29,983 nt of DNA from a virus, in IMG/VR virus record IMGVR_UViG_3300037161_000097, positions 1 through 29,983 of that record. One strand, written 5' to 3'. Under the pieces are notes generated by a model. The model saw only the letters and a list, made by a program, of their open reading frames with translations. It ran no database searches and was not told the origin of the DNA. Each line of letters begins with the position of its first letter. Position 1 is the stretch's first letter. Of the stretch, positions 1 through 29,983 are shown piece after piece. Both the position numbers and the translations under genes were made by a program.

Positions 1-2
1 TC

Positions 3-506
3 GCCTACGTCGTGAACCAGGGCGCCTCCACGGTCACGAAGATCAACCTGAGCACGTTCCTGACAGTGGGCTCTGCTCTCGCAGTGGGGACCAACCCCTA
101 CGGCATCGCCATCGACCCAGCGGGTGCCTATGCTTACGTCGCGAACTACATCGCCTCCACGGTCACGAAGATCAACCTGAGCACGTTCCTGACAGTGGGC
201 AGCGCACTGGCGGTGGGGAGCTACCCCTACGGCATCGCCGTTGATCCAGCGGGTGCTTTCGCCTACGTCGCGAACCAGGGCGCCTCCACGGTCACGAAGA
301 TCAACCTGAGCACGTTCCTGACAGTGGGCAGCGCACTGGCGGTGGGGAGCTACCCCTTTTCCATCGCCGTTGATCCAGCGGGTGCCTATGCTTACGTGAC
401 GAACCAGGGCGGCTCCACGGTCACGAAGATCAACCTGAGCACGTTCGCGACAGTGGGCAGCGCACTGGCGGTGGGGAGCAACCCCTTTTCCATCGCCATC
501 GGGCCG
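3..506 (+). repeat. 129-bp tandem repeat, about 4 copies
   Basis: The conserved core beginning AACCTGAGCACGTTC occurs at 45, 174, 303 and 432, exactly 129 bp (43 codons) apart. Copies differ by few bases, for example ACC AAC versus AGC TAC after the GTGGGG core, so they are recent or homogenised duplications. The array continues upstream of the window. Confidence 0.9.
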
Positions 507-557
507 ATTCCATATCTCCCCGCAGCCACTGGCCAGCCTATGTGCATGGTGATCTGA
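3..557 (+). CDS. YVTN-type beta-propeller repeat protein, 5' truncated
   Basis: The frame is open from the left edge of the window, so the true start lies upstream; a GTG at 12 is internal to the first repeat. The visible 184 residues are four near-identical 43-residue units, each with a Y-V-x-N strand, a TVTKINLSTF strand and an SxPxxIAxDPAGA turn. This is the pattern of YVTN/NHL-type beta-propeller blades. The last unit decays into IAIGPIPYLPAATGQPMCMVI and the stop. Propellers of this type mediate adhesion or protein contacts; directly before tail hub genes, a distal tail or receptor-binding role is an inference. A circular or permuted genome would place it after the tape measure/tail genes. 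The fold class is fairly sure, the role is not. Confidence 0.7.
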   Translation, partial: AYVVNQGASTVTKINLSTFLTVGSALAVGTNPYGIAIDPAGAYAYVANYIASTVTKINLSTFLTVGSALAVGSYPYGIAVDPAGAFAYVANQGASTVTKINLSTFLTVGSALAVGSYPFSIAVDPAGAYAYVTNQGGSTVTKINLSTFATVGSALAVGSNPFSIAIGPIPYLPAATGQPMCMVI

Positions 558-614
558 TGCGGCTCCACATCGTCGCCTTCCCTCACCAGCCGGTGCCCAT
601 AGCGGGAGGTTGAG

Positions 615-1436
615 GTGAGCGCACCCGGGAACGCCCAATGGGGGCTCGCCGAGTGGGGGAGTGCAGAGTGGGCCGGGCCGCCCGCCGCCACGGTCACCGC
701 CTCTGGGACGGGCGCCCTCTCGCTGGTCGGGAGCGGCACAGCCCACGTCCAGATCCACGCCACCGGCATCGGCGCCCTCTCGCTGGTCGGGAGCGGCACC
801 GGGCACCTCGCCGTCCCCGGCGTCGGGGTGGGCACCCTCACACTCACCGGCACCGGCACCGCAGGCTACCGCGCCTTCGGCGTCGGTCTTCTGGTACTCG
901 CTGGGCTGGGAACGCCTTCGAACGTCTCGCCGCTGCCCAACTTCCAGGTGCTGATCGATGTCTCCGGCCACACGCCGCTGACGGTGCCCTCGGTCTGGAC
1001 GGACTTCGCCAACTACGCACGGAAGATCAGCACCCGCCGAGGTCGGCAGCACGTCCTCGACCACTACCAGCCGGGGACGCTCACTGTCACCTTCAACGGG
1101 AGAGACCGCGTCCTCGATGCAGAGAACTCGGCCGGGCTGTACTTCGGGCTGCTCGACATCAACCGCCCCATGCAGGTCAACGTCCAGTACCACGGAGCGT
1201 GGGTCCCGATCTTCACCGGGTACATCGACTCGATCACGCCCCAGTGGCCCAACAATGTCAACGAGGACATCGTCTACACCGCCAGCGATGCGCTGCGGCT
1301 GCTGAACACCGACACCTTCACTGAGTTGAGCTACACCTGGAGGGTGCTGCAGGACGGCGCGCAGGACCTCTACGCGTTCGGCGAGTTCGACATCGGGACC
1401 ACCGCGCCTCATGACGCAGGCCCCGGAGGCTTCTAG
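615..1436 (+). CDS. Tail hub / minor tail protein, N-terminal part
   Basis: 273 aa from a GTG at 615 preceded by a GGGAGGT ribosome site. Residues 1-20 are W/E/A-rich (QWGLAEWGSAEWAG). Residues about 28-95 hold glycine-rich beta repeats of the form TGxGALSLVGSGT. Residues about 110-265 look like the first part of a siphophage baseplate hub/minor tail protein: VWTDFANYARKISTRRGR, then GTLTVTFNGRDRVLD, then a PMQVNVQY..IFTGYIDSI strand pair and YTASDALRLL. In many phages of high-GC hosts these elements are followed, in the same protein, by the segment found here only in the next gene (from about 3010). The gene ends TAG directly before the ATG at 1437. It probably forms part of the tail tip; the assignment is by pattern memory. 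Confidence 0.6.
   Translation: MSAPGNAQWGLAEWGSAEWAGPPAATVTASGTGALSLVGSGTAHVQIHATGIGALSLVGSGTGHLAVPGVGVGTLTLTGTGTAGYRAFGVGLLVLAGLGTPSNVSPLPNFQVLIDVSGHTPLTVPSVWTDFANYARKISTRRGRQHVLDHYQPGTLTVTFNGRDRVLDAENSAGLYFGLLDINRPMQVNVQYHGAWVPIFTGYIDSITPQWPNNVNEDIVYTASDALRLLNTDTFTELSYTWRVLQDGAQDLYAFGEFDIGTTAPHDAGPGGF
711..799 (+). repeat. Direct repeat, 60-bp spacing
   Basis: A 29-bp segment starting GGCGCCCTCTCGCTGGTC is identical at 711-739 and 771-799. It encodes the repeated GALSLVGSGT motif of the tail protein. A third, diverged unit follows at about 831-860. Confidence 0.85.
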
Positions 1437-3824
1437 ATGAGCGCTCCATCGGTTACTACAGTAGCCGCCTCTGGGATAACCAGTACCACTGCGCAGTTGA
1501 ACGGCCAGGTAAACCCCAACGGGCTTGACACCAACGCAATCTTTGAGTGTGCCCCTCCTGCCATCTGGAGCCCTGGGACTCCTAGCCAAGATACTCCCGC
1601 CTATGACATAGGTACCTCGTATTCAACGCTCACTTACCAGTACACAATAACTGGTTTATCACCGAACACCACCTACTACTTCGACGCGTTCTGCGGTAAC
1701 TCGGACGGTCTGGGGCGGGGTGTGACCCTTTCATTCACCACGCTGCCAAGCGGCACTGTCCCCACCGTCACCACCGATGCTGCGACGAGCATCGGCGCCA
1801 ACTCAGCGGTGCTCAACGGTGACGCCAATCCACTTGGAAATTATACCTACGGGTATTTCCAGTACGGCCTCACGACCAGCTACGGCTACACGACTGGAGA
1901 ACAGGGTTTAGGCGCGTACCTCAACTATGACGTCCCTTTCTCGCAGAGCATCCCCTCCGGGCTCACGCCCAACACCACCTACTACTTTCGTGCTGTTGGA
2001 ACAAACGGAGTTGGCACCGCCTACGGGATCGGCGGTTCCTTCAGGACGCTCGGGGCTGTCCCCACCGTCACCACCGATGCTGCGACGAGCATCGGCGCCA
2101 ACTCAGCGGTGCTCAACGGTGACCTGACCCCGAACAGCGTGGACACGCACGGCTTCTTCCAGTGGGGCACGTCGACCAGCTACGGCAACACGACGGGCAG
2201 CCAGGACGAGGGCAGCGGCACCAGCGACGTCGGCTTCTCGCAGAGCATCGCCGGTCTGACGTCCGGCGGCACCTACCACTTCCGCGCGGTCGGCACAAAC
2301 TCGCTCGGCACCACGTACGGGGCTGACAGGTCCTTCACCACCACCTCGACGGCGTATGGGACTGGCGCAGGGGCGATCTCCCTCTCAGGTTCGGGGTATT
2401 CAGGGCTCCACCCTCCGACGACCGGGAGTGGATACCAGAACGTCACCCTGGGGGTCACGGGGACCTCGCCCGCAGACCCGACGACGGCCGTCGCGATAGG
2501 AGCCGCGTCCAGCATCGGACTCAACTCGGCGCTGTTGGGGACTCAGTGGGAGACGGCACCCTGGACGATAGAGTTCTGGCTTCAGCCCGTCGTTCAGAGC
2601 GCGACCTCGTCGGGCCCGAGCCAGCAGACCCTTCTGGCCCAGGACACGTCCCTCACGCATGGCGTCTACGTGACGCTCGCCGGCATCGATACGCCGGCCT
2701 TCACTCCCGGCACGCTGCTCGTTCAGGTGGGCAGTTATGGCCCCTGGTCGTTCGCCTCGCCCCTCTCCGTGACCGACGGGAACTGGCACCACCTGGTGAT
2801 CGTCGCCAGCGGCACGACGGGCACGGTCTACCTCGATGGGGTGGCCATCGGGACACAGACCGTCACGCTCCCCGCTGCCGTCTGCAAGAGCGCGTATCTC
2901 GGCGGCGGCTTCAAGGGCTCGCTCGCCTACTTCGCCTGGTACCCAGGCATCGCGCTGACGCAAGTCCAGGTCGCCGATCACCTCAACCGTGGGCTCTGGG
3001 GCTTCGTCTTCCAGTCCTCCCTCCAGCGTGTCGCGGACGTCCTCGCCGTCCTTGACTGGCCCACCGCGCTGACGGTGATCCCCGCCGACAACGCTGCTTC
3101 CATGGTCCAGCAGCCGACCGGCTCGCTCTGGCTGACGACGCCGCTCAGCTACCTCCAGCAGATCGAGCTGGCAGAGAACGGGCAGCTCTACGCGGACGTC
3201 TCTGGCCACGTCGTCTTCCTCAGCCGCCATTGGAAGCAGATATACCAGCCGGCCACTCCCGCGAGCGTCTTCGGAGAGAACCCCGGCGAGGTGGGATACA
3301 AGCCCGGCTTCGTCCTCAGCCGCGACAACCTCGACCTCTACAACGCCGCGCTCTGTCAGGCCGCGGCGGGGCCGCTGGGCGTCCCCGCCGGCATCCCGCA
3401 GCAGAGCGTCAGCCTCATCGCCGAGGCGCAGTACGGCGTCAACTCCATCCTCTCCGAGACGGGGCTGCTCGTCTCCCAGGACGTCGAGTGCCTGATCCGC
3501 TCGCAATGGCAGCTTGCCCGCTTCTCCTCCGTGCTCCCCCGCCTGCGCTCGATCGTGGTGGACCCGCTGGGAGACGTGCCGAACCGGATGGCCGCCGCCG
3601 TGAACCGGGGACTGGGCGACCTCGTCACCATCAACCGCCGGCCACCCGTGGGAGCGGCGTTCAGTCAACAGAGCTACATCGAGGGCGTCAACCACGAGAT
3701 CGACTTCGGACGGAGGACCTGGCTGGTCACCTACGCTCTGACGCCGCGAACCCCCGTGGACACGGTCACCCCCTGGGTGCTCGGTGTTGGCCTCCTCGGC
3801 ACCTCAACGGTCCTGGGCTACTGA
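1437..3824 (+). CDS. Tail hub protein with FN3 repeats, LamG-like domain and hub C-terminal part
   Basis: 795 aa, starting directly after the previous stop. Residues about 1-303 are three FN3-like repeats (TTDAATSIGANSAVLNGD ... LTPNTTYYFRAVGTN). Residues 304-345 form a linker that again has the GTGAGAISLSGSG motif of the previous gene. Residues about 350-515 look like a LamG/concanavalin-type domain: WTIEFWLQP, DGNWHHLVIVASG, VYLDGVAIG, FKGSLAYFAWYPG. From about 526 to the end comes the expected second part of a siphophage hub protein (LQRVADVLAVLDWP, LSYLQQIELAENGQLYAD, GHVVFLSRHW). The FN3 and LamG parts probably bind host surface polysaccharide or stabilise the tail tip. The first 600 bp are visibly less GC-rich than the rest, which suggests separate acquisition. 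Confidence 0.7.
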   Translation: MSAPSVTTVAASGITSTTAQLNGQVNPNGLDTNAIFECAPPAIWSPGTPSQDTPAYDIGTSYSTLTYQYTITGLSPNTTYYFDAFCGNSDGLGRGVTLSFTTLPSGTVPTVTTDAATSIGANSAVLNGDANPLGNYTYGYFQYGLTTSYGYTTGEQGLGAYLNYDVPFSQSIPSGLTPNTTYYFRAVGTNGVGTAYGIGGSFRTLGAVPTVTTDAATSIGANSAVLNGDLTPNSVDTHGFFQWGTSTSYGNTTGSQDEGSGTSDVGFSQSIAGLTSGGTYHFRAVGTNSLGTTYGADRSFTTTSTAYGTGAGAISLSGSGYSGLHPPTTGSGYQNVTLGVTGTSPADPTTAVAIGAASSIGLNSALLGTQWETAPWTIEFWLQPVVQSATSSGPSQQTLLAQDTSLTHGVYVTLAGIDTPAFTPGTLLVQVGSYGPWSFASPLSVTDGNWHHLVIVASGTTGTVYLDGVAIGTQTVTLPAAVCKSAYLGGGFKGSLAYFAWYPGIALTQVQVADHLNRGLWGFVFQSSLQRVADVLAVLDWPTALTVIPADNAASMVQQPTGSLWLTTPLSYLQQIELAENGQLYADVSGHVVFLSRHWKQIYQPATPASVFGENPGEVGYKPGFVLSRDNLDLYNAALCQAAAGPLGVPAGIPQQSVSLIAEAQYGVNSILSETGLLVSQDVECLIRSQWQLARFSSVLPRLRSIVVDPLGDVPNRMAAAVNRGLGDLVTINRRPPVGAAFSQQSYIEGVNHEIDFGRRTWLVTYALTPRTPVDTVTPWVLGVGLLGTSTVLGY
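1756..2123 (+). repeat. 68-bp perfect direct repeat inside FN3 domains
   Basis: Positions 1756-1823 and 2056-2123 are identical and exactly 300 bp apart. They encode the first strands of FN3 units 2 and 3. The rest of the two units has diverged, so the 5' part was either duplicated recently or gene-converted. Confidence 0.9.
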
Positions 3825-3847
3825 CCGCGTCTGGAAGGATCTGAGCT

Positions 3848-4348
3848 ATGCCAGTTTGGACCGACCCCTCGACTCATATTTTCGCCAACCTCGAGCAGGT
3901 GACGGCCACCACGCTGGATACGTTCGTCCAGCAGAACATCGCCTCGCTGGGGTCCTACGCTGCGGCCACCCGCTACTTCAACCTCGGCGCCAGCGGCCTG
4001 ACTGCGACGAGCGAGACGGCCTTCGGCGGTGCCCAGTCGGCCATCGCGACCTTCCCCGAGGCCTTCACCATGATCGTGAAGGTCTTCGCGACGGCGGTGG
4101 CCACGGTCAGCGCCGGCACCGTCACCTTCGGCGTCTACGACGAGACGGGGTCGGCCGAGATCGGCTACCCGAGCACTCGGCCCATGTACGTCGGCGCGAA
4201 CGTGGCCGCGGCTTACTGGGTTGGGAAGAAGCAGTACGCCGCTAGCGGCTCAGCCGGTTTCACGCTGAACTACTCGGTGGCCTCTGGCATCACCCTCACC
4301 GCGACCGCCTTCGCGGTCGAGGTCACCTTCGTCCGGGGCGCGGTCTGA
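3848..4348 (+). CDS. Hypothetical virion-associated protein
   Basis: 166 aa, starting at an ATG preceded by AAGGAT. No family is recognised. The protein is rich in A, T, G and V with short beta-strand-like stretches (TVTFGVYDETGSAEIGY, TLNYSVASGITLTATAFAV), no signal peptide and no TM segment. That composition suits a small structural or tail-tip protein. Its position between the tail hub and the peptidase gene supports a late virion role. The stop overlaps the next start (TGATG). Confidence 0.6.
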   Translation: MPVWTDPSTHIFANLEQVTATTLDTFVQQNIASLGSYAAATRYFNLGASGLTATSETAFGGAQSAIATFPEAFTMIVKVFATAVATVSAGTVTFGVYDETGSAEIGYPSTRPMYVGANVAAAYWVGKKQYAASGSAGFTLNYSVASGITLTATAFAVEVTFVRGAV

Positions 4349-5178
4349 TGACAACCCTCGCCGCACCAGCCACCGTCTCCCAGCTCTCCGAGGGCAACCT
4401 CGGCTGGAATTGTTGCGGCGAGGCCGACGTGTGGAGTGTCATGAAGACCTTCGGGCAGACAGGCCCGGGGCTGGGCGCCGTGACGGCCGAGGCGATCGCC
4501 CTAGGGGCGTCGGGGAACGGAGAGACCTCCGCGGCGGCTCTCGTGGCACTCCTCAACCACTACGGTCTCCCGGCGTCGGCCGGCTCTGGCGCGCTCTCCA
4601 GCGCCATCCCCGCAGCACTCGGACGTGGCCACTACGTCATCGTGCTCGTCACGTCAGACAGCGATGGGAACCCCACCGCTGGGAGGACCATTGGGCACTG
4701 GCTGCTCGCTTATAGCGACGACAGCGGTGGGAACTACCTCGTGATGAACCCACTGGGAAACCCACCGGGGCAGTTGTCCTGCTATCCCCAAGCGTTGCTC
4801 CATTCCTGCGACCTTCGGTTGTACGTCGAGGTCGATGCCGTCGCGCCGGGGAACCAGCCTCCAGTTCCGACCCCGGTGCCCCCCCCCGCTCCACCCGACC
4901 CACCGAAGGAGCCACCTGACGTGATACTCACCGTTTTCTATGCCACCGTCGTCAATGGTCAGTACAAGGGGATCAACGCTGGGTTTCTCAGCGAGAACCT
5001 TGAGCACTTCCGGTGGATACAGAATGAGGCGGAACTCGCCGACATTCTCGCCCTAGCAGCGGCTCAGGGTGTCACAGTCGAGCAGCACACGCCCGGAGTG
5101 CCCGTCGCGGACGTAGCCGCCTTCGGTGACCCTGAGGACGCGGTCACTGCTGCCATGCTGGGTATCGCCTTCCCATGA
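4348..5178 (+). CDS. C39-like cysteine peptidase domain protein (candidate endolysin)
   Basis: 276 aa. Residues about 12-165 carry a C39/papain-like layout: GWNCCGEADVW with Cys23 just before Gly, GHYVIVLV at 94-101, His117 in TIGHWLLAYSDD, and Asn134 in YLVMNPLG as possible third member. A proline-rich linker (about 171-191) leads to a C-terminal domain of about 85 residues of unknown function. The stop overlaps the start of a coiled-coil/TM gene, and a holin-like gene follows, so the lysis cassette is the natural reading: a peptidase cleaving peptidoglycan cross-links, with the C-terminal part as cell-wall binder. A tail-associated peptidase or a non-lytic C39 protein remain possible. Activity is inferred from motif spacing only. 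Confidence 0.6.
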   Translation: MTTLAAPATVSQLSEGNLGWNCCGEADVWSVMKTFGQTGPGLGAVTAEAIALGASGNGETSAAALVALLNHYGLPASAGSGALSSAIPAALGRGHYVIVLVTSDSDGNPTAGRTIGHWLLAYSDDSGGNYLVMNPLGNPPGQLSCYPQALLHSCDLRLYVEVDAVAPGNQPPVPTPVPPPAPPDPPKEPPDVILTVFYATVVNGQYKGINAGFLSENLEHFRWIQNEAELADILALAAAQGVTVEQHTPGVPVADVAAFGDPEDAVTAAMLGIAFP

Positions 5179-5672
5179 CCGTCCCTATCGGAGAGCGTGT
5201 CGCCGCCCTTGAGACGAGCATCAGTGCGTTCCACCGGAAGACCGATGTAACCCTCGGCAAGCTCGCTGAGGGACAGGAGAGCCTCGCCCGCGAGGCTCGA
5301 GCGGCGAGCAAGGACGCTCACCTGGCCGTGACCGCAGCGGAGAAGGCGGCCGACATGGCGGGGCGCGCACACGCTCAGGACATAGTGGTCGGAGGGCACG
5401 TCGATGAAGTCCAGGCTACCGTGGGCAAAATTCAAGAGCAGATTAAGGAACTCTCGATCAACGGACACGGGGAAGGGTTCCAGAAGCTGCTAGCTGGGCT
5501 CCCGATTCTCCTGCCCTGGATCGCACGGCAGAATGACCTAGCCGCCCGCTCTAGGCTTCGCTCTGAATCCTGGTGGTGGAAGATCGGCCGCTGGGCCGTT
5601 CCCGTCACCGTTGGCGCGTTCATCACGGCAGTGATCTGGAGCGCCGTCGCCTCCGGCATCCCACCGCACTGA
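5175..5672 (+). CDS. Coiled-coil, C-terminally membrane-anchored protein (XhlA-like lysis accessory)
   Basis: 165 aa with a 4-nt ATGA overlap with the peptidase gene. Residues about 5-95 are charged, heptad-like helices (ERVAALETSISAFHRKTDV, EKAADMAGRA, VGKIQEQIKELS). Residues about 139-160 form one hydrophobic segment (WAVPVTVGAFITAVIWSAVA) after a basic, tryptophan-rich patch (SESWWWKIGRW). The layout, soluble coil then a single C-terminal TM helix, matches XhlA-type proteins that act with holins, though this one is about twice as long. Likely acts at the cytoplasmic membrane in lysis. Confidence 0.6.
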   Translation: MTVPIGERVAALETSISAFHRKTDVTLGKLAEGQESLAREARAASKDAHLAVTAAEKAADMAGRAHAQDIVVGGHVDEVQATVGKIQEQIKELSINGHGEGFQKLLAGLPILLPWIARQNDLAARSRLRSESWWWKIGRWAVPVTVGAFITAVIWSAVASGIPPH

Positions 5673-5727
5673 CGCTCTGGATCGCCCTCGCCTGAGGCAG
5701 ACACCCGCCGGTCCAACCATCGAGCCC

Positions 5728-6129
5728 ATGATAAAACTCAAGCTCACCGCCATCGCCGTCTGGTCCGACCTTCGCCGTCTCGAGGTGTTCCTGGTGGGCA
5801 TCCTCAACGCCTGGGCCATCGTCGCCGCCTTCATGCACTCCATCGGCGTCCCCGCTCAGGTGGCCTCTGCCGCAGCTGCAGCCCTGGGCCTGGTGGCCCT
5901 GCTGCTCCAGTACGCGCTCACCGCCTCGACGTCTGGCGGGGTCCCGGCCTTCCTGGTGGCCGTGGTCACCGCTTGGGCCGTCGTCGCGAGCCTACTGGGT
6001 CAAGTGGGCGTCCCGGTCAAGGTCACCGCCGTCATCGGCGCCGGTCTCGCCGTGGTCGCTCTCATCGTCCAGCGAGGGGTCGCCGCGAAGGTCAACGCTG
6101 GCCCCCCCGCCGTCTACCGCTCCGCCTGA
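5728..6129 (+). CDS. Holin-like protein with internal duplication
   Basis: 133 aa, four predicted TM helices and little else. Residues 21-66 and 75-120 are two copies of the same hairpin offset by 54 residues: FLVGILNAWAIVAAF..IGVP..V against FLVAVVTAWAVVASL..VGVPVKV, sharing F, L, V, A-W-A, V, G-V-P. The N-terminus is basic (MIKLKL) and the C-terminus short. Position after the peptidase and coiled-coil genes fits a holin that permeabilises the inner membrane at the end of infection. No clear ribosome site precedes the ATG; 55 nt separate it from the upstream gene. Confidence 0.65.
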   Translation: MIKLKLTAIAVWSDLRRLEVFLVGILNAWAIVAAFMHSIGVPAQVASAAAAALGLVALLLQYALTASTSGGVPAFLVAVVTAWAVVASLLGQVGVPVKVTAVIGAGLAVVALIVQRGVAAKVNAGPPAVYRSA

Positions 6130-6160
6130 GCAACTGGGCGCTGCGCCCATTCGGTGCTCA
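6127..6160. terminator. Nested hairpin at convergent gene ends
   Basis: Outer arms TGAGCA (6127-6132) and TGCTCA (6155-6160) are perfectly complementary and contain the stop codons of the two convergent genes. The inner arms TGGGCG (6135-6140) and CGCCCA (6144-6149) enclose a 3-nt loop. No U-tract is present. It is symmetric, so it could act on both strands. Confidence 0.45.
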
Positions 6161-6454
6161 CGATGGGTCCTCCAGGGACGCCAGAGCAGCACGGAGCCGC
6201 GAGGGCGCGCAGGGAAAGGGAACCCCACAGACAGAGCAACCCTGTCGGCGCGAGGAATCCTGTCGGCGGTCGAAGTGGTCACCGAACAGCGTGTCCACAT
6301 CCTTCGACGCCTTCACAACCCGCAGGAGCTTCGGGAGAGCGTTCACGGCAGCGCCCGAGAGAGTGGCGAAGGACGATCCTCCAGGGTGCCTCTCGTGCTC
6401 CGCCAGCAGTTCCCTCAGTCGGGATTCGAACGACGCGCGGGCGGTCATTCCCAC
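6158..6454 (-). CDS. Small hypothetical protein with Cys cluster
   Basis: Frame of 98 aa; the favoured start is the ATG at 6448 (MTARASFESR), which overlaps the stop of the HNH fragment (GAATGA), while an in-frame ATG at 6454 is also available. The N-terminal half is helical and charged (RLRELLAEHERHP). The C-terminal part has CSVCGVPFPC, which could bind zinc. No family is recognised. It is the last gene of the minus-strand early operon, and its stop lies inside the nested hairpin. Confidence 0.55.
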   Translation of the reverse strand: MGMTARASFESRLRELLAEHERHPGGSSFATLSGAAVNALPKLLRVVKASKDVDTLFGDHFDRRQDSSRRQGCSVCGVPFPCAPSRLRAALASLEDPS

Positions 6455-6609
6455 GCCCAGCGATGCGCGTAGACGTCCCGTCCAGCCACGTGGAAACCCC
6501 CGTACCCATCGGTGCCCCTCTTACCGGCTAGCCAAACCCAGCACCCCCCCGAGCGAGCGACTTTGCTCCAGAAACGCTCGTCAATGGAGCGCAAGCGATT
6601 AGGCATCAT
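6445..6609 (-). pseudogene. HNH endonuclease N-terminal fragment
   Basis: 54 aa from the ATG at 6609, which overlaps the previous gene's stop (ATGATGCCTAA). FWSKVARSGGCWVWLAG, then GYGGF and AHRWAWE, is the N-terminal part of the phage HNH family seen complete in this window at 13321-13908 (CWIWTG, GGYG, AHRWMW). It stops right after AHRWAWE, so the H-C/N-H core (DHLC...C..PSHL) is absent. Most likely a truncated, inactive remnant. Because its stop overlaps the next start, it may persist as a translational coupler. Confidence 0.6.
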
Positions 6610-7033
6610 CGGGTTCCCATCCTGGTGGCGTGATCCCTTGCGCCTTAGCAATTCTCAAGAGATCCCAGATGGTGTCCAGCGGCAGCCCGAACTTCGGCGC
6701 GGACAGCCGCCCCATCGCATCGGAGAGACGCCACGCAGCAGCCCACAGGAGGCCCGACCTGACCTCCGGGGCCATCCGGCCGTCGTGGAGATCCCCGTGG
6801 CAGGGGCGGCATATGGCGGCCGTCAGCGCTGCACTGGAAGTCCAAGGCTCCGCGACGTGTGCCCCGCGCCCCACGACATGGTGCCAGTCTGGTTGTATGC
6901 CAAATTCCCCTTTCCCGCAGGCTTCGCAGGTGTACCGAGAGCGCCGGAGGACGAGCCGACGCTGGCTGGCCTGCCACGAGGCCCAGCGCGCCGCCCTGGC
7001 GCCCTGCGGGCGGAGCGCAGTCCTACGAATCAC
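6599..7033 (-). CDS. HNH endonuclease
   Basis: 144 aa from a GTG, overlapping the previous gene by 11 nt. Residues 35-83 hold the HNH fold: YTCEACGKG (Cys36, Cys39), DWHHVVGRG (His51/His52), and CRPCHGDLH (Cys75, Cys78, His79, His83). These give the paired zinc-binding cysteines and the catalytic histidine. The Asn usually found in the middle (..NL..LC) is replaced by AALTAAIC, so activity may differ. The basic N-terminus (RRTALRPQGARAAR) suits DNA contact. Phage HNH enzymes of this size assist packaging or are free-standing homing nucleases; here it sits in the early operon, far from the terminase. Confidence 0.8.
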   Translation of the reverse strand: MIRRTALRPQGARAARWASWQASQRRLVLRRSRYTCEACGKGEFGIQPDWHHVVGRGAHVAEPWTSSAALTAAICRPCHGDLHDGRMAPEVRSGLLWAAAWRLSDAMGRLSAPKFGLPLDTIWDLLRIAKAQGITPPGWEPDDA

Positions 7034-7526
7034 GGCGCACCTTCACTTCCACCTTGGGCTCCTTCGGTACCACCTCGACCCCGGGCACCGGCTCTCCGCC
7101 GAGGGCTAGCTTGCGCACTTCGTCCCAGGCGACCTCTGGCGGGGGGGCCGGCTTGCGGCGGATCAGGGCGTGCTCGGCGGCCCACATCATCAGCGCCTCT
7201 TCGTCGACCCGCTTGACCTCGGGCACTTGGTCGCGCACCTCGATGTCACCGTCCGGCACGGAGACGCGCTTGTGCCCACCCATCGCCACCTGGCGCTCGG
7301 CCTCAGCGATCGCGTACGGACGGATGAGCGCCGTCAGGTTGGCGACGAGCTCCTTGTCGCCGGCCGTCTCGGCGTCCAACCAGCGGGCGATCTGCTCGAC
7401 CTTGGCGACGACCCGCTTGACCTCCGCATCGTGGGTGGCGACGTTCTCGGCGACCCGGCTCTGTGCGTCCTTGATGGCCCGGAGTGCTACCCCGAGGGAC
7501 GCTCGATCGACGACGGGCTGCTCCAT
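7023..7526 (-). CDS. Gam/Gp157-like recombination-associated protein
   Basis: 167 aa. The start is the ATG at 7526, which overlaps the stop of the upstream gene (ATGA); the frame is open further upstream, but that part lies antisense-like across the neighbouring gene. The N-terminal 60 residues are helical and coiled-coil-like (ALRAIKDAQSRVAENVATHD, EVKRVVAKVEQIARWLDAE). They are followed by a short beta region (KRVSVPDGDIEVRDQVPEV) and DEEALMMWAAEH. Helical coil plus a beta strand written around a polypeptide GxIxxR is the layout of Mu Gam-type nuclease inhibitors and of siphovirus Gp157. The operon also has recombination-type genes. The family assignment is tentative. Confidence 0.5.
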   Translation of the reverse strand: MEQPVVDRASLGVALRAIKDAQSRVAENVATHDAEVKRVVAKVEQIARWLDAETAGDKELVANLTALIRPYAIAEAERQVAMGGHKRVSVPDGDIEVRDQVPEVKRVDEEALMMWAAEHALIRRKPAPPPEVAWDEVRKLALGGEPVPGVEVVPKEPKVEVKVRRDS

Positions 7527-8524
7527 CAGACGCGAGCTCCGTCCGCGTCGACCTCGAACACCGGCGCGCAGACGCGCGGGGCCTTCACCTTGTCCGGGTA
7601 CTGCGCGCCCTGTCCCTTGGCCGATAGCTCGTCGACCTTCACCGGGCAGGCCAGGATGTGGGTGTAGCCGTCGCACCACTTCGACCCCTCCCAGGGGTGC
7701 GCGAAGAAGTGCAGGCCTCCCCCACACTCGGCCTTCCCTCCGTCCCAATCAGGAGCCGCAGGCGTCTCGCCGGGGCGGTACGTGACAGTGGTCTTCGTGG
7801 TCCCGCGCCAGTCGTCCCGGACGGCCTTGTAGAGCACGGCCACGCCATCCGTGACAGGCACGCCGTAGAACTCGCACCAGGCGGAGCCCGTCGTCGTGTC
7901 GGGGGGCGTGATCTGGACGCCACCGTCCACCTTGGCCTGAGCGCTCAGAATGGTCACCGCCACGAACGCGGAGGCGAGCACCTTCGCCAGCCCGCGCACG
8001 ATCACTTGGCAGGCGCCCCAGGCCCGCACGGTCGCGCTGTCCCAGGCCCGCACGGTCGCGCTGTCCCAGGCCTCCACGGTCGCGCTGCCCGAGGCCCGCA
8101 CGGTCGCGCTGTCCCAGGCCTCCACGGTCGCGCTGCCCGAGGCCTCCACGGTCGCGCTGCCCGAGGCCTCCACGGTCGCGCTGCCCCAGGCCCGCACGGT
8201 CGCGCTGCCCCAGGCCCGCACGGTCGCGCTGTCCCAGGCCTCCACGGTCGCGCTGCCCGAGGCCTCCACGGTCGCGCTGCCCGAGGCCTCCACGGTCGCG
8301 CTGCCCGAGGCCTCCACGGTCGCGCTGCCCGAGGCCCGCACGGTCGCGCTGTCCCAGGCCCGCACGGTCGCGCTGTCCCAGGCCCGCACGGTCGCGCTGC
8401 CCGAGGCCCGCACGGTCGCGCTGCCCGCTACGGTGAAGCTCCCCTTTCCGACGAGGTGGGGGTGGTGTCCCGCGGCGAGCGCGGCGTCAAGCTCCTGTTG
8501 GGTTCGAACGTCAGTGCAAGCCAC
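7526..8524 (-). CDS. Octapeptide-repeat solenoid protein with DUF7666-like C-terminal domain
   Basis: 332 aa from a GTG at 8524 with GGAGG about 8 nt upstream. Residues 1-34 are a short N-terminal cap. Residues 35-170 are 17 octapeptides of the form S-A-T-V-(R/E)-A-(S/W)-(G/D). The beta pattern continues degenerately to about residue 200, giving a likely beta-solenoid. The C-terminal part has GVAVLYKAVRDDW, TYRPGE, ECGGGLHFFAHP and the paired cysteines of SAWCEFYG and ACPVKV. I recall the LYKAV...Y.PG...C..GLHF pattern as the domain called DUF7666 in phages; function unknown. Downstream of a recombination-type gene in a coupled operon. Variable R/E and SG/WD/WG positions are discussed under findings. 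Confidence 0.65.
   Translation of the reverse strand: MACTDVRTQQELDAALAAGHHPHLVGKGSFTVAGSATVRASGSATVRAWDSATVRAWDSATVRASGSATVEASGSATVEASGSATVEASGSATVEAWDSATVRAWGSATVRAWGSATVEASGSATVEASGSATVEAWDSATVRASGSATVEAWDSATVRAWDSATVRAWGACQVIVRGLAKVLASAFVAVTILSAQAKVDGGVQITPPDTTTGSAWCEFYGVPVTDGVAVLYKAVRDDWRGTTKTTVTYRPGETPAAPDWDGGKAECGGGLHFFAHPWEGSKWCDGYTHILACPVKVDELSAKGQGAQYPDKVKAPRVCAPVFEVDADGARV
8015..8422 (-). repeat. 24-bp tandem repeat, 17 copies
   Basis: Seventeen contiguous 24-bp units with the invariant core CACGGTCGCGCTG (plus-strand reading). Variation is limited to a few codons: CCCGCAC versus CCTCCAC (Arg/Glu) and two alternatives at the following junction (Ser-Gly, Trp-Asp, Trp-Gly). Units are all exactly 24 bp, so copy changes keep the frame. 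A degenerate 18th unit lies next to it at about 8423-8434. Confidence 0.95.
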
Positions 8525-8527
8525 GGT

Positions 8528-8608
8528 TCACAACCTCCAAGAGAACGGCCCGAGCACAGCCCGGCCGACGAGAAGAACAAGCGCGAGTACGATCAGGAAG
8601 AGCAGCAT
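8528..8608 (-). CDS. 26-aa membrane peptide
   Basis: A 26-residue frame: MLLFLIVLALVLLVG then RAVLGPFSWRL. It is a single hydrophobic helix followed by a short basic tail. The ATG overlaps the stop of the upstream gene (TGATG), and the stop is 3 nt before the GTG of the downstream gene, whose GGAGG site lies inside this frame. Arrangement and composition support translation. A membrane-acting small protein or a pure coupling element are both possible. Confidence 0.55.
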   Translation of the reverse strand: MLLFLIVLALVLLVGRAVLGPFSWRL

Positions 8609-9762
8609 CAGAAGGGAATCTGGTCGGGATCGATGTCGCCGGGGTCACGCCGCGCGGCAGCGAGTGGCACCACCGGGGCGGCTTCCTTGGGGTGCATGAC
8701 GTAAGCCCCCGCAGTCCCGGCGGGGTTCTTCACCACAGGGTCCCAGCCCGTGCAGACAGCCGGACCGCCATCAGCGGGCGTCGCCCAGACGACGGCGTTC
8801 CCGTGCTTGCTCGTGAGCAGCCGGCGCTGGCACTCCGTGCAGACCCCCTTGGCGATGATCTCGCCGCGGTCCGGAGTGAGGACGGGCGCAGTCGCCGGTG
8901 TGGCCGGCGCTGCGCTCCGTCCCGTGGAAGTGGGGGCTGTGCGATGTGCGGGCGGGGACGGGGCTGGCGGGGCGTCCTCCTCCGCTGGCGGCGCAGCCCG
9001 GTCCTCGAGATCCTGCGTTACCAGATCGGACCAGGCCGTGGCGATGATGGTCGCGGCCACGAGGGCCCGCTTGTCCGCCATCTTGAGGATGGTGTTCTCG
9101 GCGTCGGCGACGTCGGGGTTGGAAACGCGACCCACCGTCTGCCCGACGATGGCGGAGTCATCCTTGCCGAACTTGGCCCCGCAGCCGCCCTTCTTGGCGA
9201 AGCAGATCCAGCCGCCGCCGTACTCCTCCCTGCCCTTGATGATGGCGGGCTTGGAGCACAGCGGGCAGACCCGCTCGGACTGCCGGTAGCGGTACTTGAC
9301 CTCCCAGGAACTGCAACTGCCCGAAGCTTGAGCCACGCACAGGTGGGTCTCGGTGTCCGGCTGCCAATAGACGCGGCAGCGGCGACGGTAGCGGATGAAA
9401 GGCTCGCCGCCATGGAGGTCGCCGGTCAGGTCGATGTCAGGAGTTTCCTCGTCCTCCAGCTCGGCCCTCAACCCGAAAGCGTTGAGGAGCGTCTCGGCGC
9501 CAGATTTGCCCAGCACCTTCTTCGCGTCGGGGCGGTCGGTGACGCCGGGGATCTCCACCAGCGCGCCCTTGACGTCGACCAGCACCTTCGCCATGAACTT
9601 GCGCCGAGCCTGCACGGCCGCCCGGGCCGCCGCGATCGAGATAACCATGGTCGGCGTCCACCCTGCGGTGGAGACGGGCGCGCGCGGCCGGATGGCGACC
9701 GCAGTGGGTGCCGGCACCTCCTCGCCGGTCGTCGCGTCGATGGTGGTGATCTCGGTGTTCAC
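8608..9762 (-). CDS. Zinc-binding ssDNA-binding/recombination-type protein with SSB-like tail
   Basis: 384 aa from a GTG that overlaps the previous stop (GTGA). Residues 1-160 include helical stretches and basic residues (RRKFMAKVLVDVKG, RYRRRCRVYW). Residues 166-194 hold a zinc site (CPLC ... CFAKKGGC). At 214-237 is SNPDVADAENTILKMADKRALV, then DLVTQDLED, a motif I recall from phage recombination/ssDNA-annealing-type proteins. A Pro/Ala-rich linker follows (about 255-300), then CTEC. The last residues DIDPDQIPF resemble the acidic D-x-D-x-x-I-P-F tail of bacterial SSB, which recruits replication and repair partners. This supports work on ssDNA at forks or recombination ends. The exact family is uncertain. 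Confidence 0.55.
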   Translation of the reverse strand: MNTEITTIDATTGEEVPAPTAVAIRPRAPVSTAGWTPTMVISIAAARAAVQARRKFMAKVLVDVKGALVEIPGVTDRPDAKKVLGKSGAETLLNAFGLRAELEDEETPDIDLTGDLHGGEPFIRYRRRCRVYWQPDTETHLCVAQASGSCSSWEVKYRYRQSERVCPLCSKPAIIKGREEYGGGWICFAKKGGCGAKFGKDDSAIVGQTVGRVSNPDVADAENTILKMADKRALVAATIIATAWSDLVTQDLEDRAAPPAEEDAPPAPSPPAHRTAPTSTGRSAAPATPATAPVLTPDRGEIIAKGVCTECQRRLLTSKHGNAVVWATPADGGPAVCTGWDPVVKNPAGTAGAYVMHPKEAAPVVPLAAARRDPGDIDPDQIPF

Positions 9763-9944
9763 GGCTTCTCCCAGGTACGGGCTATGCGGTTCAAGCTCTC
9801 GATGAGCAGGTAGCGGTACGCCTTCGGGGTGAGTTCGATGCTGCGCATGGCCGTCTCACCCGTCAGACGGCCTGAGCCGATGTGCTGCCCGCTGCCGCTG
9901 TTGCCGTACTTCTCGCCGAGGGGTCGGAGCTGGTGCGTGCTCAT
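9759..9944 (-). CDS. Small hypothetical protein
   Basis: 61 aa from the ATG at 9944, overlapping the previous stop (TGATG). There is a glycine-rich N-terminal half (GNSGSGQHIGSGRLTGE) and a helical C-terminal half (MRSIELTPKAYRYLLIESLN) with basic residues. An internal ATG at the second half would give a 29-residue form. No family is recognised; coupled to the SSB-like-tail gene by a 4-nt overlap. Confidence 0.5.
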   Translation of the reverse strand: MSTHQLRPLGEKYGNSGSGQHIGSGRLTGETAMRSIELTPKAYRYLLIESLNRIARTWEKP

Positions 9945-10108
9945 CAGTCCCCCTCGTCGGCGAGCGACTCGCGCGTCTCGCCGTGGGCGTCCATCCAGCA
10001 GCGGGCGCACTCGCACGTCCCGACGCCGTGGCAGTGGTCGCAGACCTCGCCGCAGAAATCGCAGCACACCCCAGAGCCGCCGCACTCGCGGCACGGCAGC
10101 GCGCTCAT
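9944..10108 (-). CDS. Small Cys-rich zinc protein (DnaJ-type CxxCxGxG repeats)
   Basis: 54 aa starting MSALPCRECGGSGVCCDFCG; then CDHCHGVGTCECARC. This is two CxxCxGxG-type motifs plus further Cys pairs, the pattern of DnaJ-like zinc fingers, without a J domain. The tail (HGETRESLADEGD) is acidic. The ATG lies inside the previous stop overlap and the stop overlaps the next ATG. A zinc-stabilised protein- or nucleic-acid-binding module is likely; no specific function. Confidence 0.6.
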   Translation of the reverse strand: MSALPCRECGGSGVCCDFCGEVCDHCHGVGTCECARCWMDAHGETRESLADEGD

Positions 10109-10266
10109 CGGTCGACGCGAGGGGTGCGCCCCTCGGCCCAGGCGATCCCGTAGCGGTTGCGGTTCACGTTCTCGGCGCGGTCAGCAACCACGATGGCGCG
10201 GGCAACGTCGATGACTGCAACGTCCTTGCCGGCAGCGGCGAGCAGCAGGGCGATGTAGGCGTCCAT
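10105..10266 (-). CDS. Small hypothetical protein
   Basis: 53 aa from the ATG at 10266 (ATGA overlap with the upstream stop). It is mostly one helix-forming region with hydrophobic face (MDAYIALLLAAAGKDVAVID, VARAIVVADRAENVNRNRYG). The N-terminal part could associate with membrane but lacks a clear TM signature. No family recognised. Continuous ATGA-type coupling with both neighbours supports translation. Confidence 0.5.
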   Translation of the reverse strand: MDAYIALLLAAAGKDVAVIDVARAIVVADRAENVNRNRYGIAWAEGRTPRVDR

Positions 10267-10475
10267 CACGACGCCTCGGGGACTCGCGTCCCGTAGCTCT
10301 CGTCGACGGGGCCGTGGCCTTCCAGCCAGCGCTCAACGGTGACACCGTTCTCTCGGCGCTGCGCGGCGATGATGCGGCGTCCCGAAACCACCATCCACAC
10401 CTCGGGGTGGCGCTTCCAGGTGCCCGAGTGGTCGCCCCCGCCGTTCAGGATGTCGATCGGGGCCAGGAGCTCCAT
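10266..10475 (-). CDS. Small hypothetical protein
   Basis: 69 aa from the ATG at 10475 overlapping the preceding stop (TGATG); a GTG at 10478 gives one more residue. MELLAPIDILNGGGDHSG, EVWMVVSGRRIIAAQRR and ERWLEGHGP suggest a small mixed alpha/beta protein. Not recognised. Lies between a zinc-ribbon gene and another small gene. Confidence 0.5.
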   Translation of the reverse strand: MELLAPIDILNGGGDHSGTWKRHPEVWMVVSGRRIIAAQRRENGVTVERWLEGHGPVDESYGTRVPEAS

Positions 10476-10648
10476 CACCAGTCCGCCCGAGCGGCGGCCC
10501 GGTCCTCGTCGGCGCGGTCGCGGGCGTCGGCCTCATCCACAGCGCGCTCCTCGCACGCCGGGCATCCCCACCGCTCGCCGTTCCACTGGAGCTTCGCCCC
10601 GCAGTCCTCGCACTCGAGGCGAGAGATGATGGGGGCCGTATCATTCAT
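10475..10648 (-). CDS. Zinc-ribbon small protein, first gene of early operon
   Basis: 57 aa. The ATG at 10648 is preceded by AGGAG. CEDCGAKLQWNGERWGCPAC is a C-x2-C...C-x2-C zinc ribbon, followed by an acidic/basic helix (ERAVDEADARDRADEDRAAA). This is the promoter-proximal gene of the minus-strand operon that includes recombination-type genes downstream to 6158. A nucleic-acid- or protein-binding role is inferred; the function is unknown. Confidence 0.6.
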   Translation of the reverse strand: MNDTAPIISRLECEDCGAKLQWNGERWGCPACEERAVDEADARDRADEDRAAARADW

Positions 10649-10661
10649 GGGTGTCGGTCTC

Positions 10662-11231
10662 CTATCCAGATCGGCCACGGGCCCGGGGTGTTTGCGCACC
10701 GCCGGGCCTCTCTTCGGATATACTAGCAGGGTGCCTAGCAGGCGTCAATACAAAACGCAAGGTCCCCGGCTCCGTGAGTGGAGAGAGGCGGCCCGGCTCA
10801 CTCAGGCTGATCTCGCGACCCTGCTGACGGTGGACCCCGCCACCGTGTACCGCTGGGAGGCCGGAATCGCCCTCCCCCGCCGCGGCATCAGAGGCAGGCT
10901 CGCCCGCCGTCTCGGCATCAGCCGGGAGGACCTCGAGGCGGGACTGGCAGGGTAGGGCGGCGTCCCGTCGGGCCCGGCAGTTACCGCACAGCCGCAGCAG
11001 CTGGTCCCCGGCGTCTCCCTCGACCGCGACCAGGCGGTCCCGGAAGCGGACGGGGACGCACTCCGGGTACAGGTGGAAGACGGTCGCGCCTTTAGCGTGG
11101 CCCCCCGGTAGACGCTCCCCCGGCCGCGGGAGGTCACCGTCGGCGATCGGGCCCCCGCAGTTCGGGCAGCCGTCCTCCGGGCGGTCGTAGAACCTGACGC
11201 GACAGTGAGCGCAGTGGGAGTGGTAGGTCAT
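10662..11231 (-). CDS. Zinc-finger protein with long antisense C-terminal extension
   Basis: 189-aa frame from the ATG at 11231, overlapping the nuclease stop (ATGA). Residues 7-27 hold CAHC and CPNC (HCAHCRVRFYDRPEDGCPNC), and residues about 80-86 LCGNCRARRD. Zinc ribbons with a middle region (VFHLYPECVPVRFRDRLVAV) suggest a small nucleic-acid-binding protein of about 95 residues. The remaining roughly 95 residues run fully antisense to the HTH regulator at 10731-10955 and look composition-driven (rich in A, G, E, P). The last convincing part ends near 10960. Either the real protein is as long as the frame or it was extended by loss of a stop. Confidence 0.5.
   Translation of the reverse strand: MTYHSHCAHCRVRFYDRPEDGCPNCGGPIADGDLPRPGERLPGGHAKGATVFHLYPECVPVRFRDRLVAVEGDAGDQLLRLCGNCRARRDAALPCQSRLEVLPADAETAGEPASDAAAGEGDSGLPAVHGGGVHRQQGREISLSEPGRLSPLTEPGTLRFVLTPARHPASISEERPGGAQTPRARGRSG
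10680..10708. promoter_or_regulatory. Strong hairpin in divergent intergenic region
   Basis: GGCCCGGGGTG (10680-10690) pairs with CACC-G-CCGGGCC (10697-10708) around the loop TTTGCG, with one bulged G. It lies between the divergent starts, and right at the 5' end of the minus-strand leader if that promoter starts near 10713. It could be an operator, an mRNA 5' stability element or an attenuator. Confidence 0.45.
10719..10731 (+). promoter_or_regulatory. Leaderless promoter of the HTH regulator
   Basis: TATACT at 10719-10724 followed after 6 nt by the GTG at 10731 places the transcription start at or beside the start codon. That is the usual spacing for leaderless mRNA in high-GC bacteria. 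No convincing -35 box at the 17-nt position. Confidence 0.5.
10720..10748 (-). promoter_or_regulatory. Promoter of minus-strand early operon
   Basis: On the minus strand, TTGACG (10748-10743) is followed after exactly 17 nt by TAGTAT (10725-10720). The -10 box overlaps that of the opposite-strand regulator promoter, and the -35 box lies inside the regulator's first codons. Leader to the ATG at 10648 is about 65 nt. Confidence 0.6.
10731..10955 (+). CDS. HTH (XRE/Cro type) transcriptional regulator
   Basis: 74 aa from a GTG at 10731. Residues about 11-60 form an XRE helix-turn-helix: LREWREAARLTQADLATLL, then VDPATVYRWEAGIALPRR, with the LTQADLA helix and the recognition helix around ATVYRWE. 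It is essentially a lone DNA-binding domain (Cro-like or a small repressor/activator). It stands alone on the plus strand between minus-strand operons. Its promoter overlaps that of the minus-strand early operon, so self-control and control of that operon are likely. An antisense minus-strand frame covers the whole gene. Confidence 0.85.
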   Translation: MPSRRQYKTQGPRLREWREAARLTQADLATLLTVDPATVYRWEAGIALPRRGIRGRLARRLGISREDLEAGLAG

Positions 11232-11605
11232 GGCTTGCGCACCGTTTCCATGGGGCGTGGTGTGTGCGGCAGCTCGGCGGGAGCTCGAGGCGCGAAGCGG
11301 CCGGAGAGAATCCCAGGGATCCCCGGAAGGTCACTCGGACGCCACAGGTAGACCTCGGCGCCGTTCTCGCGGAAGGCGGCGAGCCATGCCCGCTGGTCCA
11401 GCGTCGGCTGTCCGACGTCCGACTTCAACTCGATGGCGAGGATGCGGCCGCGGCCCACCGCGAGGATGTCCGGGAAGCCCTTGCCGTCGCCTTGGACTGT
11501 CGTGCGCATCCCGTGGGCTGTCCAGGCCGGCCGGGCGTGGGAGGTGCGGAACTGGTAGACGCGGAGCAGATCGAGGACCGCGCGGAGCAGGTCGTCCTCG
11601 GTCAT
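11228..11605 (-). CDS. VRR-NUC family nuclease
   Basis: 125 aa from the ATG at 11605 (ATGA overlap with the upstream stop); the frame is open farther upstream but unsupported. MTEDDLLRAVLDLLRVYQFR is the N-terminal helix. The PD-(D/E)XK-type core is KGFPDILAV (Asp46), ILAIELKS (Glu59, Lys61) and TLDQRAWLAAF (Gln71), followed by AEVYLWRPSD. This is the VRR-NUC/endonuclease-like fold of phage and resolvase-type nucleases acting on branched or structured DNA. Located with the replication initiator, a recombination/replication role is likely. Confidence 0.8.
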   Translation of the reverse strand: MTEDDLLRAVLDLLRVYQFRTSHARPAWTAHGMRTTVQGDGKGFPDILAVGRGRILAIELKSDVGQPTLDQRAWLAAFRENGAEVYLWRPSDLPGIPGILSGRFAPRAPAELPHTPRPMETVRKP

Positions 11606-11811
11606 CGGATCACCACCACGACCAGAACCGCCCAGATGACGGCTGCGAACGCGAGTCCCCACAGGATGCCGCGCATTCCATCCCCGTCGAGCTCGTCCCC
11701 TCCCCACCGCTGGCAGTCCGGCTCCCCACAGCGGCCGTCGAGGTGGGGCACGTCGCTGCCGAAGCGGCCGTCACGTCTGCGGGTGAACGCCCACGGGCGG
11801 GGTGCACTCAT
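11602..11811 (-). CDS. Small membrane protein with C-terminal TM helix
   Basis: 69 aa from the ATG at 11811 (ATGA overlap). The N-terminal 45 residues are charged and soluble with CGEPDCQRW. The end is one hydrophobic helix, GILWGLAFAAVIWAVLVVVV followed by IR. A shorter start at the Met just before RGILWG would leave only 24 residues. No family known; the stop overlaps the nuclease start, so it is part of the replication operon. Confidence 0.5.
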   Translation of the reverse strand: MSAPRPWAFTRRRDGRFGSDVPHLDGRCGEPDCQRWGGDELDGDGMRGILWGLAFAAVIWAVLVVVVIR

Positions 11812-11930
11812 CTCCCGATCGCCCACGAGATTCCCCAAGCCACGGCGAAGCCGAAGAGCATCAAGGCGAAGGACGCCAGAATGACCAACTGGGCGAGTTC
11901 CCAGGGATCGAGCACGGGTGCCTGTTTCAT
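11808..11930 (-). CDS. 40-aa small membrane protein
   Basis: 40 aa from the ATG at 11930, overlapping the replication initiator's stop (ATGA), and its own stop overlaps the next start. MKQAPVLDPWELAQ then LVILASFALMLFGFAVAWGI gives one TM helix with a short soluble N-terminus. Upstream extension of the frame is unsupported. Small membrane proteins in phage replication operons are often of unknown role. Confidence 0.5.
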   Translation of the reverse strand: MKQAPVLDPWELAQLVILASFALMLFGFAVAWGISWAIGR

Positions 11931-12793
11931 GACGGCGTGACCAGGCGGCGCGCTGCGAGCACGCTGCGGACGGAGGCGACCCCGCCAGCCAGCTCCTCCG
12001 GCGTCACCGGCCTCTCTGCGACCGGCGGCAGCCATGCCACCGTCTCTCGCGCCTTGGGCCTCACCCCCGCCTCCCTCTCGGCGTCTCGGAATCGCTCGAT
12101 GTGCTCGGCGTTCCGCAACAGCAGCGTCAGTTCGTTCCACACCTGCCCCTCCGAGTTCTCGCCGCGGTTGTGCGGCACATGGCGCCAGCCCACGACGGCG
12201 TCGAGGACGTCAGCCAGCGGGTAGCTCTTCAGCGCGAGGCGGATCTTCTGGCGGCGCTCAGTGGTGAGCACCGTGTTCCCGTTCTTCCCCGCGGCCGTTT
12301 TCCAAGCCTCGAAGACCTGGGCTACGGCCCCCGTCTCCGGCGGAGGCGGGGTGAGATGCGAAGCATCGATACTGGGTACGGGTTCGGGAACGGGACTCCC
12401 GGCGCGCTGGCGCGCACGCGAGGGAGCGTCACCCGTGACGGGCTGTGACGTCACAGGTGTGTCACCGTGACGCCGTTCTCTGTAGAGGCGCGTGCGCTCG
12501 CGGCTAGTGAGCGGGTTGAACTTCTCGTAGTTCCGGATGACGAAGACGTCCCCGTCCTGCAGCCAGAGTGCCTCGTCGGCACCGGTGGAGGTCAGGAGCT
12601 CGGCGAGGGCGCTGTCGAGATCGCGGAGGCGGAGCTTGCCGGCGAGTGGGATCACGTCCCGCTGCTGGTGGAGGCGTCCAGCCCGAGCGTTGCGCCGGCT
12701 GTAGGTGATGCCGCATACGAAGAGCCGGAAGGCTTCGGGGCCGAGGAACGCCAGCTCATCGTCCGTGTTGTCGTCGAATCGCGCCCAGCTCAC
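11927..12793 (-). CDS. Phage replication initiation / replisome organiser protein
   Basis: 288 aa from a GTG. Residues 1-110 are like the N-terminal winged-helix part of phage replication proteins: MSWARFDDNTDDELAFLG, then FVCGITYSRRNARAGRL, a helix-turn-helix-like stretch and VFVIRNYEKFNPLTSRERTR. A Pro-rich linker (about 115-155) follows. The C-terminal region (about 160-250) has VFEAWKTAAGKNG, TTERRQKIRLALKSYPLADV, and WNELTLLLRNAEHIERF, the end typical of phage proteins that load the helicase (DnaD-like or phage O-type). It anchors the replication operon, with nuclease and HTH genes adjacent. Confidence 0.75.
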   Translation of the reverse strand: MSWARFDDNTDDELAFLGPEAFRLFVCGITYSRRNARAGRLHQQRDVIPLAGKLRLRDLDSALAELLTSTGADEALWLQDGDVFVIRNYEKFNPLTSRERTRLYRERRHGDTPVTSQPVTGDAPSRARQRAGSPVPEPVPSIDASHLTPPPPETGAVAQVFEAWKTAAGKNGNTVLTTERRQKIRLALKSYPLADVLDAVVGWRHVPHNRGENSEGQVWNELTLLLRNAEHIERFRDAEREAGVRPKARETVAWLPPVAERPVTPEELAGGVASVRSVLAARRLVTPS

Positions 12794-12800
12794 GTGGGGC

Positions 12801-13115
12801 CTACGGCAGCTGGTGGCCGCAGGCGGCGCAGCACCCTGGCGGGAATGGCAGGCGCAGGCGGCTCTTGTTCACATCGTCGACGTCCTGGAGGAGCACGCCG
12901 GCCAGGCGCAGCCGCAGCACCAGCGTGGAGAGGCGGCCGTAGGACGAGATACCCAGCGCCCGGCCGAGCTCCGCTGTCGTGGGGCCGCGGCCTAACTCCG
13001 GCGTCAGCTCAACGATGGCCCAGAAGGCATCCCGCTGCCGTGGCGTTAGCCTGCGGATCCGCTCAGCGATTCCCGGGTTGAACCGGGGGCTCTCCTCCAG
13101 GTCGGTGGCGATCAC
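12801..13115 (-). CDS. LexA-type winged-helix DNA-binding protein
   Basis: 104 aa from the GTG at 13115, which overlaps the upstream stop (GTGA); the frame extends 8 codons further with a GTG/ATG at 13139, less likely. LTPRQRDAFWAIVELTPELG, then TTAELGRALGISSYGRLSTL, then LVLRLRLAGVLLQ matches the LexA N-terminal winged helix (helix, turn, recognition helix, wing). There is no LexA protease domain. The C-terminus has PGCCAACGH. Probably DNA-binding and regulatory or origin-related in the replication operon. Confidence 0.65.
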   Translation of the reverse strand: MIATDLEESPRFNPGIAERIRRLTPRQRDAFWAIVELTPELGRGPTTAELGRALGISSYGRLSTLVLRLRLAGVLLQDVDDVNKSRLRLPFPPGCCAACGHQLP

Positions 13116-13324
13116 GCCGCGCCCAGTTCGACGGGCCACGGACCGCGGCTCCGGACCAGGAGGCCGAGCGTTTCTGCGTCCTCCACCCTTCGGCGGGCTG
13201 TTCTCTCGCTGCAGTGCAAGATGGCGGCCAGCTGCAGATAGCTCGGCGGGAGACGGTGCAAGGCGACGAAGTCGCGGACCTGGTCAGCGGCGATGCGAGT
13301 GAGAGCCTGGCGCCGCCGGGTCAT
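13112..13324 (-). CDS. Small helix-turn-helix protein
   Basis: 70 aa from the ATG at 13324 (ATGA overlap with the HNH stop). LTRIAADQVRDFVALHRLPP then SYLQLAAILHCSERTARRRV form a helix-turn-helix of winged-helix type, followed by EDAETLGLLVRSRGPWPV. The pattern resembles small MarR/GntR-like DNA-binding domains. Together with the next HTH protein it suggests an origin- or promoter-binding pair. Confidence 0.65.
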   Translation of the reverse strand: MTRRRQALTRIAADQVRDFVALHRLPPSYLQLAAILHCSERTARRRVEDAETLGLLVRSRGPWPVELGAA

Positions 13325-13908
13325 TGCGTCGCCGCCGTGCGCTGCTGGCGTAGCCGCTGACGTAGCCGCTTTTCGTAGGTGCTCTGGGACTCACGGGCGC
13401 ACGTGCGACAGATGCGGGCGCCGTCAGGTCGGACGGTCGTGTTGCTGGTGTCGTAGGGGTGCCCGTGCGGGCAGTGGGTCTTGTTGGCGCTCGCGTTTGG
13501 GTTGCGGTGGTGGTTGACGTAGGGCGAGACGGGCTCGAGGTGGCTCGGCCGAACGCATAGCTGGACCCGGCAGAGGTGGTCTACCTCGAACTCATGCCCT
13601 GGCGGGAGGGGCCCGTGCCAGACCTGCCACATCCACCGGTGAGCGGTGGTGGCGGTCGCCTTGCCTGCGATGCGGCCCCAGACGAGCCCGTATCCACCCT
13701 GGGTTGCCTTACCCGTCCAGATCCAGCAAGGGGAGCCGTAGCCGCGGTCCTCGGTCTGCCACGCTGGCATCGGGATGGACCAGAAGACCGGCCCCGCTTG
13801 GTCCTGGAAGTGGCGGTTATCAGGAGGAACTTCTTCAGCTTCCACTCTAGCCTGAGACTCTACAGCCCCCCTCAGCCGCTTGTCAAGCCCCGGCCACGCC
13901 GAGGCCAT
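13321..13908 (-). CDS. HNH endonuclease
   Basis: 195-aa frame. Residues 60-124 hold the family pattern CWIWTGKATQGGYGLVWG, AHRWMW, EVDHLCRVQLCVRPSHLEPV: D110-H111 with C113, C118 and H123 form the beta-beta-alpha metal site. A second Cys/His pair set (THCPHGHPY, CRTC) adds another zinc finger. The ATG at 13908 has a good GGAGG 6 nt upstream and is 1 nt past the lipoprotein stop. A strong promoter at 13857-13886 lies inside the frame, and the GTG at 13845 is only about 5 nt from the predicted transcript start, so a shorter, near-leaderless form (174 aa) is a real alternative. First gene of the replication operon. Could be a homing or packaging-linked HNH nuclease. Confidence 0.7.
   Translation of the reverse strand: MASAWPGLDKRLRGAVESQARVEAEEVPPDNRHFQDQAGPVFWSIPMPAWQTEDRGYGSPCWIWTGKATQGGYGLVWGRIAGKATATTAHRWMWQVWHGPLPPGHEFEVDHLCRVQLCVRPSHLEPVSPYVNHHRNPNASANKTHCPHGHPYDTSNTTVRPDGARICRTCARESQSTYEKRLRQRLRQQRTAATQ
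13857..13886 (-). promoter_or_regulatory. Promoter of replication operon
   Basis: On the minus strand, TTGACA (13886-13881) is a perfect -35 box, with TAGAGT (13862-13857) as the -10 box after 18 nt. The predicted start near 13850 leaves about 5 nt before a GTG at 13845. Confidence 0.6.
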
Positions 13909-14334
13909 TCAGCCTCCGAGCATCAGGGAAACTTGCCAGCCGTCCCCCTGGAGTTGCGAGAACGAGTAATTCTGCACACCCCGGTGGCTGACAGAGACGC
14001 CGTAGAAGCTCTCTCGCGGCAGCCCCGAGGCGACGAAGGGGAAAGTGCAGGTGGTGCCGGCGCCTGAGACGGAGGCCGTGCCGAGCTGGCCGGTGCCGAC
14101 GATGGTGCCGGACTGGTCCGTGACGGTCACCTGGGTCCCAGGGCCGATGTCGCTGTAGCCGCCCTGACCGAAGCAGTTGGACTCGGCCGTGGCAAAGTCG
14201 ATGAGGGCGAGACTGCCCGTGATGCTGTAGCTCGACGTCGTCGCGCTCGTGACCACCTTGAGCGCCGGCGAGCCGCAGGCTGAGGCGCAGAGAGCCGCTG
14301 CGATCGCCCCGATGAGGACCGAACGGCCGTTCAT
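13909..14334 (-). CDS. Secreted lipoprotein
   Basis: 141 aa. The N-terminus MNGRSVLIGAIAAALCASAC is a lipoprotein signal peptide: positive n-region, hydrophobic h-region, and a lipobox ending ASA-Cys20. The mature part is rich in Ser, Thr, Gly and beta-strand patterns (SYSITGSLALIDFATAESNC, TQVTVTDQSGTIVGTG) with two further cysteines (Cys54, Cys95), which may form a disulfide. No family is recognised. It has a promoter of its own (14342-14347) separate from the replication operon, next to the divergent late promoter. Phage-encoded lipoproteins are often involved in superinfection exclusion or surface change; that is inference. Confidence 0.6.
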   Translation of the reverse strand: MNGRSVLIGAIAAALCASACGSPALKVVTSATTSSYSITGSLALIDFATAESNCFGQGGYSDIGPGTQVTVTDQSGTIVGTGQLGTASVSGAGTTCTFPFVASGLPRESFYGVSVSHRGVQNYSFSQLQGDGWQVSLMLGG

Positions 14335-14347
14335 GCCGGGGACTGTA
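14335..14347 (-). promoter_or_regulatory. Leaderless promoter of the lipoprotein gene
   Basis: TACAGT (minus strand 14347-14342) is followed by 7 nt and the ATG at 14334, so the transcript would start at or just before the start codon. No strong -35 box is seen. Confidence 0.45.
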
Positions 14348-14380
14348 GCACGCCCCGGGTGGGTGGGGAAACCCCTCCGC

Positions 14381-14412
14381 TTGCGGGTCGGCAGGCCACG
14401 AACGAATATTCG
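14381..14412 (+). promoter_or_regulatory. Candidate promoter of the late/packaging operon with palindromic operator
   Basis: TTGCGG (14381-14386), 17-nt spacer, GAATAT (14404-14409), with the ATG at 14418 eight nt after. The -10 box is inside the perfect palindrome CGAATATTCG (14403-14412), which may be an operator. A short GGGG-AAA-CCCC inverted repeat lies at 14365-14375. Confidence 0.4.
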
Positions 14413-14417
14413 CTTCG

Positions 14418-14627
14418 ATGGTAGTCGCCGCCCGAGGCAAGCCGCAGGTCTCCCGGATGGGGGTGCTGTGGGAGGCCCTCTTCGGCCGGCCGCCTACCAA
14501 GGCGGAGACGAAAGCCTGGGAGAACGCCATCGCCGCCAGCGACGAGTACTTCGACAAGGTGGGGTCAGACGCGCCCTGCCCCAGCTGCATGGTCCGAATC
14601 GAGCACCGCCTGATGCCAATCGCGTGA
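14418..14627 (+). CDS. Small hypothetical protein
   Basis: 69 aa from the ATG at 14418, first gene of the plus-strand packaging/structural operon. Lys- and Trp-containing helices (GVLWEALFGRPPTKAETKAW, ENAIAASDEYFDKV) are followed by APCPSCMVRIEHRLMP with a CPSC pair. No family recognised. The short distance to the predicted promoter suggests a leaderless or nearly leaderless mRNA. Confidence 0.55.
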   Translation: MVVAARGKPQVSRMGVLWEALFGRPPTKAETKAWENAIAASDEYFDKVGSDAPCPSCMVRIEHRLMPIA

Positions 14628-14631
14628 GGGA

Positions 14632-15402
14632 ATGATGCGCACCGATCCCGCCTTCCAGTATCTGCCCCCGATGGCCGAGGGCGACTACCAGCGGCTCAAG
14701 GAGTCGATCGCCCGGCATGGGTTCCTGGCCGGTAACGAGGTTCTGCTCCTCGAGGACGGCCGCATCCTCGACGGCCACCATCGGGCGAAGGCCTGCGCCG
14801 AGCTGGGGATCCAGTGTCCGACCCGGGTGGTCGAGGTCCCCGAGGAGGCCCGCTGGGACTTCGTCTACCTGATGAACGTCCCCCGCCGGCATCTGCTCGT
14901 CGAGGATCGGACGCGCCTGGTCCGCGAGTACCTCCACCGCCATCCCGCCGAGTCGGACCGGTCCATCGCTCGGGCGTCCAGTGTCTCCCCCACCACGGTG
15001 GGGAAGCTCCGCGGCGAGGAGCATGTCGGGCCGAGCCCCCAGGCTGCCACCCGCCGGGATCATGGCGCCGAACTGTCCAGCGTGGACAGTTCCGAGGACG
15101 AAGAGGGCGGCGAGGACACGGCCGCCGAGAACTACGCCGACCACCGCAACCAGCTCTGGGTCGACGTGGTGATCGGCTACCCGGCGCCCTCCGAAGGGGA
15201 GCGCAAGCGCCAGGGGACGGTGCCCTACCCGCAGGCCTCGATGCGTCTGGAGTGGAGGTCGGGGCGGATGTACGTCACCACCCCGGTGCCGGACAGCTTG
15301 ATCGCCCAGGGGCCGCTGGCGAATGACATCGCCTTCCGGCTGAAGAACGAGTTGATGCACCGGCCTCTGGAGACGGTGCGTCGCAAGGAGGCCATGGCGT
15401 GA
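14632..15402 (+). CDS. ParB-like N-terminal domain protein
   Basis: 256 aa, starting at one of two adjacent ATGs after GAGGGA. Residues 16-70 are a ParB/sulfiredoxin-type nuclease domain: YQRLKESIARHGFLAG, EVLLLEDGRILDGHHRAKAC with the DGHHR motif. Residues about 80-125 are helical and include a helix-turn-helix (DRSIARASSVSPTTVGKLRG). The C-terminal part (about 140-256) is acidic then beta-rich (VDVVIGYPAP, RMYVTTPVPD) and not recognised. Phage ParB-like proteins act as DNA-binding or DNase factors in regulation, host takeover or packaging. Sits at the start of the packaging operon. Confidence 0.7.
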   Translation: MMRTDPAFQYLPPMAEGDYQRLKESIARHGFLAGNEVLLLEDGRILDGHHRAKACAELGIQCPTRVVEVPEEARWDFVYLMNVPRRHLLVEDRTRLVREYLHRHPAESDRSIARASSVSPTTVGKLRGEEHVGPSPQAATRRDHGAELSSVDSSEDEEGGEDTAAENYADHRNQLWVDVVIGYPAPSEGERKRQGTVPYPQASMRLEWRSGRMYVTTPVPDSLIAQGPLANDIAFRLKNELMHRPLETVRRKEAMA

Positions 15403-15728
15403 GCGAGCGAGTGACCGTGATCGGGATCTGCAAGCCCAACTGCGCGCCCATCCAGGTGCTGACCAAGCAGCGGGCCCGGGACGTCCTGGGCAAGATCGAG
15501 GCGGCCGTGGAGCTCGAGCGCGGCCTCTGGCTGACGAACGCCTCCGGCCACGAGACGCACCTCCCGCTGGAGAGCTTGCAGAACGTGGTCGAGGTCTCCG
15601 AGCAGGAGATGACCAGCCAGGCTGAGCAGCAGGAGGCGATCGGCCGCCAGGTGCTCGAGCAGGCACAGCGTCAGGCGCTGGCGGGCGGAGGCCCAGGGAT
15701 GCCGATCCCGCTGCTACGCCGTGGCTGA
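15399..15728 (+). CDS. Hypothetical protein
   Basis: 109 aa from a GTG that overlaps the previous stop (GTGA). RVTVIGICKPNCAPIQVL then TKQRARDVLGKIEAAVELE and an acidic Gln/Glu-rich helical tail (EVSEQEMTSQAEQQEAIGRQ). Not recognised. The coupled position points to a packaging-operon accessory. Confidence 0.55.
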   Translation: MSERVTVIGICKPNCAPIQVLTKQRARDVLGKIEAAVELERGLWLTNASGHETHLPLESLQNVVEVSEQEMTSQAEQQEAIGRQVLEQAQRQALAGGGPGMPIPLLRRG

Positions 15729-15954
15729 TGGCACTAGCGTCCCCGATCCGCCGTTGCCTCCCCCACCGGAACTCCCGCCCTCGGTGGTCGCCAAGGCGGA
15801 CCAGGGAGAGGCGCTGATCCGGGACACCGGGGTCCGGGTCGCCCAGCTCTCGGCCGCGTTCCTGAAGGAGCTGATAAAGGCCGGCGTCCCCCCGCCGTTC
15901 CTGGTCCCGCTCTGCCAGCAGTACCTCGCCCACCTCTGCCAGCGGTTCATGTGA
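15721..15954 (+). CDS. Hypothetical protein
   Basis: 77 aa from a GTG, overlapping the previous gene by 8 nt. A proline-rich start (VPDPPLPPPPELPPSVV) leads into a helical region (DTGVRVAQLSAAFLKELIKA) and LVPLCQQYLAHLCQRF. No family known. Confidence 0.5.
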   Translation: MADGTSVPDPPLPPPPELPPSVVAKADQGEALIRDTGVRVAQLSAAFLKELIKAGVPPPFLVPLCQQYLAHLCQRFM

Positions 15955-16184
15955 TGCTTGCCGTCAGCGTCGCCGTCAGCGTCCGCCCGGCCCTCTCGGT
16001 GGTCCTCTGCCCGTCCGGCAAGATCCCCTACGCCACCCACGACGAGGCAAGACGTGCTGTCAAGGGCCAGGGCACGCATCACGGCAGTGGGTTGGCGCCG
16101 TACGCCTGTCGGAGGTGTGGGGCTGTCCACCTGACCTCCAAGAGCCGGGGAGCGCTCAGGGAGGCGCAGAGACACCATGCCTGA
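15954..16184 (+). CDS. Small protein with CxxC pair
   Basis: 76 aa from the ATG at 15954 (TGATG overlap); a GTG at 15951 is an alternative. The N-terminal stretch is VSVAVSVRPALSVVLCPSG, followed by IPYATHDEARRAVKGQG and a YACRRCGAVHLTS zinc-like pair. A short nucleic-acid- or protein-binding protein is likely. Family unknown. Confidence 0.5.
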   Translation: MLAVSVAVSVRPALSVVLCPSGKIPYATHDEARRAVKGQGTHHGSGLAPYACRRCGAVHLTSKSRGALREAQRHHA

Positions 16185-16320
16185 GCAGCTCGCCACCCAC
16201 GCCGACGGCTCGCTCCGCTACCGCGCCCAGCCCGGGGTTCTGAGCGGCGGCCTCTGCGTGCGCTGCCGCATCCGCGCCGGCCTACCGGTCCCGAGATTCG
16301 TGAGGCCGAGAGGTGCCTGA
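16177..16320 (+). CDS. 47-aa hypothetical protein
   Basis: 47 aa from an ATG 8 nt inside the previous gene and ending 8 nt inside the next. MPEQLATHADGSLRYRAQPG, then LCVRCRIRAGLPVPRF with a CVRC pair. Overlap on both sides and the CxxC motif support a real small gene, but no homology can be tested. Confidence 0.4.
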   Translation: MPEQLATHADGSLRYRAQPGVLSGGLCVRCRIRAGLPVPRFVRPRGA

Positions 16321-16942
16321 CGCCTGCCGGAAGTGCGGCCTCCCCCACCCCGGATGCACCGGCCACCGCAGTCGCAGGGTTGACGGAAGGCTGCAGCCCT
16401 GCAAGCAGACCCGGGGCCTGGTGCCTGTCACAGAGGGGCAGGTCTGCTACGCCCATGGCGGAGCGACGCCAGCGATCCAGGTCGCCGCCGAGCGCAAGTC
16501 CAGACGCGAGGACGGCCAGCGGAAGGCCGCAGCCCTGGTCGAGGCCTACATCCAGGAGCACCCGAACGCCGACCCGATGCTGGAGCTGATCCGGATGGTG
16601 CTGCAGACGGCGGCCTGGGAACGGGCGCTGGCGATGCTGCTGTACCAGGAGGACGACGTCATCGAGAGCGTCGACTACGGGGTGGGCGGGTCGCGGCGGG
16701 AGGAGAACATCCGCTACCGCCAGTGGAAGGACGCGGCCGATCGGCTGGTGAAGTTCAGCAAGGTGGCCGTGGACGCTGGGGTGGAGACGAAGCAATTGGA
16801 GATGCTCAAGGAGTTCGCAGCGACCTTCGGGGGCATCCTGACGGCGGTCCTGGGTGATCTCGGGCTGCCTGCAGAGCAGCAACAGCGAGGCCGCGAGCTC
16901 TATGCGCGGCGTCTCCGGCTGGTCGCCGGCGGAGGGAGTTGA
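16313..16942 (+). CDS. Putative terminase small subunit
   Basis: 209 aa from a GTG at 16313. The start has CRKCGLPHPGC, then C, and VCYAHGGATPAI: zinc-type cysteines ahead of a YAHGG motif often seen in small proteins just before the large terminase gene. The middle and end are long helices (LELIRMVLQTAAWERALAML, DRLVKFSKVAVDAGVETKQL) and EMLKEFAATFGGILTAVLGD. Helical DNA-binding small subunits recognise the packaging site and regulate the large subunit. Position, about 650 nt before the large subunit and in the same operon, supports this. No clear HTH is visible, so the call is moderate. Confidence 0.6.
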   Translation: MPDACRKCGLPHPGCTGHRSRRVDGRLQPCKQTRGLVPVTEGQVCYAHGGATPAIQVAAERKSRREDGQRKAAALVEAYIQEHPNADPMLELIRMVLQTAAWERALAMLLYQEDDVIESVDYGVGGSRREENIRYRQWKDAADRLVKFSKVAVDAGVETKQLEMLKEFAATFGGILTAVLGDLGLPAEQQQRGRELYARRLRLVAGGGS

Positions 16943-16945
16943 CCC

Positions 16946-17326
16946 ATGGCCAGTGATATCGCAGTCAAGATCCGAGCGGTCGCCAAGGAACGCGAGCAGC
17001 TGCAGGCGGCCGTCGAGAAGGTCGGCGCCAAGGAGACCGCGCTCCGGCGGCAGATGACCACGCTCGACCGCGAGAAGGAGCGGATCGAGGGTCGCATCGC
17101 TGAGATCGACGCAGCGCTCCGCCCGCTGGAGTCGCTGCTCGGCGTCAACCCAGGCCCGTCAACCCAGGCCCGTCAACCCAGGCCCGTCAACCCAGGCCCG
17201 TGGTACGCCCGACGGAGGGCACTCAGCGCTCACGCATCCTCGCGGCGATCGGGCGGCGCGATCTCGACGAGTTCAGCGCCCAGAGCGTCGCGGACGAGAC
17301 GGGCGAGTTGTTCGCAAGCTGTGTAG
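16946..17326 (+). CDS. Coiled-coil protein, frame disrupted at 14-bp repeats
   Basis: 126-aa frame. Residues 1-66 form a coiled coil (SDIAVKIRAVAKEREQLQAA, ETALRRQMTTLDREKERIEG, RIAEIDAALRPLESLLG). The 14-bp repeat then encodes a Pro/Gly linker (NPGPSTQARQPRPVNPGP), and the remaining part reads the next gene out of frame as low-complexity Arg/Ser residues. Only the first 85 residues or so look natural. Losing one repeat unit would fuse it in frame with the winged-helix gene at 17200. It could act as a dimerisation module for that DNA-binding domain. Confidence 0.6.
   Translation: MASDIAVKIRAVAKEREQLQAAVEKVGAKETALRRQMTTLDREKERIEGRIAEIDAALRPLESLLGVNPGPSTQARQPRPVNPGPWYARRRALSAHASSRRSGGAISTSSAPRASRTRRASCSQAV
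17144..17199 (+). repeat. 14-bp tandem repeat, 4 copies
   Basis: Four perfect copies of GTCAACCCAGGCCC run from 17144 to 17199. The unit is not a multiple of three, so a copy-number change shifts the reading frame. A GTG follows directly at 17200. Confidence 0.95.
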
Positions 17327-17412
17327 CCTTCATGGACATTCTCGTCAAGAGCGGCCAACTTCACCGGGTGCGCCCGCGCGTCTACCGGATCGCCCGAGCA
17401 AGCGCCGCGTGA
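17200..17412 (+). CDS. Winged-helix DNA-binding domain protein
   Basis: 70 aa from the GTG at 17200, immediately after the 14-bp repeats. RSRILAAIGRRDLDEFSAQS then VADETGELFASCVAFMDILV, KSGQLHRVRPRVYRIA is a winged helix with a closing wing (VRPRVYRIA). The natural N-terminal partner is probably the coiled coil at 16946, out of frame in this copy. The stop overlaps the next start. Translation of this piece alone needs the GTG, and no ribosome site separate from the repeat is visible. Confidence 0.6.
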   Translation: MVRPTEGTQRSRILAAIGRRDLDEFSAQSVADETGELFASCVAFMDILVKSGQLHRVRPRVYRIARASAA

Positions 17413-17606
17413 AGAACGTCGTCGACGCGCTGATCGTCCTCGCGGTCGTCCTGCTGTACGTCGCGCTGGGGGTGGCTGGAGCGTGGCTGGTGTGGCACTG
17501 GACGTCGCTGCTGGCCTGCCTGCTCGTCTGGGTCGGCGGCTGGGCGGTCGCCGGGCTGGCGTCCTGGTGGGCGCTGATCCAAGAGCCGCCGGTTGGCACA
17601 CCCTGA
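17409..17606 (+). CDS. Two-TM small membrane protein
   Basis: 65 aa from the GTG at 17409 (GTGA overlap). VDALIVLAVVLLYVALGVAG, then LVWHWTSLLACLLVWVGGWA and VAGLASWWAL show two or three hydrophobic helices and few charged residues. It overlaps the terminase gene's start by 14 nt. Its function is unknown; a holin-type or membrane accessory is possible, but position argues for an early-late accessory. Confidence 0.55.
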   Translation: MKNVVDALIVLAVVLLYVALGVAGAWLVWHWTSLLACLLVWVGGWAVAGLASWWALIQEPPVGTP

Positions 17607-19218
17607 CGTCTACTCGCTGGCCGCCGACGTCCTCGACCCGCCCAAGCGGGACACCTGGGGGCTGATCGGCTACGAGCCGGCCTGCGTCCCTCGGATCGAG
17701 GCCCGACGGCGCGGCGAAGAGATCCCGGCCTGCGGGGAGTGCCCGCAGGAGCTGGCTGCGGTCGCCACCGAGGACGACATTCTCTACGGCGGGGCCGCTG
17801 GCGGCGGGAAGACGAAGTGGCTGGTGGCCCTGGGGCTGCGCGAGTGCGACCAGCACCCGCTACTCCGCGCTGGCCTCTTCCGCAGGACGTACGACGAGCT
17901 CGAGGAGGGCCCGCTGGCTGAGCTGGCCAAGTTCGGCTACGGCGAGGCCCTCGGCTGCCGCTGGGACAAGACGCTCCACGAGCTCTGGTTCCCCAACCGG
18001 GCGGTCATCCGCTTCCGCTACCTGGAGAACCTCCTGGACGCCACCCGACGTCAGGGCGGCGAGTACCAGCTCCTGCTCCTCGACGAGGTAACGCTCTTCG
18101 CCCCCGGCATCGTCGACGTCGTCCGGGAGCGGGTGAGGACGTGGGCGGGCGGGCCGCCGGTGATCGGCACCCGTAGCACGTCGAACCCGGGCGGTGCGTC
18201 CCACGGGGCGGTCAGGGAGCGCTACATCACCCCGACTGCGCACGGCGACCATGTCCACACCGACGAGCAGGGCCACACCGTGCGCTTCATCGGCGCCAAG
18301 GTCGGCGACAACCCCTTCGTGGACGAGGGGTACAAGGCCCGGCTGATGGCCATCCCCGACCCCCAGCGGCGGGCGGCGATGCTGGACGGCTCCTGGGACA
18401 TCTTCGCCGGCCAGGTCTTCTCCCAGTGGCGGCATGACCGGGACGTCGTGGACCCCTTCCTGCTGCCGGAGAGCTGGACAAGGTACGCCGGCATCGACTA
18501 CGGCCGCGCGGCGCCGTGGTGCGTCCTGTGGGCGGCCGTCGACGAGGACCGCCGCGTCTGGGTATACCGCGAGCTCTACGAGATCGGCGTCGACGAGAGC
18601 GACCAGGCCCGCCGGATCCTCGCGGCAGAGGCGGATGGGCAATCGCAGGCGGTCGGTGACGATGGCGTCCGCCGCCAGGTGCCGGAGCCGTTCCCGTACC
18701 GCGTCTGCGACCCGGCGATGGCGGCGCGCGCGTCCGAAGCTCCCTCGATCATGCAGCGCTACGCGGAGGTCGGCTGTGCAGTTCACGCGGCGGTCAACGA
18801 CCGTCTGGCTGGCTGGGCGCGGATCCACAGCTACCTCGCCGATGGCCCGGCCTGCGCCATGCACCGCGCGCTGGGCTGGGATCGCTGCCCGCTGTTGCAC
18901 GTCTTCGCTGGCTGCGAGAACCTCATCCGGACGCTCCCGGCGCTCCCCTACGACGCCCACAGGACCGAGGACGCCGACACCCACGCCGAAGACCACGCTC
19001 CCGATGCGCTGCGGTACCTGCTGATGGCGCTCGGTGGAGAGCCTCAGTACGACGTGATCTCGGATGAGACCTACGCCGCCGCTCAGCAGAGCGAGCTGGC
19101 GGCGACGGTGGGGCCGTTCGCGGTGCCGGCAGGCCAGAGGCTACACGACCTCGGTGACAGTATCGACGACGATGGCTGGGGCATCCCTTCGGCAGTCGAC
19201 CAGGAGCGTCCATGGTGA
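17593..19218 (+). CDS. Terminase large subunit
   Basis: 541 aa from a TTG start at 17593, overlapping the previous gene. Residues 66-74 are the Walker A (YGGAAGGGKTKWL), 160-165 the Walker B (LLLLDEVTLF), and 190-205 the coupling region (GTRSTSNPGG). From 299 comes the RNase H-like nuclease domain: AGIDYGRAAPW (Asp302), the VCDPAM (Asp373) segment, and THAEDHAPDALRYLL (Asp467, Asp471). ATPase-driven DNA packaging through the portal and DNA cutting are the known roles. Length is ordinary for the family. Its downstream neighbours lead to the portal, with an extra cysteine-peptidase-like gene and a metallophosphoesterase between. Confidence 0.95.
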   Translation: MAHPDVYSLAADVLDPPKRDTWGLIGYEPACVPRIEARRRGEEIPACGECPQELAAVATEDDILYGGAAGGGKTKWLVALGLRECDQHPLLRAGLFRRTYDELEEGPLAELAKFGYGEALGCRWDKTLHELWFPNRAVIRFRYLENLLDATRRQGGEYQLLLLDEVTLFAPGIVDVVRERVRTWAGGPPVIGTRSTSNPGGASHGAVRERYITPTAHGDHVHTDEQGHTVRFIGAKVGDNPFVDEGYKARLMAIPDPQRRAAMLDGSWDIFAGQVFSQWRHDRDVVDPFLLPESWTRYAGIDYGRAAPWCVLWAAVDEDRRVWVYRELYEIGVDESDQARRILAAEADGQSQAVGDDGVRRQVPEPFPYRVCDPAMAARASEAPSIMQRYAEVGCAVHAAVNDRLAGWARIHSYLADGPACAMHRALGWDRCPLLHVFAGCENLIRTLPALPYDAHRTEDADTHAEDHAPDALRYLLMALGGEPQYDVISDETYAAAQQSELAATVGPFAVPAGQRLHDLGDSIDDDGWGIPSAVDQERPW

Positions 19219-19242
19219 TGCGTTGTCCGGGCGACGTCAGGG

Positions 19243-19518
19243 GTGACCCGGAGCCTGGACGGGTTGCCTCCCCGGGTTGCGATGCTCAGTGATCCCGACC
19301 GAGAGCGTGCGGCGTGGCTGGCGTGGTTCCGCGAGGCCGAGGTGGAACTGGGAACAGCGAGTGATCGCCTGATGGGGCTGTGGATCAGCGAGCACAAGCT
19401 CAGCGAGGCCTACCTCGAAGCCGTCGAAGCATTCAAGCGAGCGTGGTGGCGCTGGAGGACCCGGCTGACCGCGCTCAACGCCTATATGGACCACCGCCAT
19501 CGGAGGGCACATCCGTGA
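19243..19518 (+). CDS. Hypothetical protein
   Basis: 91 aa from the GTG at 19243; an ATG at 19282 (78 aa, MLSDPDRERAAWLAWFREAE) is an alternative and better begins the natural-looking helices. Charged helices follow (EVELGTASDRLMGLWISEH, LEAVEAFKRAWWRWRTRLT). Not recognised. The stop overlaps the next GTG (GTGA). Confidence 0.5.
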   Translation: MTRSLDGLPPRVAMLSDPDRERAAWLAWFREAEVELGTASDRLMGLWISEHKLSEAYLEAVEAFKRAWWRWRTRLTALNAYMDHRHRRAHP

Positions 19519-20402
19519 CCACAGGACTGCGCCGCGGCCTGCTGCCGCTCGACCCCGCCAAGCACGCTCGGTTCAAGAGCCTCGCCGAGTACGGCTACAC
19601 GCTGCCGATGCCGGCGTACCCGATCGACCGCACCGAGAGCGCGGCCATCCCGGCGAACGGCTGGGGCATGGGCGGCAACGGGCCCGACCCGACCCTCACC
19701 GTCAACGACCGCCAGCCGGTCGGCGACTGCGGGCCATGTGCGGTCCCGCTGCACGCTGACATGCTCGCTGCCGCGCTCTGTGGCCTCCCGCTGGGCCACA
19801 ACACCATGACCAGCGACGAGATCGTGGACCTCTATCTTGAGTACACCGGGGGCCAGGACACCGGCGTGGACCTTGGCGACTGGCTGCTCTGGCTCTTCCA
19901 GAAGGGGTACATCGAGGGCTTCGTCAAGCTCTCGCTCGCCGAGATGGACGCCGCTCTGGCGCACTTCAACGTCGTGGTCGTGGGCGTCAACCTCAACCCG
20001 CAGGCGGACCAGCAGTTCGCCACCGGCTTCCCCTGGAACGTCGGCCCCGGCGACGAGCCGGACCCGAGCGAGGGCCACGCCGTTCTGTTCGTCTACCGCG
20101 GAAGCCCGACCGGCACCGCCGGGTACATCAGTTGGGGCCAGCAGGTGATCGCCACTGGCGCGTGGCAGGCAGCCTGCCCGCAGCAGGCCTTCGCGGTCAT
20201 CACCGAGCAGGAGGCCGAGGCTAGGGGCTTCCCGTTCGGTCAGATCATCGCCGATCTCAAGGCGTTGGGTGGGACCGCCGTGAATCCCGCCCAGCCTCCC
20301 ACACCGGTCCCGGTGACGCCGCCCGCGGCCGTCACGCCGAGCTGGCTGGGCTGTACGGGGGCACTCGCCCTGGCGGCCTCGCTGTTGCTGCTGCTCCGGT
20401 GA
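19515..20402 (+). CDS. Papain-like cysteine peptidase-fold protein with C-terminal membrane anchor
   Basis: 295 aa from the GTG at 19515 (GTGA overlap). Residues 64-80: NDRQPVGDCGPCAVPLHADM, with Gln67, Cys72 and Cys75 arranged like the Q...C-G-x-C of papain-fold enzymes. His188 is in SEGHAVLFVYRG, and GYISWGQQV follows at 203-211. Residues about 270-285 are a Pro-rich linker, and the end (WLGCTGALALAASLLLLLR) is a hydrophobic anchor. Known phage proteins with a DCxCA motif near the packaging genes are of unclear role. An enzyme attached to the membrane by its tail is inferred from this layout; activity needs the Cys-His pair. Confidence 0.55.
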   Translation: MTTGLRRGLLPLDPAKHARFKSLAEYGYTLPMPAYPIDRTESAAIPANGWGMGGNGPDPTLTVNDRQPVGDCGPCAVPLHADMLAAALCGLPLGHNTMTSDEIVDLYLEYTGGQDTGVDLGDWLLWLFQKGYIEGFVKLSLAEMDAALAHFNVVVVGVNLNPQADQQFATGFPWNVGPGDEPDPSEGHAVLFVYRGSPTGTAGYISWGQQVIATGAWQAACPQQAFAVITEQEAEARGFPFGQIIADLKALGGTAVNPAQPPTPVPVTPPAAVTPSWLGCTGALALAASLLLLLR

Positions 20403-20614
20403 CTGCGCGCGTCAGCCCGGAGGAATGGCTGGCGCACCAGGCGAAGACGGTCAAGTGCTCGACCTGTAAGCACCCCGCACTCGCTGAGATCGAGAAGCTC
20501 CACGCCTCCGGCTGGCCATCAGCACAGATCGCACGCTGGCTGAAAGAGGCGTACCCGGAAGCGCCGACGGCCGCCCACACCCTCCGTGAGCACTTCCGGG
20601 AGCACCCCGCATGA
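20399..20614 (+). CDS. Small Cys/His protein with HTH-like segment
   Basis: 71 aa from a GTG overlapping the previous stop. CSTCKHPALAEIEKLHASGW, then PSAQIARWLKEAYPEAPTA and TLREHFREH form a helix-turn-helix-like unit after a CxxC pair. Probably DNA-binding. No family named. The stop overlaps the next ATG (ATGA). Confidence 0.55.
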   Translation: MTARVSPEEWLAHQAKTVKCSTCKHPALAEIEKLHASGWPSAQIARWLKEAYPEAPTAAHTLREHFREHPA

Positions 20615-21699
20615 CCGCAGATCCGAAGGTCACTCCGGAGCACTTCGCCGAGACGGAGGAGCTGAAGGCCACCGTCCGGAGTCTGGAGCGTCGGTTGCGG
20701 CTGTCGCAGGCCAAGACCCACGACCTTGATGGAGCCGCGGCAGAGCGCGACGAGCTCCAGCGGCGGCTTGCCGTCACGGGGCGCATCGGGGCCCGCGACA
20801 TCACCGTGCCGCGGTGGATGGCGACCAAGGCCCAACGCTCCACGTTCCACGCCACCCCGACGCTCCTCCTGACCGACACTCACTTCGATGAGGTGGTGCT
20901 GCCGGAGCAGATCGACTGGCTCAACGCCTACAACCGCAAGATCGCCAAACAGCGGTTCCACCGCTGCATCGAGACGACCATCATGTTGGCCCGTGAGTTC
21001 CTGACCGGGCTCACCTACGATGGCTTCCTGCTCATGGTAGGCGGCGACATCTTCTCGGGGATCATCCACCAGGAACTCCGGGAGACCAACGAGGTTCCGA
21101 TCCTCAAGTCCGTGGCCTACTGGGAGGACGAGCTGGCGGCTGGGCTGGACCGGCTGGCCACAGAGTTCAGCAAGCTCCATGTCGCCTGCACCTACGGTAA
21201 CCACGCCCGCCAGAGCATCAAGCCCATCGCGAAGAACCGGGCGTGGGACACCTTCGAGTGGCTGATGTACACCCACCTAGCCAAGCACTTCGCTGGCTCC
21301 AAGGCGATCACCTTCCAGATCCCTGACGGGCCCGACTGCCTTGTTCAGAGCTATGGCACTCGCTACCTGCTGACCCACGGCGACCAGTTCCGCGGCGGCT
21401 CCGGCATCTCCGGCTCGATGACCCCGCTCATGCTCGGCAGCTATCGCAAGACACGCCGGGCGATGTCAGCCGGCAAGCCCTACGACATCATGGTGCTGGG
21501 CCACCGCCACGAGTATGTGTGGCTCCCCTCCTACGGGATCATCACCGGGGCGTCCCTGGTGGGCTACAACGAATACGCCTATCAGCACAACTTCGGCTTC
21601 GAGGAGGCCAACCAAGCCTTCTGGGTCGCCACTCCGGAGCACGGGGTGACCTTCCCGATGCAGGTCTACGTTCAGGACCGCAAGGCAGAGGGCTGGTGA
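20611..21699 (+). CDS. Metallophosphoesterase
   Basis: 362 aa. The N-terminal 60 residues are helical and coiled-coil-like (ETEELKATVRSLERRLRLSQ). The calcineurin-type core follows with all five blocks: DTHFDE (Asp89, His91), GGDIFSG (Gly144-Asp146), YGNHAR (Asn197, His198), THGDQF (His256, Asp258), and GHRHEY (Gly297, His298, His300). These residues bind two metals and hydrolyse phosphoesters. Phage homologues in packaging/structural modules are known, but their substrate is not. Its position between terminase and portal suggests a DNA-processing or virion-assembly role, by inference. Confidence 0.85.
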   Translation: MTADPKVTPEHFAETEELKATVRSLERRLRLSQAKTHDLDGAAAERDELQRRLAVTGRIGARDITVPRWMATKAQRSTFHATPTLLLTDTHFDEVVLPEQIDWLNAYNRKIAKQRFHRCIETTIMLAREFLTGLTYDGFLLMVGGDIFSGIIHQELRETNEVPILKSVAYWEDELAAGLDRLATEFSKLHVACTYGNHARQSIKPIAKNRAWDTFEWLMYTHLAKHFAGSKAITFQIPDGPDCLVQSYGTRYLLTHGDQFRGGSGISGSMTPLMLGSYRKTRRAMSAGKPYDIMVLGHRHEYVWLPSYGIITGASLVGYNEYAYQHNFGFEEANQAFWVATPEHGVTFPMQVYVQDRKAEGW

Positions 21700-21741
21700 C
21701 CCACATCTGAGGCTGATCGCCCGAGCGGCGACCATCTGCAC

Positions 21742-23388
21742 GTGACCGCCCTCCCTTGGCGCCGTGGTGCCGTGGCGCCGCAGGCCGCCGAGATCCCTGA
21801 CCTCGAGGAGGCGAACGTCCTCCGCTTGCCGCTGCGCCACGAGCTCTACGAGGCTATGGACAGCGACGAGGAGGGCGCGGCTGGCATCCAGCGGGTCGGC
21901 TACGAGTGGGGCGGCGCCGGTGCCGGCGAGACCAACACCGAGACGCTGATCGCCAAGAACGGCGACCGCAAGCGCCAGCTCGTCGCCCTGGCCCAGCTCT
22001 ACATTCAGTGCATCTGGGTATCGGCCTGCGTCGACGCCGCTGCCGAGGCCATCACCGCCGGCGGCCTCGAGGTGGTGCCGGTGAAGTCATCGATCGCCGA
22101 CCCGGATCCACCCCGCACCCCGCAGCTCGTGCGCCTTGAGAACCTGCTGCGCTTCGTCAACCGCCGGGAGGACGCCATCCAGCTCCTCCGCAAGGCGATC
22201 GTGGACCTGCTCGTGTTCGGTGACGCCTACCTCGAGGTGGGCTTCCTGCTCAACGAGCCGGCCGCCATCTGGTCGCTGGACGCAGCCTCGATGATCGTCC
22301 AGACCGACCGGCACGGGAACTTGATCGGCTACCTCCAGGTGCTGGAGGACAACACTCGGGTGCCCTTCACGCTGGAGCAGGTCATCCACGTCTCGGTGGA
22401 CGCGCCCCGCGGCGGCATCTACGGCTGCCCGCCCACCCAGAAGGTCGAGATCTCCGCCACCGCTTGGCTGTGGGCCCTCGCCGCACTCAAGCAGATGGGC
22501 AAGGACGGCTTCGTCAGCCGAATCCACGTTGACTACGACTCCTCGGCCCAGGACAAGGAGATCCAGCGCTGGTGGCAGCGCTACCTCACCCGCAACCGCG
22601 GCGTCCGGAACATGGCCACCCCGGTGGTGACCAAGAACGCCAAGACCTTCACCGAGCTCAACCGCACCTCACCCACCGAGATCCTGTCGACGTTGAAGGA
22701 CCTCCGGGACCAGATCGTCAGCGGGATGCACACCCCTCCCCAGAAGGTCCAGATCGTGGAGAGCGGCAACCTGGGCGGCGGCACGGGCGAGGCGCAGGAC
22801 AAGACCTGGCGCGGCGAGGTGGTAGGGCCGATCGGCAACCTGCTGCTGGAGAAGCTGAACTACTCGATCGTCCAGCAGGGCTTCGGCATCACCGACTGGG
22901 AGATCCGCTTCGGCCAGATCGACTACCGGGACTCCGCGATCGTAGAGACCATCCGGGACCTCCGGCTCCGGAACGGCGCCTGGTCGCTGAACGACTACGA
23001 GCGCGACATCCAGCAGGCCGAGACGCCGGGCGGAGACATCCACGTCCTGGTGACCCGGCAGGCGGTCCTCGACTGGGAGAACATGAAGAACTACGCGGCC
23101 ATGACCATGGGCCTGCCCGGTGGCGCGGCTCCCGGCGCCGCGGCGAAGCCTCCCTCCGTCCCGTCCGGTCTGCCCGAGCCGCCTGACGACGCCGACTCCG
23201 GCGAGAGCTCGCCGGCGGCGGCCATGATCGAGCGCCACGGCGGTGACGACGCCTTCCACCGCATGGTGGCCGGGAAGACCCCGGCTGACGCCGAGATGGG
23301 CAAGCTGACCGAGGCCTGGGCCAAGGCGTACGCCCACCGACGCAAGCAGGCCCTTCGCCAGCTCGCCCCACCCAAGGAGTCAGAGTGA
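21742..23388 (+). CDS. Phage portal protein
   Basis: 548 aa from a GTG at 21742. It matches portal proteins in length and pattern: QLYIQCIWVSACVDAAAEAI, then LLRKAIVDLLVFGDAYLEVG, AAIWSLDAASMIV, VIHVSVDAPRGGIYGCPP, EISATAWLWALAALKQM, and the clip/stem region EILSTLKDLRDQIVSGMHTP. C-terminal residues about 470-548 are Ala/Pro/Gly-rich and helical. Twelve copies form the ring through which DNA is packaged. Placement right after the terminase and before head genes agrees. Confidence 0.9.
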   Translation: MTALPWRRGAVAPQAAEIPDLEEANVLRLPLRHELYEAMDSDEEGAAGIQRVGYEWGGAGAGETNTETLIAKNGDRKRQLVALAQLYIQCIWVSACVDAAAEAITAGGLEVVPVKSSIADPDPPRTPQLVRLENLLRFVNRREDAIQLLRKAIVDLLVFGDAYLEVGFLLNEPAAIWSLDAASMIVQTDRHGNLIGYLQVLEDNTRVPFTLEQVIHVSVDAPRGGIYGCPPTQKVEISATAWLWALAALKQMGKDGFVSRIHVDYDSSAQDKEIQRWWQRYLTRNRGVRNMATPVVTKNAKTFTELNRTSPTEILSTLKDLRDQIVSGMHTPPQKVQIVESGNLGGGTGEAQDKTWRGEVVGPIGNLLLEKLNYSIVQQGFGITDWEIRFGQIDYRDSAIVETIRDLRLRNGAWSLNDYERDIQQAETPGGDIHVLVTRQAVLDWENMKNYAAMTMGLPGGAAPGAAAKPPSVPSGLPEPPDDADSGESSPAAAMIERHGGDDAFHRMVAGKTPADAEMGKLTEAWAKAYAHRRKQALRQLAPPKESE

Positions 23389-23756
23389 TGTCTGCTGTTC
23401 TCGATCTCACCACCGGCCAGCCCGTCAGTGGCGAGCCCAATCAATCCCCGCCGGGCACCGTGAGCTGGGACGGGACCAAACTGACGTTCTCGCAGCCCAT
23501 CACCGGCACCGCGCCGACCGCCTCGCCGGGGACCGCCAGCACCCAGATCGCCACCACCGCCTACGCAGACGCTGCGGTAGCCGCCTCTGCCGCAGCGTCT
23601 GGCTGGCAGGGTGTGTGGGCGATCGGCACCACCTACGCGAAGTCGGCCATCGTCGCCGGGAGCAACGGGCACGTCTACCTCAGCATCGCGGCAGCCAACG
23701 TCGGCTACGATCCGACCTCGGACGCCGGCGACCACTGGCAGCCGCTCGCCGCCTGA
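23388..23756 (+). CDS. Carbohydrate-binding-like small virion protein
   Basis: 122 aa from the ATG at 23388, TGATG-overlapping the portal stop, with AAGGAG upstream. The N-terminal part is Ser/Thr/Gly-rich. At 45-62 is STQIATTAYADAAVAASAAA, a segment seen in phage tail-fibre-type proteins. At about 70-122 is a CBM5/12-like pattern: GVWAIGTTYAKSAIVAGSN, GHVYLSIAAAN, GYDP, GDHWQPL. Such domains bind polysaccharide. In the head gene block it may be a capsid surface or decoration protein. Confidence 0.6.
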   Translation: MSAVLDLTTGQPVSGEPNQSPPGTVSWDGTKLTFSQPITGTAPTASPGTASTQIATTAYADAAVAASAAASGWQGVWAIGTTYAKSAIVAGSNGHVYLSIAAANVGYDPTSDAGDHWQPLAA

Positions 23757-23929
23757 TGGCCGCCCCGAAGAAGCCCCGCAAGCGGCCCGTGGTCGACGCG
23801 GCGCTCCACCCGGTCATCCAGTCCCCGCCGGAGCGTCACATCGTCACTGAGCGCGAGGATGAGGATCCCGACGAAGGGGGGATGACCGCCGAGAAGGCTG
23901 CGGCTCTGATCCCGCGAGAGTACGGATGA
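23756..23929 (+). CDS. Small basic-acidic protein
   Basis: 57 aa, TGATG overlap with the previous stop. A basic start (APKKPRKRPVVDAALHPVI) then an acidic middle (TEREDEDPDEGGM). It has no recognised domain; coupled to both neighbours. Small proteins in this place are common between portal and MuF genes. Confidence 0.5.
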   Translation: MAAPKKPRKRPVVDAALHPVIQSPPERHIVTEREDEDPDEGGMTAEKAAALIPREYG

Positions 23930-24117
23930 CCCTCCGCGGCGCCGGCAGCCACGTTGTCACGCCGAAGAAGCAGAAGACGGCGGTCACCGCGGCGGTCCCG
24001 AAGAAGAAGACCCGCTCGAACCCCGCCACCGACGCGGCACACCAGCGGACGACGGCTCTCCACGTCCGCCACGCCAGCTTCACCCGGTCCTCGAACATCC
24101 ACAAGGCCGCGAAGTGA
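23926..24117 (+). CDS. Small Lys-rich basic protein
   Basis: 63 aa from the ATG at 23926 (ATGA overlap). TPKKQKTAVTAAVPKKKTR and HQRTTALHVRHASFTRSSN are strongly basic, so DNA contact in the head is possible. No family known. Confidence 0.5.
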   Translation: MTLRGAGSHVVTPKKQKTAVTAAVPKKKTRSNPATDAAHQRTTALHVRHASFTRSSNIHKAAK

Positions 24118-25088
24118 TCGCCCCTTATGCCTCCTCGCGTTCTGCCGGAACGAAGCGCAGCGGCGCCGGCGGCAACTGGGCTAGGCCTTATTTCGTCGCC
24201 GCCTTCGCCAACGGCTTCGCCGAGGTGGACGTGCGCTTCCCGGCGCCCGATTGGGTCCAGGAGGTCTGCGAGGCCTCCGTCCTGATGGCCGAGGACCTGG
24301 AGGGTGAGCCGTGGATCCTCGAAGCGGTCCGCCGGCAGGGGAAGAAGGCGGCGCTGTGGGCGAAGCTCCACCAGCGGCGGGACGACCTGGAGGCGACCAA
24401 CCGGGCCCACCTCAAGGCCGTGCTGATCTCGCTCCTCCCCCACCTTCGCCAGCCGGTCCTGGCCGCCGTGCAGCCTCATGAGGCCGCGCAGCCGGACGAT
24501 CTCGTCAGCGCGCTCCAGAAGGCCATCGAGGCGCTCGGTGACATCGAGGGGTTCAAGGCTTGGCGCCAGCTCACCCGGGACGCGCTGGCAGACGGCGCGG
24601 CCGAGGGGAACGCCGAGGCGACGGCCTGGCTGGCGTTGGCTAACGGTCAGGCGATCCCGGACTTCGACATCACCTTCCAGGGCGCCATCCAGGCGATGCG
24701 TGACCTCCCGCCGGCCTGGGACGACGTCGACACCTGGATGGGGAAGCAGACCCACGGCCTCGCCACTCAGCTCGGCCAGCAGCTGAGCGACGCCATGGCC
24801 TCCGGAGCGAGCCGCGACGCCATGGCCCAGATCGTCAGCGACACGGTCCTCAACCCGCAGGGGTACGCCGGGCTGATGCTGGACCACGCCATCGCCACCT
24901 CGGCGATCCAGGGGGCGCTCAGCCTCTACCAGAGCGAGGGGGTGGAACTGGTCGACGCGGAGGTGTCGCCCGGCGCCTGTGACGACTGCGAGCCGCTGCC
25001 TGACGACAACCCCTACCAGCTGGCGGACGCGCCCGACATCCCCCTCCACCCTCGCTGCCGCTGCGCGGTGGCCCCTCACGTCGACTGA
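24114..25088 (+). CDS. MuF-like minor head protein
   Basis: 324 aa from the GTG at 24114 (GTGA overlap). Helical N-terminal two thirds. Near the C-terminus come LNPQGYAGLMLDHAIATSA, LVDAEVSPGACDDCEPLPDD and DIPLHPRCRCAVAPHVD: the C-x2-C with PHPxCxC ending is the hallmark of the phage Mu protein F/SPP1 gp7 family. Such proteins join the portal and are packaged in or near the head. Position after the portal fits. Confidence 0.8.
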   Translation: MIAPYASSRSAGTKRSGAGGNWARPYFVAAFANGFAEVDVRFPAPDWVQEVCEASVLMAEDLEGEPWILEAVRRQGKKAALWAKLHQRRDDLEATNRAHLKAVLISLLPHLRQPVLAAVQPHEAAQPDDLVSALQKAIEALGDIEGFKAWRQLTRDALADGAAEGNAEATAWLALANGQAIPDFDITFQGAIQAMRDLPPAWDDVDTWMGKQTHGLATQLGQQLSDAMASGASRDAMAQIVSDTVLNPQGYAGLMLDHAIATSAIQGALSLYQSEGVELVDAEVSPGACDDCEPLPDDNPYQLADAPDIPLHPRCRCAVAPHVD

Positions 25089-25121
25089 GGGCAACGGGCG
25101 CAGCCTCGGATCGTTCGGGCC

Positions 25122-26552
25122 GTGGGAACCCTCGCGACCATCTCGGGCGTCGCCATCGAGCCGTGTGTCAGCTCGAACAACCGCCTGTACACGGCGGACA
25201 TGATCCGGGGCGCCTATGAGCGGCTCTCACAGCGCCTCAAGGCCGGCCCCGACATTCCCGTGAGCTTCACCAGCCACCAGGACCGGCAGCACGGCAACGT
25301 CCGCCAGATCGCCGCGGTCCTCCGTGAGGTGTCGCTGACGCCCGCCACCCAGATCCGCTACCGGATGGACACCCTGGACACCGAGGCCGGGCAGGACGTG
25401 ACCAAGCTCGTCAGCGGCGACCACCCGGCGGTCAACGCCGTGTCCATCGTCGGCGAGTTCCTGGGGCGGGTGCGCCAGGTCGAGGTGGACGGCCAGCAGG
25501 CCGAGACCGCCGACGGCCTCGACATCCTCGGCTTCGACATCGTGGACATGCCCGGAGTGGGCGGCGCCCGGATGGACGACGTCCAGATCCACGGGCTCTC
25601 AGGCGAGCGCCATGCAGAGCGCCGCCTCATCTTCGAGTCAGCGGGAGAGACGGCTGTGACCCAAGTGACCGAGGCTCCGACCACCCAGCCCTACGGCGCC
25701 GTCACCTATGCGGACCCGGGCTACCAGCAGGACAAGGTCAAGCGGTACCCGCTGGACAGCAAGGCCCACGTGAAGGCCGCCTGGTCCTACATCAACATGC
25801 CGAAGAACGCGGCGAAGTACTCGGACGAGCAGGTCGGCCGAATCAAGGCGAAGATCAAGAGCGCGGCGAAGAAGCTGGGCGTGCAGATCGCCAGCGAGAG
25901 CGCGCCGACCGCGTCCCTGTTCGAGGGCGACGCCTTCGCCAGTTACGGCGACGCCAACTCGTACAGCTCGCTGATTCCGATCGACCCCGACCAGGACGGC
26001 GACACCGACTTCCTGGCCTGCCCGACCTGCGGAACGATCCGCCCCGTCACTGACCCGGACCTCAACCCGGACATCGACGACGACAACGACATGCAGGCGG
26101 GCATGGAATCCGCCCCAACCCCACCGAAGGAGACCACCGTGACCGAAGCAGCCAACCCGACTGCGGTCGACGAGGATCAGCGGCTCGCTGCGGTCATCGT
26201 TGCCGCCCTCAAGCAGTCCAAGCAGACCACCGAGACCCCGGCCGTACCGGCAGCCCTCACCGAGTCCAGCGTCGCTGACCTCGTCACCAAGACGGTGGCC
26301 ACGGCGGTGGAGAGCATGAAGGGAGAGCTGATCGAAGCCATCAAGGGGAACGGTGGCGGACCTCAGCGCCAGGGCGTCGTGCCGGGCGCAGCGACCGAGC
26401 AGGCGTCGAAGACGCCGAAGACGCCCGAGGAGCGCGACGCCCGCCTTCTCGAGCTGGCAAAGATGCCGACAGAGCGCCTGCGCCGCGCCGGCGCCGACGT
26501 CATGGCGGCGCAGATCCCGACCCCGTCGAGGTGGACCGTCCTCCCCGGCTGA
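25122..26552 (+). CDS. Head maturation protease with DUF6582-like domain and scaffold-like C-terminal part
   Basis: 476 aa from a GTG. Residues 1-165 form a prohead-protease-type domain: PVSFTSHQDRQHGNV (His52), VNAVSIVGEF (Ser108), then GLDILGFDIVDMPGV, close to the His-Ser layout of T4 gp21-type and related phage proteases. Residues about 190-258 match a domain found behind such proteases (YADPGYQQDKVKRYPLD, AAWSYINMPKNAAKYS, KIKSAAKKLGV), which I recall as DUF6582. A short acidic part with CPTC follows. From 340 to the end is a helical, Ala/Lys/Glu-rich scaffold-like part (AVIVAALKQSKQTTE, ERDARLLELAKMPTERL). It cleaves capsid and scaffold during maturation. Confidence 0.75.
   Translation: MGTLATISGVAIEPCVSSNNRLYTADMIRGAYERLSQRLKAGPDIPVSFTSHQDRQHGNVRQIAAVLREVSLTPATQIRYRMDTLDTEAGQDVTKLVSGDHPAVNAVSIVGEFLGRVRQVEVDGQQAETADGLDILGFDIVDMPGVGGARMDDVQIHGLSGERHAERRLIFESAGETAVTQVTEAPTTQPYGAVTYADPGYQQDKVKRYPLDSKAHVKAAWSYINMPKNAAKYSDEQVGRIKAKIKSAAKKLGVQIASESAPTASLFEGDAFASYGDANSYSSLIPIDPDQDGDTDFLACPTCGTIRPVTDPDLNPDIDDDNDMQAGMESAPTPPKETTVTEAANPTAVDEDQRLAAVIVAALKQSKQTTETPAVPAALTESSVADLVTKTVATAVESMKGELIEAIKGNGGGPQRQGVVPGAATEQASKTPKTPEERDARLLELAKMPTERLRRAGADVMAAQIPTPSRWTVLPG
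26128..26141 (+). promoter_or_regulatory. Internal ribosome site and GTG, possible scaffold start
   Basis: AAGGAG (26128-26133) sits 5 nt before an in-frame GTG at 26139-26141 in the protease gene. Translation from here would give a 137-aa helical C-terminal product, as in phages where the scaffold is made from an internal start within the protease gene. Confidence 0.45.
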
Positions 26553-26611
26553 CGGTCGGCTGATCCCTCCCCTCTCTCCATCCACACCCCGCAAATCAGG
26601 AGCCCTATACC

Positions 26612-27994
26612 GTGAGCACAGAGCTCGAAGAGGCGCTTGCCGCCTCCCAAGTCGGCGCCCTTATCCCGAAGGCGATCGACCCTGTCATCCTGGAGTACGT
26701 CCGTCGGTACGCGCCGATGGCCCGCGCGCTCCCGACCGTCCCCTGGCACACCAACACGTACTACTTCAACCAGCGGACGGTGCTCCCGCCCGGAGGCTTC
26801 GTCACTGACGGTGGCGCGCGTCCGGTCGGCAACAGCACCTACGTCCAGTCGAGCTTCAACATCAAGCTCCTCCAGGCGATCGGCTCGGTCACCGGGTTCG
26901 CCCAGGTGGTCACCGCCGACCTGGTTGGCTCGTTGAAGCAGCGGGAAGTCGAAGGCACCCTGATGGGTCTCGCCTTCGACCTTGAGAACGCCCTGTGCTG
27001 GGGCAACAGCCTCGCCACCGTGGGCGGATGGTTCCCCCAGTTCGACGGCTTCGACGTCCAGATCAGCTCCTTCTCGGGCGCGACCCAGAACGCCGTCGAC
27101 CGGGCCAACGCGACCTTCGCGTTGACCGACATGGACACCCTGATCGACGTCGTCGAATCGAACGCGGCCATGGCCATCGGCGGCAGCCCGTACGCGTTCA
27201 TCTGCTCGCCAGCGGTGAACAGCAAGATCGCCCAGCTGCTCACCAACCAGCAGCGCTACAACACGGTGGACGTGGCGGTCGGCCTGAACGTGCCCAGCTA
27301 CCGTGACATCCCCATCCTCAAGACCTCGTTCCTGGCCTCTCGCCAGCAGGCGATGGGGACCGTGACCCCCTCGACGGGGACCACCGGCGGGACGCTGCCG
27401 GACTCGACCACCTACAAGTACCAGATCGCGCCGGTCATCGGCCGCTATGGAGAGATCGCGGCCTGCGCCGAGGTCTCCCAGGCCACCAGTGGTGTCGGCG
27501 GCGGGCTGCACACCATCAGCCTGGCGTTCAGCACTCCGACGGGTCCTGACGGCGCCGCGCCCATCGCATACAAGGTCTACCGGACCGCCGGGGGCGGCTC
27601 GACCGGGACCGAGACGCTGCTGGGCGTCGTGGACGCCTACGACAGCACCGGCAGCCAGCAGAGCCCTGTCGCGGTGACGACCATCATCGACACTGGCACG
27701 GCGCTGCTCACCAACACTCCGGGCGCCACCGTGGCCGCCCTCTCGGCCGCCTACGTCGGCGGGAACGCGGGCCAGCCACCGCTGGCGACGGGCCAGGAGA
27801 ACATCTACCTGGTGCCGCTCGACGACAACTTCATGGTGCGTCCCTTCACCCGGGACTTCGAGCTCATCAACCTGGCGCCGACCACCACGGCGCCTGACCA
27901 GCTGCCCTTCGCGGTGGTCTCGGACACCTGCCTGGCCATCCGTGCTCCCAAGTACGTGGCCCGGCTGATCCGCTCCGCCACCGGCATCCTCTAA
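26612..27994 (+). CDS. Major capsid protein (HK97 fold) with inserted beta domain
   Basis: 460 aa from a GTG with AGGAG upstream. The N-terminal part (ALIPKAIDPVILEYVRRYAP), YYFNQRTVLPPGGFVTDGGA, FNIKLLQAIGSVTGFAQVVT, and EGTLMGLAFDLENALCWGN resemble HK97-type coat proteins (E-loop, spine helix, P-domain). PYAFICSPAVNSKIAQLLTN is the A-domain. Residues about 250-373 are an inserted beta-rich region (TYKYQIAPVIGRYGEIAAC, HTISLAFSTP, AYKVYRTAGG). After it, the last strands (NIYLVPLDDNFMVRPFTRDF) finish the coat. Follows the protease/scaffold, as usual. The insertion may project from the capsid surface. Confidence 0.85.
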   Translation: MSTELEEALAASQVGALIPKAIDPVILEYVRRYAPMARALPTVPWHTNTYYFNQRTVLPPGGFVTDGGARPVGNSTYVQSSFNIKLLQAIGSVTGFAQVVTADLVGSLKQREVEGTLMGLAFDLENALCWGNSLATVGGWFPQFDGFDVQISSFSGATQNAVDRANATFALTDMDTLIDVVESNAAMAIGGSPYAFICSPAVNSKIAQLLTNQQRYNTVDVAVGLNVPSYRDIPILKTSFLASRQQAMGTVTPSTGTTGGTLPDSTTYKYQIAPVIGRYGEIAACAEVSQATSGVGGGLHTISLAFSTPTGPDGAAPIAYKVYRTAGGGSTGTETLLGVVDAYDSTGSQQSPVAVTTIIDTGTALLTNTPGATVAALSAAYVGGNAGQPPLATGQENIYLVPLDDNFMVRPFTRDFELINLAPTTTAPDQLPFAVVSDTCLAIRAPKYVARLIRSATGIL

Positions 27995-28011
27995 GGACCC
28001 CTCCCTGTGTC

Positions 28012-28044
28012 GGGGGCCCGGGTTAGACCATGGCCCGGGTCCCC
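28012..28044 (+). terminator. Stem-loop after the capsid gene
   Basis: GGGGGCCCGGG (28012-28022) pairs with CCCGGGTCCCC (28034-28044), 11 bp with one G-U, 11-nt loop. It lies 17 nt after the capsid stop. No U-tract follows, so it is a weak or factor-assisted terminator or an mRNA 3' stabiliser that raises capsid mRNA over the downstream genes. Confidence 0.5.
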
Positions 28045-28084
28045 TTCCGGGGGGCGACCTCGACGGAGCCTCACGATCTGAGCA

Positions 28085-28753
28085 ATGAGCTACACGCCGC
28101 TCGCCAGCGTCGCCAACTTCGAGCAGGGGCCGGAGGCCGACCTCTTCAAGCAGATCGTCTCGGCTGAGCAGACGGCACTCCTGACCCGCGCCTCGCGGGC
28201 GGTCGAGACGTACTGCAGCCGGCGGCTCGCTCCCTTCGCCAAGATCGAGAACCATCGCGCCCAGGACATCGACCCCGACGAGCTGACCGACGTCGGCTTC
28301 CCGCTGGACCAGACGGCGATGCTGGGCATGAGCCGGGCGCAGTCCCTCGGCGCCAACGAGCTGGTCCGCCACGTCTGGCTGGACGAGTACCCGCCCATGT
28401 GGGAGGAACTCTGGACCGGCAGCGTCACCGCGATCGAGCTGCGTCGGGCCTTCGGCGGGAACTACGACTACGCCCCCGCCGACCTGGCCAACGTCCAGTT
28501 CGAGCCGGAGAACGGTCACATCCGCCTCCAGCTCGGCACCTTCGCCCCCATCGGCACGACGGTCCGGGTCACCTACACGGGCGGCTACGCCCCCGTGCCG
28601 GACGATCTGATCCAGGCCACGATCCTGCGGGCGGCGATGCTCGCCCTGACCGAGATGCTCCCCATGGCGGCGAAGGCGGGCGACCTCGACCGGGCGCAGC
28701 TGGAGAGGGACTTCGAGCTGCTGGCCGGCCCGTACGTGCGCCAGTCGGTCTGA
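28085..28753 (+). CDS. Head-tail connector (gp6-like)
   Basis: 222 aa from the ATG at 28085. The N-terminal part is helical with AEQTALLTRASRAVETYCSRRLAP, the typical start of gp6/adaptor-type connector proteins. A middle part (SVTAIELRRAFGGNYDYAPADL, GHIRLQLGTFAP) is beta-like. The C-terminal helices (DDLIQATILRAAMLALTEML) finish the fold. It connects the portal to the tail; the place after the capsid gene supports this. Confidence 0.75.
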   Translation: MSYTPLASVANFEQGPEADLFKQIVSAEQTALLTRASRAVETYCSRRLAPFAKIENHRAQDIDPDELTDVGFPLDQTAMLGMSRAQSLGANELVRHVWLDEYPPMWEELWTGSVTAIELRRAFGGNYDYAPADLANVQFEPENGHIRLQLGTFAPIGTTVRVTYTGGYAPVPDDLIQATILRAAMLALTEMLPMAAKAGDLDRAQLERDFELLAGPYVRQSV

Positions 28754-29253
28754 TGACCTACTCGCCCACCTACGCCGATGCGCCGGAGCGGGAGGCCTCT
28801 TGGTACAGCACCGACCCGCCGCAGCCCTCTGGCTTCGTCCCTCCCCCGCTGCTCCAGGCCAACGGCGGCAACTGGGCGCTGATCCAGGCCCGCGCCCCGA
28901 AGACCATCGGCCGGGAGAGCGCCATCTACATCGTCCGGGACAAGGGCCGCGAGCTCAGGAACGCCCTGGGCGAGAAGGAATGGCAGCACCACCTGGTGGC
29001 CGTGCTCTTCTGGCCGCTGGATTCCGCGGACGCTGAGACCGACCAGGCGGCGCTCGACGCGGAGATGGTGAAGGTGCTCGCCCGCATCCGCGGCCCGTGG
29101 CTGGACAAGACCCACGGCGGGGCATTCGCCTCGGTCGGTGAGGATTCGAACGAGATCCAGGTCGACTACGGGGACGTGATCGTGCAAGTCGCAAACGGTG
29201 GCCCGCTCGAGGTGCACGTCGCCTACATGGCCACGGACACCTTCCCGGGCTGA
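28753..29253 (+). CDS. Head-tail joining or tail terminator-type protein
   Basis: 166 aa from the ATG at 28753 (TGATG overlap). After an N-terminal Pro-rich stretch, GNWALIQARAPKTIGRESAI leads into WQHHLVAVLFWPLDSADAET, LDAEMVKVLARIRGPWLD, and VDYGDVIVQVANGGPLEVH. The order, connector then this gene then tail tube, and the size suggest a tail terminator or head-tail joining protein. The sequence motif is weak. Confidence 0.55.
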   Translation: MTYSPTYADAPEREASWYSTDPPQPSGFVPPPLLQANGGNWALIQARAPKTIGRESAIYIVRDKGRELRNALGEKEWQHHLVAVLFWPLDSADAETDQAALDAEMVKVLARIRGPWLDKTHGGAFASVGEDSNEIQVDYGDVIVQVANGGPLEVHVAYMATDTFPG

Positions 29254-29264
29254 GAGGAGAACCC

Positions 29265-29582
29265 ATGCTGCGTCGCTTCCAGAACCCGCACCAGAAGCCG
29301 GTGCGCCTCTTCCACCCCGGCGACCCGGAGCACGGTCAGCCGACCGTCGAGCTGGTCGCCGCGGCCGGCGAAATCTTCGAGGTGGAGCTGCCCGAGGACC
29401 AGCCGCGACCCGACGTCCTCAACGAGTTGACCCCTGGCCGCGAGAGCGCGCCGTGGGACGTCGCGTGGACGTTGCCGGAACCCGTGCCAGCGGCGACGAA
29501 CCGCGGGCGTTTCGCTCGGTCGCCCGTCGAGGCGCCGCCCGCAGAACCCGCCGCCGCTGAGACGGCACCTCAGGAGAGCTGA
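29265..29582 (+). CDS. Hypothetical protein, Pro/Ala-rich C-terminus
   Basis: 105 aa from the ATG at 29265 with GAGAGGAG upstream. MLRRFQNPHQKPVRLFHPGD, then VELVAAAGEIFEVELPEDQP and a proline/alanine-rich tail (EAPPAEPAAAETAP). The first half may be a small beta protein. Not recognised; lies between joining and tail tube genes. Confidence 0.55.
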   Translation: MLRRFQNPHQKPVRLFHPGDPEHGQPTVELVAAAGEIFEVELPEDQPRPDVLNELTPGRESAPWDVAWTLPEPVPAATNRGRFARSPVEAPPAEPAAAETAPQES

Positions 29583-29584
29583 CC

Positions 29585-29983
29585 ATGCCGTACCTCAGCA
29601 GACAGACCTTCATGGGGCTCGGCAAGGAGTCGACCCAGGGCACCCCGGTGGCCGCCAGCCTCTTCGTCCCCGTCGCCACCAGCGTCAAGCCGGCCGACAC
29701 GCCGACCTACGTCGACGATGACTCGATCGTCGCCAACCGCTCCAAGATCCGTGAGTCCTACCAGGGACCGATCGACAGCACCGTGAGCTACGACGGCTTC
29801 TGGCACCCCGAGGTCATCGGCTTCCACACCATCGCCCTCGGGCTGGTCGACGCCGCCACGCCGAAGCAGGGGCGCACCGTCGCCGACGGCGTCACGACGA
29901 TCTCCACCAACACCGTCACCTCCGCCACCGCAAACTTCACCGCGGCGGACCGCGGGGCGGCGATCACCGCCACCGGCATCCCG
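29585..29983 (+). CDS. Tail tube protein, 3' truncated
   Basis: 133 visible residues from the ATG at 29585, preceded by AGGAGAGC. MPYLSRQTFMGLGKESTQGT, PVAASLFVPVATSVKPADTP, then VANRSKIRESYQGPIDSTVSY and PEVIGFHTIALGLVDAA: an N-terminal GLGKESTQGTPV start is characteristic of phage tail tube/major tail proteins. It forms the tail channel and interacts with the tape measure that should follow outside the window. The gene is cut by the window edge. Confidence 0.75.
   Translation, partial: MPYLSRQTFMGLGKESTQGTPVAASLFVPVATSVKPADTPTYVDDDSIVANRSKIRESYQGPIDSTVSYDGFWHPEVIGFHTIALGLVDAATPKQGRTVADGVTTISTNTVTSATANFTAADRGAAITATGIP

Follow-up and report, generated by a model that had tools for sequence, protein, structure and literature searches.

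A 14-nt tandem array between two coding frames of a probable frame-split gene in an uncultured tailed phage

Repeat-controlled genes in phages and bacteria

The closest described system is neuO of Escherichia coli K1 prophage CUS-3, a phage-encoded O-acetyltransferase gene whose phase variation depends on a variable number of tandem repeats (PMC3046976). The neuO array consists of 7-nt units, and full-length protein is produced only when the copy number is a multiple of three, other numbers giving frame-shifted, truncated products; arrays of 2 to 93 copies occur in nature, and switching has been demonstrated (PMC3046976). The locus described here resembles neuO in that a phage gene contains an array with a unit length not divisible by three (7 nt in neuO and 14 nt here) and that copy numbers in multiples of three give the full-length product. 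On the other hand, the neuO array lies next to the start codon of a gene whose enzyme is known, whereas the present array would lie in a mid-gene linker, and only four copies were seen. In bacterial contingency loci, such as those of Haemophilus influenzae, copy number has been shown to vary, and the units are usually shorter and the tracts longer. The present locus is like them in having slippage-prone repeats in coding sequence, where copy number sets the frame.

In the literature searched, whose coverage was partial, no paper was found in which a phage gene for morphogenesis or regulation varies in phase through tandem repeats, and neuO was the sole phage precedent. If copy number changes among virions, the locus would be a slippage-controlled gene in a phage morphogenesis region, unlike neuO, which is a lysogenic-conversion gene, and phages would be using contingency loci for their own proteins. 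A caution is that an array with a frame-split gene may be the mere decay of a dispensable gene.

The array and the coding segments on its two sides

The window, by which we mean the whole stretch of DNA analysed (29,983 nt, GC 68.5%), is record IMGVR_UViG_3300037161_000097 of an uncultured phage, and contains genes typical of tailed phages, encoding the terminase large subunit (TerL) and portal, minor head, major head and head-tail adaptor proteins. The features of the locus are as follows.

16313 to 16942, + strand: upstream gene, phrog_3678 (unknown function; E 4e-14), ending 3 nt 5' of the coil ATG
16946 to 17143, + strand: N-terminal half, coiled-coil-like, MASDIAVKIRAVAKEREQLQ...LESLLG, 66 aa, based on a strong Shine-Dalgarno sequence and codon usage
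16946 to 17326, + strand: product readable from the four-copy allele, 126 aa, consisting of the coil, the linker and 42 out-of-frame residues, with TAG at 17324-17326
17144 to 17199, + strand: tandem array, four perfect copies of the 14-nt unit GTCAACCCAGGCCC, all three forward frames open
17200 to 17412, + strand: C-terminal half, 70 aa, possible helix-turn-helix or winged helix, based on codon usage, with TGA at 17410-17412
17409 to 17606, + strand: next gene, a 65-aa hydrophobic (membrane-protein-like) ORF whose GTG at 17409 overlaps the TGA of the C-terminal half
17593 to 19218, + strand: TerL, phrog_979 (E 3e-28)

A preliminary description of this DNA placed the locus just before the large terminase gene; the 65-aa ORF, which had no family match in Pfam or PHROGs, in fact intervenes. 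TerL itself was 36-38% identical to its Arthrobacter phage counterpart.

Chance does not account for the array. The perfectly periodic tract spans 59 nt (17143-17201), with 45 matching positions in a run at period 14, whereas the maximum run in 100 dinucleotide shuffles of the window, examined at periods 7-40, was 14. Frame analysis confirmed that the four perfect copies stand between the coil frame (position 2 mod 3) and the downstream frame (1 mod 3), so that two coding segments are separated by a tandem repeat with a unit length not divisible by three. The codon-usage log-odds, trained on the window's other genes, were +37.5 bits for the coil segment read in the coil frame and about -60 in the other two, and +13.4 bits for the downstream half in its own frame as against -44 and -53 in the others, indicating that it is at the array that coding passes from one frame to the other, with real coding on both sides. 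The tail of the 126-aa product (17201-17323, scored in the coil frame) gave -28 bits. The coil start, ATG 16946, is preceded by the Shine-Dalgarno sequence GGAGGGAG with a duplex energy of -10.0 kcal/mol, and the sole GTG start of the downstream frame, at 17200, has a poor ribosome-binding site (-2.5 kcal/mol).

When the locus was rebuilt in silico with 0 to 7 copies, the two frames were joined into a single full-length ORF at 0, 3 and 6 copies (136, 150 and 164 aa, respectively), in agreement with the earlier calculation that losing one unit or gaining two joins the frames into a protein of about 150 residues. At 1, 4 and 7 copies the product was truncated (112, 126 and 140 aa), and at 2 and 5 copies the reading ran on into the frame of the gene that follows, that of the membrane protein (209 and 223 aa).

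The identity of the product was examined for each half and for the joined protein. None of the three gave a match above the curated cut-off in Pfam or NCBIfam, and the PHROGs matches were weak; the sub-threshold Pfam and NCBIfam matches of the coil half were mostly to coiled-coil regions. By eye, the downstream half resembles a winged helix (SAQSVADETG...LVKSGQLHRVRPRVYRI), and the preliminary description called it a winged-helix domain. This assignment was not confirmed by Pfam, NCBIfam, PHROGs, or sequence and structure searches of the PDB: no helix-turn-helix or winged-helix profile matched above cut-off in Pfam, PHROGs or NCBIfam, the best being the phrog_2030 regulator at E 0.11. A single-sequence AlphaFold model of the C-terminal half alone was weak (mean pLDDT 69.6), with helices at residues 6-18, 22-31, 36-51 and 59-69, and Foldseek returned no match for it in the PDB or among viral structures. 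The predicted layout is helix-rich, a coil followed by a small helical domain that, by eye, may have a wing, as in DNA-binding proteins that combine a coiled coil with a helix-turn-helix, although unlike those the present protein has neither a match above curated cut-offs nor a structural match. That the product is a dimeric DNA-binding regulator is a guess from the by-eye reading.

Alleles in related phages and the readings of the locus

Relatives were sought with TerL and the phrog_3678 protein in 2.9 million viral contigs, and three close ones were found, namely G001 (IMGVR_UViG_3300037182_000044, 18.9 kb), G002 (3300048762_000153) and G003 (3300046673_000485). G001 was identical to the window across 16946-17412, the four copies included. 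Between 10.7 and 26 kb it differed from the window by one mismatch besides a 57-nt deletion, and between 26 and 28 kb by 10-15%; judged by this comparison, G001, which was separately assembled, is a distinct strain. G002 and G003 carry a deletion allele, defined by the following feature.

16984 to 17388, + strand: stretch absent from G002 and G003, 405 nt replaced by one A (net 404 nt)

The remnant in these two phages reads MASDIAVKIRAVAIARASAA*, with the original start and the original stop codon in one frame. Its flanks (16613-16983 and 17389-17999) showed 0 mismatches to the window, indicating that both alleles arose recently on one haplotype. Against the four-copy allele the net loss is 404 nt (2 mod 3), and against a three-copy allele it would be 390 nt (130 codons). 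The other net length differences of at least 9 nt between these genomes, counted outside the diverged stretch near 26.4-26.6 kb, were 57, 60, 63 (62+1), 12 and 9 (8+1) nt, each divisible by three. These values weakly suggest that the deletion arose in a parent whose two frames were joined, with 0, 3 or 6 copies; note that an in-frame remnant from one event has a prior probability of 1 in 3 of arising anyway.

No fused, three-copy or six-copy allele was found in the 2.9 million viral contigs, and exact DNA searches, one for the coil start and one for two tandem units, recovered G001 only. Likewise, when each half and the fused protein were used as queries against the viral contigs, this contig was the only homologue returned; phage genomes and bacterial genomes of GTDB gave no homologue, plasmids gave none that was convincing, and the architecture was not found in homologues outside the four genomes. 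More distant TerL relatives (42-55% identity) had neither half by tblastn and no C-terminal motif by pattern, and therefore offer no outgroup by which the deletion or the copy number could be polarised. The preliminary description had proposed a comparison of related phages for three-copy, in-frame versions; the relatives consist instead of one four-copy allele and two deletion alleles. In this small sample, copy number did not vary, being four in both array-bearing genomes, with the region absent from the two others.

We consider that the locus is a dispensable accessory gene that was recently frame-shifted and could be reverted by slippage, with a probability of roughly 0.6, and that switching is not favoured by the relatives. 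The gene would be a small one encoding an N-terminal coil, a proline-rich linker and a small C-terminal domain, located between the phrog_3678 gene and the membrane-protein gene, upstream of TerL. The linker would house the 14-nt array, four copies of which would throw the frame and give the 126-aa protein, a coil that lacks the C-terminal domain; slippage to three or six copies would then restore a protein of 150 or 164 aa, as in neuO. In a tightly packed operon, a stop codon that overlaps the next start codon usually marks where a gene ends. The presence of a strong start only at 16946, together with the overlap of TGA 17410-17412 and GTG 17409, points to one original gene, 16946-17412, which is probably now frame-split. 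The in-frame, start-to-stop remnant in two sister phages also argues for one gene, and the identical four-copy allele in a distinct strain is in keeping with this account of the locus; against one gene stand the lack of a fused allele in the data and the 1-in-3 chance noted above. The four-copy allele would be off or truncated and the gene dispensable, and if it is dispensable, an accessory gene that has shifted frame and is being lost accounts for everything. Decay is the default reading, given that the sister genomes are without the gene. Arrays usually grow from one resident copy of the unit. Since a single resident copy shares its phase with four copies, a fused ancestor would need either three copies or an inserted array (0 copies), insertion being the case in neuO. 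Of the earlier proposal, the frame-setting repeat in one split gene stands on frame arithmetic, codon usage, starts and the remnant, whereas the copy-number switching finds no three- or six-copy allele behind it.

True phase variation, in which the array is a contingency locus, slippage yields a mixture of virions with three, four and five copies, and on/off expression of the coil plus C-terminal protein is selected, is possible but seems unlikely to us. The array is perfect and unit-identical, its period is not a multiple of three, it lies in a linker between halves that still look coding, and one recent haplotype bears two different alleles; the logic, on at multiples of three, is also that of prophage-encoded neuO (PMC3046976). 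Selected phase variation, however, predicts copy-number variants, and none was seen in the few genomes at hand, both array-bearing genomes having four copies; moreover, four copies are short for a fast-switching tract, and in the two sister phages the gene is simply gone. A more elaborate version, which we regard as distinctly improbable, is a three-way slippage switch in the late/packaging region, in which 3n copies would give the coil with a putative DNA-binding C-terminal domain, 3n+1 a bare coil, and 3n+2 an in-frame fusion of 209 or 223 aa between the coil and the membrane protein encoded downstream, selection keeping the array in the population.

About as doubtful as simple phase variation is the reading in which the four-copy state is normal and two separate genes are present, a 126-aa coil protein and a C-terminal protein whose translation starts at GTG 17200 or reinitiates at ATG 17332, just 3' of TAG 17324-17326. 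The frame is open from GTG 17200, the form is present in two genomes, and a one-copy ancestor would share the phase of four copies, but the ribosome-binding sites (-2.5 kcal/mol at 17200 and -0.6 at 17332) compare poorly with that at 16946 (-10.0), and the 126-aa product ends in 42 residues that lie in a strongly non-coding frame (-28 bits). An assembly error was raised in the preliminary description; the array would then have been miscounted, with a true copy number of three and an intact gene, and short repeats can be miscounted in metagenomic contigs. The 56-nt array nevertheless fits within one short read, and the same four copies occur in a second contig, that of G001, which is identical across the locus and about 10-15% different at 26-28 kb; an assembly or sequencing slip is therefore very improbable. 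We give the least credence to ribosomal -1 frameshifting within the array as a source of fused protein from the four-copy allele. The shift needed is indeed -1, and the coil frame has CCA or CCG codons after C, but it contains no canonical X XXY YYZ heptamer, and the downstream RNA structure is ordinary (z -0.5 for 17200-17280 and -0.1 for 17140-17280).

Other repeats and length differences in these genomes

Several further differences were observed. The 57 nt missing from G001 (13496-13552) are lost in frame from a minus-strand HNH endonuclease gene (13321-13908), and the 10-15% divergence of G001 at 26400-28000 reads as a patch of recombination that covers the major head gene. A small ORF that begins at 16177 (16177-16320, + strand) lacks 60 nt after 16222 in the window and G001, the loss being bounded by 13-bp direct repeats, GCGCCCAGCCCGG. 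G002 and G003 retain these 60 nt, which encode CPEC, one half of a zinc-ribbon-like pair CPEC...CVRC, so that this neighbouring gene shows the reverse loss pattern to the split gene. G003 (L104/L105) is circularly permuted relative to the window and, at reverse-complement coordinates 13794-20610, has ~6.8 kb absent from the window, which suggests a genome of ~37 kb, of which the window would be about four fifths.

Repeats were also found elsewhere. The gene at the window start contains an imperfect 129-nt unit repeated 3.8 times (6-501), and G003 has a repeat array there too. A minus-strand, baseplate-like gene (7526-8524; phrog_15773) contains, at 8015-8426, a 24-nt unit that is repeated ~17 times and keeps the frame (8 aa per unit); the unit is unmatched in G002 and G003, whose corresponding stretch has another repeat array. 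The 10-mer CCCAGGCCCG is common to this 24-nt unit and the 14-nt unit at 17144-17199, and the 14-nt array may have been derived from the 24-nt one, although the shared CCCAGGCCCG could be due to chance.
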